A DNA stretch of 64,000 nt from Pontibacillus sp. HMF3514 (lineage in GTDB: Bacteria > Bacillota > Bacilli > Bacillales > BH030062). The translations under genes and the position numbers were made by a program. The notes under the pieces were generated by a model, which ran no database searches, was not told the origin of the DNA, and saw only the letters and a list, made by a program, of their open reading frames with translations. The number at the start of each line of letters is the position of its first letter. Within the stretch, counting starts at the first letter, position 1. Location: positions 3,720,001 through 3,784,000 of the forward strand of contig NZ_CP047393.1 of assembly GCF_009858175.1 (NCBI RefSeq), in the 5' to 3' direction. This document shows, in pieces, positions 1 through 64,000 of this stretch.

Positions 1-245
1 GGGTGTAATCCCAAGCCAATATCAACAACATTTGGTTCTGCTTGATTAAAGCTAAAAAAGCCAATTACGCTACCATTCTTATAAACACTAAAGGATTTAT
101 CCTCTCGTTGTTTGGGGTCTAAAAATTCCTCAAGATCCTCTTCATCAGCTGAAATATCATAAAAGGCGTACTCCCCTTCATAATGCCATTGACTTGCTAT
201 ATATTCTGCTTCACTTTGAGTCATCGGTTGAAATGTGTACGTCAC
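1..245 (-). CDS. GNAT-type N-acetyltransferase, partial (C-terminus beyond window)
   Basis: The gene reads leftward from a GTG at 245-243 with an AGGAGG ribosome binding site just upstream (about 253-258), and runs off the window edge after about 81 residues. The visible part has the strand-strand pattern of the acetyl-CoA-dependent GNAT fold: a segment with SVYKNGSVIGFFSF followed by VVDIGLGLHP, where the last motif resembles the start of the acetyl-CoA pyrophosphate-binding segment. The substrate cannot be told. It is probably monocistronic because the next gene upstream has its own terminator. Confidence 0.7.
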   Translation of the reverse strand, partial: MTYTFQPMTQSEAEYIASQWHYEGEYAFYDISADEEDLEEFLDPKQREDKSFSVYKNGSVIGFFSFNQAEPNVVDIGLGLH

Positions 246-335
246 TGTTTTCCTCCTTATCTCAATTATTATTTCAAATTTTCAAACAATTTTAAAGGTA
301 AATAAGCAAAGTACAGGAAATACCAATAAAAAAAA

Positions 336-377
336 AGATGCATATAAAAGGTCAAAACCAACTCTTCTTATGCATCT
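336..377 (-). terminator. Intrinsic terminator of the cupin gene
   Basis: Nine-base arms AGATGCATA / TATGCATCT close a hairpin ten bases after the cupin stop codon. On the minus strand it is followed by a run of nine T. Confidence 0.75.
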
Positions 378-386
378 CTCATCCAC

Positions 387-761
387 TTATATATTTTGAG
401 GTTGTAAGGTTACTTCTTGCATTCTTTCCTCAGGTTTTAATTTCCCTGATTCAACCGCAATCACTGTCATACCCGTTTCAGATCCAGATGCATGGCTTTC
501 CCCCGTCACCCAAAAAGCTGCAATTCCTTTTTGAATCGGATACGTAACACCATCTTCTCCATAAACCCAACCTTCACCTTCCATAACTACGAATAGCTGG
601 TCGCACGCTGCCTCATGCTCCCCAACATTACCACCTTCCGGGATGTGCATACATCCTATATGTGCACCGTCCTCTATTAACAGTAACGGTGACATAGAAA
701 ACGTAGAATCATATTGTGTAATCGATTTTGCTACCTTTTCATCAAATCGAAAAAATTTCAT
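387..761 (-). CDS. Small cupin-domain protein
   Basis: 124 residues, about the length of a single-domain cupin. Residues 30-75 carry the first cupin motif region (HIPEGGNVGEHEAACDQLFV, then a GEGWVYGEDG turn), and residues 85-105 the second strand set with a HASGSETG histidine. The metal-binding histidines are only partly conserved (one H near EHEAA, one near SHASG), so catalysis is uncertain; such proteins are often sensors or small-molecule binding proteins. The ATG start at 761 has a GGGGGAG ribosome binding site. Confidence 0.75.
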   Translation of the reverse strand: MKFFRFDEKVAKSITQYDSTFSMSPLLLIEDGAHIGCMHIPEGGNVGEHEAACDQLFVVMEGEGWVYGEDGVTYPIQKGIAAFWVTGESHASGSETGMTVIAVESGKLKPEERMQEVTLQPQNI

Positions 762-922
762 TCATTCTCCCCCTGTATTTTAAGTTGCACTGACATATAA
801 TCCCCTCCTAAGCTTAAATTCTTCCACTCCTTTTCCCTATTTCCTTCTTTCAAACTAGGATTTTAATGCTCGTTTCTTGTATCCTAGAAAGAAGAATGAT
901 TTTTTTAGGAGGCGCTATATAT

Positions 923-1855
923 ATGAAAACTTTATCCCCAAATGCATTTCAGCAAGCACGAAACTGGATCATGACAGAAGCACGTCCTTTGGAACAAGCT
1001 CTTTTCTCATACGAATATGAAAATGGTTCAGCAGATGATGTTCTAAATGAGCTTGCAAAATTTCAAAATAAAGATGGTGGGTTTGGCAACGGTTTAGAAG
1101 CTGACTTTCGCATGCCACACTCCTCCCCTATGGCCACATCAGTGGGTCTTCAGCACTTAATTCAATTTGCTGATCAACCTAAAGCTGAACCAATGATCCA
1201 AAATGCAATCCGCTACTTGGAATACTCTTTCCTCGAAGAGCGTCAAGGCTGGTTGGCGGTACCTAAAGAAGTAAACGAATATCCTCATGCCTTTTGGTGG
1301 ACGGTACATGAGAATGGGATGTCATGGATTGATGACAACTGGGGGAACCCTAGTGCGGAGTTAATTGGCTATCTTCATATTTTTGAACATTATGTAGCAG
1401 CATTAAATGTACCAAAACTTGTGGATCAGGCTGTTCAACACTTTTTAAACTTAGAAAAGTTCGAGTCAGAGCATGAAATTTATTGTTACTTACGCTTACT
1501 TGCTATGGTTCCATCACAGCGTACGGAGAAAGTAGAAAAACAAATTGAGCGAGCCGTACAATCTGTTGTAAAACTAGACCGTGAAAATTGGGAGAAATAC
1601 GTCCCATTCCCCCTTAAATTTGTAGCAAGTCCTGAATCGAAAACGTACGGCATTCCTCAATTTAAAGTCGAGGATAACTTAGATTATTTTGTAGAGAAAA
1701 TTGAAGAGCATGGTGTAATAGAACCAACATGGGCATGGAATGATTATATGAATGTATGGGAAGAAGCAAAGCGTGAGTGGACAGGAGCCCTTACACTCGG
1801 AACATTGGGTGGGCTTAAACGATTCAATCGTATGGAAGCAGAAAACAAGTTATAA
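923..1855 (+). CDS. Alpha/alpha-toroid (prenyltransferase/terpene-cyclase-like) protein of unknown function
   Basis: 310 residues starting at ATG 923, chosen over an upstream in-frame ATG because TTAGGAGG lies eight to ten bases before it. Residues about 45-60 read FQNKDGGFGNGLEADFRM, which matches the QxxDGGFG repeat signature of squalene-cyclase/prenyltransferase-type alpha-alpha barrels; the remainder is helical with scattered Trp and Tyr. No signal peptide or membrane segment is visible and the DXDD motif of true cyclases is absent, so a cyclase role is not supported. Function unknown. Confidence 0.7.
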   Translation: MKTLSPNAFQQARNWIMTEARPLEQALFSYEYENGSADDVLNELAKFQNKDGGFGNGLEADFRMPHSSPMATSVGLQHLIQFADQPKAEPMIQNAIRYLEYSFLEERQGWLAVPKEVNEYPHAFWWTVHENGMSWIDDNWGNPSAELIGYLHIFEHYVAALNVPKLVDQAVQHFLNLEKFESEHEIYCYLRLLAMVPSQRTEKVEKQIERAVQSVVKLDRENWEKYVPFPLKFVASPESKTYGIPQFKVEDNLDYFVEKIEEHGVIEPTWAWNDYMNVWEEAKREWTGALTLGTLGGLKRFNRMEAENKL

Positions 1856-2018
1856 CTTATACCCTTATCATATAATTTTCAAACCATTTTTTCTTTGAAC
1901 AGTGATCTAATGAAACAAATCAATCGATAGCTTAGCGAAGATCACTTACAGATAAGTATTAAATGTGACATCCCCTATGCTATCCTATCTTTACGCCTAG
2001 AAAACAAAGGAGAATCTT

Positions 2019-2588
2019 ATGAGTGATCGGGATTTAACACTTTATCAAAAGGTCCTCGATGGCGATAAACAAGCGCTTGAAGAGATCTATGATAAGTACG
2101 AAAAACTATTGTTTTCTTTTGCCTATAAAACATGTGGCCAAAAAGAAATGGCAGAAGAAATAATACAAGAGGTCTTTATTAAACTTTGGACGCAAAAAGC
2201 AACATACGATGAGTCCAAAGGGAAGTTCTCCTCTTGGATTATGACAATTACACGCTATACGAGTATTGATACCGTTCGGAAAAAGGAGAACCACAACTAT
2301 TCCCTTGAAGAAGAACGAGATACGCTGCACCAAGAAGAACCTTCAGCTGAAGATTTAGCTGAATGGCGAGAACAAGGCGAACTCATACGAAGAGCTATGA
2401 AGAAATTATCTAAAGAACAAGGTAAAATTATAAAATTATTTTATTTTAAAGGATTAACTCAGCAAGAGATTGCAAATAAATGTAATTTATCCCTCGGAAC
2501 AGTAAAGGGACGAATACGCTTAGCTTTAAAACATCTAAGAAAAGAGTTATCGAACAACAAAGAGAAAGGGGGTGTGCGTGATGCGTAA
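2019..2588 (+). CDS. ECF-type RNA polymerase sigma factor
   Basis: 189 residues. Region 2 spans about residues 20-90 (AEEIIQEVFIKLW, then FSSWIMTITRYTSIDTVRKK), and region 4 about 125-175 (KLSKEQGKIIKLFYFKGLTQ and QEIANKCNLSLGTVKGRIR, a helix-turn-helix that binds the -35 element). It directs RNA polymerase to a dedicated promoter set. The ATG has an AAAGGAG site. The gene overlaps the next one by eight bases and that gene encodes a zinc-finger/RskA-type anti-sigma factor, so the two form a sigma/anti-sigma pair of the SigK-RskA type. The stimulus and regulon cannot be read from this window. Confidence 0.93.
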   Translation: MSDRDLTLYQKVLDGDKQALEEIYDKYEKLLFSFAYKTCGQKEMAEEIIQEVFIKLWTQKATYDESKGKFSSWIMTITRYTSIDTVRKKENHNYSLEEERDTLHQEEPSAEDLAEWREQGELIRRAMKKLSKEQGKIIKLFYFKGLTQQEIANKCNLSLGTVKGRIRLALKHLRKELSNNKEKGGVRDA

Positions 2589-3375
2589 CAACTGTGATCT
2601 GTTAATTGATTATTTTAATGGTCAACTTACAAAAGAAGAAGAAGAAGCTTTTGAACAACATTTAGAAACATGTTCGGATTGTAAGGAAGAATTAGCCGAA
2701 CTTCGAGAAATGACAGAAGATCTACCTTTTGCTTCGGAACCTGTAGAACCAACTGAAGGAATGAAGAATCGTGTTTTAAGTGGCGTTTTCGGTGAAGAAA
2801 ACACAGAAGATGAACTTCAAGAAAGCTCATCAACTACTCATTCAGCAGCCCCTTCATATCGCAAAGAGGAATCTGAAAATGAATTAGCATCGCGCTACAC
2901 TCGAAAACAGCCAAGAGGAATAAAACCATGGATGGTTACAACGCTAGCTGCTGCGTTAATGTTATCGCTTATTGGAAATATGTACGCCTTTTTACAAGAG
3001 CCCGAAACAACGAAACCTGATCCAGAAGAAGAATCAATCGATCAAGTTGTTCGTCGTGTTACGCTACAAGGTAAAACCTCTGGCAAAGCAACTGCTTCTA
3101 TTATTAAACAAAATGAAAATCAAATCTTATCTGTTGATGCCCAAAACCTTCAACAACTAGAGGGAGAAGAGGTTTATCAGGTATGGTTGCTTGAAGGAGA
3201 AACCCCTTATCGCGCTGGAAGCTTTGTTGCGAATCAAAACGGTGAAGGTGCTGTCTCCTTTTCGATGGATCAACTCCCTAATGATAAAACATGGGATATG
3301 ATCGCTATATCTAAAGAACCAGATGCAACAAGTAAAAAGCCACGAGGAAATATTGTTTTAAGCACTAAGTTTTAA
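2581..3375 (+). CDS. RskA-type transmembrane anti-sigma factor
   Basis: 264 residues from ATG 2581; an upstream in-frame GTG at 2572 sits inside the AGGGGG ribosome binding site and is less likely. The N-terminus holds a zinc-binding anti-sigma motif (FEQHLETCSDC, H-x3-C-x2-C). A single membrane helix lies at about residues 118-140 (WMVTTLAAALMLSLIGNMYAF). The outside part matches the anti-sigma-K RskA C-terminal domain (VYQVWLLEGETPYRAG; KTWDMIAISKEPD). It should hold the upstream sigma factor inactive until regulated proteolysis. Start overlaps the sigma gene stop, indicating translational coupling. Confidence 0.88.
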   Translation: MRNNCDLLIDYFNGQLTKEEEEAFEQHLETCSDCKEELAELREMTEDLPFASEPVEPTEGMKNRVLSGVFGEENTEDELQESSSTTHSAAPSYRKEESENELASRYTRKQPRGIKPWMVTTLAAALMLSLIGNMYAFLQEPETTKPDPEEESIDQVVRRVTLQGKTSGKATASIIKQNENQILSVDAQNLQQLEGEEVYQVWLLEGETPYRAGSFVANQNGEGAVSFSMDQLPNDKTWDMIAISKEPDATSKKPRGNIVLSTKF

Positions 3376-3376
3376 T

Positions 3377-3416
3377 AAAAGACCCGAATCATGAACTGGC
3401 ATGATTCGGGTCTTTT
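3377..3416. terminator. Bidirectional intrinsic terminator
   Basis: Perfect 17-base arms AAAAGACCCGAATCATG / CATGATTCGGGTCTTTT with a six-base loop lie between the convergent anti-sigma gene and the YczE-like gene, able to stop both. Confidence 0.9.
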
Positions 3417-3420
3417 TACT

Positions 3421-4059
3421 TTACATTGAGAGTTCAAAACGCTCTTGATAATGGGGATGATACTGAAAATACAGTGGATATCCTCTTACATAACAATACT
3501 GAATAATGGGACCAGCAAAAGCTACCCCTAGAGCTGTCCCAATGCCAACAGGTCCTCCAATTAGAAGTGCTGTAGTCGATGTAGTTAGAGCAACCATCGT
3601 CTGGCTAACACGAAGGCTAAATTTTAATCGATGAGAAATCGCTAGGAATAACTGATCAACAGGTGCACGTGGCAATTGCGGAAGAATATAAATGGCAACA
3701 CCAAGTGCACTTAACCCTATCCCTATAACAAGAAAAGTAAATTGAACCATAAATGGAGCACTGGATAAGCTTAAATTATGAAGTACAATTTCCAACCAAA
3801 AGTCTAATATCAGACTTTCTAATACTAATGGAACAATCGCTTTCCATTCTGGCGTTTGCTTTACCAACCCTGCATTGATAAATATAAAAATTAATTGAAA
3901 TGCAGCATACCACATTCCAACAGTTAATCCGAACAAATCTGAAAGCCCCACAAACAGAGCTGTCCAAAAACCTGCCCCTAACGTCGCTTTAATTAACAGG
4001 GCAACACCAAAAAAGTTCACAAGCATACCTAAAAGATATACGGCAATACGATAGGACAT
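3421..4059 (-). CDS. YczE/YitT-like integral membrane protein
   Basis: 212 residues with about five hydrophobic helices (for example IAVYLLGMLVNFFGVALLIK at the N-terminus and FTFLVIGIGLSALGVAIYIL mid-protein). The early LGAGFWTALFVGLSDLFGLTVG pattern is typical of the YczE/YyaS/YitT group of Bacillus membrane proteins, whose biochemical function is unknown; B. subtilis YczE has been linked to surfactin production. ATG start with GAGGAATTCGTC upstream. Monocistronic, ending at a shared terminator. Confidence 0.75.
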   Translation of the reverse strand: MSYRIAVYLLGMLVNFFGVALLIKATLGAGFWTALFVGLSDLFGLTVGMWYAAFQLIFIFINAGLVKQTPEWKAIVPLVLESLILDFWLEIVLHNLSLSSAPFMVQFTFLVIGIGLSALGVAIYILPQLPRAPVDQLFLAISHRLKFSLRVSQTMVALTTSTTALLIGGPVGIGTALGVAFAGPIIQYCYVRGYPLYFQYHPHYQERFELSM

Positions 4060-4375
4060 GACGAATTCCTCGCTTTACTCTTGATTGATGAAAACGTTAA
4101 TGTCGTTTTTACCTCAGGCGATTTTAAAGCTATATCGTTCAGTGGTCAATAAAATTAATAAAAGTTTTACAATCACTTTTTTTCCTGTTCTCATCTGTAT
4201 TACAGGACTCTTCATTCCATTAATTGTCTTATATTTAAAAAGCCCTAACCGGAGAGAACCAGACCGTCCTTCTATGTTCGTGCCTATGTGTCACGGTCTT
4301 TAGGTGAAGATGGGTGTAGAAGGATCCGAAGAAATGACCTATTATATGAAAAGAAAAGTCGATACGCTTTCTAGA
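4060..4375. other. Intergenic stretch without a supported gene
   Basis: A 72-codon plus-strand open frame (4085-4303) with one hydrophobic segment is present but lacks a ribosome binding site and matches nothing I recognise. A following frame (about 4308-4383) reads into the hydrolase terminator. The left part should carry the promoter of the YczE-like gene. I do not call a gene here. Confidence 0.4.
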
Positions 4376-4402
4376 TTATACTGAAGCTAGAAACGTATCG
4401 AC
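4357..4402 (-). terminator. Terminator overlapping the hydrolase stop codon
   Basis: Arms GTCGATACG(C)TTTCTAG and CTAGAAACGTATCGAC pair with the hydrolase stop codon in the loop; the minus strand continues into TTTTCTTTTC. The plus strand also has a T run after the hairpin. Confidence 0.65.
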
Positions 4403-5218
4403 CTCTTTTTGATATAAAACTTGTTCTTCTAAGAATGGGTAATGGTTACTCTCATGAAATATGATTAGTTTAGAATTCTCTATAAGCGCATTCATTTCAA
4501 CAGAATATTCTACTGGACATTGGACATCATGTTTTCCGCACAAGATCAGAGTAGGTGTGGTAATATAGGATAACTTTTTCGTAATATCATACGTATGTAC
4601 CTCACGAGCAAAAAAGTTCATCCGTTCAACAGCCATGCCTTTTTGCACGTCAGCTGTGAAGTATTCATCATAATTCTCCGGTCTAAATAAGGATAACTTA
4701 GTTCTTTGTATCTTTATTTTATCTCGTTCATCCTTTGATAGATTAGGATCTTTTAGTTTTTCAATTAGCTCTTGCATATGTTGATACTGAGGGTGCTCTT
4801 CATTATATATGCACTGTGGGGAGTTAGAGAAATACTCTCGTGCAGCTGATCCAACGATGATTAAGTTTTTAAGTGAGGTAGAAGCGTACGCCCCATACAT
4901 AAGGCCAATCATGCCCCCTGTCGAATGACCTGCAAATCCCCAAGTTTTGTATCCTAATGCATGCCGAATGGATTCCAGATCAAACACCGTTTCCAGAAGA
5001 CTAAATTGATAGGCGTGAACTGCACGTTCTGACTCACCTGTCCCTCTCAAATTAACCAAGAATACTGTATTCGTTCTTGTAAAACAATCAGCAAAGAGAT
5101 CCCCACTCTCGTTATATTGGGCATATAAATGAGATACACACAAAGGTGGTCCTTCTCCTTTTACAAAAACCTCAAAAGTCCCACGTTCAGCTTCAACCAT
5201 AACCTTTTTCCACTTCAA
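4376..5218 (-). CDS. Alpha/beta-fold hydrolase (proline iminopeptidase-like)
   Basis: 280 residues from TTG 5218, which follows a full AAGGAGGTGATC site at the right spacing; a longer reading frame (to 5296) would overlap the upstream acetyltransferase. The nucleophile elbow is GFAGHSTGG (Ser at about residue 110), with an acid in LILCGKHDVQCPVEYS and the catalytic His in ESNHYPFLEE, so the triad is complete. NLRGTGESER resembles the strand-4 loop of proline iminopeptidase/epoxide hydrolase-type enzymes. Substrate unknown; cytoplasmic. It likely forms an operon with the acetyltransferase and serine hydrolase upstream. Confidence 0.83.
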   Translation of the reverse strand: MKWKKVMVEAERGTFEVFVKGEGPPLCVSHLYAQYNESGDLFADCFTRTNTVFLVNLRGTGESERAVHAYQFSLLETVFDLESIRHALGYKTWGFAGHSTGGMIGLMYGAYASTSLKNLIIVGSAAREYFSNSPQCIYNEEHPQYQHMQELIEKLKDPNLSKDERDKIKIQRTKLSLFRPENYDEYFTADVQKGMAVERMNFFAREVHTYDITKKLSYITTPTLILCGKHDVQCPVEYSVEMNALIENSKLIIFHESNHYPFLEEQVLYQKEVDTFLASV

Positions 5219-5234
5219 CTGATCACCTCCTTTT

Positions 5235-5630
5235 TCACTTCTTTGTACGATGTAAGACATACTGAGATGAACTACTTCGAAACCCCGTCTTTTCATAAAA
5301 TGGAATCAACGTTTCGTCACAAAATAAGCTAATAATATCGATATGCTGTAATTCATGTAGCAAACGTTCAATAATCTGACTCCCAATATCTTTGTGCCGA
5401 TATTGATGATGGACGACAACATCCTCAACATAGGCTCGATACTTTCCATCTGTTACAGCTCTAGCAAATCCAACTAATTCATCATCAATCCATGCACCTA
5501 CTGAGATCGTTCTCTCAAGTATTACTTGTATTTCGTCTTCTTTCCTCTCTGCCCACCAGCCAACATTTTGGTATAACTTCATTACACTTTTGGCGGGGAT
5601 GACCCTTTCATCATAACTATTGATCTCCAC
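5235..5630 (-). CDS. GNAT family N-acetyltransferase
   Basis: 131 residues. VEDVVVHHQYRHKDIGSQII (about 72-91) is the acetyl-CoA-binding motif A (usually Q/RxxGxG/A; here RHKDIG), and FYEKTGFRSSSSQYVL is the C-terminal strand. The GTG start at 5630 lies just after the stop of the upstream serine hydrolase gene, so translation is probably coupled. Acceptor unknown. Confidence 0.82.
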   Translation of the reverse strand: MEINSYDERVIPAKSVMKLYQNVGWWAERKEDEIQVILERTISVGAWIDDELVGFARAVTDGKYRAYVEDVVVHHQYRHKDIGSQIIERLLHELQHIDIISLFCDETLIPFYEKTGFRSSSSQYVLHRTKK

Positions 5631-5637
5631 TAATCAC

Positions 5638-6393
5638 TCATCCTTCTTGTTTTCCCTTCCACATGTTATAAAGAGGGAGCATGATATCATCTACAAAACG
5701 ATCCGCTTCGTCTCTGTTCTCTAAACCTTTTGCAGCGACCACCACAATGTAGGGATTCTCTTGAAAAGCGCCTAATATATTTATTTCAATTAACGAGTCA
5801 GATAATCCGCCTGTCATGTTGACTTGATGATGATAAGGAATCCTCACATGCTTGTCTTGCATCCGTACCATGCCCTGAATAACAGGTTCCCAAGTATCTG
5901 GGTCATGTTGATAACCGGTGTAAATGGATTGAACCAGCTGCGCAATCTCCACAAGTTGTCCACGGTGTTCCTCATCACTCGGATTCTCTGTAATATGAAT
6001 ACTCCTAAAATCCATTTCGAGTTGAGGTTGAATTCGTTGAAACCCTCCCAATCTACGAGCACAACATTTCGCTAAATCACGATCATGGCAAGCAATCATT
6101 CCTTCCACAACTTGTCCCAGCTGCAATGTATTACGCCTTTGCCAGTGTGGATAAAGTTGTTGAGTATCTTCATCAGGATCCACTTTCACTTCTGACACAA
6201 CGTCTTCCCAGGTCACTACTCCTTTCTCTACTAATTTAGCGATGCTGTACCCTATCACTACCTTTCCGGCTGATGCGAGTGGATACGACTCTAACTCGTT
6301 AACTTGTATAGATATACCTGGATTTTGCACAGAGTGAACAGATAATCCCCATGTCCCAGGTTGTATATTAAATTGTTCTATAAGTTTATTCAC
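5638..6393 (-). CDS. Class A beta-lactamase-fold serine hydrolase, active site partly degenerate
   Basis: 251 residues from GTG 6393, which has GAAGGGAG upstream. The frame stays open to an ATG at 6564, but that part lies across the start of the divergent oxidase gene and has no ribosome site. YPLASAGKVVIGYSIAKLVE contains the SxxK catalytic pair (Ser-Ala-Gly-Lys). The SDN motif position reads CHDRDLAKCC and the KTG box reads NMTGGLSD (Met for Lys), so classical penicillin hydrolysis is doubtful. No clear signal peptide, unlike true beta-lactamases. Better called a serine-hydrolase relative of unknown substrate. Confidence 0.7.
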   Translation of the reverse strand: MNKLIEQFNIQPGTWGLSVHSVQNPGISIQVNELESYPLASAGKVVIGYSIAKLVEKGVVTWEDVVSEVKVDPDEDTQQLYPHWQRRNTLQLGQVVEGMIACHDRDLAKCCARRLGGFQRIQPQLEMDFRSIHITENPSDEEHRGQLVEIAQLVQSIYTGYQHDPDTWEPVIQGMVRMQDKHVRIPYHHQVNMTGGLSDSLIEINILGAFQENPYIVVVAAKGLENRDEADRFVDDIMLPLYNMWKGKQEG

Positions 6394-6524
6394 AGTTGCA
6401 CGACTCCCTTCTCGGTAATTTATTCTGTAGCGTTGTGGATAATCCTTGTTTTGTGCATAACTTTTTCCTATTTCGGGATAAATAGGACAGATAGAATACA
6501 TAGATAGTAACTGAGGTGAAGCTT

Positions 6525-7856
6525 GTGGATACGGTGGATTTAGCCCGTGCGTTATTTGGTACATCGCTCGGTTTTCATATTATCTACGCCACAATTGGTG
6601 TAGGTGTTCCTCTCATGATTATCATTGCTGAGGTCATGTACATTATCAAAAAAGATAAGGACTATGCTTTAATGGCAAAACGTTGGACGAAAGGGTTCGC
6701 CATTCTTTTAGCAGTGGCCATCGCTTCAGGAACAATTGTCGGTGTATTAATGTCCTTACTGTTCCCTGGTTTCATGGAGATTGTCGGCCAAGTCATTGCA
6801 TTACCTTTCCAAATAGAGATTTTTGCGTTTTTAATTGAAGCTGTATTTATGTCCATCTATTTGTATGCAGCTGATCGTTTACCTTCATGGATGAGACTTG
6901 TAAGCATAATCTCTGTAGCTATAGGAGCAGTTGGATCAGCTATATTGATCACGGATGCCCACGCTTGGATGAATACACCAGCGGGATTCGAGATGACAGC
7001 TAATGGTGAAGTGATAAACGTAGATCCTTGGGCAGCTTTTTTCAATCCTAGCTTTTTTGTTACAGCTACCCATGTAGCTGTATCTGCATATATGACAGTT
7101 GCATTCTTAATTGGGTCAATAGCTGGCTTACGATTATTACGTTCTAGTATTTCTTCTGAAGAACGAAAGTACCATCAAAAAAGTTTTATGATCGCGGTTT
7201 ATCTAGGGGCTTTCATGTCCCTTGCCACAGCCATTAATGGACACGAAACTGCTCAAATGCTTCATGAGTATAACCCAAGAAAACTAGCAGCTGCCGAGGG
7301 ATTATTTGAGACAACAGACTATGCCCCTTTATCCATTGGAGGTTGGACTTCCAGAGAAAAAGAAGAGGTTATTTATGCTATAGAAGTTCCATATGCACTA
7401 AGCTTTTTAGCTGGAAACCGCTTTGATACAGAAGTAAAAGGCTTAAATGAATATCCTGAAGAACTTTGGCCACCTTTATATGTCCATACATTGTTTAATG
7501 TGATGGTAGGGATCGGCAGTGTACTTATTGCCTTATCTCTATTTGCACTCTTCTGGCGTCATGTCTTGAAAAGGGATTGGCCTGGTTGGATGCTCGCCCT
7601 TTTTGTTGCAGGAGGTCCACTTGCACTAATCGGGATTGAGGCAGGTTGGTGTTTCAGTTGTATCGGCAGACAGCCTTACACGATCGTGAACGTATTAAAA
7701 ACGGCCGATGCAGCAACCAAAGCGAATAATGTAGGGGTTTTGTTTGTACTATTTATATCTCTTTACCTAGTGCTGTTATTCGTAACGGTCTTTGTTATGT
7801 CATTTTATTTCAAACGAAACCCTGTACAAAAAGAATTAGAGCAACGAGGAGTGTGA
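6525..7856 (+). CDS. cydA: Cytochrome bd-type quinol oxidase, subunit I
   Basis: 443 residues from GTG 6525 (TGAGGTGA upstream; an earlier GTG at 6516 overlaps that site). Subunit I of the terminal oxidase that oxidises quinol and reduces oxygen to water at the cytoplasmic membrane. The haem-ligand region FGTSLGFHIIYATIG is at the N-terminus, NGHETAQMLHEYNPRKLAAA precedes the quinol loop, and GRQPYTIVNVLKTADA is the C-terminal signature. The quinol loop is short, as in cyanide-insensitive-type enzymes and B. subtilis YthA, so a YthA orthologue is as likely as CydA itself. About nine membrane helices. Followed six bases later by subunit II. Confidence 0.93.
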   Translation: MDTVDLARALFGTSLGFHIIYATIGVGVPLMIIIAEVMYIIKKDKDYALMAKRWTKGFAILLAVAIASGTIVGVLMSLLFPGFMEIVGQVIALPFQIEIFAFLIEAVFMSIYLYAADRLPSWMRLVSIISVAIGAVGSAILITDAHAWMNTPAGFEMTANGEVINVDPWAAFFNPSFFVTATHVAVSAYMTVAFLIGSIAGLRLLRSSISSEERKYHQKSFMIAVYLGAFMSLATAINGHETAQMLHEYNPRKLAAAEGLFETTDYAPLSIGGWTSREKEEVIYAIEVPYALSFLAGNRFDTEVKGLNEYPEELWPPLYVHTLFNVMVGIGSVLIALSLFALFWRHVLKRDWPGWMLALFVAGGPLALIGIEAGWCFSCIGRQPYTIVNVLKTADAATKANNVGVLFVLFISLYLVLLFVTVFVMSFYFKRNPVQKELEQRGV

Positions 7857-7862
7857 TAGGTT

Positions 7863-8888
7863 GTGGAAGAATCTTTGATAGCAGTTACGATTCTATGGAG
7901 CTTTTTGTTTGTCTATTCCATGCTGGGATCACTTGATTTTGGATCAGGGTTCTGGGGAATGGTCTACGGAAAAAATCAAAACACAAACGCTTCTGCAATC
8001 GCCAATCGTTTTTTATCCCCAACTTGGGAAGTGACCAATGTGTTCCTTGTATTACTTGTTGTTGCTCTTGTGAGTTTCTTTCCATTTGCAACGTCTATGC
8101 TAGGAACACTTTTACTTGTGCCAATTGGATTAGGCTTGATTTTATTAACGATTCGTACGACCTTCATGGTTTTTGCCCATCATGTTCAGAAGTTTGGTGA
8201 CATGCTCAGGGTTACTTCAGGACTGACTGGATTATTGATACCTGCATTACTTGTGAGTATCTTACCCATCACCCTAGGGGGATTTATAGAAATGGAGAAC
8301 GGTTATCCAAAACTGATGTACGGAAAGCTATTGTCTAGCTCAACCACTTACATGCATATACTATTTGGCTTAAGTACGGAATTATTTTTATCTGCCTTGT
8401 TTTTAACAGATTATGCTCGTGAGGCAGGGGATCAGAGTGCGTTGAGAACATATCGTATGCACACGATTTGGCTCGGACCAGTAACCATGGTAATCGCAGT
8501 CTTAACTATATTCACTATGCCTAGTGAGGCCTCTTGGCTTGTGGATAATGTAGGGGAGAATTTATATGGATTCGGCATGTCCATCACGTTTTTCCTAATT
8601 GGTTACATCCTTCTATTTTTGAAAAAACCAAACGGAGAGGTCGGCTATACAAGGTGGGCAGTTATAGCTGTCATTCTTCAATACGGTTTTGCCATTTATG
8701 CATATGGCTCAGCACACTTACCCTATATAGTTTATCCCCACCTCACAATCAGTGATGGTTTTACAAATCCAGCAATGTTTTATCAACTATTGATTGCATA
8801 TATTATCGGCCTTTCCATACTTGTTCCGGCTTTTATTTTATTCTGGAGACTCTTCCTTAAAGATAAACGATATGTAAAGCAAGAGTAG
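7863..8888 (+). CDS. cydB: Cytochrome bd-type quinol oxidase, subunit II
   Basis: 341 residues beginning at GTG 7863 with GAGGAGTG upstream. About eight membrane helices. MLGSLDFGSGFWGMVYGKN near the start is the characteristic GxxDFGxGxW segment of subunit II, and ISDGFTNPAMFYQLL lies near the C-terminus. It pairs with subunit I to form the bd oxidase; no cydCD export genes or cydX-like small subunit follow. As with subunit I, a YthB-type assignment is possible. Confidence 0.92.
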   Translation: MEESLIAVTILWSFLFVYSMLGSLDFGSGFWGMVYGKNQNTNASAIANRFLSPTWEVTNVFLVLLVVALVSFFPFATSMLGTLLLVPIGLGLILLTIRTTFMVFAHHVQKFGDMLRVTSGLTGLLIPALLVSILPITLGGFIEMENGYPKLMYGKLLSSSTTYMHILFGLSTELFLSALFLTDYAREAGDQSALRTYRMHTIWLGPVTMVIAVLTIFTMPSEASWLVDNVGENLYGFGMSITFFLIGYILLFLKKPNGEVGYTRWAVIAVILQYGFAIYAYGSAHLPYIVYPHLTISDGFTNPAMFYQLLIAYIIGLSILVPAFILFWRLFLKDKRYVKQE

Positions 8889-8890
8889 AT

Positions 8891-8930
8891 AAAAAGTACA
8901 GGCTTTCTTATTAAGCAGTAAGCCTGTACT
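8891..8930 (-). terminator. Terminator of the 8929-9752 operon
   Basis: Arms AGTACAGGCTT / AAGCCTGTACT with a T-run on the minus strand; the right arm overlaps the stop codon of the minus-strand membrane gene. It could also stop the convergent oxidase operon, less efficiently because no T-run follows on plus. Confidence 0.75.
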
Positions 8931-9558
8931 AACGTTCACTTTCTTGCCAATGGGTAATAAATAAGTAAACTAATGCCCCAATAATCGGGATAAGCCCAAG
9001 TATAGACAAACGAGTACCTTGGCCATTTCGATGATAAGCATGGTGACTGATCCCCAATACAGAAAGTAGGGTAAGCATAAAAAAATCAAGGGTCATAACA
9101 TGAACAAAACGGGAATTGAAAAACGCCTCTTGATAAACTTCAACATTTCCATAAATAAGTCCGTAAATAACAAAAATCATAGTAAATATGAGTAGTGCAA
9201 AAGGGAAGAACGGGTTTTTAATCATTTCACCAATGCGATTGGAAGTTCTATTTTCTCTTTTACGTTGATCACGATGAAAAATGAAGTAGGGTAAAAGCGC
9301 AAATGCGCCAAATAAAAAGGAGAACATAACATAAGGCCAAGCTGAAATCGTTGATTGATCATTTTCTAACAACAGTAATCCAAATACCATCGGCCACACA
9401 CCTAGTAACAAGAAAACAGCCATGATAAGCGGTTCAGGTTCATCTAAGGAGAACAATGTTGCGACATAATCCAAATCACCTTCTATCGGTGTTAGAAATA
9501 AAGCGTAACAAATAAATAATAGCCAAAAGGCTAAAAGGATTGATTTAAGTTCTTTCAT
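8929..9558 (-). CDS. Polytopic membrane protein of unknown function
   Basis: 209 residues from ATG 9558 (GGAAGG upstream). About six hydrophobic helices and a basic cytoplasmic loop around HRDQRKRENRTSNR. I do not recognise the family. The start overlaps the stop of the preceding small gene by four bases (ATGA), so the two are translationally coupled. Confidence 0.7.
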   Translation of the reverse strand: MKELKSILLAFWLLFICYALFLTPIEGDLDYVATLFSLDEPEPLIMAVFLLLGVWPMVFGLLLLENDQSTISAWPYVMFSFLFGAFALLPYFIFHRDQRKRENRTSNRIGEMIKNPFFPFALLIFTMIFVIYGLIYGNVEVYQEAFFNSRFVHVMTLDFFMLTLLSVLGISHHAYHRNGQGTRLSILGLIPIIGALVYLFITHWQESER

Positions 9559-9752
9559 GAACGACCTTCCTCCCAATCCTTCTTATACCGCTCAACTTTT
9601 AATCTAAGATCCTCTATCATGCTTAACAAACGATCGAGATCAGATGGTTCAGCTTCCTCTCCATCCATGGATTCAATGACTTGCTGTAGCATTTGGATTC
9701 GGTTTTGAAGATAGTTCATTTGTGATGAACGATCATTTGTTGCCTTCCCCAT
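9555..9752 (-). CDS. SE1561-family small coiled-coil protein
   Basis: 65 residues, acidic, almost entirely helical (NYLQNRIQMLQQVIESMDGE then DLDRLLSMIEDLRLKVERYK), with heptad spacing suggesting a coiled coil. Resembles the SE1561 family of short Firmicute proteins of unknown function. GGGAGG ribosome binding site. First gene of a two-gene operon with the membrane protein. Confidence 0.75.
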   Translation of the reverse strand: MGKATNDRSSQMNYLQNRIQMLQQVIESMDGEEAEPSDLDRLLSMIEDLRLKVERYKKDWEEGRS

Positions 9753-9824
9753 TTTTATTCCTCCCCAATCTCTACGTTCTCTATAGTTTGTATTCCTATG
9801 ATATCAATAATAGTAGAGCAATTA

Positions 9825-9854
9825 AAGAAGACCTACCTATCGGTAAGTCTTCTT
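9825..9854 (-). terminator. Hairpin downstream of the LURP-like gene
   Basis: AAGAAGAC ... GTCTTCTT with inner TACC/GGTA pairing. Located about 120 bases past the stop at 9975, so it is probably its terminator, though the T-run is short. Confidence 0.5.
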
Positions 9855-9974
9855 GTTTGAGTAGAACCCATTAGTTATTAAATATTACAAATAAACCTTC
9901 TCTCCATCACAAACCTTTTCAAGCTGCTGATAAGGCATTGGTGTTTTTTTATTTTAATGAAAGTTCACCATAAT

Positions 9975-10481
9975 TTAAGTGGCGCCACCTGCTGCGTTTG
10001 AGGAGTTTCGCTTTTCAATCATATTCACACCCATAACGACAGCTATCAGTTCATCATCTGTTAGAACCTCAGTATGGTTGGTTAAGCAGAAAGCAGGTGA
10101 TTCAAAGAAACTATCTGTCCTATGAAACTCTCCTACCAAACTTTCTTGTTCATCATATACCTCATAATCTCTAGAGAACGCTTCAGATTCGATACGATAT
10201 ATCCCACGATCATATGCTTCATACTCATATTTTTTGGAGAAAAAAGCAAACCTTTGCACTAGTTCACCAATTTCCTGTTCCTGTTGATCTTGTACAAACC
10301 ACTTTCTTGAGAAGAATCGAAAACCACCTGACAATAGCACTTCTTCATTATTATTCAATATCATCACATCAGAACTGAATGCACCCTTTAAATCCAAAGT
10401 CCCTATCTGTTCTTTTTGATCATTATAAATCTCCGTTTTACCTGCAGAAAAGAAGTTGTCTGTAAAATAAATAGTAGACAT
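9975..10481 (-). CDS. LURP-one/tubby-like beta-barrel protein
   Basis: 168 residues from ATG 10481 (GGAGGGG upstream). Repeated beta-hairpin units (YNDQKEQIGTLDLKGAF; VQDQQEQEIGELVQRFAFFS; VYDEQESLVGEFHRTDSFF) suggest the tubby/LURP-one-related fold of phospholipid scramblase-like proteins. No membrane segment and no catalytic motif are visible. Function unknown. Confidence 0.65.
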   Translation of the reverse strand: MSTIYFTDNFFSAGKTEIYNDQKEQIGTLDLKGAFSSDVMILNNNEEVLLSGGFRFFSRKWFVQDQQEQEIGELVQRFAFFSKKYEYEAYDRGIYRIESEAFSRDYEVYDEQESLVGEFHRTDSFFESPAFCLTNHTEVLTDDELIAVVMGVNMIEKRNSSNAAGGAT

Positions 10482-10567
10482 GATACCCCTCCGTAACATT
10501 GGTTTACCTTTTATACGTATGCAAACCTTCAAAGTTTCAAGAACTTACAGTAAAGTTACTACAAAAA

Positions 10568-10605
10568 TACCGTATCCCCTCTCAATTTTAAGAAGGAATA
10601 CGGTA
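10568..10605 (-). terminator. Terminator of pgcA
   Basis: TACCGTAT / ATACGGTA arms, followed on the minus strand by TTTTTGT, twelve bases after the phosphoglucomutase stop. Confidence 0.8.
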
Positions 10606-10616
10606 ATCAAGATTAC

Positions 10617-12341
10617 TTATATGTTTTTCATTTTTGTTACAACATCTTCTTTCAATTGAGCTAAACGGTCCTGACTCTTCTCATAAGAATCTGTTTTCAC
10701 TCCAAAATAGCATTTGATCTTTGGTTCTGTACCAGAAGGGCGTAAGCAACACCAGCTCTCCTGTTCTAAATTAAATTTAATAACATTGGCATTTGGTAAC
10801 TCAATTTCCTCTGAACTATGATCTGTCATGAAAGTTCGAACACTCGTATCATAATCCTCTATGGTCTCAATAGAAAAAGGTCCCATTTTTGTTTCATCAT
10901 AATCACGAAAGTACTTCATCATTTTTTGAATTCTTTCCGAACCATCTTTCCCTTTAAGAGTCATGGATTCTAGTCCTTCTAGATAATATCCATGGCGGTC
11001 AAAGAGAGTGTGGAGCGCTTCAATAATGGTCTTCCCATGTGACTTCCAGTATGCCGCCATTTCACATGCTGTCATTGCAGCTTGCACAGCATCTTTATCG
11101 CGAACAAAGTCTCCTATTAAATAGCCATAGCTTTCCTCGTATCCAAACATGAATGAGCCTTCACCTTGCTCATCGAATTGACGCATTTTTTCACCTATGA
11201 ACTTAAACCCAGTTAAGGTTTCTAATGTTTCCACACCATAATAGTCCGCTACCGCTCGTCCCATTTCTGTGGTTACAATGGTTTTTATCATTTGTGCATC
11301 TTTAGGGAGATCTTTCGTTTGAGATAACACATAATCAAGCATTAACGTTCCAAGTTGATTTCCTGATAATACGATATACTCACCTTGGTTATCCTTTACA
11401 GCTACACCTAATCGATCAGCATCAGGATCAGTGCCAATCAATATGTCTGCGTCCTCTTCTTTCCCAAGCTCAATAGCCTTTTGGAAGGCTTGATGCTCTT
11501 CAGGATTAGGTGACTCTACTGTTGAAAATTCTGGGTCTGGTTCAGCTTGTTCCTTCACAACAGATACATTACGGAATCCTAAGTTCTCCAACCCATCTAA
11601 AATTGGTTTGTATGCAGTGCCATGTAGAGGAGTAAACACGATCTTTAGCTGATCTGCTTTTTCATGAATAACCGCTTGATTTTTTACAATTCCTTTTAAT
11701 TGTTCAAGATAAGCTTGATCCACTTCATCACCGATCCATGTGAGAAGCCCTTTACTCTCAAGTTCATCTTGCTCTAAAACATTGATTTCTAGTTCATTTT
11801 CCACACCATTTACATACGAAATTATCCGATCAGCTTCTTCCGGAGGTGTTTGCCCTCCGTCTTCATTATATACTTTGAAACCATTATATTCTGGAGGGTT
11901 ATGGCTGGCCGTAATCATAGCTCCAGCTGCTGTACCAAGGTAACGAACAGCAAAAGACAAATAAGGTGTCGGACGTAATGTTTCAAATATGTATGTAAGA
12001 ATGTTATGCGCTCCCATTACCTTAGCTGTCTCTAAGGCAAACTGAGGGGACATATAACGTGAATCATAGGCTAAAGCAACACCTTTTTGCTGGGCATCCT
12101 CTACATACTCCTCTAAGTATTGAGCTAACCCTTCAGCCGCTTTTCTTACGGTATAACGGTTCATGCGATTTGTTCCAGGTCCTAATACTCCTCGCATGCC
12201 ACCCGTCCCAAAAGTTAAGTTAGTATAGAAAGCATCTTCTAATTCTTTCTCATTATATGAAATTTTCGTTAATTGCTCTCTTAAATCTGGATCTAAATTT
12301 TGATACTGATCCCATTTTTGATATGTATCTTTCCAGTTCAT
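10617..12341 (-). CDS. pgcA: Alpha-phosphoglucomutase / phosphosugar mutase
   Basis: 574 residues, close to B. subtilis PgcA. Interconverts glucose-1-phosphate and glucose-6-phosphate, feeding UDP-glucose for glycolipid and teichoic acid glycosylation. Phosphoserine loop MITASHNPPEYNGFKVYN (about 140-157), metal loop IGTDPDADRLG (about 295-305), sugar-binding FMFGYEESYGYLIG (about 395-408) and phosphate-binding LRPSGTEPKIKCY near the C-terminus are all intact. ATG start with GGGGGAGCAGG upstream. Monocistronic. Confidence 0.95.
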   Translation of the reverse strand: MNWKDTYQKWDQYQNLDPDLREQLTKISYNEKELEDAFYTNLTFGTGGMRGVLGPGTNRMNRYTVRKAAEGLAQYLEEYVEDAQQKGVALAYDSRYMSPQFALETAKVMGAHNILTYIFETLRPTPYLSFAVRYLGTAAGAMITASHNPPEYNGFKVYNEDGGQTPPEEADRIISYVNGVENELEINVLEQDELESKGLLTWIGDEVDQAYLEQLKGIVKNQAVIHEKADQLKIVFTPLHGTAYKPILDGLENLGFRNVSVVKEQAEPDPEFSTVESPNPEEHQAFQKAIELGKEEDADILIGTDPDADRLGVAVKDNQGEYIVLSGNQLGTLMLDYVLSQTKDLPKDAQMIKTIVTTEMGRAVADYYGVETLETLTGFKFIGEKMRQFDEQGEGSFMFGYEESYGYLIGDFVRDKDAVQAAMTACEMAAYWKSHGKTIIEALHTLFDRHGYYLEGLESMTLKGKDGSERIQKMMKYFRDYDETKMGPFSIETIEDYDTSVRTFMTDHSSEEIELPNANVIKFNLEQESWCCLRPSGTEPKIKCYFGVKTDSYEKSQDRLAQLKEDVVTKMKNI

Positions 12342-12450
12342 CCTGCTCCCCCTCTATATCATCAAGTTGTATTTATGTATGATTGTTTAGTGAATATAGG
12401 TGAATTATACCATATGTAACCAGATATGTTTCATGGAGTAATAAAAACAA

Positions 12451-12473
12451 AAGACTCCTATTATAAGAGTCTT
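12451..12473 (-). terminator. Terminator of the EAL-HDOD gene
   Basis: AAGACTC / GAGTCTT hairpin directly after the stop, followed on the minus strand by TTTTGTTTTTATT. Confidence 0.75.
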
Positions 12474-12475
12474 AA

Positions 12476-13741
12476 TTACATACTATTTAACGATTTGTCC
12501 TTTTTATAAAAGGTTTCCATGATGGTTTGAGTCCATTCTAATGAATCTTTATAATATTGAAACACGTCTTCCATAGAAATACCTAATTCGTTTGATTTCA
12601 TTTCAATTTGGTCCCATTTCCCTTGTTCAACAAGTTGGCTTAATTCAAGTACTGCTCTATACGAATTGGGTTTCCCTTTAATTGCATCTTTAATTTCCTC
12701 ATGCAATGGAAGATCATTTAATATGTCATTTAAAGGTCTATACATAAAGGTATCAATACACGATAACATCCCTGTTAAAAAGTAGCTTGAACTCTCTTGT
12801 TTTTGTCCAAATTGGTTGGCAATAAGTTCTCCCATTTTAGCTCTCATGAAACTAAGTTTTATGACTTCGCTCGGAACTTTATTATTCTGATTTTTTAATT
12901 CTCTTAGTGTTAAAACGTAAGCCCATTTCTTTACTTCTTTTAATCCAAGTAACACAATCGCTTGCTCTATGGATTTTATAGGTTCTATGCGACGATATGA
13001 TGCAGAATTAATAAGCTGTAATAGTTTGAAAGATAAAGCCACATCCATCTCAACTTTTTGAGCGATCTTTTTTATGTTGGGTTCTTCTTGTGAGAGTTCT
13101 TTAATTAGTTCTAAATGGTGAAATGGATAAATCGATACATCATATGAGGTTAAGATAACTGGTTTACTGAAGAAATACCCTTGAAAGTATGTGAACCCTT
13201 TTCGGACACATGCTTGATACTCTTCGTAGGTCTCCACTTTCTCTGCTAACCATTCCAATTCATATGGTGCTAGCTTTTCAAACATCCTCCTTTGTAATTC
13301 ATCAGAGGTTGCTTGAATATCCACTTTAATAATATCTGCATTCTCCAATAATTCGTAAGTATGAGGATGGTCTTCATTAAGAATATAGTCATCAAGAGCG
13401 ATTCGAAATCCTCTCTTTTTTAACACCTTACATATTTGAATAATTTCTTTAGTAGGTTTGATATTTTCTAATACTTCGATCACAAGTGTGTCTGGAGGAA
13501 AACATAATGGAAGTTCACTTTTAAGTAAGTTCTCGGTGAAATTAACAAAAACACTTTTACCTTCTGAAATTTGCTCTAAACCAATATTAAAGTAACTATT
13601 AAATACAACATCAGCTGTTGCCTCATCCCCATCTATTTGAGGAAAATAGTTATTCTCTTTACTACCACGGTATAAGAGCTCATAGGCAAACACTTCACAC
13701 TTGTTGTTTAAAATCGGTTGCCTAGCAACATAAACTTCCAC
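12476..13741 (-). CDS. yuxH: EAL-HDOD domain protein, YuxH-like, probably without phosphodiesterase activity
   Basis: 421 residues from GTG 13741 (AAGGGGG upstream). Residues 1-200 form an EAL domain in which the signature is ELL (VFAYELLYRG) and the DDFG motif is DDYI (IALDDYILNEDH); with these changes cyclic-di-GMP hydrolysis is unlikely. Residues about 205-400 are an HDOD domain (DVALSFKLLQLINSAS; IEQAIVLLGLKEVKKWAYVL). Architecture and length match B. subtilis YuxH. Probably a signalling scaffold or c-di-GMP-related effector. Monocistronic. Confidence 0.87.
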   Translation of the reverse strand: MEVYVARQPILNNKCEVFAYELLYRGSKENNYFPQIDGDEATADVVFNSYFNIGLEQISEGKSVFVNFTENLLKSELPLCFPPDTLVIEVLENIKPTKEIIQICKVLKKRGFRIALDDYILNEDHPHTYELLENADIIKVDIQATSDELQRRMFEKLAPYELEWLAEKVETYEEYQACVRKGFTYFQGYFFSKPVILTSYDVSIYPFHHLELIKELSQEEPNIKKIAQKVEMDVALSFKLLQLINSASYRRIEPIKSIEQAIVLLGLKEVKKWAYVLTLRELKNQNNKVPSEVIKLSFMRAKMGELIANQFGQKQESSSYFLTGMLSCIDTFMYRPLNDILNDLPLHEEIKDAIKGKPNSYRAVLELSQLVEQGKWDQIEMKSNELGISMEDVFQYYKDSLEWTQTIMETFYKKDKSLNSM

Positions 13742-14028
13742 ACTTAAGCCCCCTTCTCATAAAAGATAGTAATTTAAATATAAACTATAAACGCTTGCAA
13801 GGGAATAGGTACTAGGAAATTGTTCTTAATCAATTCCATTTTAATTACAGTTTTTCAAGAGTCCATTACATTATTAAAAGTGAGCGTGTGTTGGATCATG
13901 TTTAAATAATTTTATTATTGAAACCTTCTGCAACCATAATTGTACACATTGTCCGAGCAGAAATACGGATAGGGTTGTTCAAACTCCTAATGGGTCACCA
14001 AGAAGCTAATGTTGTAGCAAAATAGATA

Positions 14029-14277
14029 ATGGTTACACCTAACAGATATTGTAAGATCCGAAGAAAGAACATTGTATTTCACACATTTCTTTGACAAAAT
14101 ATATAGAGATCCCAAATCACCATGGAGGAATGTCTTTCAAAGCCACAGAGAAGGTTTGAAAAAAATCTATTGAGTCACACTGGGTAAGGAAGGATTTTAT
14201 TATGAAGATGGCGAAATGGATATACTTCCCGAGGTTTTAATTTACCGTATATATATAAATATTGATTTCTTATATTG
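14029..14277 (+). pseudogene. Probable degraded gene remnant
   Basis: In the 550-base gap between 13742 and 14293 one plus-strand frame reads as protein-like sequence for about 80 codons (THFFDKIYRDPKSPWRNVFQ ... GKEGFYYEDGEMDILPEVLI), interrupted by a TGA at 14170-14172. An upstream piece around 13945-14022 also reads like protein in another frame, ending in GHQEANVVAK. There is no start with a ribosome site. I interpret this as the decayed 3' part of a gene, family unknown. The rest of the gap shows nothing else. Confidence 0.4.
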
Positions 14278-14293
14278 AAGAAGGTGTGGTTTT

Positions 14294-15370
14294 ATGTATC
14301 AAAAGCGTTGGTTTCAAACATTAATCGTTATAACCCTAGTACTATTAATCTTTTTACTATTTCGCGAGACACAATATATGTTCCATCCGATCTATACATA
14401 TATCGGAGCAATTTCGTTACCGTTTATCATAGGTGGGTTACTCTACTACATTTCACGCCCCCTTATGCATATCCTAGAAGCGTATAAAATACCAAGAATT
14501 GCAGCGATATTAATTATATTTGTGCTGTTCATTCTGTTAATTTACCTAGTTATCACTTATATTGCTCCAATTGCTCAAGAGCAGTTCACTCGCTTCATAG
14601 ATAGCACAGATGAATGGTCCTTAGAAATTCAATCCATTATTGAATCATGGCAGAATAATCAAGTCATTATCCCAGATCAGTTTGCTGAACCAGTTGATAA
14701 TGCAACTGATTCTTTAATAAATTTTGCAAAGGATTTTGCAGTTGGTTTACCAAACTTTATTTTTACACTCATTGCCCAAATTGTGCAGTTTGTTTTCCTA
14801 TTAGTGCTTGTTCCATTCTTTTTATTCTATATGCTGAAAGACGGGGACAAACTCCAACCATTTTTAACTCAATTCTTTAAGGAGAAAAGAGCGAAAAGTC
14901 TAGGTCGACTATTAAAAAGAATGGACCACACATTATCTGCTTTTATACAGGGCCAACTAACTGTTAGTTTATGTGTCGGTGTACTCTTGTATATTGGTTA
15001 TGTCATTATTGGACTTCCTTATTCTTTATCACTGGCCTTATTCGGTATGCTAACAAACGTAATACCATTTGCGGGGCCATACTTAGCCGTCGTACCGGCA
15101 ATTTTAGTTGCATTTTTCCAAGATCCAATGATGGTATTATACGTAATTATCATCATGATCATAGCCCAACAAATTGAAGGAAATCTTATATCTCCTAATA
15201 TCATGGGGAAAGCACTTCAAATACACCCGCTTACGATCATTACACTTATATTAGCAGCAGGGAGTATTGCTGGTTTTATAGGACTTCTATTCGCCATACC
15301 GTTTTACGCAATTGTCAAAACAGTTGTGGCTCACTTTTATGAAGAAGCATTTCATTCAAAAGAAATTTAA
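14294..15370 (+). CDS. AI-2E family transporter (YueF-like permease)
   Basis: 358 residues, ATG 14294 with AAGGTGTGG upstream. About seven to eight membrane helices with the family layout: two N-terminal pairs, a soluble helical segment (about 85-145) and four C-terminal helices. LVPFFLFYMLKDGDKLQPFL and QQIEGNLISPNIMGKALQIH are hallmark sequences of the AI-2E/UPF0118 family, whose members export varied small solutes or act as Na+/H+ antiporters; B. subtilis YueF is the nearest named relative I can suggest. Substrate unproven. Confidence 0.88.
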   Translation: MYQKRWFQTLIVITLVLLIFLLFRETQYMFHPIYTYIGAISLPFIIGGLLYYISRPLMHILEAYKIPRIAAILIIFVLFILLIYLVITYIAPIAQEQFTRFIDSTDEWSLEIQSIIESWQNNQVIIPDQFAEPVDNATDSLINFAKDFAVGLPNFIFTLIAQIVQFVFLLVLVPFFLFYMLKDGDKLQPFLTQFFKEKRAKSLGRLLKRMDHTLSAFIQGQLTVSLCVGVLLYIGYVIIGLPYSLSLALFGMLTNVIPFAGPYLAVVPAILVAFFQDPMMVLYVIIIMIIAQQIEGNLISPNIMGKALQIHPLTIITLILAAGSIAGFIGLLFAIPFYAIVKTVVAHFYEEAFHSKEI

Positions 15371-15375
15371 TAATC

Positions 15376-15411
15376 AAAAGAGCCCTTACCTATGCGGTAA
15401 GGGCTCTTTTT
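15376..15411. terminator. Strong bidirectional terminator
   Basis: AAAAGAGCCCTTACC / GGTAAGGGCTCTTTTT with a five-base loop, between convergent genes. Confidence 0.9.
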
Positions 15412-15437
15412 GGGTATTTATTCTTATAGCAACGATG

Positions 15438-16070
15438 CTAGGCTGACTGATCAAATATTGTCTGAGGCTTTCTCATAAATGCTCCTTGCTGTTGTTGATA
15501 TTTTTGAATGGCCTGGTTTCGAATATCTTCATGGTGTTGTTCATCCGCATTCTTATTCTCTTTACTCTTCATTTCAGATTGAGCTTCTAAAATAGCTTGA
15601 GAAGCCTTTGATGCTACTTGCATGTCTTGTGAAGATGGGTTTGCAGGAGATAATGCAGCACGACGGACTTGCTCCATAGCCTGAATGGTTTCCTCAGGGT
15701 CTTCACTTTTCGGCATTTGAACAGGCACTTCTCCACCTATTATATACTCTTGACCATCTGGCCCTTTCTGAAAATCATAACTAATTCCACCTGCGAATTT
15801 CCCACCAACTGATCGGTGAGCTTGTTCATGAGCTTTAACTTTTTGTTCTACAGCCTTCAGCTCCGAAATTTGTCTTTTTTGCTCTGGCGAAAGCTGTTCA
15901 CCGTAGTGAAGATCTTTCTTTTCCGTATCTAAAGCTACCCTCTCTGAATTAGACGAAGGGACATTCTTATGACTATGGTTTGAATCAAATTGATTTTGGA
16001 CAGAATGGTTACTGCTACGAACGATAGAATTGTAGACGGCATGTTGGGGATTTCCTTGAACCGAATTCAT
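15438..16070 (-). CDS. SprA-related putative metalloprotease
   Basis: 210 residues from ATG 16070 (GGAGGTG upstream). Residues about 75-150 match the SprA-related family: ELKAVEQKVKAHEQAHRSVG includes an HEQAH zinc-protease-like motif, followed by GKFAGGISYDFQKGPDGQEY and IIGGEVPVQMP. Flanking N- and C-terminal parts are low-complexity, rich in Ser, Asn, Gln and Lys. No signal peptide. The family is annotated as a putative metalloprotease by motif; activity is not established. Confidence 0.8.
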   Translation of the reverse strand: MNSVQGNPQHAVYNSIVRSSNHSVQNQFDSNHSHKNVPSSNSERVALDTEKKDLHYGEQLSPEQKRQISELKAVEQKVKAHEQAHRSVGGKFAGGISYDFQKGPDGQEYIIGGEVPVQMPKSEDPEETIQAMEQVRRAALSPANPSSQDMQVASKASQAILEAQSEMKSKENKNADEQHHEDIRNQAIQKYQQQQGAFMRKPQTIFDQSA

Positions 16071-16252
16071 GAGAAACACCTCCATCTATTATTTTAAAAT
16101 AAGGACGAACTAGTGTTTAATTATTCTTTCTTCATGCTTTTGTCATATTCCTCTATCATTCGTAAAAAAATTAAAACTAAATACGATACGCTTCAAATTA
16201 CCAATTCAATTCCATAGAAGTTTTTTCTATTCTAAAATTTTTGATAATTGAA

Positions 16253-16281
16253 TTGACAAAAAATTTTGATGTTGGTACGAT
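16253..16281 (+). promoter_or_regulatory. Sigma-A-type promoter of the brnQ leader
   Basis: TTGACA at 16253-16258, a 17-base spacer and TACGAT at 16276-16281. Transcription would start near 16288. Confidence 0.65.
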
Positions 16282-16287
16282 TACATC

Positions 16288-16577
16288 ATCTTGAACATCG
16301 AAGCAAATATCTATGATGAGAAGAGTAAGATAGTTTGGAGTATTACAGAGAGTCAACATCCGCTGAAAGTTGACATACTGCACCTATTCGAATATCACCT
16401 CTGAGATGCTTGGCTGAACATACAGTAAGCCATGCCGGTTTTTCCGCCGTTACCATGGAATGTGTATGATGGTACACAGATAAAGCGCTATGACTAAATA
16501 TTCTAAAAATTTTGTCATAGAATTAAGGTGGTAACGCGAAACGCTCGTCCTTATTCAGTAAGGGGACGGGTTTTTTT
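16288..16577 (+). promoter_or_regulatory. T-box riboswitch, probably isoleucine-specific, controlling brnQ
   Basis: The leader ends in the T-box sequence AAGGTGGTAACGCG (16525-16538), which pairs with the 3' end of uncharged tRNA, followed by the terminator hairpin CGTCCTTA/TAAGGGGACG and TTTTTTT (about 16544-16577). The upstream stem I region has the AGAGTAAG element (16322-16329) and the specifier-loop-like GAATATCACC (16390-16399). The triplet ATC at 16394-16396 is an isoleucine codon, in keeping with the branched-chain amino acid carrier downstream. The AGGGTGG part carries one base change from the common consensus. Specifier choice is inference from alignment by eye. Confidence 0.85.
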
Positions 16578-16614
16578 AATGAACAATAAGAACATTTGAG
16601 AAAGGGTTAGGGTT

Positions 16615-17940
16615 ATGACTAGAAAAGATACATTCACGATCGGTTTTATGTTATTTGCACTATTTTTTGGAGCCGGAAACTTAATTTACCCTCCTGAACT
16701 AGGAATTCAAGCTGGAACATCCTTTTGGCCAGCCATTTTAGGATTTATTTTAACTGGAGTAGGATTACCCATTGTAGGCGTTGCAGCAATTGCTCTTGTA
16801 AGTGATGATGCCAAAGCTTTAGGAAGTCGCGTGCATCCTGTGTTTGGTCTTGTGTTTACTGCAGTTATTTATTTAGCTATTGGACCATTCTTTGGTATTC
16901 CACGTGCCGCTAACGTTGCGTATGAGATGGGGGTTATGCCCGTCATTGTATCAGGTGGAACTATGGCGCTTTTCTTATTTTCAGTCGTTTTTTTCGCTAT
17001 CGTATTATTTGTTAGTTTAAATCCATCTAAAATCGTCGACCGAATTGGACAATGGTTAACACCTGCATTATTAATAGCTATTGTAGCTTTATGTATTGCA
17101 AGCTTCTTTCAGTTTGATGCACCGTTACAATCACCAGAAACAACCTATACAACCGCTCCATTTTTCAAAGGATTTGTAAACGGCTATCTAACAATGGACG
17201 CCATCGCTGGGTTAGCTTTCGGAATAATTGTTGTTACTGCGTTGAAGGATCGAGGAGTAACAGAAAAGAAATCCGTCTTCAAACAAACGTTAAAGGTTGG
17301 TGCTGTCACAGCTACCGGTCTTGCTGTAGTCTACACTTCAATCGGTTGGATGGGTGCGAAATTAGCTACATTCGGTTCATTTGAAGGTGGAGCCGACATT
17401 CTTTCTGCAGGAGCAAGTCATTTATTTGGATCATTTGGCGCTATACTATTAGGCGTTATTGTTGCTCTAGCTTGTTTCACAACTTGCGTTGGACTAACAG
17501 TGGCATGCAGTCAGTTTTTCTCAAACACATTCTCTGGATTAAAATATTCTCATGTAGCAGTAGGAGTAACCATTGTGAGTTTTCTTGTAACTAACCTTGG
17601 ACTATCTCAAATCATCTCCTACTCTGTTCCTGTTCTATACTTTATTTATCCGTTAGCGATCGTTCTCATCGTTTTATCCTTTTTCCACAACGCTTTCAAT
17701 GGATCAAGCTATGTGTATCGCGGTGCACTCCTACTTACAAGCTTCTTTAGCTTATATAGTGGACTCAGCGCAGCTAAGCTCACTTGGGCACCTCTTCAAA
17801 GTGCATTATCCATCTTCCCTCTATTTGAAGAAGGTCTTGGATGGATCGTACCAGCCCTTATAGGTGCAGGATTAGGATATTTATTAGATCGCTCCCGCAG
17901 GAACTCTAAGTATGTAGCTGCTACAAAGAATGCATCATAA
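16615..17940 (+). CDS. brnQ: Branched-chain amino acid:cation symporter, BrnQ family
   Basis: 441 residues with about twelve membrane helices. The N-terminus TIGFMLFALFFGAGNLIYPP is the signature of LIVCS-family carriers that import leucine, isoleucine and valine with Na+ or H+. A conserved GFVNGYLTMDAIAGLAFGI lies mid-protein. Starts at ATG 16615 with AAAGGGTTAGGG upstream, 37 bases past a T-box terminator, so expression should rise when the cognate tRNA (probably Ile) is uncharged. Confidence 0.93.
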   Translation: MTRKDTFTIGFMLFALFFGAGNLIYPPELGIQAGTSFWPAILGFILTGVGLPIVGVAAIALVSDDAKALGSRVHPVFGLVFTAVIYLAIGPFFGIPRAANVAYEMGVMPVIVSGGTMALFLFSVVFFAIVLFVSLNPSKIVDRIGQWLTPALLIAIVALCIASFFQFDAPLQSPETTYTTAPFFKGFVNGYLTMDAIAGLAFGIIVVTALKDRGVTEKKSVFKQTLKVGAVTATGLAVVYTSIGWMGAKLATFGSFEGGADILSAGASHLFGSFGAILLGVIVALACFTTCVGLTVACSQFFSNTFSGLKYSHVAVGVTIVSFLVTNLGLSQIISYSVPVLYFIYPLAIVLIVLSFFHNAFNGSSYVYRGALLLTSFFSLYSGLSAAKLTWAPLQSALSIFPLFEEGLGWIVPALIGAGLGYLLDRSRRNSKYVAATKNAS

Positions 17941-17956
17941 AGAATTAAATATCATG

Positions 17957-17999
17957 AAAAAGCCCAGCCTTCGTTTATGCGTCGAAGGCTGGGCTTTTC
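17957..17999. terminator. Terminator between brnQ and the 72-residue gene
   Basis: AAAAAGCCCAGCCTTCG / CGAAGGCTGGGCTTTT, nine-base loop; serves convergent genes. Confidence 0.9.
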
Positions 18000-18217
18000 T
18001 ATTCCTGATCTATGGAGGGAGCTATACTTTCTGAATCTTTTTCTTGGCACGATTGTAGCTGCAATCGGTGGTATCGATGCAACGCATAAAAGTGTTCGAA
18101 TAATTTTCCATGAGTCTGCTGATATTGCCTCGCTAAGTGTTCATAAATTTTTGCCTGTTCACTGTGGAAATCAGGATCATGTATCATCCCCATCATCCTT
18201 TCTACATACGACTTCAT
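17999..18217 (-). CDS. Small hypothetical helical protein
   Basis: 72 residues with a good AAAGGAGA ribosome site five bases before ATG 18217. Rich in His, Gln and Glu (EQAKIYEHLARQYQQTHG; FYALHRYHRLQLQS), predicted mostly helical, no membrane segment. I do not recognise the family. Its 3' end abuts the shared terminator, which supports it being a real transcribed gene. Confidence 0.6.
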   Translation of the reverse strand: MKSYVERMMGMIHDPDFHSEQAKIYEHLARQYQQTHGKLFEHFYALHRYHRLQLQSCQEKDSESIAPSIDQE

Positions 18218-18297
18218 TCTCCTTTACTAAAGTATGTATGCACCCTCTTGTTTCATTCGCAAACTTTTTATTAAAAGTTTTAAAATTCCCACCATAT

Positions 18298-18336
18298 AAA
18301 AATCCACATATGGCTCTTTAGACCACATGCGGATTT
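18298..18336 (-). terminator. Terminator of the CPA1 antiporter gene
   Basis: AAATCCaCATaTGG / CCAcATGcGGATTT hairpin with a T-rich minus-strand tail, a few bases past the stop. Confidence 0.8.
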
Positions 18337-18344
18337 CTCAATTA

Positions 18345-20198
18345 CTAATTTTCATTTTCTTCTTCACGTTTCTCAGTTATTTTTTGCTGGATTTTTTTAA
18401 ATTCTTTACTGGGTGGCATTAGACTTACCACTACATCACCAGCTTCAGCTTTAGGTTTGTTTTTATGAGAGAAAAATGCGATTTTCCCTGAACGTTTTAA
18501 TACGAACATGAGTAATGTTTCAGGATGTAGCTCTTTTACATACTGATCAAATGAATATTGTTCTGTAATATTCGTTTTTCTAAAGACATAACCAATCTCA
18601 ACTTTTTCATTTAGACGCTCCCATGTTGCTTGTTCGTTAAAGAGCAGTCTTCCCCCGATTGTATGTCCCATATCCTCTATATCATCACCACGACGATTAT
18701 GAAGGGTGAGCTGATACAAGTTGTTACGTCCTATTTCAGGAATAAATGTATTACATACTAGCGCATTGTAAGAATCTAACTCAGAAGCAGCAACCATATA
18801 TTCATATGGTGTCATATCTAAATGATACTCCGTTTGCTCTGATAAGATCTCTTCACGCATAAACGGAACACCTTCTTTACGTGCAGTCTCAAGTCTCTGC
18901 CAAGAAGAATCCGTTATCATCGTTGGGACATCTAATTCTCTAAGAGCTTTAGCTAATCCTGTACTAAAGCTGCTTCCTCCTACAATTAAGACGCCTGGCT
19001 GTTCATCATTTGCTAGGTGGAACTTCTTCGCTAGCCAACCAATAGAGAATCCGTGTGCACAAACCGTGGCAAAAACGAGCGCAAACGTTAAGGATGTTAG
19101 AATTGATGCATCTTCAAATCCCGCATCAGCAAGCACGCTTGCAAAGTAACCTGCTACAGTTAAAGCAACAATTCCTCGTGGTGCAATCCACCCAACAAGT
19201 ATGCGTTCTCCTACCGATAAATCCGTTCCAATCGTGGATAACCAAATGGATAAAGGACGTACGATAAATAACATAAGGAAAACGTAAGCTATAATATTTA
19301 GATCTAAAATTTGTAATAATGTATCAACCGATAATGAGGACGTTAGCATCACGAATATGGTGGATACGAGTAAAACAGATATGTTCTCTTTAAAGTTACG
19401 CATATCCCCAATGGAAGAGATGTGCATGTTTGCTAATGTCATCCCCATTGCTGTTACAGCTAATAGACCTGTTTCATGAGCAATTTCATCAGCTAATGTA
19501 AAGCAAAGGATCACGGATGCAAACATTACCGGTGATTTTAGAAACTCTGGCACATGTCCTCGCTCGAACATAAATCCGAGTCCTTTTGCTAATAAATAAC
19601 CGATAATAATAGCAAATATAGATGCCATAAAGAAGAAGAGTAAGGCATCTGCTGTTACATTATCCTCCATGATAAAGACGATAATTTCAAAAGCAAAAAC
19701 AGATAGCAAGGCACCGAATGGATCAACAATGATACCTTCCCATTTTAATATGGCTGCGGGACGTGGCTTCAATTTTGCCTGACGTAACAAAGGTAAAATA
19801 ACGGTAGGTCCTGTAACGATAAAGAGTCCACCGATAACGAAGGCTACAGCTAAAGATAGACCCGCTACATAATGAGCGGCTAAGGAACCTAAGAGCCAAG
19901 CTAAGATCGCTCCTACGGTTACAATTCTCATAACAGGTTTACCTAAACCTTTTACTTCACGAAAATCAAGATTTAAGCTTCCCTCAAATAAAATAATGGC
20001 AACTGCTATTGAAATGATGGGATCAAACAATTCTCCAAAGTCTTCTGCCGGGTTGATGAATCCGAAGATTGGACCAGCTAACAAGCCAACGATGGACATC
20101 ACTACAATTGCTGGAATTCGAAACCTCCATCCAATCCATTGAGACCCAACACCTAATGCACCAATTAACATGAAATCAAACAAAATTGAGTGGAACAT
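18345..20198 (-). CDS. CPA1-family Na+(K+)/H+ antiporter with C-terminal cytoplasmic domain
   Basis: 617 residues from ATG 20198 (AGGAGGGGG upstream). Residues 1-390 contain about twelve helices. ILFEGSLNLDF and VTGPTVILPLLRQAKLKPR are typical of NhaP-type antiporters, and GIIVDPFGALLSVF holds the membrane Asp (the usual ND pair reads VD). The last 220 residues look like a nucleotide-binding (Rossmann/TrkA-N-like) region, starting VLIVGGSSFSTGLAKALREL, then a TrkA-C-like region (FRKTNITEQYSFDQYVK). Exchanges cytoplasmic cations for protons, useful for salt and pH balance. Monocistronic. Confidence 0.88.
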   Translation of the reverse strand: MFHSILFDFMLIGALGVGSQWIGWRFRIPAIVVMSIVGLLAGPIFGFINPAEDFGELFDPIISIAVAIILFEGSLNLDFREVKGLGKPVMRIVTVGAILAWLLGSLAAHYVAGLSLAVAFVIGGLFIVTGPTVILPLLRQAKLKPRPAAILKWEGIIVDPFGALLSVFAFEIIVFIMEDNVTADALLFFFMASIFAIIIGYLLAKGLGFMFERGHVPEFLKSPVMFASVILCFTLADEIAHETGLLAVTAMGMTLANMHISSIGDMRNFKENISVLLVSTIFVMLTSSLSVDTLLQILDLNIIAYVFLMLFIVRPLSIWLSTIGTDLSVGERILVGWIAPRGIVALTVAGYFASVLADAGFEDASILTSLTFALVFATVCAHGFSIGWLAKKFHLANDEQPGVLIVGGSSFSTGLAKALRELDVPTMITDSSWQRLETARKEGVPFMREEILSEQTEYHLDMTPYEYMVAASELDSYNALVCNTFIPEIGRNNLYQLTLHNRRGDDIEDMGHTIGGRLLFNEQATWERLNEKVEIGYVFRKTNITEQYSFDQYVKELHPETLLMFVLKRSGKIAFFSHKNKPKAEAGDVVVSLMPPSKEFKKIQQKITEKREEENEN

Positions 20199-20360
20199 GT
20201 GCCCCCTCCTTTTCACAAGTGTTTCTTATGGATTATGGTTTACTTGAATAAACCTTTCTATCAAAAGTCAGATATAAAAACATTCTATACATGTTCCAAC
20301 CTTGTGTAAATCATTTTATTTTGAATTCATAAGAAATTAATATTCACCAAGGCATAAAAA

Positions 20361-20381
20361 CTCTCCCTCCTCATCGGAGAG
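20361..20381 (-). terminator. Terminator of the quinone-reductase-like gene
   Basis: CTCTCC / GGAGAG hairpin with TTTTTATGCC on the minus strand, about 20 bases after the stop. Confidence 0.7.
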
Positions 20382-20399
20382 AGAGCACTTAGGCCAAAA

Positions 20400-21347
20400 T
20401 TAGCAATTTAAAGGATTTATTTGGACAACGATCTTACCTCGTGCATGGTGGGTCTCACTCAATTCATGTGCATCTCGAATGCCCTTTTCACTAAACGTAA
20501 AGGTTCTATCGACAATAGATTTTACTTCTCCTTTTTCCATAAGCTCAGCTATTTTTGCAAGCTGATCACCATCTGGGTTCAGGAAGACAAATTGAGCATT
20601 TACGCCTTTCTGTTTTGCTAATTCTTCATCAGGCTGTTTCGTAACCGAGACTAAATGACCGTCTTGTTTTAATACATTATAGCTTCGGTCATGAATCTCC
20701 CCACCCAGAGTATCAAATACGACGTCATAATCTTTTAGTACTTCATCAAATGCTTCTTCTTCATAGTTAATGAAACGATCTACGCCCAGTGTTTCTAATA
20801 ATTCTTTATTTTTACTGCTAGCTGTAGAAGCAACATAGGCACCTGCCCATTTTGCAAGCTGAATCGCATATGTTCCTACACCACCTGACCCAGCATGAAT
20901 GAGTACTTTTTGACCTTTCTGTAGGTTTGCAACTTCAAAAAGACATTGCCATGCTGTAAGAGCCGCTAGAGGTGCAGCAGCTGCCTCTTCAAAACTGACT
21001 TGCTCTGGTATAGAGGTAACAAGATGCTCTTCCACTGCCACAAACTCTGCGTATGTTCCATTAGGTGTAGTAGCGGGGCGAGCAAAAACTTGATCACCTT
21101 TTTTAAACTTCGTAACGTTTGAACCTGTATTGACAACAACGCCTGAAACATCCCAACCTAAAATAATCGGGAAATCCCAATCGAGCATATCTTTTAAATA
21201 TCCTTCGCGTACTTTCCAATCAATTGGGTTGATGGAAGTTGCGTGGCTTTCAATTAAAACTTGATCTTCATTAATTTGAGGTGTTGGAATATCTTTTTCC
21301 TTTAACTGATCTTTACCTCCATATTGTTCAATTACAACAGCTTTCAT
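20400..21347 (-). CDS. NADP-dependent quinone oxidoreductase (zinc-free MDR family)
   Basis: 315 residues from ATG 21347 (AGGAGTG upstream). N-terminal GroES-like domain (VVIEQYGGKDQLKEKDIPTP; HATSINPIDWKVREG) and a Rossmann domain with VLIHAGSGGVGTYAIQLAKW (about 148-167), the AxxGGVG NADP-binding motif of quinone oxidoreductase-type medium-chain reductases. The structural and catalytic zinc cysteines are absent. Probably reduces quinones or activated alkenes. Monocistronic. Confidence 0.88.
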   Translation of the reverse strand: MKAVVIEQYGGKDQLKEKDIPTPQINEDQVLIESHATSINPIDWKVREGYLKDMLDWDFPIILGWDVSGVVVNTGSNVTKFKKGDQVFARPATTPNGTYAEFVAVEEHLVTSIPEQVSFEEAAAAPLAALTAWQCLFEVANLQKGQKVLIHAGSGGVGTYAIQLAKWAGAYVASTASSKNKELLETLGVDRFINYEEEAFDEVLKDYDVVFDTLGGEIHDRSYNVLKQDGHLVSVTKQPDEELAKQKGVNAQFVFLNPDGDQLAKIAELMEKGEVKSIVDRTFTFSEKGIRDAHELSETHHARGKIVVQINPLNC

Positions 21348-21469
21348 GATTAGACACTCCTTTCTATGATGTAGCTCCATAATCACGTTTCCCGATTTGG
21401 GATTCTATTACACATTGGACGTTATTCAGCTTAATGGCAAGATTGTTGAAGACTTGAAACTGAGAGGAG

Positions 21470-21627
21470 TCCGTTGCTGTTGAGTAATTTGTTCCGGTCA
21501 GTGAAACGGCAAGCCTGTTGTGGAAGAAAAGCCGAGCCTCCTCGTTCCTGCGGGGTCTCGTCTTCCCTTTGTTTCACGACAGTTTGCCGTTTCCTTCCCT
21601 CCACGCGATTATGGAGACTAACGGACC
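21470..21627 (-). repeat. Repeat element A1 (158 bp), minus orientation
   Basis: Bounded by TCCGTTGC and AACGGACC, so it has short terminal inverted repeats. The inside carries a GC-rich core whose reverse complement includes GAGACCCCGCAGGAACGAGG. It is the inverted relative of A2 and matches B1 (43960-44126) in the same orientation. No coding signal. Confidence 0.8.
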
Positions 21628-21701
21628 ATAATTTAGCTTCTCCACGTCATATGGATTGGAAATTATATTCAGAGAAGTTGCTCCTCTCCCTGAACTACGG
21701 C

Positions 21702-21871
21702 GGTTCCGTTATTCACCATTCGGCTAAGGAGGGCTGTGGAACGGGTTGACTCCTCCGGTAAAAAGGGCGAGCGAGATCCCACAGGAACGAAATGACGAGG
21801 AAGCTCGATCGGTCTTCCGGGGAAAGCAACCCGTTCCACAGACCACCGATCTGCACAAAAGCAACGGAACC
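21702..21871 (+). repeat. Repeat element A2 (170 bp), plus orientation
   Basis: Bounded by GGTTCCGTT and AACGGAACC. Core includes GACTCCTCCGG, GGCGAGCGAGATCCCACAGG and GACGAGGAAGCTCGATCGG, then GGGGAAAGCAACCCGTTCC. Aligns along its length with B2 (44279-44450), and the similarity continues about 50 bases past the right end. Confidence 0.8.
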
Positions 21872-21925
21872 ATACGCACATTATCTCTATTCCAAGCCTT
21901 CCACATAAGGGGGCTAATATGGCAT

Positions 21926-21970
21926 AAAAAAGCCTCTTCCCTACTCACTTGGAGCAGGAAAGAGGCTTTT
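21926..21970 (-). terminator. Terminator of the BCCT gene
   Basis: AAAAAGCCTCTTCC / GGAAAGAGGCTTTT arms; T-run on the minus strand, directly after the stop. Confidence 0.88.
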
Positions 21971-21973
21971 CAC

Positions 21974-23509
21974 TTACTTTTTATTTTGTTCAAGAAGTAA
22001 TTCTTTAGATACTCTTGGTGCTAACCATATGACTGGTAGCAATAGGATTGAAACGGGAACTGCTGTAATCACAATGAAGGACTGAAGGGCGTTTACACTT
22101 CCTTCTCCGATGTAAAGAAGAATTGAAGCTACCGCACCCATTAGGACAGACCAGAAGATACGTAATGAAATTTTCGGATTACCCTCACCAGATACCGCCA
22201 TTGCAATTGTGTACGACATAGAATCTCCAGTCGTAATTACAAAGATAATCGTTAGCAATAGGAATAGGGGCGAGATAATGCTCGCTAATGGTAACTGTTC
22301 GGTGATTGCAATCATCGCAGCTGGCATTCCACCATTTTCAAGCTGAGTAGATACAGAACCTGCTTCTTGAAGTTCATAGAAGATTCCTGAGCCACCAACA
22401 ACTGTGAACCAGAACGTTGTAACGATTGGAGCAATGACAGCAATAGCTACAATGATCTGGCGGATGGAACGCCCTCTTGAGATACGACTTACCAGTATAG
22501 CCATCATTGGACCATAACCAATAAACCAACCCCAGAAGAATACTGTCCAAAAGCCCAACCAGCTTTTATCAGCTCGGAAGGTACTCATTTGAATAAAGTT
22601 GTCCACGTAGAATCCAAAAGAAGAGATAAATGAATTCAAAATAAATCCACCTGGACCAAACACAAGGACAAACAGGATAAGACCAATCGCTAAGCGAACG
22701 TTAAAGTTACTTAACCACTGAATACCTTTATGAAGTCCTGTTACTGCTGAGATTGTTGAAACCACAACAAGACCAATAATAATCGCTAATCTTGTAATTA
22801 ATACATCCGGAATTCCAAATAAAGCTTGCAAACCATAAGCAGCTTGTAAGCCCAAGAAACCAATTGGACCAATCGTACCAGCCGCTACTGCAATAATAGC
22901 GAACGCATCTACAATGGTGCCAAGGAAACTTTTACGAAGCTTTTCACCAAAGATCGGATATAACAATGTACGTGGCTTTAGAGGCATACCTCTATGATAG
23001 TGTCCATACATCATCACGACTGCACTTAACGTACCTAGGATTGCCCAAGCTAAAAATCCCCAGTGCATATAACTTTGTGCTAACGCAGGCATAAGAGCGC
23101 CTGCGGTTTCAGCTTCTACACCGCTATTCATAGGAGGTACTGTTAAAAAGTGATACATTGGTTCAGCTGCTGCCCAAAATACACCGCCTCCAGCTAGAAG
23201 GGTAGCCATAATTATGGACAACCATTTAAATGTACTCATTTCAGGTTTTTCTAAATAACCAAGTCTTACTTTTCCATATTTTGAAAACGCTACATACAGT
23301 GCAACAAAGAAGTTCGCAAGCATGAGAACTTGCCAAAATGCTCCAAAGTATTTCGAAGACCAAGCAAATCCTTTGTTCACCATTTCTTCAACAAATTGCA
23401 TATCAATGAGGGATGCAATGACAAACGCTACTAACAATCCACCGCTTATTCCAAACAGAGGCCAATCAATGTTAGAGGTTTGTTTATTATTCTGTGTCAT
23501 TTTAGTCAT
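21974..23509 (-). CDS. BCCT family transporter with altered aromatic substrate box
   Basis: 511 residues from ATG 23509 (AAAAGGAGC upstream; the longer open frame to 23602 has no site). Twelve membrane helices. BCCT carriers import betaine, choline, carnitine or related compounds, usually with Na+. The region that is WAWWISWSP in BetP-type betaine carriers reads WGWFIGYGP here, so two of the three box tryptophans are Phe and Tyr. RISRGRSIRQ follows as usual. Because of this the substrate may differ from glycine betaine. Likely osmotic or nutrient uptake. Confidence 0.9.
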   Translation of the reverse strand: MTKMTQNNKQTSNIDWPLFGISGGLLVAFVIASLIDMQFVEEMVNKGFAWSSKYFGAFWQVLMLANFFVALYVAFSKYGKVRLGYLEKPEMSTFKWLSIIMATLLAGGGVFWAAAEPMYHFLTVPPMNSGVEAETAGALMPALAQSYMHWGFLAWAILGTLSAVVMMYGHYHRGMPLKPRTLLYPIFGEKLRKSFLGTIVDAFAIIAVAAGTIGPIGFLGLQAAYGLQALFGIPDVLITRLAIIIGLVVVSTISAVTGLHKGIQWLSNFNVRLAIGLILFVLVFGPGGFILNSFISSFGFYVDNFIQMSTFRADKSWLGFWTVFFWGWFIGYGPMMAILVSRISRGRSIRQIIVAIAVIAPIVTTFWFTVVGGSGIFYELQEAGSVSTQLENGGMPAAMIAITEQLPLASIISPLFLLLTIIFVITTGDSMSYTIAMAVSGEGNPKISLRIFWSVLMGAVASILLYIGEGSVNALQSFIVITAVPVSILLLPVIWLAPRVSKELLLEQNKK

Positions 23510-24011
23510 ATGCTCCTTTTTTGTCTTTGCCATTAGAAGTTCAGTAGAGAACATCTTTAAAACACATTCACATACTCTCTCATACATAAAATTCAATGTC
23601 AAAGAAGGATTTTTATTTTTAATAAAGAATTTTTATTTTAATAAAGAATTATTGTATCAAGTCTCCATTGAGAGCTAACTCTTACACATATCATGTTCTA
23701 CACAGCACTAGTTCATTCAATTAATGCTGAATAATGAAAACTTGCAGATATGTTCAGCTCATTCTCTTCCTTATTGTTAAAACTTGTTTGAAAGGAGGCA
23801 GACGCTTCAAGATTTGAAACCTCTACTACTCCATTTTGAAGGCACTACTTCATGTTGAATGGCTAACTTCCCATTACTTTTCCTTCGAATTCCTCGTAAA
23901 TTCCATCAACTTCTATTCTTAAAACAATCTATCCGAGTATGAACCCTTCATGATACGATGATATAAGATCTTTTCGCATGAATTATTTCCCCTATTAAAG
24001 GATGGTTATAT
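23510..24011. other. Intergenic region between divergent BCCT and recQ genes
   Basis: Contains a tandem duplication of a 19-20 base A/T-rich unit (23610-23629 and 23630-23648, TTTTTATTTT(T)AATAAAGAA) about 100 bases upstream of the BCCT start, and TTGACA on the minus strand near 23603-23598. Promoters of both genes must lie here. I see no gene or RNA. Confidence 0.5.
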
Positions 24012-25802
24012 ATGATTGATCAAGCTCAAAAAATTTTGGAACAATATTTTGGTTTTCCTTCTTTTCGTGCTGGTCAGCAATCGGTTATTGAATATATCTT
24101 ACAAAAACAGAATACATTAGCGATTATGCCTACAGGTGGCGGTAAATCACTTTGTTATCAGATACCTGGTCTTGTGATGGGTGGAACAGCCATTATTGTT
24201 TCCCCGCTTATTTCATTAATGAAAGACCAAGTTGACTCTTTAAATGCACTGGGTATTGAAGCCACTTATATTAATAGTTCTCTGTCGTTTGAGGAACAAA
24301 AAGAACAATTGCAAAGAGTGAAGCAAGGTGAGTTTCAATTTGTTTATGTGGCACCAGAACGCTTTGACTCTGAATATTTTGTTCATTCCATTCAACAAAT
24401 CCCTTTATCTCTTATTGCATTTGATGAAGCACATTGTATTTCTCAATGGGGGCATGACTTCCGACCTAGTTATCGCTCAGTTGTATCACGTATTCACTCT
24501 CTTAAAAACCTTCCAGTTGTTATAGGCCTAACAGCTACAGCAACAAAGGAAGTAACGGAAGATATTAAACGACTCTTGAATATTAATCCACATTCAGTTG
24601 TGAACACAGGCTTTGCTAGAGATAATTTGAGCTTCCGCATTGTAAAAGGGAAAGAAAAGCACGACTTTATTGATGATTACATTAAAGCTCGCCCAAATGA
24701 ATCAGGGATCATTTACACTTCTACCCGAAAAGACACTGATCGGATTCAACAATGGCTCACCAAACAAGGGTACGATGCTGAGAAATATCATGGTGGATTA
24801 ACCGAAAATCAACGTAAAAAGGCACAAAACGCCTTCATCCAAGATGAGAAAACCATAATGGTCGCAACAAATGCCTTTGGAATGGGAATTGATAAGTCCA
24901 ACATTCGATATGTCATACATTACAGCATGCCAATGAATATTGAGGCTTATTACCAAGAAGCCGGTCGTGCAGGACGTGATGGTGAACGTAGTGATTGTGT
25001 CCTTTTATATTCAGCAAAGGACATTCACCTACAAAAATTCCTTATCGAGCAATCCATTATGGAAGATGACAAGAAAACAGGAGAGTACCAAAAGCTCCAA
25101 CAAATGGTTAACTATTGTCATACGGACCGTTGCTTGCAAGAATATATGCTCACCTATTTCAAGGATCCTTTTGAACACCCAGCTTGTGAAAAATGTAGTA
25201 ACTGTCAGCACGAGGGAGAATTAAAGGATATTACGAAAGAAACGCAGATGATTCTTTCCTGTGTAAAACGTATGGACGAGCGTTTTGGCTCCGGTCTTGT
25301 TGCAAAGGTATTGAAAGGCTCTAAAAGCCAAAAAGTTCTTGAAGGAAGATTTCAAAAAATCTCTACTTATGGACTCCTTTCACATATGAGAGAGAAAGAT
25401 ATTACACAGAGAATTCAATTTCTTGTGGCAGAAGGCTACTTATCTGTGGAAGATGGAAAATTTCCTTTGTTAAAGTTAACCTCGTTAGCATTACCCATTC
25501 TAAGAGGAGAGCAATCCGTTCATATGCTTATTGAAGCAGCCCCTGCATCATATACTCAGACTGATGTGGATGAATCACTTTTCGAGGAGTTACGTATGTT
25601 ACGTAAATCGATAGCTGATGAGAATGAGATCCCACCATACATCGTCTTTTCAGATGCTACTTTAAAAGAACTGTGTGCTAGACTTCCGAAAACGAAAGAG
25701 GATATGCTAACGGTTAAGGGGATTGGAGAAAAGAAATTTGAACAATACGGCGAGGTCTTTTTAGAAATACTTCAAAAGCAAGAAGTTGTAGAAACATCAT
25801 AG
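24012..25802 (+). CDS. recQ: ATP-dependent DNA helicase RecQ
   Basis: 596 residues, the size of B. subtilis RecQ. Unwinds DNA 3' to 5' in recombination and fork repair. Walker [17 protein letters not shown] (about 35-50), DEAH box [19 protein letters not shown], helicase C with [13 protein letters not shown], a zinc-binding RQC region with four cysteines ([11 protein letters not shown] ... CEKCSNC), and a C-terminal HRDC domain ([20 protein letters not shown]). All key motifs intact. Monocistronic; terminator follows. Confidence 0.96.
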
Positions 25803-25807
25803 CATTA

Positions 25808-25847
25808 TAAAAAGGCATCCTTCGAATAAATCAAAGGTTGCCTTTTT
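25808..25847. terminator. Terminator between recQ and convergent gene
   Basis: AAAAAGGCATCCTT / AAAGGTTGCCTTTTT hairpin. Confidence 0.85.
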
Positions 25848-25851
25848 CACA

Positions 25852-26478
25852 TTAAATTTGCTTTTTCACAAACGCGAGCAAGTCTTCATATTCGTAAAGA
25901 TCTCTCACTCCAGGTTTTTCAATTAAATAATCTACACAGGCTTCAGGTGAGTCCGTATAGGCTTCTAAGAATCCACGAATCAACATCGCTAAATAGCGTT
26001 TTGATGGAACTGTGATCTCCCTCTCTTCCATTGGTAAGTAATGTGTAAAGGTGAAAATAGGGTGACCATCTTGTTCTCCAGCATACAGTAAGTTACCGTA
26101 ATCTGATTTCTCGACTAATGTGTTTCCGTTTGCTCTAATGGCTGACCAATCAAGCGATAAATCTGATATCCCATTTTCTTGTCTAACCACATCTTCGAAT
26201 TGCTCTTCTGTAATAAGATACATTCTTCCCCATGTATTCGCATTCTCATCATATTGGGTATCGATAAATGCTGCACCTCCATCCCAGCGGTCAGAGTATC
26301 CAGCAAAATATAAAGAAAACGGCAGCGATACGGGAGAATCTTTTACTGGTAGAGTAGCGTCACGACTCCCTACTTCTCTTCTATTTGACCCTTCAGGCTG
26401 TCCACCTTCGATATAGCATAAAAATCGTTCACGAAATAGATTGGACCCAAAACTTGCATACCACACTTTATTCGACAT
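25852..26478 (-). CDS. Gamma-glutamylcyclotransferase-like (histone-deacetylase-annotated) protein
   Basis: 208 residues from ATG 26478 (AAGGAG, seven bases; an adjacent ATG at 26481 is possible). The N-terminal VWYASFGSNLFRERFLCYIE resembles the YGSN loop at the start of gamma-glutamylcyclotransferase-fold proteins; a middle acidic segment (EEQFEDVVRQENG) also fits this fold. The exact reaction is unknown. Convergent with recQ. Confidence 0.6.
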   Translation of the reverse strand: MSNKVWYASFGSNLFRERFLCYIEGGQPEGSNRREVGSRDATLPVKDSPVSLPFSLYFAGYSDRWDGGAAFIDTQYDENANTWGRMYLITEEQFEDVVRQENGISDLSLDWSAIRANGNTLVEKSDYGNLLYAGEQDGHPIFTFTHYLPMEEREITVPSKRYLAMLIRGFLEAYTDSPEACVDYLIEKPGVRDLYEYEDLLAFVKKQI

Positions 26479-26580
26479 CATCTCACTCCTTACATGTCTT
26501 CTATTATAAGAGATCATAATATTGAATGTAAGTTTAGAGTTGAATCCTATTACAAATACATGTTACTATAAAGTCACATT

Positions 26581-26608
26581 AAATACGTTACCCATTCGTA
26601 ACGTATTT
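26581..26608. promoter_or_regulatory. Perfect 11-bp palindrome, probable operator
   Basis: AAATACGTTAC at 26581-26591 and GTAACGTATTT at 26598-26608 with a six-base spacer, 17 bases before the start codon of an ArsR-type regulator. A likely site of autorepression. Confidence 0.65.
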
Positions 26609-26625
26609 TGTATGGAGGCCATGGC

Positions 26626-27423
26626 ATGCTAAATGAAGATCTTACAGCTGTATTTAAAGCTCTTAGTCACCCGATAAGAATGAGTATTCTAGATCAATTA
26701 AAAGAAGGACCCAAAACCACAGGTGATCTGGACTCGCTTTTTCCAGACGTATCACGGTACGCCGTCATGAAACATTTAAACGCGCTTCAGGATGCTGACC
26801 TTATTCTGGTAAGAAGAGAAGGGAGATCACGACTGAACTATTTAAATGTGGTACCGTTACAGCAAGTTTATGAACGTTGGGTGAGTCAGTATCAATCAGG
26901 CTTTGCCCAGTCCTTAACATCTTTAAAACAATCATTAGAAGGGAGTAATGAAGAAATGAGTGAGCAAGGTTTAAAGCACGATGCATTTCAAATTGAACAA
27001 GAGGTTACGATTAATGCTTCCCCTCAAAAAGTTTTTGAAGGCTTAACACGAGACATTGGACAATGGTGGGCCTATCGCTTATGTGGTGAAGGTTCTAGAA
27101 TGACGATGGATCCCCACCCTGGTGGAAAATTCCTTGAAGAAGGAATTGAAGGCGCTAATGCATTATGGGGAACGGTTCAATTTGTGAAAGAAAATGAGGA
27201 GATTCGCTTAAATGGTCTACTTGGTATGTCAGGTGCTGTGAATAGTGCATATTCTTTCAAACTTGAACCAAACGGAGATGCCACCGTTCTTAAGCTATCC
27301 CACCATGCTGTTGGCTTGATTGATCCAGAATGGGAAAAGATGCACGCAGAAGGATGGAAAGAACTCCTAGGAGATTTCTTGAAAAATTATCTCGAGCAAG
27401 GAAAACGCCCTGAAATCGATTAA
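26626..27423 (+). CDS. Fusion of ArsR-type HTH repressor and AHSA1/SRPBCC ligand-binding domain
   Basis: 265 residues from ATG 26626 (GGAGG, seven-base spacing). Residues 1-85 are an ArsR-type winged helix (DLTAVFKALSHPIRMSILDQ; DVSRYAVMKHLNALQDADLI) without the metal-binding cysteines of ArsR/SmtB sensors. Residues about 115-265 are an AHSA1 (Bet v 1-like) hydrophobic-pocket domain (EVTINASPQKVFEGLTRDIG; DPHPGGKFLEEG). The joint architecture suggests a repressor that binds an organic ligand directly. A perfect palindrome lies just upstream. No target gene is adjacent other than itself. Confidence 0.83.
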   Translation: MLNEDLTAVFKALSHPIRMSILDQLKEGPKTTGDLDSLFPDVSRYAVMKHLNALQDADLILVRREGRSRLNYLNVVPLQQVYERWVSQYQSGFAQSLTSLKQSLEGSNEEMSEQGLKHDAFQIEQEVTINASPQKVFEGLTRDIGQWWAYRLCGEGSRMTMDPHPGGKFLEEGIEGANALWGTVQFVKENEEIRLNGLLGMSGAVNSAYSFKLEPNGDATVLKLSHHAVGLIDPEWEKMHAEGWKELLGDFLKNYLEQGKRPEID

Positions 27424-27445
27424 TTAGATCCACTATAAAAAACAG

Positions 27446-27478
27446 AAAAGGAGAGTACCACTATGGCCTCTCCTTTTT
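27446..27478. terminator. Terminator after the ArsR-AHSA1 gene
   Basis: AAAAGGAGAG / CTCTCCTTTTT hairpin, between convergent genes. Confidence 0.85.
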
Positions 27479-27488
27479 CATGTATCAT

Positions 27489-27665
27489 TTATTCACCTGT
27501 ACGAACGTCAACTTCTTCGTTACTATTACGCTTCTGACAATCCGTACACATTTTCATCTTCTCTTCTTTTTTATTCTGCAGGAACTTTCCACAATTACTA
27601 CATTTCCCAAACTCATTTGGGTTCCCTTGGAGTTGTGAAAATAGTTCTCCCTCTGGTCCTACCAT
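27489..27665 (-). CDS. Small zinc-ribbon protein (58 residues)
   Basis: ATG 27665 with AAAGGAGTGA upstream, stop at 27491-27489, 58 codons. The sequence carries two CxxC pairs (KCSNCGK and MCTDCQK) about seventeen residues apart, as in rubredoxin-like or ribbon zinc knuckles, in a hydrophilic context. It is below common length cutoffs but has a good ribosome site and a terminator. Similar short proteins in Bacillus are flagellar or unknown; I do not assign one. Confidence 0.7.
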   Translation of the reverse strand: MVGPEGELFSQLQGNPNEFGKCSNCGKFLQNKKEEKMKMCTDCQKRNSNEEVDVRTGE

Positions 27666-27752
27666 TCAAATCACTCCTTTATAGGCTCTTACTCCTTATT
27701 TATCCTTTCTAGGTACGAATCAAACACCAAGGAACTAGTTAGCAATTTAACA

Positions 27753-27781
27753 TTGTTCCTTCCAATCTTTTACACTATAAT
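27753..27781 (+). promoter_or_regulatory. Promoter of the TIM-barrel gene
   Basis: TTGTTC, 17-base spacer, TATAAT (27776-27781), about 35 bases before the TTG start at 27817. The -35 lies in an inverted pair AAGGAAC (27729-27735) / GTTCCTT that might be an operator. Confidence 0.6.
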
Positions 27782-27816
27782 AATGAAAAATTCTCTTATA
27801 TAGAAAGGATGATCAT

Positions 27817-28641
27817 TTGCCACATAAATTAGGATTATCAGGAAGCACCATTTTATCAAACCCAAAACAATTACATGAACTATTTCTTGAAGAGCTTGAC
27901 CACATTGAAATCGGTGAATTCCCTGATGAAGATGCTTTTCAATTGTTTTTAGACCATGTAAAACATACTCAGCGAAGCTTTGGCATTCATTCTCCACTTA
28001 TGAGAAATAACAGCAAATATGATCTCATTGAGTATGTACATATAGAACCAGAGAAAGCTTGGTATCAAATTGAAGAAGAAGCTAAGCGCCTCTCATCTTT
28101 AGGTGCAGAATATGTTCTTGTTCATTTTCCTTACTTTAAAACAGATCGTAATGGTGATGTACATAAAGATATTGAGCAAGGCTTAGAGAAGCTTAGCCAC
28201 CTTCAAGTCCAGTATGATATTCCTTTTGTTTGTGAACCCAAATTAGGGCAAAATCGTAATCCATGCGGCATTCACTATTTGGATGACTTTTCTGTTGAGA
28301 GATGGAAAAATTATGGCATTCCTCTTTGCTTTGATGTCGGTGACTATTTGTTAGCTGATGCTGATCATATTTTCGGCCATATTCATAAATGGCAAGATTA
28401 TATTAAGGTTGTACACCTACACAACGTATCATTTCAAAATGGTGATGCGAACAAATACATATGGTCTCCAGTTCACTCAAGCCAGGAAAACGATTCAGAT
28501 TTTTATACACTTGAACCTATTATTCGAAAGCTCGCTCAAGGGTCTGATATACGATTTTTATTTGAGCATACCCCACACCACGTTCCATCACAGAAATATG
28601 TTCGAGAAGGAATTGAATGGGTTCGTAAACTTATTAAATAA
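27817..28641 (+). CDS. Xylose isomerase-like TIM-barrel protein
   Basis: 274 residues from TTG 27817 with AGAAAGGATG upstream. Reads like the AP-endonuclease-2/xylose isomerase superfamily: LDHIEIGEFPDED (strand 1), SFGIHSPLM (His ligand), EYVLVHFPYF, PFVCEPKLGQNRNPCGIHYL (Glu ligand), LCFDVGDYLL (Asp), VVHLHNVSF and FLFEHTPHH (His, Glu). The metal residues expected for this fold are present. Probably a sugar or polyol-related isomerase/epimerase; substrate unknown. Confidence 0.78.
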   Translation: MPHKLGLSGSTILSNPKQLHELFLEELDHIEIGEFPDEDAFQLFLDHVKHTQRSFGIHSPLMRNNSKYDLIEYVHIEPEKAWYQIEEEAKRLSSLGAEYVLVHFPYFKTDRNGDVHKDIEQGLEKLSHLQVQYDIPFVCEPKLGQNRNPCGIHYLDDFSVERWKNYGIPLCFDVGDYLLADADHIFGHIHKWQDYIKVVHLHNVSFQNGDANKYIWSPVHSSQENDSDFYTLEPIIRKLAQGSDIRFLFEHTPHHVPSQKYVREGIEWVRKLIK

Positions 28642-28739
28642 ACATAGGTTATTGATTCAGACCTCTCCCCCCTTAATTTGTAAGCGTTTCATTTTTCCTA
28701 TATAATATAAGAAAATTCAGACTTTTAAGGGGTGTGTGC

Positions 28740-29792
28740 ATGTCTTCTTTATTGAAGGTCGCTCATGAAGATAAACCTTATTCCGAGGAACACCTTGATT
28801 TTACTGAACTACAACCAAGCTTTAGAGTGGATTTAAGACGCTATTCAGAACAAGAGTACAATAAGTTTGTCACAATGAATACAGTTTCTGATTGGTCCTC
28901 TTTGTCATGGAAAGATGTGGGGAGACCTTATGAAGTAAAGGCGAATTCAAAAGATCGAGATCAGTATGAACAACAATTTGGCAAATCTATGAGTGTGCAC
29001 ACATCATGGCAATATTTTAACAGAGCGTTTCATGAATGGTTTGTAAAAGATGTACCATCAGAACAACAGAAGAAGAAAAAGGCATTTAAGGAAAGCTTAG
29101 GTTCATTCAATCCAAAGGCTATTAAAGCAGCATTAGGGGATGTAGCTCGCATTCAACTGTGGAATTACGCCCACAGAATTGAGGATGGAGTTTGGGACCC
29201 ACGCGGAAAAAGAGCACTCTTTGAAGGGTTAGATGTTAAGAAACCTCGGATTTTGTTCTTGGGTGCTGCGGAAGGATATGAGGCGATGCAAATTGCTGCG
29301 ATGTATCCTAGCGCTGAGGTGGTAATGGTTGATTATGATGAGTATTGTAAAACTACTCGCTTTCAAGATTTCCCTGAAACCTATCCTTTTCTAGGTGATA
29401 ACCCAAACACTGGACAAACGAGTGTTTACTATAAAAACGATTTTAATATTGAATATGTTGTGGATGATATTCGCAACCTTGATTATGGAAAAGAGTTTGA
29501 TATCGTTCTATCAGTAGGTTTACTAGAACATTTTCCAGATGAATATAAACCTGAAGTGGTAGATTGGCATCGGAAGTTTTTAAAGACAGGTGGCTATGCG
29601 ATTTTCACGACTCCACGGAATCAGTTTAAATCCCGTATGTATTATCGGATTATGGCAGATGTCATGAATCATACTTATAGAGAGCTTATGACATTGGAGC
29701 AAATGGGATTGTATATTTATGAGAATGGTTTTGATATCGTACAGAGTGGCTATATCAAAGTTCATAACGGTGTTGTTGCTAAAGCTCGATAA
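28740..29792 (+). CDS. Class I SAM-dependent methyltransferase
   Basis: 350 residues from ATG 28740 (AAGGGG, seven-base spacing). The SAM fold starts at about residue 160 with PRILFLGAAEGYEAMQIAAM (motif I, GxxxG) then EVVMVDYDEYC, VVDDIRNLDYGKEFDIVLSV and GLLEHFPDEYKPEVV. The 150 residues in front have no match I know. Methyl acceptor unknown. The preceding gene is on the same strand 98 bases upstream but has a separate promoter-like AT-rich gap. Confidence 0.85.
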   Translation: MSSLLKVAHEDKPYSEEHLDFTELQPSFRVDLRRYSEQEYNKFVTMNTVSDWSSLSWKDVGRPYEVKANSKDRDQYEQQFGKSMSVHTSWQYFNRAFHEWFVKDVPSEQQKKKKAFKESLGSFNPKAIKAALGDVARIQLWNYAHRIEDGVWDPRGKRALFEGLDVKKPRILFLGAAEGYEAMQIAAMYPSAEVVMVDYDEYCKTTRFQDFPETYPFLGDNPNTGQTSVYYKNDFNIEYVVDDIRNLDYGKEFDIVLSVGLLEHFPDEYKPEVVDWHRKFLKTGGYAIFTTPRNQFKSRMYYRIMADVMNHTYRELMTLEQMGLYIYENGFDIVQSGYIKVHNGVVAKAR

Positions 29793-29803
29793 TATGTAAA
29801 CTT

Positions 29804-29836
29804 AGAGTCCCCAACATAGTTGGAGACTCTTTTTTT
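29804..29836 (+). terminator. Terminator after the methyltransferase
   Basis: AGAGTCCCCAAC / GTTGGAGACTCT hairpin followed by TTTTTT. Confidence 0.9.
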
Positions 29837-29895
29837 AATTTAATAGGTTAGGGTAATTTAAAGCTTTTTAAATGCATTTCTGGTGATTTCCATCT

Positions 29896-30756
29896 CTATA
29901 CATGATCTTCAAATTGAATCACAATAGAGTCTCCAATTGGTTTATATCCAATTCGTTGATAAATTTTATTTGAAGTTGGATTACTTAAATCGGTGTACAA
30001 CGACGTGAAGGAATACCCTTCATCTAATAAGCTTTGACTTAGCTTCGCCACAAGACTTGAAGCATAGCCTTTTCGTTTATGCTCATTTGGTGTGTACACA
30101 GGCCCTAATGTAATCCCGTTTATTGTTGGACGTGTAGCATTCGCCATTGAAACAGGCTCTCCATCATCTATCCACAAACGTAATGATTGATTCTGGATCA
30201 TGCGCTTGATCGTATCTTCTGGACTTTCAGCCAACGTAGGTTCCCCTGCTTCTTCTCCAAACATATTCAACCATTTTGTTGCGATCTCTTGATGTTCAGG
30301 TTGGGCGATTCGAAGCTCACCATTCGAAATCGGGATATCTTCAACTTCATCTAGACGAAAAACTTTCTGTTCCATTTTTATTTGGTAAGAAGAACCCGTT
30401 CTCTCATTCCATCGCTCTGCAATACGCTCCACAGAAGGTTTCGACCCAATTAACCCTGGAAAAGGTAAATGATTTTCATCTATATAGGTCAAAAAACTAT
30501 CTACATCTTCATACGAAAGGTCTTGTTCAACAGCTAAAATCCAGTTATGAGGAGGCGTTCTCAATAAGGCGTAATGAATCTCTCCATCACTTCGTTGCTT
30601 ATATCCTAAGAAAGGTTCACTTTGATAGTGATTGCCTTCATTAGCAAGTCGATAGCTAATCCCTAGAGGTAAGTTATTCAGTGCCTCATTCTTCATTAAA
30701 AAAGGTTCCACTTTACTCAGAAATTCATCCGCTTTGTTATAGGTTAACACTGTCAT
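29896..30756 (-). CDS. GNAT family N-acetyltransferase, two-domain type
   Basis: 286 residues from ATG 30756 (AGGAGG upstream). C-terminal GNAT domain with LGPVYTPNEHKRKGYASSLV (motif A, RxxGYA) and LYTDLSNPTSNKIYQRIGYK. The N-terminal half is a second, weaker GNAT-like lobe. Resembles the DUF/GCN5-type tandem proteins of Bacillus with unknown acceptor. Confidence 0.85.
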   Translation of the reverse strand: MTVLTYNKADEFLSKVEPFLMKNEALNNLPLGISYRLANEGNHYQSEPFLGYKQRSDGEIHYALLRTPPHNWILAVEQDLSYEDVDSFLTYIDENHLPFPGLIGSKPSVERIAERWNERTGSSYQIKMEQKVFRLDEVEDIPISNGELRIAQPEHQEIATKWLNMFGEEAGEPTLAESPEDTIKRMIQNQSLRLWIDDGEPVSMANATRPTINGITLGPVYTPNEHKRKGYASSLVAKLSQSLLDEGYSFTSLYTDLSNPTSNKIYQRIGYKPIGDSIVIQFEDHV

Positions 30757-30899
30757 AGAAACATCCTCCTTACCCGATTCTGTTCTTAAATGCAAAAGAT
30801 GATTCCTTAACTTTCTTGATTCTCTTTTAAAATCCTTCCTTATCTATGAATTTTATATTTATAGAACGAGTAGATATTTACTAAAAGGGGGGATAAACA

Positions 30900-30989
30900 G
30901 TGTGGTTAGAACACAAAAAACCAAAAGCACTGATTTACGGAGCTGTTTCTGGCGTGATACTTGGTATAATTGGTCATTTTATAGGGTGA
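30900..30989 (+). CDS. Small single-span membrane peptide (29 residues)
   Basis: GTG 30900 preceded by AAGGGGGG about eight bases away, 29 codons, TGA at 30987-30989. The peptide has a basic N-terminus (EHKKPKA) and a hydrophobic stretch (IYGAVSGVILGIIGHFIG) long enough to cross the membrane. A near-perfect terminator begins two bases after the stop. It lies alone between two minus-strand genes. No homologue recognised; too short for routine calling. Confidence 0.5.
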   Translation: MWLEHKKPKALIYGAVSGVILGIIGHFIG

Positions 30990-30991
30990 AT

Positions 30992-31030
30992 AACAGGTCA
31001 ACCGGATCATTCAATTCCGGTTGACCTGTT
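30992..31030. terminator. Very strong terminator
   Basis: Perfect 15-base arms AACAGGTCAACCGGA / TCCGGTTGACCTGTT, nine-base loop. Serves the small plus-strand peptide and the convergent acetyltransferase. Confidence 0.88.
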
Positions 31031-31049
31031 TAAAGAATATCTAGATATT

Positions 31050-31913
31050 TTATTTTAGCTCTTTCATGACAAAAACATCTTCTGTTAAAGGTTTGTAACC
31101 TAATTCATGAAGTTCAGCTTGTTCAGGGAGGTTACCTTCAGCAATACTAAGTGTTTGTACATTACGCTTTTTAGTTTCCTCTTCAATTGCCCTCATCACA
31201 TTTTTTAGTTCCTTTGTATAATCCGAATGAATAGCTAAAGCGATTACCTCAGAATATTTCGTGTCTGGACGGATCGTTACACCGGCATAAGCAATTGTTT
31301 TATTTTCTTCTTTGTAAACTACAGAAAAATCAAATTGTATGGACCGGAAGTAGGTCTCCATCATGTCCACTTCTTCAGTTGTTATGTCTCCATTGTTTTG
31401 TATAAGGCTTTTCCATGCTTCAAATGAAAAAGAAGAGCCAACTTCATAAGGAAGGAGGGATTGAAACCCATCTTCTTGTGAAAGTGTTTTTCCTATAATA
31501 GGCGATCGACTAGCAATGGTAAAGCCTTTATCTAAAAAGAATTGGATTTGATTGTCCCATTGTTTTCTGAAGCGCTGAACCATCATGTTTGCCCCATATT
31601 CTTCACTAGCTGCAAAGTTGTACACTTTATTGAAGAGTTCTTCTTGTACTTCTCCTTCATAACCTCGAAGAACCCATGGGTAACCTAATGAAACCATACC
31701 ACCACTTCCGGTAAAACTCATATATCCAACAAGGGTATCTCTATCAAAAGCAAAGTAACGGGATTTTGGTGAAAATTCTTCCTGCTTATTAAACTCTCCA
31801 GGGGATGTTGTTAGCTTCCAAGCGTAGGGTAAATCTCTAGTTATCTTCTCCCAAAAAGCATACTGGGCTTGTAGGTCTTCTAGTTGTTCATAAAATCGGT
31901 ATGTAATCGTCAT
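31050..31913 (-). CDS. GNAT-like acetyltransferase family protein
   Basis: 287 residues from ATG 31913 (GAGGTG upstream). GNAT-like strands are seen in the N-terminal part (RDTLVGYMSFTGSGGMVSLG, then YPWVLRGYEGEVQEELFN) and again after about residue 205 (TIAYAGVTIRPDTKYSEVIA; EEETKKRNVQTLSIAEGNLP). Double-domain GNAT; motif A is not canonical. Function unknown. Confidence 0.7.
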   Translation of the reverse strand: MTITYRFYEQLEDLQAQYAFWEKITRDLPYAWKLTTSPGEFNKQEEFSPKSRYFAFDRDTLVGYMSFTGSGGMVSLGYPWVLRGYEGEVQEELFNKVYNFAASEEYGANMMVQRFRKQWDNQIQFFLDKGFTIASRSPIIGKTLSQEDGFQSLLPYEVGSSFSFEAWKSLIQNNGDITTEEVDMMETYFRSIQFDFSVVYKEENKTIAYAGVTIRPDTKYSEVIALAIHSDYTKELKNVMRAIEEETKKRNVQTLSIAEGNLPEQAELHELGYKPLTEDVFVMKELK

Positions 31914-32059
31914 AACGAGCACCTCTTTTTTAATTTCTTCAAGTGTACCAAAGTATGGTACACGAGAGATAAATATTGTGTGCTCGGTATAAGGGGAAGA
32001 AATTGAAATCAAGGCTTCCGATAAAGGGGGCTTTAATTGAAGAAGAGGTTCAACCTAAA

Positions 32060-32090
32060 AAACCCTCCCACATTGACTGTGACAGGGTTT
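32060..32090 (-). terminator. Terminator of the acyl-CoA thioesterase gene
   Basis: AAACCCTCCCACA / TGTGACAGGGTTT with one mismatch; T-run on minus strand. Confidence 0.8.
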
Positions 32091-32097
32091 ATCAAGT

Positions 32098-32613
32098 TTA
32101 TCTTCCCCAAGGAAAGTCCGTTCCAAATTTTTGAGCGAATTCTTTTGATACGCCACGACGCTCTTTACGTTGTTCAGCTCGTTTCGCTGCACCATCGTGA
32201 AGCCATTGTTCTTCTTCTGTTTCAGGATATACCGTTGGAACCTGAATCGGGTTATTCTGATCATCCACAGCTACGAATGTCATGAAAGCTGTAGCACATA
32301 CAGCACGCTTTCCAGATAGCAGTTCTTCTGTTACAGCCTTAACAAAAATCTCCATGGAAGTATTTCGCGTCCATGTAACAAATGCCTCAAGGCAAATGGC
32401 GTCCCCAGCGTTGACCGGATATAAAAAGTCCACTGAGTCTGTGGATGCTGTCACCACAGGATTACGTGCATGACGTGTCGCAGCAATCGCAGCTACATCA
32501 TCCATATAGGCCATTAGCTGCCCACCAAATAATGTCCCATGATTATTTGTATCAGTCGGTAGAACGTGGGAGTTCTTTACGACTAACGAGTCAATACAAG
32601 GTTTTTTATCCAT
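32098..32613 (-). CDS. Acyl-CoA thioesterase, hotdog fold (YkhA-like)
   Basis: 171 residues, ATG with AGGAGGAG upstream. LPTDTNNHGTLFGGQLMAYM is the signature of the cytosolic acyl-CoA hydrolase (BACH/YciA/YkhA) group; Asn-His-x-Gly-Thr and the following Asp (DDVAAIAA) are the catalytic residues. Hydrolyses acyl-CoA to fatty acid and CoA. Monocistronic. Confidence 0.9.
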   Translation of the reverse strand: MDKKPCIDSLVVKNSHVLPTDTNNHGTLFGGQLMAYMDDVAAIAATRHARNPVVTASTDSVDFLYPVNAGDAICLEAFVTWTRNTSMEIFVKAVTEELLSGKRAVCATAFMTFVAVDDQNNPIQVPTVYPETEEEQWLHDGAAKRAEQRKERRGVSKEFAQKFGTDFPWGR

Positions 32614-32790
32614 AGCAAACTCCTCCTACACCATAAACTCCTAAATTATAGTATGCCAGCGAGTCTTCAAAACTATGCAAGCATAACTATAAAGTGTTAC
32701 ATCAGGATTACAAAAAGGAAAATGAATTATTATAATATCTTTGATGTACGCTTTCCTTTTTCCCCTTATGTGAAAAGGAAAACATAAATA

Positions 32791-32869
32791 ATACCGTGTT
32801 CCCCCCTGAAATTAGCGAAAAATTTTAATAAAACATTCTCGTAAATGCTTTCAGGTTATAACACGGTAT
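32791..32869 (-). terminator. Nested long-range hairpin after kynA-like gene
   Basis: Outer arms ATACCGTGTT (32791-32800) and AACACGGTAT (32860-32869) enclose CCTGAAA (32805-32811) and TTTCAGG (32849-32855), with 37 A/T-rich bases in the middle. It begins eight bases after the kynA-like stop. The loop is large and no T-run follows, so it may be an mRNA 3' stabiliser or regulatory structure and not a plain terminator. The rest of the gap to 32613 holds three AAAAGGAAAA-like runs. Confidence 0.5.
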
Positions 32870-32877
32870 GATCCCCC

Positions 32878-33582
32878 TTACTCTAGTGGTTTCGTGTCGT
32901 AGCTTGAACCGGTCCAATCTGTTAGGTCGCAAATCGCTTGCCAGAGTTCCGGGTAGAATTCGTATTTCACACCACGCTCCAGCGCTTGTGCTGGTATTCC
33001 TTTAAGACTCTGTGTATTTAAGCCAATCATACGACGAACTAATTGAATATGGTGATGACGGAAAGATTGGAAGTTCTCATCAAATCGAATTAAACCTTGC
33101 ATGAGTCGGAATAATTGTTCATGCTCTCCTGGCTCTTTATGAACTTCAAGTGGGGTTAACTCACGTTTATCTAACAGAGCTTTGAATGGTTCCCATAAGG
33201 TTGGTCCCAAGCGAAGTACTTCATTAAAACCTGGTGAATCCTGACCGCTTCCCTGCCCCAGTGCAAGGCGAATTGTATGGTAATCTCTCGGGCTAATCAC
33301 TTTCACCATATCAAAAACATTCGGTAAGTGATCAAGGTGCATATTTACACGATCAATTTGTTGGGCTGCTTCGTGAACATCATTTTTCTTCATACATTCA
33401 TCTGCTAAATGAATATATTGAATCATTAATTTAAAATGAAGCTCTGCAATTTGGTGAATCATTTGAAACGTTAGTTCATCATTGCAAGCTAGCTCATCGC
33501 CTGATTTTTGCAGACTAAGTAACTCTTCAGTTCGAATATACTTTTCGTAATCTGTTAACGTTTTTCCTTTTGAATAATCCAC
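32878..33582 (-). CDS. kynA: Tryptophan 2,3-dioxygenase family protein, active site atypical
   Basis: 234 residues from GTG 33582 (GGATGGG upstream); typical bacterial enzymes have about 280. Shared with true tryptophan dioxygenases are YEKYIRTEELLSLQ, FQMIHQIAELHFKL (distal His), FRHHHIQLVRRMIG (haem His) and FYPELWQ. Not shared: the SGFQSxxYRxIE segment reads SGQDSPGFNEVL, losing the Arg that binds the substrate carboxylate, and the GTGGSSG loop is NTQSLKG. A haem dioxygenase is likely, but tryptophan as substrate rests mainly on the adjacent kynureninase gene. Symbol tentative. Confidence 0.75.
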   Translation of the reverse strand: MDYSKGKTLTDYEKYIRTEELLSLQKSGDELACNDELTFQMIHQIAELHFKLMIQYIHLADECMKKNDVHEAAQQIDRVNMHLDHLPNVFDMVKVISPRDYHTIRLALGQGSGQDSPGFNEVLRLGPTLWEPFKALLDKRELTPLEVHKEPGEHEQLFRLMQGLIRFDENFQSFRHHHIQLVRRMIGLNTQSLKGIPAQALERGVKYEFYPELWQAICDLTDWTGSSYDTKPLE

Positions 33583-33621
33583 TTTTATCCCATCCTTTTT
33601 ATCGATTGAATAATACCACTT

Positions 33622-34893
33622 TTACGCTATGATCTCTCGTTTATTTTCATGTTTTCCATAGAGCTTTTCATCCATAATCCGCTTCATGATCTGAACCGTT
33701 TCCCATACTTCTTCATAGGAAACATATAACGCCACAGGAGCCAAGCGAATGACATTCGGTGCTCTAAAGTCAGGCACTACGCCATGGTCTTTAAGTGATT
33801 TACAGATCCTCGCAGCTTCTGGGTGCTCTAGACAAACATGACCGCCTCTATTCTCATCCTCTTTTGGATTCCCGATGACAAAACCGTTCGAAGATAGTTC
33901 AGCCTCTATCAAATCCATTAAATAACGTGTACTTCTCAATGATTTCTCACGCACTTTTTCAATCGTCGCTTCCTCAAACATTTCCAAAGAACCAAGCAAT
34001 GGGGCTACACTCATGACGTGAGGTGTACCAATTTGGAAAGCTCCCGCGTCTCCTGCAGGCGAAAAAGTATGCTCCATATCGAATTGCTTTTCTTTATCTG
34101 AGCCAAACCACCCTGCCAGTCCAGGTACTTCACCGAAATGTTTCTCATGTACAAAGAGTGATGCTACTCCACCTGGACCACTATTTAAATATTTGTAGTT
34201 ACACCAATAAGCAAAATCCACTCCCCATTTATGAAACTCGTGTGGTATTGCCCCAACTGAATGGCAGCCATCAAAACCAATCAGTATGCCTCGCTTGTGA
34301 GCTTCTTTTGTTAACCGTTCAATATCAAGAAGCTGACCACTGCGATAAAGGACCGTTGGTAAAACTACAAGTGCAACGTCCTCGTGCATATTCCCAATGA
34401 TGTCATCCTCATCAATTAAACGACCGTCTCGACTTTTCACGCGAATCAGGTGGTGGTCAGGATCGTAGCCTTGCAGCTTAAGCTGACTTTGTAGAGCATA
34501 AATATCAGACGGAAAGTTAAGCTCATCTGCTAGAATCTTGGTCCGCTTTCCTTTGGGCTTGTAAAATGTTGAGACTAGCTGATGAAGGTTTGTAGTTGTG
34601 GAACCGGTTACAACAACCTCTTCAGCTTTTGCTCCTACTAAGCTAGCACTCATCTTACCCAGTTTTTCAGATAAATAGAACCATGGATGATCCCCTTGCA
34701 TCCATCCATTAATTCCTAGCGTCTTCCACGACTCTAAAAGCTCAAGAACAGACTTTTCCGCTCTCTTTGAAAGTAGACCTAATGAATTTCCATCCATATA
34801 AATCGTTTCCGGTTGTATGTAAAACTCATCACGATAGACTGATAACGCATCCTGTGCATCCAACTCTTTCGCAAATTCTCTAGACAAATCCAA
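33622..34893 (-). CDS. kynU: Kynureninase
   Basis: 423 residues from TTG 34893 (AGGGGG, seven-base spacing; the open frame continues to 34935 but without a site). PLP-dependent cleavage of kynurenine to anthranilate and alanine. [11 protein letters not shown] opens the fold, [20 protein letters not shown] (binds PLP through Asp and His) and [18 protein letters not shown] with the PLP Lys (NYKYLN) are intact. First gene of a kynU-kynA-like operon, 39 bases apart. No formamidase gene (kynB) lies in the window. The 21-bp array sits directly upstream. Confidence 0.93.
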
Positions 34894-34956
34894 ACCCCAT
34901 CCCCCTCTTTCATTCTCTTTTCTTAAGATTAACATACCTAGTAAGGGAGATGGTAC

Positions 34957-35091
34957 ATGAAGTGGGACAACTGGGTGTTACATGGTACGATTGTGTGGGT
35001 TTTCATGCTGGTATGGGCGGTACTGCATAGCTTACGGGGTATTCTCTTACCGGTTCGAGCGAAGCGACGCTGCATTCGGGCTATCATCTAG
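34957..35091 (+). CDS. Possible 44-residue membrane peptide overlapping the repeat array
   Basis: ATG 34957 has AAGGGAG seven bases upstream. The 44 codons encode a Trp-rich hydrophobic helix ([20 protein letters not shown]) followed by a basic tail ([11 protein letters not shown]). The second half is built from the 21-base repeat, so codon periodicity follows the repeat and coding status is doubtful. Confidence 0.3.
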
Positions 35092-35157
35092 CTAGTTCGG
35101 GCGTTACCTTTACATATTCGGGCGCACCTCATACAAATGCGGGCGATCCGCTCATCT
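35011..35157 (+). repeat. Array of seven 21-bp units with conserved (A/G)TTCGGGCG
   Basis: Units start at 35011, 35032, 35053, 35074, 35095, 35116 and 35137, exactly 21 bases apart. The first nine bases read GTATGGGCG, TTACGGGGT, GTTCGAGCG, ATTCGGGCT, GTTCGGGCG, ATTCGGGCG, ATGCGGGCG; the other twelve vary. Weaker unit-like sequence continues leftward to about 34969. The terminator just to the right reuses ATTCGGGC. Confidence 0.8.
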
Positions 35158-35166
35158 AGAAAGTAA

Positions 35167-35204
35167 AAAGCCCGAACCAGGCATCTCCACCTAATTCGGG
35201 CTTT
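35167..35204 (-). terminator. Terminator of the ABC-F gene
   Basis: AAAGCCCGAA / TTCGGGCTTT hairpin with a minus-strand T-run, just past the stop at 35208. Confidence 0.85.
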
Positions 35205-35207
35205 CAT

Positions 35208-37112
35208 TTACTGTTTGGATTCCTCCACAATCGTGGATAGTTCTTCCCAACGTTCCATGAGTTCTTCAAGTTTTTGCTCGGTTTCTTCCTGTTCTTGTAC
35301 GAGCTCTTGTGCGCGAACTGCATCACTACCAGCTTCCGTAATTTCCTTTTGGACTTCTTCTAAACGTAGCTCGAGTTCTTCGATTCGGTCCTCAATGGAA
35401 TTCCATTCTTGTTGCTCATGATAAGAAAGCTTACGACGTTTTTCTTTTTGCTTTGGTGACTCTTTCTTTTCCTCTTTTGCTAAACGTCGTTGTTCCGCAA
35501 GGGCTGCACCCTCTTCTTCACGCTTCACATCTAAATACTCGCTATAGTTCCCCTGGAATCGGCGTGTTTTTCCGTTCCCTTCAAATGCAATTAAATGATC
35601 GACAACTTTATCCAAGAAATAACGATCGTGGGAAACAGTAATAACGACACCTGGGAAGTGATCCAAGTATTCCTCTAAAACAGATAGAGTCTGTGTATCT
35701 AAGTCGTTTGTCGGCTCATCCAGAAACAGTACGTTCGGTTCCTGCATTAGTACACGTAGCAAGTACAGACGTCGACGTTCGCCACCTGATAGTTTTGAAA
35801 TATACGTCCACTGCATGTAACGAGGGAACATAAACCGCTCAAGCATCTGCTCGGCTGTAATTTCATCGCCTTCAATTGTATGAATGACTTCCGCTTCTTC
35901 TTTAATATATTCAACGACACGAAGCGAACCATCTAATTCATCGTGATCCTGAGTATAGTATCCAATTTTCACAGTCTGACCCGTTTTTACAGACCCGGCA
36001 TCCGCTTCAAGACGACCTGCCATAATATTTAAGAGGGTTGTTTTCCCACTGCCATTTGGTCCAATAATGCCAAGACGCTCACCTGGTACAACGAGATAAT
36101 TGAAATCTTCTAATACTGGAACTCCTTCGAAAGATTTGGTCACCCCTTCAAGCTCCAGCACGTCATTCCCTAATCTAGTTGAACCAATTGCGATATCGAG
36201 CTGGTCCTCTTGTTCAGGTCCTTTTTGATCACGTAAGGATTTCACGCGATCTACACGTGCCTTTTGCTTCGTTCCTCTTGCCTTTGGACCTCTACGCAGC
36301 CACTCCAACTCACGTCGTAATGTATTTTGACGCTTCTCTTCATTTTTACGCTCTAGCTCTTCACGCTCAGCTTTTTTGGCTAAGAAGGTTTCATAATTTC
36401 CTTCATAAATATATAACTGGCCTTTATCCAGCTCATAAATATGATTCGTGACACGATTTAAGAAATAACGATCGTGTGTAACCAAAATAAGTGAACCACT
36501 ATATTGAGCTAGGAATGACTCCAACCATTCAATCGTCTCATTGTCTAAGTGGTTAGTAGGCTCGTCTAAAATGAGCAGATCTGCTGGTTGGATTAATGCT
36601 TTCGCGATGGCTACCCGCTTTTTCTGACCACCAGACAACTCGCTTACAGGTTTTGTATAATCCGATACACCGAGGCGTGTTAAAACTGTTTTCGCAACCG
36701 TATTTGCTTCCCATGCGTCGTTTTCATCCATCTTTTGTTGTGCGTGGAATAACTTTGTCTGCTTCTTTTCATCTTCTGGATGCGCTTCGAGCTCCTGCAA
36801 TGCTTGCTCATATTCTCGCATCGTCCGCATCACTTTTGAATCACCATAATAAATTTGGTCTAAGACCGATAAGGAATGATCGAGATCAGGTTCCTGTGGT
36901 AAATATTCAATATGGAACTGATTCGAGTGCGAAATCTGCCCCTTCTCTGCCGAATCGATTCCAGCTAGAACTTTTAACAGCGTAGATTTACCTGTTCCGT
37001 TCACACCGATTAAACCGATTCGCTGTTTTTCTTCAATTGTAAACGAGATATTCTCAAACAAGACCTTCTCGCCGTATGTTTTATATAATTGCTCGACTGA
37101 TAATATACTCAT
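35208..37112 (-). CDS. ABC-F family ATPase, Uup/YfmR-like
   Basis: 634 residues from ATG 37112 (GGAAGG upstream). Two ABC domains: Walker A GVNGTGKSTLL (about 35) and GPNGSGKTTLL (about 355), signatures LSGGQKKRVAIAKA and LSGGERRRLYLLRV, Walker B with DEPTNHLD and DEPTNDLD, joined by a charged linker (EWLRRGPKARGTKQKARVDR), and a C-terminal coiled coil (about 560-634). No membrane segments. ABC-F proteins act on the ribosome; the Uup/YfmR type helps resolve stalled or poly-proline translation. YfmR orthology is likely by architecture but YdiF is not excluded. Confidence 0.9.
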   Translation of the reverse strand: MSILSVEQLYKTYGEKVLFENISFTIEEKQRIGLIGVNGTGKSTLLKVLAGIDSAEKGQISHSNQFHIEYLPQEPDLDHSLSVLDQIYYGDSKVMRTMREYEQALQELEAHPEDEKKQTKLFHAQQKMDENDAWEANTVAKTVLTRLGVSDYTKPVSELSGGQKKRVAIAKALIQPADLLILDEPTNHLDNETIEWLESFLAQYSGSLILVTHDRYFLNRVTNHIYELDKGQLYIYEGNYETFLAKKAEREELERKNEEKRQNTLRRELEWLRRGPKARGTKQKARVDRVKSLRDQKGPEQEDQLDIAIGSTRLGNDVLELEGVTKSFEGVPVLEDFNYLVVPGERLGIIGPNGSGKTTLLNIMAGRLEADAGSVKTGQTVKIGYYTQDHDELDGSLRVVEYIKEEAEVIHTIEGDEITAEQMLERFMFPRYMQWTYISKLSGGERRRLYLLRVLMQEPNVLFLDEPTNDLDTQTLSVLEEYLDHFPGVVITVSHDRYFLDKVVDHLIAFEGNGKTRRFQGNYSEYLDVKREEEGAALAEQRRLAKEEKKESPKQKEKRRKLSYHEQQEWNSIEDRIEELELRLEEVQKEITEAGSDAVRAQELVQEQEETEQKLEELMERWEELSTIVEESKQ

Positions 37113-37147
37113 ATTCAAAAACCTTCCTTTGTTAAAAGCCAAAACAC

Positions 37148-37339
37148 TTACACGATATTTTTAACTCGACCTACCTGGCCATCTTGCAAACGAACTTTAA
37201 TCCCATGTGGATGTTGACTTGAATTCGTCAAAATATCCTTCACGGTTCCTCTCGTAAGCTTGCCACTTCGTTGATCCTTCTTTAAAACGATATCCACTTC
37301 AATTCCTGGTGAAATATCTTTGCGGTTTTGTCCGTTCAT
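37148..37339 (-). CDS. ywbE: YwbE family protein
   Basis: 63 residues from ATG 37339 (AAAGGTGATG upstream; the longer open frame upstream is not supported). RKDISPGIEVDIVLKKDQRS followed by GKLTRGTVKDILTNSSQHPH and GIKVRLQDGQVGRVKNIV match the conserved YwbE family across Firmicutes, a small beta-rich protein of unknown function. Lies 35 bases upstream of the ABC-F gene on the same strand, so co-transcription is possible. Confidence 0.9.
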   Translation of the reverse strand: MNGQNRKDISPGIEVDIVLKKDQRSGKLTRGTVKDILTNSSQHPHGIKVRLQDGQVGRVKNIV

Positions 37340-37475
37340 ACATTCATCACCTTTAGTGTATTTACTACTCTCTATTATAAAGCATGAGCAAACAAGTTTA
37401 CATACTGAGGGTTTTTCATTTATATTTTTAATCCCAGAGGAAAGGCTAATCTTATCAAATTCTAGGAGGTACAAC

Positions 37476-38141
37476 ATGAGTAACGAACGCATTTTAATGG
37501 TGTTAACGAATCACACGAAGATTACAGATGATCATAAAACAGGCCTATGGCTAGAAGAATTCGCAGTACCTTATAACACATTCAAAGAGCAAGGGTACGA
37601 TGTTAAAGTCACAAGCATTGATGGTGGAGAAGTTCCTCTTGACCCAAACAGTATTCCTGAAGAGGAGAAAGATGAATGGAAGGATGCTCAGGAAGAACTA
37701 AAAAACACAGCAAAGCTTACGAAAGAAGATAGTGAAGGCTTCGATGCTGTATTTTTACCAGGTGGTCACGGAACAATGTTCGACTTCCCAGATAGTGAAA
37801 CATTGCAACTTGTCCTTCAAGAACATGCAGAAGCTGATAAAGTAATCGGCTCCGTATGTCATGGTCCAGCTGGGCTTGTGAATGTCACTTATAAAGATGG
37901 CACGCCTTTAGTAAAAGGGAAAAAAGTAAATGGCTTCACCGATGAAGAGGAAAAAGATATGGGGCTTGATCCACATATGCCATTCCTTCTTGAAACAAAG
38001 CTTCGTGAAAAAGGCGGAGACTTTGTATCAGGTGATAGCTGGTCCGACTTTTCGGTTCGCGATGGAAACCTAGTGACAGGACAAAATCCAATGTCCAGTC
38101 AAAGCGCTGCTAATAAAGTAGTTGAAGCATTACAATCCTAA
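37476..38141 (+). CDS. DJ-1/PfpI (class I glutamine amidotransferase-like) protein
   Basis: 221 residues, ATG with AGGAGG upstream. FDAVFLPGGHGTMFDFPDSE and VIGSVCHGPAGLVNVTYKDG hold the nucleophile elbow Cys (VCHGPAG) with His next to it, as in Hsp31-like and YajL-like stress proteins with proposed glyoxalase III or deglycase activity. Expected acid residue (Glu near the N-terminus, LEEFAVPY) is present. Divergent from ywbE. Specific reaction uncertain. Confidence 0.88.
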   Translation: MSNERILMVLTNHTKITDDHKTGLWLEEFAVPYNTFKEQGYDVKVTSIDGGEVPLDPNSIPEEEKDEWKDAQEELKNTAKLTKEDSEGFDAVFLPGGHGTMFDFPDSETLQLVLQEHAEADKVIGSVCHGPAGLVNVTYKDGTPLVKGKKVNGFTDEEEKDMGLDPHMPFLLETKLREKGGDFVSGDSWSDFSVRDGNLVTGQNPMSSQSAANKVVEALQS

Positions 38142-38147
38142 AGTAAT

Positions 38148-38179
38148 AAAGGTGCCTGGGCATTGCCCGGCACCTTTTT
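38148..38179. terminator. Terminator between convergent genes
   Basis: AAAGGTGCCtGGGCA / TGCCCgGCACCTTT hairpin with T-run, overlapping the 3' end of the cssS-like gene. Confidence 0.85.
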
Positions 38180-39499
38180 ACATTATTATCTCAAATACCG
38201 CTCCACCATTTTCATGATTATATACATGAATACTTCCTTTACTTCGTTCAATAATAGCCCGGGAAATAGCGAGTCCTAAACCTGTCTCCCCTTCATTCCC
38301 TTTAACAAATCGATGAAACAGCTGTGGAAGAAGGTCTTCAGGTACCCCGTCTCCATCATCATGAATTTGCAGAACTTGATCACCACCTCTTTCAAACGAT
38401 CGTAACCAAACTGTATGATGAGCATGTCGTATTCCATTACTTACGATATTAATTAGAGCCTGGAGCATCTTTTCTTCATCAACAAAAAGCTCTCGGTTCG
38501 TTTCTACATCTATCTTCACCTGTACATCCTTTTCAGCAGCAAGTGGATGAAGTCGCTCTTGGGTTTCCTTTAAGAGCTTCTCAATGGATATATTCTCTGG
38601 ATGATAAATCCCTTCTTCACTATCAAGCTTCGCTAACAATATGATTTCATTTACGATTTTCTTTAATCTTTCGCTCTCTTTCACAATAAGATCCAGGCTC
38701 CGATCAGCCTTCTCTCCCTCGAAAATGCCATCCTTCACGCCTTCTGCATACCCCTGAATAGTCATAAGTGGTGTTTTCAGTTCGTGTGAAGCATTTTGGA
38801 AAAAGTGTTTCTGTGAATGAATATAACGCTCCAATTCTTTGGCCATATCTAAAACACTTTGTTCTACTTCACCAATCTCTCCTGTTGCATTGACGGGTTG
38901 GATCTCATTAAATCGGCGGTTTTCAATTTTATTTACTTCCTCTTTCAATCTACTTAAAGGTGTGACAAGCCTCTTCGTTAATAAATAACTAAACAATACC
39001 GCAACCATGATTCCAATAATAAATATAGCTACAAGTCGCATGGTATATAGCGATTGAATGGCTTGCAGTTCCTCCAGTGGCGTCGCAAGGGCTAACAAAT
39101 ATCGTTCCCCGCGATAATCATACCTCAGCTTTGACACGACATATGTATTTCCATCCGTTTTCCAAAGATCTTTTTGTTCGGATTCATCCTCAAACTGCTT
39201 CGCCCATATACGTGATGTATTAGGGGTAAGGAAGAGAACATGATCTGATTTTCATCTGGATCCATGACTAGCACACGTAGATCATTACTTTCTATCACTC
39301 TTCTCAGCTCTTGGCCTCGTGCTGAATAATTTTCCTGATACATAACGTTCAGTAAAAATTCGCCTTTCACTCGAAGATCTTTTTGCTCATTCGTCACCAA
39401 AACATCCATGATTAAGGAATACATAAAGAAGCCTGTCACAGACATGATGATAATTAATAAAGCTGTAAATGCTGCATTGAGTTGGTAAAGTAATTTCAT
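38178..39499 (-). pseudogene. cssS: CssS-like sensor histidine kinase, split by a one-base frameshift
   Basis: Two overlapping frames make one kinase. 39499 to about 39250 encodes the N-terminus, first membrane helix (LNAAFTALLIIIMSVTGFFM) and extracytoplasmic start. The rest (from about 39250) encodes the second helix (LVAIFIIGIMVAVLFSYLL), HAMP linker, phospho-acceptor box FFQNASHELKTPLMTIQGY and the ATPase motifs (NIVSNGIRHAH, DDGDGVPED, GETGLGLAISRA). The frames join at a run of four A on the minus strand (plus-strand TTTT 39249-39252); one more A restores SDHVLFLTPNTSRIW. Either a sequencing error or a real inactivation. The pair with the regulator and htrB resembles B. subtilis CssRS, which senses secretion stress. 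Confidence 0.82.
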
Positions 39500-39501
39500 G
39501 C

Positions 39502-40197
39502 TTAGTCCTCACGATCTCTTAGACGATAGCCATAGCCCCATACGGTTTCAATTTGAACATCAGGGAGTTTTTTACGAAGTCTTTTGACCAGGTCATCCAC
39601 AGCCCTGTCACTTCCAAAGTAATCATCTCCCCAAACACGATTGAGCAGTTCATCTCTTGAAAAGGCACGGTTCGGTTCTTGCATTAAAATTTCAAGCATA
39701 TGAAACTCTTTCGATGTCGTCTCAACTTCTTTCCCTTGCAAAAATACACGGCGTTCTTTTAATGAAAGCGAAACATCTCCATTCTTTAATGTATCCTGAT
39801 CTCCGTTTTCTTCTGGAGTGGATTTTTGATACTTTTCCCACCTCTTTGCCATCCGATTCACGCGAGCAACGAGCTCTCTCGGACTAAATGGTTTCGTTAA
39901 GTAATCATCACTACCAAGTTCTAAGCCAAGAACCTTATCCACTTCTTCATCTCGTGCGGATATAATAATGATTGGAACATCCGATTCTTGGCGGATCCTG
40001 GTGCAGAATTCATACCCATTCATCCCAGGTAGCATAATATCGAGCACAAATATATCGGGAGGACTCTCCTGCCATAAATCCCATGCTTTTTCAGCTGTAT
40101 CAATCGCTATCGTTTCATATCCTTCTTTTTGTAAGTACGCTTCAACAAGTTCACGTATGTGCTGATCGTCTTCTACAATCCCTACAGTTGCGTTCAT
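39502..40197 (-). CDS. cssR: CssR-like OmpR-family response regulator
   Basis: 231 residues from ATG 40197 (GAGAGGAG upstream). Receiver domain with acidic pair VEDD, phospho-Asp in FVLDIMLPGMNG, Thr/Ser IIISARD and Lys in YLTKPFSPRELV; winged-helix output from about 140 (DELLNRVWGDDYFGSDRAVD). Next to the sensor kinase and divergent from an HtrA-type protease, as in the B. subtilis cssRS-htrB locus. It should activate htrB-type genes in response to misfolded secreted proteins. Assignment to CssR is by context. Confidence 0.9.
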   Translation of the reverse strand: MNATVGIVEDDQHIRELVEAYLQKEGYETIAIDTAEKAWDLWQESPPDIFVLDIMLPGMNGYEFCTRIRQESDVPIIIISARDEEVDKVLGLELGSDDYLTKPFSPRELVARVNRMAKRWEKYQKSTPEENGDQDTLKNGDVSLSLKERRVFLQGKEVETTSKEFHMLEILMQEPNRAFSRDELLNRVWGDDYFGSDRAVDDLVKRLRKKLPDVQIETVWGYGYRLRDRED

Positions 40198-40410
40198 GCC
40201 AGATCTCCTCTCCCTTCTTTTATCCCTATTTTGCCATAGGTTCATGAAATTCTATAAGATTCTATATTCTATTCCACACTTTTTACACATTTGTTCCATA
40301 AAACTGCCAAAGGCTTTTCCTACAATAAGAATTGTAAATAAAACAACGGAGCTCATTGGCAACGTCAAGAGCCAAGGGCAACGTATTCTATAGAAAGGTG
40401 GTTCTCACTT

Positions 40411-41595
40411 ATGCGTTTTGAAGAACAGGAACAAACCGAAAATAAACAACAAGATGAAAAGAAAAGCTATTTTGGATGGTTATTCAAATTTACAACAAGC
40501 GCATTCATTGCAACAGTCCTTTTAGTAGCAGGTACCCTAACCGTATTTAATTATAACAATTCAGCCGAAAGCACTCCTAAAGAGGTGAATGCTACTTCAG
40601 AAGATAACACGATTGATTCAACAGACTCCAACTCTTCTGTGGTTCAGGCAGTTGAAAAAGCATCTGATGCAGTAGTAGGTGTAGTGAAATACGGACAATC
40701 AGCACCACTATCTGAAAACAGTAAAGCAGGAACCGGGTCTGGTGTTATTTATAAAAAAGAAAATGGAGAAGCATATGTGGTAACCAACCATCACGTCATC
40801 GATAACGCTCAGTCTCTTGAAGTCATTTTAAGTAGTGGAGATAAAGTTAAGGCTGAATTACTTGGAAGTGACCCTCTTACAGACTTAGCGGTTTTAAAAA
40901 TCAGTGCAGATAAAGTGAAGCAAGTAGCGCAATTCGGGTCTTCTGATGAGCTTAAAGTTGGTGAGACTGCAATCGCTATCGGCAACCCATTAGGCATGAA
41001 GTTCGCAGGCTCTGTAACAAAAGGCATTATCAGTGGTAAAGAACGTACGATGCCAATTGACTTAAACAAAGATGGAAACGTTGATTGGAAGACCGATGTT
41101 CTCCAGACAGACGCAGCGATTAACCCAGGTAACAGTGGCGGGGCTCTTGTAAACATTCAAGGTGAAGTGATCGGCATTAACTCTATGAAAATAGCGAAAG
41201 AACAAGTAGAAGGATTAGGATTTGCTATTCCGACGTCTACAGCATTACCGATAATTGAAGACCTTGAAAAAGAAGGAGAAGTAACACGTCCTTACATGGG
41301 CATCCAAACAAGAGATCTTTCTACCATCTCAAACCACCACTTACAGAACACGTTAAAATTACCTAAAGACATTCAATCAGGCGTTCTAGTTGGTGGCGTA
41401 CAACAAGGCACACCAGCAGCTGAAGCAGGTCTACAGAAATATGACGCCATTGTTCAAGTAGATGGGCAAAAAGTTGAATCCCTCGTAGACCTTAGAAAAT
41501 ATCTTTACGAAGAAAAATCTGTTGGTGACTCTATCGAGATCCAATTCTATCGAGATGGGCAAAAGCAAACAGCATCCCTTCAGCTAGCAAAATAA
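40411..41595 (+). CDS. htrB: HtrA/HtrB-type membrane-anchored serine protease
   Basis: 394 residues, ATG with AAAGGTGG upstream. A short cytoplasmic end and one membrane helix (about 24-46, FTTSAFIATVLLVAGTLTVF), then a trypsin-like domain: His in VVTNHHVIDNA, Asp in DPLTDLAVLKI, Ser in NPGNSGGALVN. PDZ domain at about 285-385 (YMGIQTRDLSTIS ... GVQQGTPAAEAGL). Degrades or refolds misfolded exported proteins outside the membrane. Divergent from cssRS; the 213-base gap has a direct repeat GGCAACGT (40358-40365, 40377-40384) near the start but no clear CssR box. Orthologue choice among HtrA, HtrB and HtrC is by location. Confidence 0.9.
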   Translation: MRFEEQEQTENKQQDEKKSYFGWLFKFTTSAFIATVLLVAGTLTVFNYNNSAESTPKEVNATSEDNTIDSTDSNSSVVQAVEKASDAVVGVVKYGQSAPLSENSKAGTGSGVIYKKENGEAYVVTNHHVIDNAQSLEVILSSGDKVKAELLGSDPLTDLAVLKISADKVKQVAQFGSSDELKVGETAIAIGNPLGMKFAGSVTKGIISGKERTMPIDLNKDGNVDWKTDVLQTDAAINPGNSGGALVNIQGEVIGINSMKIAKEQVEGLGFAIPTSTALPIIEDLEKEGEVTRPYMGIQTRDLSTISNHHLQNTLKLPKDIQSGVLVGGVQQGTPAAEAGLQKYDAIVQVDGQKVESLVDLRKYLYEEKSVGDSIEIQFYRDGQKQTASLQLAK

Positions 41596-41769
41596 GAAGG
41601 AGTAAGGATGAAAAGGTTTAGTCTATCCTAACAAACTTTCTGATGTCATGAATCAAGCTGAGATTAAGATCAAAGTGGACAGCCTTAAAGATAAGATCAC
41701 ATTCTAACCATGAGATGAGTGGTTTTGCATTCGATATAGATTAAAGAGAGAGATAATCGTTCAGACACT

Positions 41770-41800
41770 ATGGCGCCCCCTTGAGGAGGCGCCATTTTTA
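41770..41800 (+). terminator. Intrinsic terminator downstream of htrB
   Basis: ATGGCGCCcCC / GGaGGCGCCAT hairpin, then TTTTT. Confidence 0.85.
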
Positions 41801-41910
41801 AGTTTCAATCCCCACCCAAAATTTGTATTGGCGAAAAAACGGTTACAACCTTTATAATAGGATGTTGAAACGCTTTATGATTTACGGTTTTCTTTACTCT
41901 CCATTGTAGC

Positions 41911-41916
41911 TATAAT
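41911..41916 (+). promoter_or_regulatory. -10 element of the hydrolase-SDR operon
   Basis: TATAAT at 41911-41916 with a weak -35 about 16 bases upstream. It overlaps an in-frame ATG (41915), which argues that translation starts at the later TTG 41951. Confidence 0.5.
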
Positions 41917-41950
41917 GGACATTAGGTTAAATTCGAGAGGGGAACAACAA

Positions 41951-42745
41951 TTGTTAGAACACATCATCTATGAAAATGACAAAAAAGAATATATTGTACT
42001 TTTGCATGGGATTGGTGGAAATTCACGTGTGTTCTTTAAGCAATTAAAGGCGTACACGAAAGAATATAATGTTATTGCTATTCACTTACCTGGTCATGGA
42101 AAGTCAGCAAAACCTCAAGACTACAATGAACCGTTTTCGTTAAAACTAGTTGCAGATGAGGTTAAACGACTTCTGGCCTCACTTAAAATAGATAAAGCCC
42201 ACTTTGTTGGGATTTCTCTTGGGTCAATCATTATTCATACGATCTTACAAAACCACCCTTCTATCGTGAAATCAGCAGTGTTAGGTGGAACAATTACGAG
42301 GTTCACACCACTTTCTAAACTTCTAATCAATTTGGGTGATTTAACTAAAGACGTTACCCCACACATGTGGTTATACCGTTTTTTCGCATGGATCATGATG
42401 CCAAAGTCAAATCATAAAAATGCTCGCAGCGTATTTATTAAAGAGGCCAAAAAATTAAGACGAGATGACCTTCTAGCATGGTTCCGTATTGCTAAAACCG
42501 TCGACAAAACTCATAAATTCCTTGAGCAAAAAGCGAAGGGCATTCCCCGACTTTACATTTCCGGCCGAGAGGATCACCTATTTCTAGATCCTCTAAAAAA
42601 AGATCTTGCCAATGACCAAGATGCAGAACTCATTGTGCTAGAGCAATGTGGACATGTTTGTAATATAGAAAAAGGAAAAGAGTTTAATCAAGCTTCTTTA
42701 CGTTTCTTACGACAGAACAGTCATCACATCCACCATGCATCCTAG
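41951..42745 (+). CDS. Alpha/beta-fold hydrolase
   Basis: 264 residues from TTG 41951 (GAGAGGGG, eight-base spacing). Oxyanion loop LLHGIGGNS, nucleophile elbow FVGISLGSII (Ser about residue 88), acid in ISGREDHLFLDP and His in LEQCGHVCNIEK: a complete triad. Followed 26 bases later by a short-chain dehydrogenase related to fatty acyl reductases, so the pair may act on acyl or ester compounds, but the substrate is unknown. Confidence 0.85.
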   Translation: MLEHIIYENDKKEYIVLLHGIGGNSRVFFKQLKAYTKEYNVIAIHLPGHGKSAKPQDYNEPFSLKLVADEVKRLLASLKIDKAHFVGISLGSIIIHTILQNHPSIVKSAVLGGTITRFTPLSKLLINLGDLTKDVTPHMWLYRFFAWIMMPKSNHKNARSVFIKEAKKLRRDDLLAWFRIAKTVDKTHKFLEQKAKGIPRLYISGREDHLFLDPLKKDLANDQDAELIVLEQCGHVCNIEKGKEFNQASLRFLRQNSHHIHHAS

Positions 42746-42771
42746 TACGACACCATAGAGGAGTGACGGAT

Positions 42772-43818
42772 TTGAACATCTTTTTGACTGGAGCTACAGG
42801 TTTTTTAGGTGGAAAATTGATTCATCATCTGATAGAAGATGATGAGAATCATCTATTTGTATTAGCTCGAAATATAACAAAAGCAGAAGCGCTTCGTTCA
42901 ACGCTTTCTCCTGAAAACCAGAAACGCATCACGTTTATTAAAGGAGACATCACAGCCGAACAATGTGAATTAGCAGAAGAAGATTTGCTTAAGCTAAAAA
43001 ACAACGTAGATATGGTCTATCATTTAGCTGCTCTCGTGAAGTTTGATGTGGAATTAAGAGATGAATTGTTTCAAATCAACTATGAAGGAACAAAACATGT
43101 ACTCGAACTCGCCAATCAATGCGGGGCAAAATCATTTTTCCACATTAGCACTGCCTACACCGTTGGCAAAAATGAAATAGGCAGAGAAGAGTTATATCCA
43201 TTAGACAATGAGTGGAATAACCCTTATGAAGAAAGTAAAGCGAAAGCTGAGCACCTGGTATTCTCTTATAAAGATGAAATGGACGTCTCGATTTTCAGAC
43301 CTGCCATCATTGTCGGCGACTCAAAAACGGGGGAAGCTGACTCCCACTTCACACTTTATGGATTTATGCGAGCTCTTGAGCTATTTAAAAGACGAGCTCT
43401 ACGCAAGGCAAAAGGTGAGGCTCAGCGTTATCGTTTAGTAGCGTCAAAAAAGGGAACATCTAATTTCGTTCCGGTTGATTATGTGGCAGATATTCTTGCT
43501 TTAGCTTCTAAAAAGGCACAGAAGAATACGATTTATAACATCACAAACCCAAATCCGCCTACAAACCAAGAGGTTCTTTCTATGTTAAAGGATGCGCTAG
43601 ACTTTGAGCAGCTATCGGTGGTAGAGGATCACAAACAGTATGAGCTGAGTCCTGAAGAACAACAGCTCAACCAGATGATACAAGTATTCCTGGTCTATCT
43701 GGAAACGCATATCACGTTCCAGGATGAGAACACACAAGCCTTGTTACGCGATACAAATATTGAGCACTTGAACATGCCACCCGAAACGGTTCGGATGATT
43801 GTAGAGGCTTATAAGTAA
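42772..43818 (+). CDS. NAD-dependent epimerase/SDR, acyl-reductase-like
   Basis: 348 residues from TTG 42772 (GAGGAG upstream; an earlier GTG at 42763 overlaps it). LTGATGFLGGKLIHHLIEDD is the TGxxGxxG NAD(P)-binding motif. The catalytic Tyr-x3-Lys is YEESKAKAEHL, and the Ser is in FHISTAYTVG. FRPAIIVGDSKTGEADS and overall order resemble extended SDRs of the male-sterility/fatty acyl-CoA reductase and LysE-type (thioester reductase) group. Operon with the hydrolase. Confidence 0.88.
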   Translation: MNIFLTGATGFLGGKLIHHLIEDDENHLFVLARNITKAEALRSTLSPENQKRITFIKGDITAEQCELAEEDLLKLKNNVDMVYHLAALVKFDVELRDELFQINYEGTKHVLELANQCGAKSFFHISTAYTVGKNEIGREELYPLDNEWNNPYEESKAKAEHLVFSYKDEMDVSIFRPAIIVGDSKTGEADSHFTLYGFMRALELFKRRALRKAKGEAQRYRLVASKKGTSNFVPVDYVADILALASKKAQKNTIYNITNPNPPTNQEVLSMLKDALDFEQLSVVEDHKQYELSPEEQQLNQMIQVFLVYLETHITFQDENTQALLRDTNIEHLNMPPETVRMIVEAYK

Positions 43819-43823
43819 TGATT

Positions 43824-43855
43824 AAAAACCTGTCCCCATGTGGACAGGTTTTTTT
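43824..43855 (+). terminator. Terminator after the SDR gene
   Basis: AAAAACCTGTCC / GGACAGG followed by TTTTTTT. Confidence 0.9.
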
Positions 43856-43959
43856 AATGTAATTATGTATCTGTTAATAAATATTGATATTGATAACATA
43901 ACACGACTTTATTCAGTTAAATGGCAGTAATATGGAATAACTGTTTTAGTGAGAGGGTG

Positions 43960-44126
43960 GGTCCGTTGCGTTAAAAAGAGGAAGGGGTCAGTGAAACGGT
44001 TCGCGTCCTGTGGACTCACGGTCGAGCCTCCTCGTTCGTTCCACTCTCTGCGGGGTCTCGCCCGATCGTAATACCACTGGAGTCTCACCGTTTCCTTCCC
44101 CCTATTGTAGTGAAGGTTAACGGACC
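43960..44126 (-). repeat. Repeat element B1 (167 bp), minus orientation
   Basis: Bounded by GGTCCGTTGC and AACGGACC. Reverse complement carries GAGACCCCGCAGAGAG and GAACGAGGAGGCTCGACCG. Same orientation as A1; the left flank (TTATTCAGTTAAATGGCA) also resembles that of A1 (TTATTCAGCTTAATGGCA). Confidence 0.8.
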
Positions 44127-44278
44127 CAGTTCTGATTAGCTGAATTTCCTTATTGCCATAAAAGTGTTCGATGAATCTCATAGATAACGCGAACAAGCTT
44201 TATATCAGGTGTTTGAGTCATTTTCTGTGTCATTATAGTAAAGCTTTACACAGGAATCAGAAACACTTATTACGCTGC

Positions 44279-44450
44279 GGTTCCGTTAATCTCCATACGG
44301 CTAAGGTGGGCTGGGAAACGGGCTGACTCCTCCGGAAAAACGGGCGAGCGAGACCCCGCAGGGAACGTAGTGACTGAGGAGGCTCGATCGTTCGTCCGGG
44401 GAAAGCAGCCCGTTTCCCAGCCCGCCGCACTCCATATAAGCAACGGAACC
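44279..44450 (+). repeat. Repeat element B2 (172 bp), plus orientation
   Basis: Bounded by GGTTCCGTT and AACGGAACC. Core has GACTCCTCCGG, GCGAGCGAGACCCCGCAGGG, GAGGAGGCTCGATCG and GGGGAAAGCAGCCCG. Inverted relative to B1. Similarity to A2 continues past the right end through CATTATCTCGATTCCAAG to AAGGGGGCT. Confidence 0.8.
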
Positions 44451-44519
44451 ATACACACATTATCTCGATTCCAAGTCTTCCAGATAAGGGGGCTTGAATG
44501 GACATGAATGTTAATAAAA

Positions 44520-44552
44520 AAGCATGTAGCTCTTATTAAGAGCTGCATGCTT
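44520..44552 (-). terminator. Terminator of the alanine symporter gene
   Basis: AAGCATGTAGCTCTT / AAGAGCTGCATGCTT with one mismatch; A/T-rich tail on the minus strand. Confidence 0.88.
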
Positions 44553-44558
44553 ATCTTT

Positions 44559-45956
44559 TTACCACATTTCAATTCCCGATTGATCCTCAATATCCTCTTT
44601 GGAGAACTTCGTCTTGTCATTCGTTTTACGTTTTTTCATATAATCCGCAAGTACAACTTTGAGTACTTTCAAGAGACGTGTGATCGCATATAGGTTAATT
44701 AATGCCATAATGGCCATGGAAAGGTCAGCTAGAGCCCATACAAGACTCATTTGAGCCATTGCACCGAACACAACCATTGCTAATACCGCTACACGATACA
44801 CATTTAAGTTCAAGCGACTATTCTTAATAAACTGCATGTTTGTTTCGCCATAATAGTAATTTCCGATAATGGAACTGAAAGCAAACAAGAAGATCGCAAT
44901 CGCTACAAAGATTCCAGCCCAATCACCCAGGTGTCCAGCAAATGCATTTTGCGTAAGCTGAATACTTTCAAGGTCTGTATTCATATACTCAGACGGATCA
45001 CCTGAAAGAAGAATGATAAATGCTGTCGCACTACAAATGATGATTGTATCTGTAAATACACCAAGCGTCTGAATTAAACCTTGTTTTACAGGGTGAGAAA
45101 CTTCAGCTGTTGCTGCTGCGTTTGGAGCACTACCCATTCCCGCTTCGTTGGAGAATAGTCCACGCTTAATCCCCATCATAATTGCAGCACCAAAGCCACC
45201 ACCGGCAATTTCACGAATTCCAAATGCGTTTTGTACAATTAGGTTAATTAGACTTGGAATTTCAGTAAGGTTAAATAATAAGATACCAAATGCAAATATT
45301 AAATATATGACTGCCATAATGGGTACCACAACTTGTGTAACGCGTGCGATACGTTTCAGACCACCAAAAATGACAAGAGCTGAAAGTGCAGTTAGTACTA
45401 CAGCCATAACGCCCTTTTGAACATCAAAAGAGTCTTCAAATGCTAAGCGAATTGTATTGGATTGAACGGAGCTAAATACAAGTCCATACGTAAAGATAAT
45501 TGAGACAGCAAACGCAACCCCAAGTTTTCTATTTTTCAGACCTTTTTCCATATAATAAGCTGGTCCACCACGATAGCCATCCTGCTTATCAGGAATTTTA
45601 TACACTTGAGCTAGTGTGCTTTCGATAAAACTTGTTGCTGAACCAAGCAACGCAATAACCCACATCCAAAACACAGCACCTGGGCCACCTGCAGCAATTG
45701 CTGTTGCGACACCACCAAGGTTTCCTGTACCTACCCTAGATGCTGTACTAATTGTGAAGGCTTGGAAGGCAGATGTACCCTTCTGTTGCTTTGAAAAGGA
45801 TTCTTTTTCAAAAAGTGTTCGGAACATATCTCCAAAGAGACGAAATTGTACAAACTTGGTTTGAATAGAGAAATACAAACCTAAGCCCAGTAATACGGAA
45901 ATGATAATGTATGTCCAAATAAAACCATTTACGTTATTTAGGAAATCTAAAAACAT
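44559..45956 (-). CDS. Sodium:alanine symporter family (AGCS) protein
   Basis: 465 residues from ATG 45956 (GAGGTG, six-base spacing; a GTG at 45965 overlaps it). About eleven helices. SRVGTGNLGGVATAIAAGGP and GPGAVFWMWVIALLGSATSF are conserved in AGCS carriers (AlsT/DagA), and GLFSNEAGMGSAPNAAATAE near the middle is the family signature. Na+-coupled uptake of alanine or glycine. Its leader has an unusual inverted repeat involving the ribosome site. Confidence 0.93.
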   Translation of the reverse strand: MFLDFLNNVNGFIWTYIIISVLLGLGLYFSIQTKFVQFRLFGDMFRTLFEKESFSKQQKGTSAFQAFTISTASRVGTGNLGGVATAIAAGGPGAVFWMWVIALLGSATSFIESTLAQVYKIPDKQDGYRGGPAYYMEKGLKNRKLGVAFAVSIIFTYGLVFSSVQSNTIRLAFEDSFDVQKGVMAVVLTALSALVIFGGLKRIARVTQVVVPIMAVIYLIFAFGILLFNLTEIPSLINLIVQNAFGIREIAGGGFGAAIMMGIKRGLFSNEAGMGSAPNAAATAEVSHPVKQGLIQTLGVFTDTIIICSATAFIILLSGDPSEYMNTDLESIQLTQNAFAGHLGDWAGIFVAIAIFLFAFSSIIGNYYYGETNMQFIKNSRLNLNVYRVAVLAMVVFGAMAQMSLVWALADLSMAIMALINLYAITRLLKVLKVVLADYMKKRKTNDKTKFSKEDIEDQSGIEMW

Positions 45957-45960
45957 TTTA

Positions 45961-46038
45961 TTCACCTCGTTATATTGATATAAATTGTCGAATGATGTCG
46001 AATTTAAACTTTATTATACACGGATTTAACGAGGTGAA
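45961..46038 (-). promoter_or_regulatory. 12-bp inverted repeat flanking the symporter promoter and ribosome site
   Basis: TTCACCTCGTTA (45961-45972) and TAACGAGGTGAA (46027-46038) are exact complements 54 bases apart. On the minus strand the near copy contains the ribosome binding site GAGGTGAA. A -10-like TATAAT (complement of 46013-46018) lies between them, and the direct repeat TTCGACATCATTCGACA overlies 45985-46001. Confidence 0.55.
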
Positions 46039-46093
46039 AAATACTAAATTTTATATTTTTTCATACATATTTATTCCATTCCTATTAAAGTGC

Positions 46094-47365
46094 CTATATA
46101 ATTTGAATCTGTTCTTTTTTATTCAAGCGCCTATGAATCATAAAATCCTCTACTTTGAAACGAGAAACACGACATTTTAATTCACTATCCTGGTTTGCAT
46201 GATAATACACTTTTATTCCACTCATACTCTTACCTAATATGAAAGCATAACCAAATCCATAAACAATGTTGTCTTGATAAACTGTCACTTCACAAGAATC
46301 GTCTTTTTGTATAAGAAGTTCTCCTTCACCACTCCAACATAAAACAATGTACTCATTCCATGTTAATGAGGAATAATCTTCTCCTTCATTTCGATCTGTC
46401 CAAAGTTTTTTTCTTAGGATGCTTTCACTTTTCAATAAGATTTCATTATGAGTTCCTGGAAGGATATACTGATCTCCTTTTAAGATGCATACACTAGACG
46501 CGGTTGCATTTCCATCGCCCGATTCAGTCTTTATCGTACGTACCACTCTTCCATCTACCCATTGCTTGTCGTGTTTCTTATCCTTTGTAACTTCCAACCG
46601 TTGAACCGTAGATATACCAATCCCAGCTATAATACACAATCTTATGCCTCGCTCGGAAAGAGTGTATTGCTTTTCATTCAAGTGGTCCAAAAATGGGTTT
46701 TTTGTTTTCAACTTACTATACGGTTTCCATTGCATGATATTGGAATAAGAGTGCTCGATGATGTAATTCTCATACAATCGACTTGGAACGATATCACCTA
46801 AGCTTGGAAAATGTGAATGAATAGCTTCAATGGGGTTTTGGGGATGAAGTTGAGATAATAACCACAGATACACTTTCATGTATATATGAACCAAATTCAC
46901 TGACGTATCATCTGTATCAGGCATTTCCCCACCTGTCCAAAAGCTGAAATTAGGAGCTGATCCGGCATTTGGAGTTGCAATCATTATGAGTTGGTCAACA
47001 TCATTATGGTACAGTTTACTTTGTACATAAGCTCGTGAAACTAACCCTCCCATTGAATGAGAAATAATGTTTACTTTTTTCGAAGCTGTTTTTCCTTTGG
47101 CTTCCTCAATAACAGGCAACAAGTAATGTTTAGCATTAGATTCAATCGGCTTTCTCCAATCATAGTAAGCAATAAATAAATCTTCTCCCTCTTTGTACCC
47201 CATTCGTTCAAGCATTTTGATAAAAGGTTGGTAAACAATCCCCGCTAGTCCAAAGTGCCAATTTCCTGTCCCAGGAAGAATGACATCACTCATCGATCCA
47301 AATAGTCCTGGTACAAATACAATGGGTATCTTTGGTTTTCTGGAAAAAAGAGCCCGATTTATCAT
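46094..47365 (-). CDS. Lipase/LCAT-like alpha/beta hydrolase
   Basis: 423 residues from ATG 47365 (GGAGGC, nine-base spacing). IPIVFVPGLFGSMSDVILPG opens the fold; VNIISHSMGGLVSRAYVQSK carries the GHSMGG-type nucleophile elbow (here SHSMGG) as in LCAT-type and triacylglycerol lipases. A long insert after residue 200 and a C-terminal beta-rich extension are not recognised. No signal peptide, so it is probably intracellular despite lipase similarity. Divergent from the next gene. Confidence 0.8.
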   Translation of the reverse strand: MINRALFSRKPKIPIVFVPGLFGSMSDVILPGTGNWHFGLAGIVYQPFIKMLERMGYKEGEDLFIAYYDWRKPIESNAKHYLLPVIEEAKGKTASKKVNIISHSMGGLVSRAYVQSKLYHNDVDQLIMIATPNAGSAPNFSFWTGGEMPDTDDTSVNLVHIYMKVYLWLLSQLHPQNPIEAIHSHFPSLGDIVPSRLYENYIIEHSYSNIMQWKPYSKLKTKNPFLDHLNEKQYTLSERGIRLCIIAGIGISTVQRLEVTKDKKHDKQWVDGRVVRTIKTESGDGNATASSVCILKGDQYILPGTHNEILLKSESILRKKLWTDRNEGEDYSSLTWNEYIVLCWSGEGELLIQKDDSCEVTVYQDNIVYGFGYAFILGKSMSGIKVYYHANQDSELKCRVSRFKVEDFMIHRRLNKKEQIQII

Positions 47366-47555
47366 GTACGGAACGCCTCCTGAATAAAACAGTAATTTAC
47401 TTAAAACATATTGGGCGTTCATCCATCATATACGTAAAGTTTTGTTACGATTTTATTGAGGTTGTGGAAATCATTGTCATCATAATTCTTCCGTTTCGGA
47501 TGATATTAAGAAATGGAGATATAAAGTCTCCACGTTTGTTAAGGAGGATGAATTT

Positions 47556-47876
47556 GTGAGAAATTTAAATTGGTTAACAACATTTTTTAATATTGGACGT
47601 AGATCAGCTATGTTCGGACGTAACCGAAACCTTTTTGGGATGAGAAGACGTAACGGAATGGGAACGAGTATGTGGTTATCCATTTTAGGTCTTGCTGTTA
47701 GCGGGCTTATTTATGGATTAGTTCGTCAAAATATGCAAGATCAAAATATGTTCCAACCGATTCGTCGTATGTTTGATACGAATCCTAACGGGACAAATGA
47801 CTTCAATCCGTCTTCAATGCAGTCAGCAAACGTAGCTTTTTCAGAGGAAATATCCCCTGAAAAGAACAAGAAGTAG
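47556..47876 (+). CDS. Small single-span membrane protein of unknown function
   Basis: 106 residues from GTG 47556 with AAGGAGGATG upstream. Basic N-terminus (GRNRNLFGMRRRNGMG), one membrane helix at about 38-56 (MWLSILGLAVSGLIYGLV), then a polar tail rich in Asn and Gln. I do not recognise the family. Terminator follows. Confidence 0.68.
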   Translation: MRNLNWLTTFFNIGRRSAMFGRNRNLFGMRRRNGMGTSMWLSILGLAVSGLIYGLVRQNMQDQNMFQPIRRMFDTNPNGTNDFNPSSMQSANVAFSEEISPEKNKK

Positions 47877-47881
47877 CAATA

Positions 47882-47916
47882 AGAAAAGCAGCGTGTCAAT
47901 TGACCGCTGCTTTTCT
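47882..47916. terminator. Terminator between convergent genes
   Basis: AGAAAAGCAGCG / CGCTGCTTTTCT, perfect 12-base arms. Confidence 0.9.
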
Positions 47917-47917
47917 A

Positions 47918-48904
47918 CTATATCCCTTTCATCATTGTGGCGAGTTGGTTTCCCACATCTATCCCTGATAAAAATGCACTCTCAAATCGTGTACGCCCTG
48001 CTTGATCAGTTGGCCTAAGAAAGGCATCCCCTGCTACATATAAAGGAAGAACTTGATGCACATTTACATAAGATTGATTGATCATCGAGCTAGCCTGAGC
48101 ATAACGCCATTTTTTTAACTGCTCATCTTTCACATGGAGAGGTTCTATATAATCCATTACAGACTCCTTTATAGCTCTAAGTGTCAACTCATCTTGATGA
48201 AGGAAATTATGGTCACTCCATTCCCCTCTCATATAAACACTGACAACAGGAATACTTGAAATCCCTTTTTTATGGTGGTCAACAATCCGTTCAACGCCTT
48301 CAGGTAACCCTTTATCAACATGACCATTTGAAGGAAGTGATGTACTTTTGCTCATTGTAAACATACCTACTAAAGCCCTCTGAAACTGGATGTTTGATAG
48401 TTCTTTAATTCGTTCCACATTCAACGTTAATGTTTGATTTTGTAATAGTTCTACTGCCTGAGGAACTGGAGCCGTAATTAAAATCGCTCCTGTTTTAAAG
48501 GACTCCTCATTATCCAATGTGACCTGAAAACCACCAGGCACTTCTTTGATATCCATGACTTTTGCTTGCAGTGTAACCTGTATATTTTCAGATAACCTTT
48601 TCACCAAATGATTCATGCCGTCTACACTTGTGTACCTTGGGTAAGGATCACCAAACCAGTGCTTAACCCATCCTTTCTCAACCCAAGCATCAGCATACTC
48701 TTGAAGTGTACTTGTTCGTACGGTGAAAAATTGAGCGCCATGATCCGCTTTCCCGTTCTCTATTCGACGAGTAGCCAAACGTCCACCCACACTTTTACTT
48801 TTCTCAATAACATGTATATCTTTAATTCCTTCTTTTCGCAGAGTGTTTGCTGCCATTATTCCTGTAATTCCTGCACCTATAATCGTTACATCACGATCTT
48901 GCAT
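47918..48904 (-). CDS. FAD-dependent amine-oxidase-like (renalase-type) oxidoreductase
   Basis: 328 residues from ATG 48904 (GAGGTG, six-base spacing). VTIIGAGITGIMAANTLRKE is the FAD dinucleotide-binding motif (GxGxxG), then VIEKSKSVGGRLATRRIENG, typical of renalase and related flavoenzymes, and KADHGAQFFTVRT. The C-terminal LYVAGDAFLRPTDQAGRTRF completes the FAD site. Probable redox enzyme for a nicotinamide or amine-like substrate; specificity unknown. Confidence 0.85.
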   Translation of the reverse strand: MQDRDVTIIGAGITGIMAANTLRKEGIKDIHVIEKSKSVGGRLATRRIENGKADHGAQFFTVRTSTLQEYADAWVEKGWVKHWFGDPYPRYTSVDGMNHLVKRLSENIQVTLQAKVMDIKEVPGGFQVTLDNEESFKTGAILITAPVPQAVELLQNQTLTLNVERIKELSNIQFQRALVGMFTMSKSTSLPSNGHVDKGLPEGVERIVDHHKKGISSIPVVSVYMRGEWSDHNFLHQDELTLRAIKESVMDYIEPLHVKDEQLKKWRYAQASSMINQSYVNVHQVLPLYVAGDAFLRPTDQAGRTRFESAFLSGIDVGNQLATMMKGI

Positions 48905-49014
48905 ACCTATCACCTCACTTATTTATACCCACTATAAGGTAGAAACATCTACGCACGAACACATTGGATAGTTTATGCTTTTTTCGTTCACCTTAAGAAC
49001 AGGAGGTGATTTAC

Positions 49015-49215
49015 ATGACGAACAAGAAAAATACCGAAACAGACGTGTTTCATATTAAAAATAAAAACGCACACTCCGGCATGACGTACAATGAAGTGAA
49101 AGAGTATATTGCCAGAACAACTGGCGGGCATGATACGAAAAAATATAGCAATACAGATGTAAATGAAGTAAAGGCTGAAATTGCGCCAAAACACACGGAA
49201 AGTAATCCTTATTAG
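49015..49215 (+). CDS. Small hydrophilic protein of unknown function
   Basis: 66 residues from ATG 49015 (AGGAGGTGAT upstream, ideal). Lys-, Asn- and Thr-rich (TNKKNTETDVFHIKNKNAHS), with GMTYNEVKEYIARTTGGHD and DVNEVKAEIAPKHTE. Small size and composition recall small acid-soluble spore proteins, but the sequence does not match the alpha/beta or gamma types I know. Terminator follows closely. Confidence 0.65.
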   Translation: MTNKKNTETDVFHIKNKNAHSGMTYNEVKEYIARTTGGHDTKKYSNTDVNEVKAEIAPKHTESNPY

Positions 49216-49221
49216 AAAATA

Positions 49222-49253
49222 AAAATGGGTAACCTTGTTTAAGGATTACCCAT
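49222..49253. terminator. Terminator between convergent genes
   Basis: AAATGGGTAaCCTT / AAGGaTTACCCATT hairpin. Confidence 0.85.
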
Positions 49254-49261
49254 TCTGTTTA

Positions 49262-50068
49262 TTACTCCCCCATACCTTTCACTTTCTCTGAACAACTTTC
49301 CATTCCAGACATAACGGTTCCACGGAATCCTTCTTTCTCAAGTTGGGAGACAGCTGCTATTGTAGCGCCACCTGGTGAACAAACTTGATCCTTTAACTCT
49401 CCTGGATGTAAACCTGATTCTAAAACCATTTTGGCTGCACCTAGTACAGCTTGAGAAGCTAGTCGGTATGATTGTTCACGAGACAGTCCCTGACGCACGC
49501 CTCCATCAGCCATAGCTTCAATCATCATATACACATAAGCAGGTGATGACCCACTAATCGATGGGATAGCATCCATTTGAGATTCCGTAATCACTTCCAC
49601 TTCTCCAAAACTTTTAAAAAGATGAACAACGGATTCCAACTCTTCATCTTCCACTTTAGTATTTGGGCAAATAGCAGACATCCCAGCACCAACTAAGGAA
49701 GGTGTATTAGGCATAGCTTGTACTACTTTTACTTCTCGCTCAAAAGCCTTCTCCATATCTTCAAACGAAACGCCTGGTGCAATCGTTACTACAATTGTGT
49801 GATCTCTAACAGATTGGCGTACTTCATGAATAACTGCTTCATATTTATATGGCTTCACTGCGATAAACAAAATGTCTGAGTCTGATGCCACAACCCGATT
49901 ATCTACATTTGTTTCAATTTCAAATTTTGATTGTACCTCTTGTAAGGTTTTTTCAGAATTTGCACTTGCCATTACCTGATGTGGACCGACAAGTTCAGAG
50001 GAAAGCATACCTCCAATCATTGCCTGAGCCATGCTCCCACAACCGATAAACCCGATGTTTTGTTCCAT
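49262..50068 (-). CDS. proC: Pyrroline-5-carboxylate reductase
   Basis: 268 residues. Reduces pyrroline-5-carboxylate to proline with NAD(P)H. NIGFIGCGSMAQAMIGGMLS is the dinucleotide-binding motif; VVQAMPNTPSLVGAGMSAIC and SGSSPAYVYMMIEAMADGGV plus CSPGGATIAAVSQLEK are the family's C-terminal signature. B. subtilis has several paralogues (ProH, ProG, ProI, ComER); the residues do not decide which. Proline is also an osmolyte in halotolerant bacilli. Confidence 0.95.
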   Translation of the reverse strand: MEQNIGFIGCGSMAQAMIGGMLSSELVGPHQVMASANSEKTLQEVQSKFEIETNVDNRVVASDSDILFIAVKPYKYEAVIHEVRQSVRDHTIVVTIAPGVSFEDMEKAFEREVKVVQAMPNTPSLVGAGMSAICPNTKVEDEELESVVHLFKSFGEVEVITESQMDAIPSISGSSPAYVYMMIEAMADGGVRQGLSREQSYRLASQAVLGAAKMVLESGLHPGELKDQVCSPGGATIAAVSQLEKEGFRGTVMSGMESCSEKVKGMGE

Positions 50069-50107
50069 TGATGTTCACGTCCTTTGCTAGCATATTGTCT
50101 TCGTTTG

Positions 50108-50338
50108 TTAAAAAATAAAAATGGCAATGATTACAGCTGTTATTAAGAAAGTTATCCCATATATATAGGACAGCACTTTAATACTTGAAACCCCCTTCTT
50201 ACCTTTTGATGAAGAAGGGATATGTTCTGAATCAACTGGCACTCCCTCACTATGGTTCGTTTGTTTACCAGCATAAATGGTACCAACTAATGCAACGATA
50301 CTAATTATGATGACAAGCGCGATGTAGATAGCATACAT
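50108..50338 (-). CDS. Small two-span membrane protein
   Basis: 76 residues from ATG 50338 (GAGAGGATGAG upstream). Two hydrophobic helices (IYIALVIIISIVALVGTIYA and YIYGITFLITAVIIAIFIF) joined by a polar loop rich in Ser and Lys. The layout recalls SecG but the sequence is not convincing as SecG. Function unknown. Upstream of proC on the same strand. Confidence 0.6.
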   Translation of the reverse strand: MYAIYIALVIIISIVALVGTIYAGKQTNHSEGVPVDSEHIPSSSKGKKGVSSIKVLSYIYGITFLITAVIIAIFIF

Positions 50339-50428
50339 GAATGCTCATCCTCTCTTATCATACTTCCCTTATTATTATAAATGAATGTCCATTTTATCTC
50401 TAAATAAGAGGTTTATCATGAATAAAAA

Positions 50429-50458
50429 AAATCACCAGGCCCTAAAACCTGATGATTT
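50429..50458 (-). terminator. Terminator of the nifS-nadR operon
   Basis: AAATCAcCAGG / CCTGaTGATTT with an oligo-T minus-strand tail. Confidence 0.8.
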
Positions 50459-50462
50459 ATAT

Positions 50463-50999
50463 TTACGTCCTTACGAGATAGCCAGCTCCCTCAAGTGCTT
50501 CCACTGCATCATCCAGTGTTTCTTCCGATGAGGCGGATATAGTGTGCATGTGGATGCCTCCTGTTAATTCGAGCAGATAGGAAGCTTTGTTGGATCGAAC
50601 TTTTTCAATAAATTGTTTTACTTCTTTACGATTTGATATGTGAAGGGAAGCTGTTATATCACCGTAAACCGGATGCTCTACAGATACATCTTTAATCACA
50701 ACACCATGGTCTACAAGTAAGTTCAACTCGTCCTCCGTCTCTTCCGGGGTATGAGTAGATGCAATCGTACGCATGTATTTATGGTCCTTCGTTGGATCTG
50801 TAAAGTACAAATACCCTTGGCTTGTGGCAATAATGGGTTCATTTTTTGCCTTTAATAATGAGATATCACCGACGATAACCTGACGGCTGACATTAGCTTG
50901 TTTAGCTAAATCGCCACCTTTAATCGGCTCCCCACTTGTTTTGAGAAGATCCAGTAACCGTTCGCGTCGCTCTTCCCCTAGTAATTTTTTATCACTCAT
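50463..50999 (-). CDS. nadR: NAD biosynthesis repressor NadR/NiaR (YrxA)
   Basis: 178 residues. N-terminal HTH_11 winged helix (GEERRERLLDLLKTSGEPIK; ANVSRQVIVGDISLLKAK) and a C-terminal 3H domain with conserved His (DHGVVIKDVSVEHPVYGDIT; ELTGGIHMHTISASSEE). In B. subtilis YrxA/NadR binds nicotinic acid and represses nadBCA and its own nifS-yrxA operon. Same gene layout here. Forms an operon downstream of nifS with 34 bases between. Confidence 0.93.
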   Translation of the reverse strand: MSDKKLLGEERRERLLDLLKTSGEPIKGGDLAKQANVSRQVIVGDISLLKAKNEPIIATSQGYLYFTDPTKDHKYMRTIASTHTPEETEDELNLLVDHGVVIKDVSVEHPVYGDITASLHISNRKEVKQFIEKVRSNKASYLLELTGGIHMHTISASSEETLDDAVEALEGAGYLVRT

Positions 51000-51033
51000 C
51001 TCTTACGCTCCCTCAACCATACATGATATGAAA

Positions 51034-52182
51034 TTATTGTAGCACAACCTGATGACGTCCTTCGATGGTTTGAACAAGGTACTGTGCAAGATCTTTTACA
51101 TCCTGGATCGTATGATCGTTTCCAAAAGAGATTCGGATAAATGTTTTGGCCTTGTCCTTTGAATATCCCATTGCCATTAAGGTTTTGGAAGGTTCTTGTT
51201 GTCCACTAGCACAAGCACTTCCTGTTGAGAAAGCATAACCATTCCGATTTCCTTCTAGCATTAGCCACTGTCCTTCAACCTCTTTTACACACAAGCCGAC
51301 AATGGAAGAGAAACCTTGATCAGAAGACGGGTGAAAAATTTCTACATATTCTTTCACAGGGTCTAAAGCAGCACTAAAAGCTTCCACCAATGTATGCTGG
51401 TGATTTTGTTGTTTTCCTAAATCTTGATGCATTTTTTGAGCAGCAACCGTAAATCCTGCAATTGCTGGGACGTTAACGGTTCCTGCACGAACCCCTTTTT
51501 CGTGTGCAACGTCAGGTAAATAAGGTTGATACGTTAAAGATGGATTTATATATAACGCTCCGATCCCTTTAGGACCATACACTTTATGACTAGATAAACA
51601 AAAACTATCTAAGAGAGGTGTCACCTGCTTAAGATCCATTTTCCCAAATGATTGGACACAATCACTGTGTAACAAAATCCCATACTTTTTGCATAGCACA
51701 CTTATTTCCTCTATAGGTTGAATAGTTCCGATTTCAGGATTCACATGGTGAATCGAAATAAGTGCTGTTTCCTGTGTTATCTCCTCCCGAAGTATATCTA
51801 AATCAATGATTCCTTCTGGAGTTAACGGTATTCTAGACACACGATACCCTTGTTGTTCTAGCTTCTTCACTGCATTTTGAACGGATGAATGCTCAGACTG
51901 AGATAGGATGATATGGTTTCCTTTCTCTTGATTGGCATCCAACAATGCATGAATCGCTAAAAAATTACTTTCTGTACCACCACTAGTAAAAGATATGTCT
52001 TTTGAGTTTACACCTGTTAAATTAGCTATCGTTTCTCTACACTGTTCTAATAATGTTAAAGCTTTCCCCCCAACATCATGCAAACTACTTGTATTTCCAA
52101 AATATTCTTTTGAAGCTTTTACGTACGCATCTAATGCTTCCTCATCAATGGGACACGTAGCAGCGTAATCGAAATATTTCAT
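51034..52182 (-). CDS. nifS: Cysteine desulfurase NifS (NAD-locus type)
   Basis: 382 residues from ATG 52182 (GGGGAGAGG upstream). PLP enzyme that moves sulfur from cysteine for Fe-S assembly; in bacilli this copy serves the Fe-S cluster of NadA. TSGGTESNFLAIHALLD binds PLP, SSHKVYGPKGIGALYI has the PLP Lys, and the active-site Cys loop is FSTGSACASGQQEPSKTLMA. Adjacent to nadR and divergent from nadBCA, as in B. subtilis. Confidence 0.93.
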   Translation of the reverse strand: MKYFDYAATCPIDEEALDAYVKASKEYFGNTSSLHDVGGKALTLLEQCRETIANLTGVNSKDISFTSGGTESNFLAIHALLDANQEKGNHIILSQSEHSSVQNAVKKLEQQGYRVSRIPLTPEGIIDLDILREEITQETALISIHHVNPEIGTIQPIEEISVLCKKYGILLHSDCVQSFGKMDLKQVTPLLDSFCLSSHKVYGPKGIGALYINPSLTYQPYLPDVAHEKGVRAGTVNVPAIAGFTVAAQKMHQDLGKQQNHQHTLVEAFSAALDPVKEYVEIFHPSSDQGFSSIVGLCVKEVEGQWLMLEGNRNGYAFSTGSACASGQQEPSKTLMAMGYSKDKAKTFIRISFGNDHTIQDVKDLAQYLVQTIEGRHQVVLQ

Positions 52183-52250
52183 GAATGTGCCTCTCCCCCG
52201 TAAATTTTTCACAAATCACTTGTCATTAGTTTAATTCTATGTAAATATAA

Positions 52251-52262
52251 GTGTCAAGACAC
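52251..52262. promoter_or_regulatory. Putative NadR (NiaR) operator
   Basis: GTGTCAAGACAC is a near-perfect palindrome in the 103-base gap between nifS and nadB, just downstream of a likely nadB promoter (TTGTCA 52220-52225, TAAATA 52242-52247). It resembles the GTGTC/GACAC half-sites recalled for B. subtilis NadR. Confidence 0.7.
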
Positions 52263-52285
52263 CTGTTAACTCAGGAGGATGCCCT

Positions 52286-53863
52286 ATGCAAAAATGTGAC
52301 GTATTAATTATAGGCAGCGGAGTCGCTGCATTACAGTTGGCCGGTCATCTTTCTAAGGACTTGAATGTGATTGTTCTCACAAAGTCGCATCTCAAGCACG
52401 GAAATTCTTCTATTGCCCAAGGAGGCGTAGCGGCTGCCCTTGGAGCACATGACCATCCACATTTACATTACACGGATACCTTAGAAGCCGGACGACATAT
52501 AAATAACTCATTAGCAGTCCAAGACTTAACAGAAGCAGCCCCTTCGGTGATGAGGGAGTTAATCGAAACGGGATGTGAATTTGATTTTGGAGAAGATGGA
52601 AGCCCCTTACTGGGTATGGAAGGTTCCCATCAACAACACCGAATCATCCATGGAGGTGGCGACCAAACCGGGAAAAGACTTGTAGACGGATTAATTAAGA
52701 ATGTCGGATCAAATGTTGAAGTTATTGAAAATCTATTTGTCTACGAATTACTAACACATAATCATGAAGCGTGTTACGGAGCAAAAGGTAAAGATGCCAA
52801 TGGAGACATCCACACTTTCTTCGCTGACCATGTGGTTCTTTCAACAGGAGGATGCGGTCAAGTTTATGAGATCACTTCAAATGCATCAACAGTAACTGGA
52901 GATGGCCTTGCCTTGGCTTATCGAGCTGGAGCAGAAATGATTGATATGGAATTTGTTCAGTTTCATCCGACACTCCTTTATGTAAATGGTGAAGCAAAAG
53001 GTCTTGTATCAGAAGCCGTTAGAGGGGAAGGGGCTCAACTTGTCACATCGAATGGAAAACGGATCATGGAAGGGGTTCACCCACTTGAGGACCTTGCACC
53101 ACGTCATGTCGTATCCCAAACCATATTCGATTACATCCAACAAGGTATCGATATATTTTTAGATATTCATTCAATCTCAAATTTTCACAAACGATTCCCT
53201 ACTATTACAAAACTTTGTGAACAAAATGGTGTCCCTATTTCAGAAAGGAAAATCCCAGTCGCCCCCGGATGTCACTTTTTAATGGGAGGAATCAAAACAG
53301 ATCAGGTTGGGCGGACGAATATAAAAGGACTTTATGCCATTGGTGAAGTCGCATGTACAGGAGTTCATGGAGCAAACCGTCTCGCTAGTAACTCACTATT
53401 AGAAGGGCTCGTTTATGGAAAAAGACTGGCACAATCTATTAATCACGCAAAACAGGAGAAAAGATATACAGCTCCTTTCTTATATAAAAGAAAGTCTTCA
53501 ACTCTACCCCACCTGCCAACTATGGATGACATCCAATCGTCCATGATGAAACATACTGGCATTGTAAGAACGAAAGAAGGCTTAATACAGCAAAGAGAAA
53601 TGTTGGAATCCTACAAGATTAAAGAGCTTTTGGAAATGGACTATGATCGTCTCTCGATTAATGATATAACGACAGTCTTTATGCTTATAACATCTTGGAT
53701 GATTACGTCATCCGCATTAGAAAGAACAGAAAGCCGTGGAGGTCATTTCAGAAGTGACATCCCCATTGAACGAGATGAATGGATTTCAAATCATATAACC
53801 CTTCAACGGCAATGGGAGAAAGGTGAAGTGTATGAACTTATTAAAGATGCAGCAACAACTTGA
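52286..53863 (+). CDS. nadB: L-aspartate oxidase
   Basis: 525 residues. First step of NAD de novo synthesis: L-aspartate to iminoaspartate with FAD. DVLIIGSGVAALQLAGHLSK is the FAD motif, GNSSIAQGGVAAALGAHDHP contains the substrate-binding region, and APGCHFLMGGIKTDQVGRTN and GANRLASNSLLEGLVYG are family signatures. AGGAGG upstream of the ATG. First gene of nadBCA, overlapping nadC. Confidence 0.96.
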   Translation: MQKCDVLIIGSGVAALQLAGHLSKDLNVIVLTKSHLKHGNSSIAQGGVAAALGAHDHPHLHYTDTLEAGRHINNSLAVQDLTEAAPSVMRELIETGCEFDFGEDGSPLLGMEGSHQQHRIIHGGGDQTGKRLVDGLIKNVGSNVEVIENLFVYELLTHNHEACYGAKGKDANGDIHTFFADHVVLSTGGCGQVYEITSNASTVTGDGLALAYRAGAEMIDMEFVQFHPTLLYVNGEAKGLVSEAVRGEGAQLVTSNGKRIMEGVHPLEDLAPRHVVSQTIFDYIQQGIDIFLDIHSISNFHKRFPTITKLCEQNGVPISERKIPVAPGCHFLMGGIKTDQVGRTNIKGLYAIGEVACTGVHGANRLASNSLLEGLVYGKRLAQSINHAKQEKRYTAPFLYKRKSSTLPHLPTMDDIQSSMMKHTGIVRTKEGLIQQREMLESYKIKELLEMDYDRLSINDITTVFMLITSWMITSSALERTESRGGHFRSDIPIERDEWISNHITLQRQWEKGEVYELIKDAATT

Positions 53864-54680
53864 AGCATTTTTCATAGAAGATATTGGTGATCACGACGTG
53901 ACTAGTGATGTTTTGTTTCAAGAAGGGACAGAAGGAGAAATTGTTTTTATTTCGAAGCAGGATGGCATCTTTTGCGGATCGGAGGTTATACGTAGAGGAT
54001 TTCGATTATTAGACGAATTTACGATTGTTAACATTAAGGTTCAAGATGGAGAATCCATTCATGCTGGTCAAACATTGGCTACAGTAATCGGTAATATGGC
54101 TATCCTTTTAAAAGGTGAACGTGTCATTCTAAATTTGATTCAACGTATGAGCGGGATTGCAACAAAAACCAACGAAGCAGTAAGGTCTCTGAGTAGTGAT
54201 CACACAAGGATTTGCGACACAAGAAAAACAACCCCTGGTTTACGCATGTTTGAAAAATACGCTGTACGATCAGGAGGCGGATTTAATCACCGAAACGGTC
54301 TATACGATGCTGTCATGATCAAAGATAACCATATTGCATTTGCCGGTTCCATTACAAAAGCTGTTCAAATAGTTCGAGGACAACTTGGTCACATGGTCAA
54401 GGTTGAGGTGGAAACGGAGTCTAAAGAACAAGTATTAGAAGCAGTAGAAGCCAAGGCTGACTGCATTATGTTTGATAATCAGACACCTGAATCTATTTCA
54501 GAGCTTGTTACACTAGTGCCAAACAGCATTGTAACGGAGGCTTCTGGAGGAATCCAGATCGAACACTTAAGTGACTATGGAAAAACAGGAGTGGACTACA
54601 TATCCTTGGGCTCTTTAACACACTCAGCTCCATCACTGGATATTAGTGTGAGAGTTCATACTCATAAGGAGGAGTTATGA
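53832..54680 (+). CDS. nadC: Quinolinate phosphoribosyltransferase (nicotinate-nucleotide pyrophosphorylase)
   Basis: 282 residues from ATG 53832 (AAAGGTG, six-base spacing), starting inside the end of nadB. Converts quinolinate and PRPP to nicotinate mononucleotide. [16 protein letters not shown] and [20 protein letters not shown] hold substrate residues, and [20 protein letters not shown] with [10 protein letters not shown] and TEASGGI complete the family pattern. Confidence 0.96.
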
Positions 54681-55786
54681 TGAACCTTTTTGATACTTTG
54701 GAAATGAAAACACCTATGCTTCCTGATGCCTATAAAGAAATGTCCGTGATGGAATTAGAAGAACGCGTTCGAGGGGTAAAAGAACGTATGGGAAGCCGTT
54801 TATTTTTGCCTGGCCATCACTACCAAAAGGACGAAGTGATTCAATTCGCTGATGTACGCGGGGATTCATTAAAATTGGCTCAACTGTCAGCAGAAAATCG
54901 TGATGCGGAATCTATCGTATTTTGTGGTGTTCACTTTATGGCAGAGACAGCAGATATCTTAACCACGAGCGATCAAAAAGTGTATTTACCAGATATGCGA
55001 GCTGGTTGTTCAATGGCTGATATGGCTGATATCGATCAAACAGAAAAGGCTTGGGATGAACTCATGTCCCTTTTCGGAGATACGATCATGCCACTGACCT
55101 ATGTAAACTCGACTGCTGCTATTAAGTCGTTTGTAGGTAAAAACGAAGGTGCCACCGTTACCTCCTCAAATGCTGAGAAGATGGTTAGCTGGGCTTTTTC
55201 ACAAAAAGAACGTATCCTATTTTTACCCGATCAGCATCTTGGTCGAAATACAGCTTATAATTTAGGAATTCCATTGGAACATATGGCAGTATGGGATCCA
55301 ATCTTAGAAAAGCTAAATTATGAAGGGGATCTTGACGATGTGAAAGTGATTCTGTGGAAAGGTCACTGTTCCGTTCATGAGAATTTCACTGTTTACAATA
55401 TCCATCAAGTTCGAGAGGATCATCCTGACATGAACATCATTGTTCACCCTGAATGCCGCCGTGAGGTTGTAGCGTTATCGGATGATGCTGGATCGACGAA
55501 TCATATTATCAAGACAATTGAGGCAGCACCTAGTGGTAGTGAATGGGCTATCGGAACGGAAATGAATCTCGTTAACCGTATTATTCAGGAACATCCTGAT
55601 AAGCACATTATCTCACTGAACCCGAGCATGTGCCCTTGTTTAACCATGAACCGTATAGACCTTCCACATCTTGCATGGTGTCTCGAGTCGATTGAAAAAG
55701 GGGAACCACACAATGTAATTGAGGTAGAGAAAGGTGTAGCTGTGAATGCGAAAAAAGCTTTAGATCGCATGTTAGAGAGAGCTTAA
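54677..55786 (+). CDS. nadA: Quinolinate synthase A (4Fe-4S)
   Basis: 369 residues, ATG overlapping the nadC stop (AAGGAGGAG upstream). Condenses iminoaspartate with dihydroxyacetone phosphate to quinolinate, using a 4Fe-4S cluster. Cluster and substrate residues lie in [40 protein letters not shown] and [39 protein letters not shown] is also typical. Its need for an Fe-S cluster fits the neighbouring nifS. Confidence 0.96.
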
Positions 55787-55791
55787 TCCTT

Positions 55792-55836
55792 AAAAAAAAG
55801 AGCAAATTCCATAACGGAATTTGCTCTTTTTTGTTC
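55792..55836. terminator. Terminator after nadA
   Basis: AAAAAAGAGCAAATTCC / GGAATTTGCTCTTTTTT hairpin, five-base loop; also stops convergent selO. Confidence 0.9.
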
Positions 55837-55839
55837 TCA

Positions 55840-57306
55840 TCATGTTCCACAATAGGTTGTGTAAGGACGGTCTGATGGGTCAGGTGATTTTGCATACTCT
55901 TCTTGTTCAGGAGAATACGCATAAGGATCTGAAAGAACATCCATAAGGCTCTCCAATACACTGTAGTCTCCTTTATCGACTGCAGCTTCAAGTGCCTCTT
56001 CTACACGATGATTTCGAGGTATGACAGATGGATTGGCGCTCTTCATTAATTGTTGAACGGAAGATTTCGGTTCATCCTGCCTTTCAAGTCTCTCCTGCCA
56101 CTTCTTATACCACTGCGTAAACTCTGCCTTTCCATACATCTCTGTATCTGACGTATTCCCTAATGTTAAAGCGCGGAATGTATTGGTAAAGTCAGCTTCA
56201 TGTTCTTTCATTATACGAAGAAGTTCTTCTACCAGCGCTCTGTCCTCCACCTCTTCATTTAGGAGTCCCAGCTTCCTTCTCATACCAGCCATCCAATGAC
56301 TGTAGTATAGCTCTTCAAACTTATGGAGTTCTTTCTTAGCTATTTCAACCGCGTGTTCCTCATCGTCATGAAGCAAAGGTAAAAGCGCTTCCGCGAAACG
56401 CGCAAGATTCCATTGACCAATCCCTGGCTGATTCTGATAGGCATAGCGTCCTTGAACATCAATAGAACTAAATACGGTCGCAGGATCGTACACATCCATA
56501 AAGGCGCATGGACCATAGTCGATGGTCTCTCCGCTAATCGTCATATTATCCGTATTCATAACCCCATGGATAAATCCGACTAACTGCCACTTTGCAATGA
56601 GCTCAGCCTGCTGTTGGATGACCTTTTTAAAAAACATGAGATATTTATCATCATCATCTTCAATGTCTGGATAATGACGGTTTATGGCGTAATCTGCAAG
56701 CGTTCTGAGATCCTCCAAAGTGCCTCCTTTAGCTGCGTATTCAAAAGTACCAATTCGTAAATGACTATCTGAAACGCGAGTTAAAACAGCCCCAGGCAAC
56801 TCTCTTTCTCGTAAGACTGACTCTCCTGTTGTAACAACAGCTAAACTACGATTACTCGGAACTCCTAATGCATGCATGGATTCACTAATAATATATTCGC
56901 GGAGCATAGGCCCAAGTGTTGCTCGACCATCCCCTCGTCTAGAGAATGGTGTTCGACCTGAACCTTTGAGCTGAATATCTAATCTTTCACCTGATGGATT
57001 GATATGCTCGCCCAGTAACACAGCTCGACCATCTCCAAGCATAGTGAAGTTTCCGAACTGGTGCCCTGCATAAGCTTGAGCAATTGGTAGAGCTCCTTCT
57101 GGAACTTCATTCCCACTAAACATTTTTATACCTTTTTCACTTTGAAGCTTCTCTACATCTAACCCCATTGATGTCGCTAACGATTGATTCAAAATGACTA
57201 ACTCAGGCGACTTTACAGGGGTTGGATCTGCTTCTTTAAAAAATATTTCCGGAAGTCGCGTATAACTGTTATCAAAGTTCCAACCTATCTCTTGCTTCTG
57301 TGTCAT
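55840..57306 (-). CDS. selO: SelO/YdiU family protein AMPylase (pseudokinase fold)
   Basis: 488 residues, close to the family length, ATG with AAAGGAG upstream. [40 protein letters not shown] and [20 protein letters not shown] are the main signatures; the last holds the metal-binding Asn/Asp. SelO transfers AMP to protein Ser/Thr/Tyr in redox stress. The C-terminus ends in YCGT, the usual position of the redox Cys (Sec in animals). Confidence 0.94.
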
Positions 57307-57380
57307 TATATCTCCTTTGCTTACTTTGTCTTATTTCTATCCTCTTATATCATTCTTCAAAAGACAAAATAATACGCTTA

Positions 57381-57983
57381 CTAACTTAACGTGTTTTTTG
57401 CCAAAAGAATAATGTTCAGGACAATTAAAACCGCAGTAATGGTTTGCTCAGCAGTTGACCCTGTACGGAACGTAACGAAAAATCGAAAGTATTTTCTGCT
57501 GAAAGGATAAAGAAGTGGAATGCCCCGTTTTGTTAAGTAATCGCCAAACAAATGGGATGCAATACCAGCCAAAAAACCAATAAGATAAAAAATAGGGATA
57601 TGAATGTATGTATAAAGCATCATGCTGTATGCTCCCATTAACAACAAAAAAGATAAGGAATGCGTAAATTTTCTATGTCCTGAAAACACAAATAACATTG
57701 GTGATAAAATCATTAATGAAAATTGTATCGCACGATTAATCCCTGGTGTTACAGCTTCTACTGCTATCAATGTCAGAATAACAATAAATCCCCATTGATC
57801 AAAAGGTCCACCAAGTTTTGATTTTGGTGTATCGATATCCGGTAGTAATGAACCTAACATGACCGATACAAAGAAAAGAATATTTGCAAATAAAAGATCA
57901 GGTACAACGCCTAATGAATGAGAAATCGTTATGGCTACAATTCCCCATGTAAACCCCATAACTTGATGACTACTAGCAACCAC
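57381..57983 (-). CDS. YdjM-like membrane-bound metal-dependent hydrolase
   Basis: 200 residues from GTG 57983 (GAGGAGGAACC upstream). About five helices. VMLGSLLPDIDTPKSKLGGP has the DIDxPxS signature of the YdjM/YfhP membrane hydrolase family, HRKFTHSLSF and SHLFGDYLTKRGIPLLYPFS complete the conserved His/Asp set. Phospholipase-C-like fold proposed; substrate unknown. Confidence 0.87.
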   Translation of the reverse strand: MVASSHQVMGFTWGIVAITISHSLGVVPDLLFANILFFVSVMLGSLLPDIDTPKSKLGGPFDQWGFIVILTLIAVEAVTPGINRAIQFSLMILSPMLFVFSGHRKFTHSLSFLLLMGAYSMMLYTYIHIPIFYLIGFLAGIASHLFGDYLTKRGIPLLYPFSRKYFRFFVTFRTGSTAEQTITAVLIVLNIILLAKNTLS

Positions 57984-58096
57984 AATGGTTCCTCCTCTAG
58001 TTGGATATGTCTGTGATGTCGGTGAACTTTCATGGTACGGAATAAATTGGTTTTCAGCAATAGGTGTATGGGGTGGGGTCTTCTAGACTATGCGGA

Positions 58097-58936
58097 TCAT
58101 TGAGTAAAGTCAAAATCTCCTGAGCTTGTTTTGACTTGAATCTTATACTCTCCTTCCCCGACGCTTCCTTTAATATGAGATTCATCCATTGATAAGAATT
58201 TCATGGGGAAAGTAATGTCAGCTTCACCAGAACTGCTATCAAACTGCAAATACAAATTAGATGGCTTCTCAGAAGCTTGAATACTTACATCACCACTTGA
58301 GCTTTGAATGTTCATATTATGGTTTAAAGGGTGTTTAAATAGTTCCACATCTCCTGAACTCGTATGAACGGTTAAATGACCTTTTACACGATCTCCTTCA
58401 AAAGAACCTGAACTCGTTTTAATATTGATTTCATTTGCTTGAACTTGATCTAACCGAACGTCACCGGAAGAAAGGTTAATAAAAAGACTTTCAGCTCCTA
58501 GGTTTACTGCTTTAATATCACCACTTGAACTATTCAGGCTTACTTTTCCCCATTGTTTTTCCGGTATCGCGATATCGATATTCACATCATGGTAGATGAC
58601 CCCAAAAACCACTGTAGATTTTGTTTCAATTTGCAGTTTATCCCCATCCTGTTTAGCAAAGAAAGCATCTTTAACTTTTTCATGGTGATTACTCTCACCG
58701 TAGTATCGCACTTTTATGTCATTTGATGTAGAACGATAAATTTGTACATCCTCTGATGATACATCCAAAAAGATTTCCTCTATATCTGAGCTATCAAAAG
58801 AAGCTGTCTTTTCAAAAGATTCAACATTTCCCCAAAGGGATTTCAATGAAAACGCCTTTCCTTGAAATCCCATAAACACCAAGCCTGCGACACCACTAAT
58901 CAATAAAGTCATCCCGATCAGAAAGAAATTCTTCAT
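58097..58936 (-). CDS. DUF4097-type beta-strand repeat protein, LiaG-like
   Basis: 279 residues from ATG 58936, overlapping the upstream gene's stop as ATGA. N-terminal membrane helix (NFFLIGMTLLISGVAGLVFM). The rest is a right-handed beta-solenoid of repeats around (L)xxSSGDV (NLSSGDVRLDQVQANE, KTSSGSFEGDRVKG, HTSSGDVELFKH, QSSSGDVSIQAS), typical of DUF4097 proteins such as LiaG. Probably faces outside and is tied to envelope sensing. Third gene of a PadR operon. Confidence 0.87.
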   Translation of the reverse strand: MKNFFLIGMTLLISGVAGLVFMGFQGKAFSLKSLWGNVESFEKTASFDSSDIEEIFLDVSSEDVQIYRSTSNDIKVRYYGESNHHEKVKDAFFAKQDGDKLQIETKSTVVFGVIYHDVNIDIAIPEKQWGKVSLNSSSGDIKAVNLGAESLFINLSSGDVRLDQVQANEINIKTSSGSFEGDRVKGHLTVHTSSGDVELFKHPLNHNMNIQSSSGDVSIQASEKPSNLYLQFDSSSGEADITFPMKFLSMDESHIKGSVGEGEYKIQVKTSSGDFDFTQ

Positions 58937-59490
58937 GCAACTTGTTCCCCCTTCGCAATTTTGACATTCCATTTCATATAACTGAGTGCTGCTTTATATA
59001 GTGGTTTCGATATATAAGTCATGACTACTCCTACAATCAAACCGAGACCACTTAAAGCTGAAAAGGTAAACAAATTGGTTAAAGTAGATATGCTATTACC
59101 TAAAAGAACATTGAAAAGAAGAGCTACTCCCCCAAGAACAAGAGAAAAGCTTAAGCACCACAGCGTAATGTAGATCGCAAACAATGCAATGGCGGGGCCT
59201 AACACAATAACTAAGTTAAAAAAGCTAAGGCTCACTGTTGCGAGCACGGCTCGCATAATGTTGGTAAAGGAATGCTGTTGTTCAGCTTTTTCCAATCGAC
59301 TATTCATCATGAGATCTTTCGCTATTCCTTTTGGATCTCCAAGTTCTTGAGCAATTTCGTCTTCCGTTCTCCCTTCCAATTTCCCTGCCTCAAAATGCTC
59401 TGTATAGTCTGATAAGATTTCCTGTTGTTCTTTTTGGGACATCCCTTTTAGCTCATGCTTCATGTTCGATAAAAAAGATTTCTGATTCAC
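58933..59490 (-). CDS. DUF1700 (HAAS-domain) membrane protein
   Basis: 185 residues from GTG 59490, overlapping the padR stop. N-terminal HAAS-type region (FLSNMKHELKGMSQKEQQEI then LSDYTEHFEAGKLEGRTEDE and IAQELGDPKGIAKDLM) followed by three to four membrane helices. In Firmicutes DUF1700 genes sit beside padR and DUF4097 genes, as here, and take part in cell-envelope responses. Confidence 0.9.
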   Translation of the reverse strand: MNQKSFLSNMKHELKGMSQKEQQEILSDYTEHFEAGKLEGRTEDEIAQELGDPKGIAKDLMMNSRLEKAEQQHSFTNIMRAVLATVSLSFFNLVIVLGPAIALFAIYITLWCLSFSLVLGGVALLFNVLLGNSISTLTNLFTFSALSGLGLIVGVVMTYISKPLYKAALSYMKWNVKIAKGEQVA

Positions 59491-59807
59491 CCTGCAGTTG
59501 CCTCCTTTATTAAATTGTTCACACTACCCTGGAATACGTTCCATTCACTTATGAGTTCTTCCATGTATTTCTCACCAAGATCACTGAGCTGATAGTATTT
59601 TCGTGGTGGCCCTTCTGAAGACTTAGCTGTGTATGTACGTAGATATTGATCTTTGGTCATTCGGCGTAAGAGAGGGTACAAGCTTCCTTCAGCAATAGCT
59701 ATTTGGTTCGTTAAGTTTTGTGCAAGTTCATAGCCATATTGATCTTTTTGCTTCACCAATACTAGGACACATAATTCAAGCACACCTTTCTTAAATTGCG
59801 GATTCAC
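59487..59807 (-). CDS. PadR family transcriptional repressor
   Basis: 106 residues from GTG 59807 (AGGTGAT, six-base spacing), the usual start for this family (NPQFKKGVLELCVLVLV); other starts at 59813 or 59816 exist. Winged helix: QYGYELAQNLTNQIAIAEGS and LYPLLRRMTKDQYLRTYTAK plus RKYYQLSDLG. Should repress its operon with the DUF1700 and DUF4097 genes. A 7-bp inverted repeat lies 32 bases upstream. Confidence 0.93.
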   Translation of the reverse strand: MNPQFKKGVLELCVLVLVKQKDQYGYELAQNLTNQIAIAEGSLYPLLRRMTKDQYLRTYTAKSSEGPPRKYYQLSDLGEKYMEELISEWNVFQGSVNNLIKEATAG

Positions 59808-59838
59808 ACGCATCACCTGTTTCTGAAAGAGATCACCA

Positions 59839-59859
59839 GTACTGATTAATGTTCAGTAC
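59839..59859. promoter_or_regulatory. Palindrome upstream of padR, likely operator
   Basis: GTACTGA (59839-59845) and TCAGTAC (59853-59859) with a seven-base spacer. Its position upstream of a PadR-type gene suggests autorepression. Confidence 0.6.
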
Positions 59860-60192
59860 CAGGTTGAAAATAATTGGAAATAATTTTCTTGTAGATAGGG
59901 TAGCAAATACTATTGAACATTGCAAGGTAGTGAGCAGATATTTTACATATATTCGGATTTGAATTCGATTAGAACAATAGAAACCCCTAGTATTATAAGA
60001 TAAGTCTAGACAATCCTGCCCAATTCTAGTGCGGAAAAGGAAACTATCCCTTATTGGATAATCACCCACTTACGCCAAAAAGCCAGCATTAGATTGCTGA
60101 CCTTTGGCGTTTCTTATTCTAATTACTTGCCAAGGAATTGAATGTTTGGAGAAAAAGGGGGGTTCGAAGCTTTCTCAGCCGGCTAATCTTTA
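59860..60192. other. Intergenic region with a hairpin, no gene
   Basis: An ORF on the minus strand (59833-60069) lacks a ribosome site and is not supported. A hairpin lies at 60072-60110 (ACGCCAAA...TTTGGCGT with inner AGCCAGCA/TGCTGACC). The left part should hold the padR promoter. Confidence 0.5.
60072..60110. terminator. Isolated hairpin, possible terminator
   Basis: ACGCCAAA / TTTGGCGT with inner GCCAGCA / TGCTGAC, loop TTAGAT, then TTTC on plus. It lies about 80 bases past the stop of the membrane protein gene on the minus strand, but no T-run follows in that direction. Confidence 0.4.
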
Positions 60193-60627
60193 TTATGTCT
60201 CTTTTATGATATGACGAAACATGGGTGGAGCGAATAGAGAGAACAAAAAAACAAATAACGCTACCCACCACCCGAATGACTTGAAAACGTCCTCGGGAAC
60301 TATAAATGTGTATCCCAAATAGGTTAAGAACAATATCCCTTGAAGCACCTTCAATGTTTTCGCATCTGCTTCATTCCTTTGGGCGACAAGTCTCTCATCC
60401 GTTTCGGATACAACCACTTTTGGATCATTTTTTATTTTCAGTAGTTTAAGAAAAGAAGCGAGTGCTGCACTAAAAGGAATAAGCGACAAGGCTAGAAAGG
60501 CCTTGTTATTGGTAAGGGAGATATCAATGGTTAGGAAAATGACCCAGGTGACAAAAAAAGCAATGCTCACAAATAAATATACAAAAATCGTCCATTTTGT
60601 TTCCTTCACGAACTTTTCAGTACTCAT
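60193..60627 (-). CDS. Four-span membrane protein (DUF2178-like) paired with an XRE regulator
   Basis: 144 residues, about four helices in two pairs (TIFVYLFVSIAFFVTWVIFL, FLALSLIPFSAALASFLKLL, GILFLTYLGYTFIV, WWVALFVFLFSLFA). The middle loop VVVSETDERLVAQRNEADAK carries the DER motif of DUF2178-type proteins, commonly encoded beside small XRE regulators. Function unknown. Translation is coupled with the regulator (ATGA overlap at 60624-60627). Confidence 0.75.
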   Translation of the reverse strand: MSTEKFVKETKWTIFVYLFVSIAFFVTWVIFLTIDISLTNNKAFLALSLIPFSAALASFLKLLKIKNDPKVVVSETDERLVAQRNEADAKTLKVLQGILFLTYLGYTFIVPEDVFKSFGWWVALFVFLFSLFAPPMFRHIIKET

Positions 60628-60824
60628 TCAACATCCTCCCAGAATAGATCATTTAAAGTCTTATTTAATGCTTTACATATTGAAGTACACAATTTGAGAC
60701 TCGGATTATAGTTTCCTGCTTCAATTAAATTAATGGTTTGTCTTGTGACTCCGACCATCTCTGCTAATTGTTTTTGAGATACATCGGCCTCCACTCGGGC
60801 GATCTTCATTTGCTTGTTTTTCAA
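60624..60824 (-). CDS. Small XRE-family transcriptional regulator
   Basis: 66 residues from TTG 60824 (AAGGAG, about ten-base spacing; earlier in-frame starts lack a site). The helix-turn-helix is KIARVEADVSQKQLAEMVGV then TRQTINLIEAGNYNPSLKLC, and the protein ends DLFWEDVE. Matches the small cro/CI-type regulator paired with a membrane protein. Twin palindromes lie just upstream. Confidence 0.9.
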   Translation of the reverse strand: MKNKQMKIARVEADVSQKQLAEMVGVTRQTINLIEAGNYNPSLKLCTSICKALNKTLNDLFWEDVE

Positions 60825-60859
60825 AAAACCCATCTCCTTATACATCCATATTATGAAGA

Positions 60860-60899
60860 ACATTACAAAATGTTGAATATAATTTACATTTTGTAATGT
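60860..60899. promoter_or_regulatory. Twin palindromic sites in the XRE promoter
   Basis: ACATTACAAAATGT at 60860-60873 and its exact complement ACATTTTGTAATGT at 60886-60899. Each arm is itself palindromic (ACATT-N4-AATGT), with centres 26 bases apart. Confidence 0.7.
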
Positions 60900-60972
60900 G
60901 TTAGGTAATCCTATGTCATTATTGGAATAAGAGATGCCTCCAGTATGGCTTAAACAAAACTTTTTAATATAA

Positions 60973-61012
60973 AAAAACATGTGACTTCTACTGAGAAGTC
61001 ACATGTTTTTAG
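60973..61012 (-). terminator. Terminator of the acetyltransferase operon
   Basis: AAAAACATGTGACTTCT / AGAAGTCACATGTTTTT, perfect arms, four-base loop. It can serve both strands. Confidence 0.85.
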
Positions 61013-61068
61013 TAATCTATTTTATTTGTACGATGAATTAACCTCGTTAGTATGTGATTCTTTATCTC

Positions 61069-61623
61069 TTAATCTTCAATCTGTTTCTTCACCTTACACG
61101 GATTACCTACAGCTACAACATTATCAGGAATATCCTTATTCACGACACTCCCTGCTCCTATGACTGTATTAGAGCCGATCGTAACACCAGGTAACAAAAT
61201 AGCTCCTCCACCAATCCACACATTATCCCCTACCGTTATAGGAGAGGCCATCTCTGTACCGGATATTCGTGCTTGAGCGTTAATGGGGTGGTCGGCTGTT
61301 AGCACCTGCACCCCAGGGCCAAACATAACATTATCCCCCATATTCACTGGGCAACAATCTAATATAACGCATTGGTGATTGGCGTAAAAGTTCTTTCCTG
61401 GATGAATATTATACCCGTAATCACAATAAAAGCCTGGTTCTACAATTACATTATGATCGATTTGGAATAACTCTTTTAATAGATCAACTCGTTCATCAAG
61501 TTTCGTTGGATCAAGATCATTTATTTTTTTACATAAGGACTTAGCACGGAGGCGATCCTGAAAAAGTTCTTGGTCTTGTGGGTTGTATAATTCGCCTACA
61601 ATCATTTTTTCTTTTTCAGTCAT
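61069..61623 (-). CDS. Maltose/galactoside O-acetyltransferase family protein
   Basis: 184 residues, ATG with AGGAGG upstream. N-terminal MTEKEKMIVGELYNPQDQEL is typical of Maa/LacA-type enzymes, followed by left-handed beta-helix hexapeptide repeats (VMFGPGVQVLTADHPI, the catalytic His; ITVGDNVWIGGGAILLPGVT; IGSNTVIGAGSVVNKDIPDN). Acetylates a sugar 6-hydroxyl using acetyl-CoA; physiological substrate unknown. Downstream of the methionine gamma-lyase gene on the same strand. Confidence 0.93.
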   Translation of the reverse strand: MTEKEKMIVGELYNPQDQELFQDRLRAKSLCKKINDLDPTKLDERVDLLKELFQIDHNVIVEPGFYCDYGYNIHPGKNFYANHQCVILDCCPVNMGDNVMFGPGVQVLTADHPINAQARISGTEMASPITVGDNVWIGGGAILLPGVTIGSNTVIGAGSVVNKDIPDNVVAVGNPCKVKKQIED

Positions 61624-61643
61624 ATTAAGTCCTCCTATTGTAT

Positions 61644-62822
61644 CTACCCTAAAGCGTGGTGTAGGTCATTCCATATATCCTGCCAGTTTTCAAGACCTAC
61701 AGATAACCGAATCAGTTGATCTGTGATGCCCATATTTTCTCTCGTTTCTAATGGTACAACAGAATGGGTCATCGTAGCAGGGTGCTGGATTAAAGTCTCA
61801 GTATCCCCTAGGCTTACTGCTGTTTTGATAAAGGACAGTTTGTTCAGCATTGCTTGAGCGTCCTTTTTTGTACCTTTTATCTCAAAAGAGATAAGGCCTC
61901 CACCTTGACTCATTTGCTTTTTCATTATTGGATAATCTGGGTTATCAGGGTCTCCTGGATAAAACACTTTTGCTATATTAGGATGGTGCTTCAACTTGTT
62001 CATAATCTTTTCTGCATTTTCTGTGTGGCGATCCATTCGGACTGGCAATGTTTTGAGACCTCTTAATAGTAGCCACGCATCAAAAGGAGAGATAATACCT
62101 CCAATATCTTTTTGTGTACTCATCGCCATTTTTTGCATAAAATCAGCTTTCCCTACAACCAACCCTGCTACGACGTCTCCATGTCCTCCAATATATTTTG
62201 TAGCGCTATGCACAACAAAGTCACAACCAATTTCAAGTGGCTTTTGAATATAAGGGGAACAGAACGTATTATCAACGACAACCGGAATATCAAACTCTTT
62301 TGCAACACGAGTGACTAGCTCCAAATCAATTAGTTCCATCGTTGGATTTATCGGTGTCTCTACATAAATACAAGAGGTTTCGGGTTTCAGCAAAGACCTT
62401 AATTGATCCTCTGTTTTCATTTCAGAGTAATCCGTGGTTATGTTGTACTTCTCTTCTAACATGGATAGTAATCCAAACGTACACCCATAAATACCTCGAG
62501 AACATAAGATATGGTCATTAGCTTTCGTAAGTTCAATAAGGACAGCTGATACAGCAGCCATGCCTGATCCAAAAGCTAAACCTGCTTCTCCTCCTTCAAG
62601 TAATGCAACCCTCTCTTCTAACGCCCGAACCGTAGGGTTTCCTAAACGCGAATATATATAACCTTCTTCTTCACCAGCAAATCGCTTTTCACCTTGTTCA
62701 GCACTATCAAACGTAAACGTTGACGTTTGGAAAATTGGAGTACTCAAACTACCCAAAAATTCTTTAGAATCATAACCACCATGAATAACATTTGTTTCGA
62801 ATCCATGCTGACCCTTTTTCAT
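61644..62822 (-). CDS. Methionine gamma-lyase
   Basis: 392 residues, ATG with GAGGGGGGAACG upstream. PLP-dependent cleavage of methionine to methanethiol, ammonia and 2-oxobutyrate. YIYSRLGNPTVRALEERVAL, SGMAAVSAVLIEL, and VHSATKYIGGHGDVVAGLVV with the PLP Lys are typical of the Cys/Met metabolism family. The Cys in CSRGIYGCTFGLLSML at the position of P. putida Cys116 points to gamma-lyase over cystathionine gamma-synthase or lyase. Symbol megL or mdeA would be usual. Confidence 0.88.
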   Translation of the reverse strand: MKKGQHGFETNVIHGGYDSKEFLGSLSTPIFQTSTFTFDSAEQGEKRFAGEEEGYIYSRLGNPTVRALEERVALLEGGEAGLAFGSGMAAVSAVLIELTKANDHILCSRGIYGCTFGLLSMLEEKYNITTDYSEMKTEDQLRSLLKPETSCIYVETPINPTMELIDLELVTRVAKEFDIPVVVDNTFCSPYIQKPLEIGCDFVVHSATKYIGGHGDVVAGLVVGKADFMQKMAMSTQKDIGGIISPFDAWLLLRGLKTLPVRMDRHTENAEKIMNKLKHHPNIAKVFYPGDPDNPDYPIMKKQMSQGGGLISFEIKGTKKDAQAMLNKLSFIKTAVSLGDTETLIQHPATMTHSVVPLETRENMGITDQLIRLSVGLENWQDIWNDLHHALG

Positions 62823-62913
62823 GATCGTTCCCCCCTCAAATTTTAAAAATGGTCCTTATACGAATCATTTTATTAGAGGGACCCTAAAAATGTAAGCGTT
62901 TTCTTTTAATGAA

Positions 62914-62942
62914 ATAAAAAAAGTGCTCATTGTTTTGAGCAC
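62914..62942 (-). terminator. Terminator of lysE-type gene
   Basis: GTGCTCA / TGAGCAC hairpin with a T-run on the minus strand, right after the stop. Confidence 0.85.
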
Positions 62943-63578
62943 CTATTTTCCTTCTCCTCCAAGGGCCAGTTTTAATCCGATCAACCCTAGCAAGACGCCT
63001 TTTATTACATTGATTCTTTTTCCTAAAGAAGGAAAGCGCATTAACCAACCTCTAACAATCTCTGCAAACATACTGACAACTGAAAAAATCAAAAAAGCTT
63101 GAACCATAAAGACTAACCCTAGCACTACCATTTGAAATGGAATGCTCCATGCATCTGGTGTAGTATCAAGGAACTGTGGAAATAATGCCAAGAAAAATAG
63201 GGATACTTTTGGATTCAATACGTTCATTAAAACCCCTCTGCGATAAAGCTTTCCATACCCAATATGAGCCTGTTCTTCAATATCGAAAGAAGCATCCTTT
63301 TCACGAAATGCACCCCATGCAAGATACAAAAGGTACACAGCTCCTGCATACTTTACAATTGTAAATGCCAAAGTAGATTGATAGACAATTGCTGAAATTC
63401 CTAGTGCTGCAGCTGTTGTATGTACAAGAATGCCAGTACAGAGTCCCAATGTGGTCATAATACCTGCCTTTTTATTCTGAGAAATGCTTTGTGCCAAAAC
63501 AAACAGATTATCCGGCCCTGGCATGAGAGTTAATAGAATAGCAGCTCCCAAAAATGATAAAAGCAAGGTCATACTCAT
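62943..63578 (-). CDS. LysE/RhtB family amino acid exporter
   Basis: 211 residues from ATG 63578 (AAGGAGGATAC upstream; the open frame to 63704 has no site). Six helices; LLTLMPGPDNLFVLAQSISQ and GVLMNVLNPKVSLFFLALFP are family signatures. Exports amino acids or analogues; specificity unknown. Divergent from the leader RNA region at the right edge. Confidence 0.92.
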   Translation of the reverse strand: MSMTLLLSFLGAAILLTLMPGPDNLFVLAQSISQNKKAGIMTTLGLCTGILVHTTAAALGISAIVYQSTLAFTIVKYAGAVYLLYLAWGAFREKDASFDIEEQAHIGYGKLYRRGVLMNVLNPKVSLFFLALFPQFLDTTPDAWSIPFQMVVLGLVFMVQAFLIFSVVSMFAEIVRGWLMRFPSLGKRINVIKGVLLGLIGLKLALGGEGK

Positions 63579-63971
63579 GTATGTATCCTCCTTTATGATA
63601 AACCCATGTATGTATTGTACTATTGTATAAGTATATCGATTCAACCTCTTTGATGTGCTATCTTTAGAATACAATCTTTTATTTGAATCTACAAATTTTC
63701 GCAAAATTATTAATACTTCCTTTTATTCTTGAAGGAAAATTGCTATGATTATAGTACTAGTTATTTAAAACCATATGTTATACATAATAAGGGATGCAGA
63801 GAAACCAATACGTAGATGGGCGCTTATGATTGGTGGAGCAAGTAGCGCAACCGACCACATTGATTCAATTCAATGTGGTTTTTTTATCTACAAAAAGAGG
63901 CAGAACCTCTTTTAAAAATGAAAAAGCAGCATAATTTGACACATCCTTTCACAGGGGGATTAAGAATCGCT
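63579..63971. other. Intergenic region with a structured leader candidate
   Basis: 393 bases between lysE and the partial gene at the right edge. Minus-strand lysE promoter is expected near 63600-63650. Right of 63790 lies a candidate structured RNA with terminator, then a small hairpin (63894-63912). Confidence 0.6.
63790..63885 (+). ncRNA. Candidate pseudoknot-terminator leader RNA
   Basis: ACCAAT (63804-63809) pairs with ATTGGT (63829-63834). GCGCT (63820-63824), inside that loop, can pair with AGCGC (63844-63848) outside it, which makes an H-type pseudoknot. An intrinsic terminator follows: ACCACATTG / CAATGTGGT (63854-63879) with seven T. The ACCA at 63854-63857 could pair instead with TGGT at 63831-63834, so pseudoknot and terminator may be linked. 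No known riboswitch consensus recognised by eye. Confidence 0.5.
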
Positions 63972-64000
63972 ATGAATATATTTGAGCTTCTCAAGAAAAA
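63972..64000 (+). CDS. Start of an unidentified plus-strand gene, partial
   Basis: ATG 63972 opens a frame (MNIFELLKK) that runs off the window. The nearest ribosome-like site, AGGGGG, is about 13 bases upstream, which is long. It is probably the gene controlled by the preceding leader. Too short to identify. Confidence 0.4.

Follow-up and report, generated by a model that had tools for sequence, protein, structure and literature searches.

Element A, a pair of divergent hairpins in a 64,000-nt stretch of the Pontibacillus sp. HMF3514 chromosome (the window; genome G000), belongs to a family of elements that share sockets and orientation between HMF3514 and its sister species Pontibacillus marinus DSM 16465 (G003), with flanks about 90% identical and interiors that have been re-dealt. 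The family has a defined architecture, covarying hairpins, a fixed orientation of paired hairpins, an order-wide range and a place beside gene 3' ends. We put the probability at roughly 0.5 that element A is the occupant of one of many inherited sockets whose cassettes are exchanged by recombination. Such a socket would be a pair of inverted, related and unequal ends, alpha (TTATTCagttatATGGCAG) and beta (TTATTCcattAAAGCCCCCTtatcTGGAAGACTTGgaaTCGAGATAA), just downstream of the 3' end of a gene, and the cassette between them would usually comprise two divergent hairpins of ~165 nt. The interior would move as a unit, with exchange points in or next to the end cores GGCAG and AGCCCCC, and the arms of the hairpins may be recognised during exchange as folded DNA, either cruciform or single strand.

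The original prediction placed two mutually inverted elements at 21470-21871 of the window, and both are present, as covariance-model matches at 21467-21628 (minus) and 21702-21871 (plus). That span suits the modules and falls short at its limits, because each side bears conserved end sequence: element A extends both ways, to 21422 and about 21927.

21422-21927, about 506 bp: whole element A, in the order alpha end, A1 (minus), spacer, A2 (plus), beta end (12-copy alignment)
21422..21440, plus: alpha end, outer part, TTATTCAGCTTAATGGCAA; goes with the chromosomal site (12-copy alignment)
21441..21466, plus: alpha end, inner part, of the GATTGTTGAAGACTTGAAACTGAGAGG kind; part of the putatively exchanged interior
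21467..21628, minus: hairpin module A1, 162 nt (covariance model, 103.4 bits)
21629..21701, no strand: spacer between the divergent modules A1 and A2 (12-copy alignment)
21702..21871, plus: hairpin module A2, 170 nt (covariance model, 152.3 bits)
21872..21927, plus: beta end, its reverse complement containing TAGCCCCCTTATGTGGAAGGCTTGGAATAGAGATAAT; the outer part, from about 21908, goes with the site

The related termini that had been described are there (GTCCGTT...AACGGAC in A1, GGTTCCGTT...AACGGAACC in A2), as are the core motifs, which read GAGACCCCGCAGG and GAGGAGGCTCG on the minus strand of A1 and, slightly altered, GAGATCCCACAGG and GAGGAAGCTCG in A2. The right flank held in common with a second pair of the window, pair B, measures 46 nt at 91% identity. 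Pair B is an element of the same kind, with the ends of the first arrangement and modules of its own.

43909..43927, plus: alpha end of pair B (copy alignment)
43959..44127, minus: module B1 (covariance model, 144.3 bits)
44279..44450, plus: module B2 (covariance model, 173.2 bits)
44451..44506, plus: beta end of pair B, outer limit approximate (copy alignment)

The first arrangement, alpha-A1-A2-beta, was defined by an alignment of 12 copies, and a second, in which the module order is reversed relative to the ends, by 17 copies aligned with pair B. In both alignments the ends are conserved, similarity drops sharply beyond them, and the interiors are unlike. Modules are roughly 160-178 nt long with CCGTT/AACGG ends. 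The spacer of element A is shorter than in 10 of the 11 other aligned copies, that of copy L026 being short as well; some copies carry a short extra structure within one module, and a module variant with two small hairpins around ACGACGTGGGG / CCACANGATGTGG was found in two families (G000 near 1708707, 1675319 and 2809423; G175, L244 at 10938). Elsewhere in the window there is a lone beta-like end with no modules (32005-32044, E 2e-4), as well as a T-box leader (16304-16555; Rfam RF00230, 130 bits) directly upstream of a 441-aa membrane-protein-like ORF (16615-17940). In genomes G001, G004 and G005 (L106, L105 and L108), the gap orthologous to element A holds degenerate TTGAGCCG(TT) direct repeats instead.

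The modules are covarying hairpins. Folded as RNA, A1 gave z-scores of -5.2 and -4.1 on its two strands and A2 gave -4.9 and -5.6, with -6.4 for A2 as DNA, and in none of these five folds did any of 200 shuffles fold equally well. For covariation, 30 diverse modules were aligned, and the structure was named from their 30 single folds, which favours pairs seen in single folds, rather than from the automatic alignment structure, which paired the core alone. Two-sided changes occur in 31 of the 52 base pairs of the named structure, in which pairs 81-111 and 82-110 should, by covariation, probably be 81-110. The covariation score of 0.309 exceeds the 0.137 of shuffles (0 of 500 reached it; related sequences can beat shuffles without structure) and the 0.04-0.10 of slid versions of the structure. 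The named structure, whose derivation from the same 30 sequences favours its fit, paired 86.7% of cells against 36-53% when slid. It also had two-sided changes in 172 cells, where the slid versions had 20-51, a difference hard to obtain from relatedness alone. An RNA hairpin had been suggested among the possible roles: the fold stands, borne out by compensatory changes, and folding gives no clear preference for a strand by which one RNA could be picked out. Of the 30 modules, 22 fold somewhat better on the strand opposite to the modelled one, and the modelled strand carries 79 G-T cells against 41 A-C cells, 20 of the latter in one pair. No Rfam family reaches its gathering score on element A; a permissive search (E up to 5) gave seven weak matches, all under their gathering scores, of which one, to a microRNA model (E 0.65), lay over A1.

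Copies are numerous and dispersed. A BLAST search with the pair found at least 84 matches in its own genome, with 40 of 132 candidate places scored, and with related genomes also carrying copies, neither a lack of further copies nor a single local duplication accounts for the pair. HMF3514 has 14 groups of modules in 200 kb at 2.78-2.98 Mb, 13 in 200 kb at 1.618-1.818 Mb, 2 in the 64-kb window and none in 140 kb of gene arrays, together 29 groups in 604 kb, which extrapolates to about 190 per genome. We estimate the copy number at 150-250 per genome, a range given because the count includes a few lone or partial modules and the stretches were not drawn at random.

Orientation within groups is uniform: in six long stretches, all 48 groups with modules on both strands are divergent, the minus module first and the plus module second. 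They comprise 2 in the window, 13 and 10 in the 2.78-2.98 and 1.618-1.818 Mb stretches of G000, 9 and 4 on contigs C5 and C7 of P. marinus, and 10 in G175, and three of the G000 groups at 1.618-1.818 Mb and one of the C5 groups contain a module split into two matches. With a simple gene caller, the 42 classed G000 elements (4 loci common to two sets counted once, and 14 of the 44 loci of one set unclassed) fall into 27 tandem, 15 convergent and 0 divergent gaps, against a background of 154 tandem, 33 convergent and 34 divergent among 221 neighbouring gene pairs, and a gene 3' end adjoins the element in 42 of 42 cases. The median gap is 64 bp to the neighbouring stop codon (41 sides) and 156 bp to a start codon (19 sides), taken from 50 bp outside the outer modules. 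By eye, elements A and B lie past recognisable terminators.

A strong covarying fold that adjoins a gene 3' end in all 42 classed cases could also be expected of a structured RNA with a cellular role, such as a terminator, a 3'-end or RNase III substrate or a small RNA, spread by duplication. We regard this as unlikely, since the 30 modules show no clear strand preference in their folds, elements A and B sit, by eye, beyond recognisable terminators, and the contents differ at orthologous genes.

The family extends through the order. With strict filters, and with up to 13 candidates scored per genome, the module covariance model matched 150 of 199 genomes of the order, its own included, in 76 of 97 genera. 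In a phylum-wide draw of 149 genomes it matched its own genome alone, with 0 of 147 matched outside the order and no match in the one other genome of the same order (order placement taken from the best 21 rows of a genome list sorted by kinship). G175, from another family, has 11 groups in 200 kb, of which 10 are pairs, and their ends are of the same kind; G108 has 2 pairs in 200 kb, and G014 gave 2 single matches in 400 kb with the Pontibacillus profile. Single modules are common among 29 loci of the order search, which also include a locus with three consecutive modules on one strand and another with two modules on the same strand 0.8 kb apart. Plasmid and phage collections held no match to element A, and an array site of the kind described below, used by itself, matched two plasmid records.

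Sockets were compared between G000 and P. marinus, the sole species pair compared and, on the P. marinus side, a draft in many contigs; a second pair, G175 and G014, with matches 66-80% identical, was too diverged to align sites. Contig C5 of P. marinus runs collinear with G000 1.618-1.818 Mb (blocks 88.9-95.4% identical), and a part of C7 does so with about 2.88-2.98 Mb (89.9-93.7%). The first stretch has 13 groups in G000; at their places P. marinus carries modules in nine cases, other content between such ends in three and nothing in one. Of seven sites mapped on both sides or one in the second, six are occupied and one is empty. Twelve intact shared sites, two of them outside the collinear stretches (flanks 87-93%), have flanks about 87-95% identical. 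When the P. marinus copy at each of these sites was compared with 38 G000 elements, ranked by global identity, the ortholog was never the best match (12 of 12 sites; ranks 6, 8, 10, 11, 16, 18, 26, 27, 28, 30, 33 and 37). Its mean rank, 20.8 of 38, is as for random draws, and similar elements elsewhere in the other genome reach an identity of 0.92. A cruder earlier score agrees, with the ortholog first at 0 of 9 sites. The alpha side is the same in both species at 15 of 15 sites, and the beta side at all 12 anchored in both. The 12-site set omits sites cut by P. marinus contig ends or gaps (A, B, 1459, 1471, 1618, 2932 and 2977), empty there (1636 and 2969), holding other content there (1628, 1659 and 1741) or partial in G000 (1731 and 1756), and the G000 pool includes elements with no mapped partner (2918, 2892, 2866, 2848 and 2830). 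These results suggest that the place of a socket is inherited and that its hairpin contents have been swapped.

The G000 sites empty in P. marinus (1636003 and 2969815) have flanks there that also differ by tens of nucleotides, and no clean empty socket was seen among the sites compared. Two apparent breaks of synteny fall within elements; one spans an N gap, and they may therefore be effects of assembly. A second repeat family (GTCCAGCTCCAGCGCC...) was noticed at a site where P. marinus is empty (L144 15660-16080, with P. marinus C44:1239-1265) and at another where G000 is (P. marinus C7 about 22594-22950, G000 near 2954430), both near terminator-like hairpins. At three P. marinus sockets, 21-bp tandem units lie within the ends.

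P. marinus C5 9880-10486: 21-bp tandem units, interrupted by N runs
P. marinus C5 40150-41023: 32.7 copies of the 21-bp unit, ungapped
P. marinus C5 123502-124182: 21-bp tandem units, interrupted by N runs

Since many P. marinus contigs end within elements and one element of C7 contains an N gap, it might be asked whether misassembly of repeats in the draft has created false contents. This seems very improbable: any false joins would have had to be made across a shared stretch of, by eye, about 20 nt, and the words usual in assembly are longer than that; all 12 compared sites are affected; and the tandem array at C5 40150-41023 is read without a gap between intact ends.

Where along the ends the change sets in was followed at 15 sites by ungapped comparison outward and inward from the end cores, orthologous against other sites, with 5000 permutations. 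The outer 14 nt agree better between orthologous sites on both sides (alpha, 0.80 vs 0.58; beta, 0.76 vs 0.63; 0 of 5000 permutations in each case). Just inside the cores the site signal is weak, 0.73 vs 0.65 at 5-15 nt of alpha (221 of 5000) and 0.66 vs 0.61 at 7-17 nt of beta (399 of 5000), and the exchange point is therefore not base-sharp. Deeper inside there is none (alpha, 0.53 vs 0.51, 1856 of 5000; beta, 0.66 vs 0.65, 1709 of 5000). Beyond the ends, ungapped identity drops to 0.40-0.53 vs about 0.3, in our opinion because small indels break the register, and is still above nearly all permutations. The alpha core is unlike the beta core. Thus, what stays with the place is the outer portion of each end, and the interior is independent of it.

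The main and serious rival, and a real possibility that accounts for much of the data, is ectopic gene conversion: dispersed copies of an old MITE-like family would overwrite one another RecA-dependently, and the outermost end would be kept where homology stops. It would explain why sites are fixed, why orientation is kept and why the outer ends are specific to their sites; also in keeping with it are the two apparent synteny breaks within elements (one of them across the N gap) and the chimeric-looking copies L024 and L026, whose first modules are 95-96% and second modules 82% identical to element A. However, most of the swaps join unlike types of interior that share, by eye, about 20 nt at alpha, and such a length is short for RecA.

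Sites outside the hairpin elements bear on the same choice. Small genes alternate with beta-like sites at P. marinus C7 176.6-180 kb (L190), a region reached by scanning for ends that have no modules nearby. A pattern search gave 84 matches in G000 and 104 in P. marinus, many of the matches being beta ends of hairpin elements; two congeners had 26 and 10, two more genomes 1 apiece and 25 of the 31 none, and a reversed-pattern control gave 0. Four arrays in G000 contain 56 strong sites (13 minus and 1 plus; 14 minus; 12 plus; 15 plus and 1 minus), nearly all on one strand within each array, and their small genes mostly read opposite to the sites, some against the trend. Two arrays have an RHS protein at their end, of 2364 and 2367 aa, and upstream of each of these two RHS genes is a GGGCCA (alpha-like) site in inverted orientation. 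The one integrase seen, of phage type, adjoins array 1. Two array sites carry an inserted IS110 transposase gene (405 aa), in both cases immediately behind GCGCCC(T); Pfam calls both copies IS110, and NCBIfam calls one of them RNA-guided IS110.

G000 C1 320-350 kb, 1109-1124 kb, 2350-2383 kb and 2428-2459 kb: arrays of GCGCCC-core sites (L304-L310)
G000 2348735-2350373 (L307 around 3700-5390): IS110 insertion
G000 2433348-2434987 (L309 around 8350-9990): IS110 insertion

When the halves of 94 sites were compared (53 from G000 and 41 from P. marinus; one G007 stretch gave 0), 17 pairs, the same cassette being counted more than once among them, were alike in their middle and right parts and different on the left, several of them identical from the core rightwards. 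The left part alone was alike in 155 pairs, which are not 155 events because the cut was loose (84%) and the left halves form few families. A further 6 pairs shared left and middle, 20 the right alone and 15 all three parts, and no pair among the 94 sites was alike on left and right with a different middle. Among the 14 of the 20 right-only pairs that were listed, most involve one right-hand family, and at least one looks like a switch within the right block. The pattern of the 17 pairs is what exchange at the 6-bp GCGCCC core would leave. This position of the switch, mostly at the 6-bp core and not in the longer conserved GAAGACTTGAATTCGAGATA block, also speaks against gene conversion.

Since these beta-like sites reshuffle their halves at an equivalent GCGCCC core, the alpha and beta ends of the hairpin elements are, in our view, recombination half-sites; the hairpin pairs would then take part in one exchange system with the gene arrays, as cassettes that carry no gene. 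No recombinase was linked to the alpha and beta ends in this analysis. A wider and more speculative proposal, which we hold to be doubtful as a whole, is a system of cassette exchange in Bacillaceae, in which fixed sockets, mostly after gene ends and each made of two inverted half-sites, trade their interiors at a short core. The cargo would be a folded-DNA hairpin pair, a 21-bp tandem array or an RHS-linked array of small genes; the hairpins would serve exchange as attC does, and a recombinase, possibly of the RNA-guided IS110 type, would act at the GCGCCC/AGCCCCC core.

The hairpin family would be a very abundant non-coding feature, order-wide, to which no Rfam family was matched, and in it the place of a repeat and its content, usually taken together, would be separate. 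The contents of repeats in Bacillaceae may be poor markers of vertical descent. If the socket reading is true, a Gram-positive counterpart of integrons becomes testable, hairpin repeats would be linked with the way in which small-gene arrays next to RHS genes diversify, and natural landing sites would be indicated.

Compared with known systems, the element is filed as none of REPIN, MITE or integron cassette. REPINs and BIMEs are paired inverted REP hairpins in many intergenic copies, mosaic and near gene 3' ends, and REP sequences carry a GTAG tag. The likeness is considerable, with many intergenic copies, hairpins paired and inverted (48 of 48 groups), a mosaic make-up and a place near gene 3' ends; the differences are the ~165-nt hairpins, the defined outer ends and the shared sites with swapped content. 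If the pairs were mobilised, as REPINs are, by a REP-associated tyrosine transposase (RAYT), a candidate would be at hand, as a Y1_Tnp gene is present in 9 of 9 genomes of the family and NCBIfam classes the single one of G000 as a RAYT (NF047646, 83.5 bits, cut-off 80).

G000 C1 3433676-3434209 (L047 1677-2210), minus: RAYT gene

This explanation is nevertheless improbable. No module flanks the Y1_Tnp loci examined (L009, L047, L110-L140), where the Pontibacillus profile may miss distant modules, the number of Y1_Tnp genes does not track that of the repeats, and a RAYT would leave exchange at alpha and beta unexplained. REPs are short, 20-40 nt according to PMC3733652, as against roughly 160-178 nt with CCGTT/AACGG ends for the modules.

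A non-autonomous mobile element had been another of the roles first proposed. Many copies, defined ends and an interior that changes between sites agree with it; against it, no clean insertion with target duplication was found, and most of the sites compared are common to P. marinus. No target-site duplication was seen by eye in 12 aligned copies, both sites empty in P. marinus being unclean, and no parent transposon with the same ends was noticed in the 844 kb scanned, the IS110 copies lying inside array sites. MITEs such as bcr1, RUP and ERIC are described as non-coding and multi-copy, with imperfect terminal inverted repeats (PMC3733652 and, for bcr1, PMC2267715). The element resembles them in each respect, its terminal repeats being imperfect (TTATTC at both ends, and a GAAGACT block at beta and one kind of alpha), and differs in its unequal ends and exchanged interior. 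It is not filed as REPIN or MITE because short hairpins and a flanking RAYT gene are missing and target duplications were not recognised. Bhal-1 and Bhal-2 of Bacillus halodurans are likewise repeated stem-loops in a Bacillaceae genome, of 74-76 bp by their description in PMC2267715, which is the basis of this comparison. In papers, mostly open ones, on RAYT/REPIN, on intergenic, interspersed and palindromic repeats and on MITEs, no recognisable description of the element was found, nor was it recognised in a similarly composed literature on the core motifs, IS110, WapA/RHS cassettes and Firmicutes integrons.

It is the small-gene arrays, rather than element A, that invite comparison with integrons, whose cassettes line up small genes that have one related site apiece, with half-sites reshuffled at a short core, and whose attC sites act folded. 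The likeness lies in codirectional gene arrays with a site to each gene and in the reshuffling of half-sites; the differences are the Bacillaceae host and the use of hairpin pairs as cassettes. PMC11187229 describes members of the IS1111 type whose targets are attC sites and REPs, and their insertion at attC is comparable to that of IS110 in the array sites described here.
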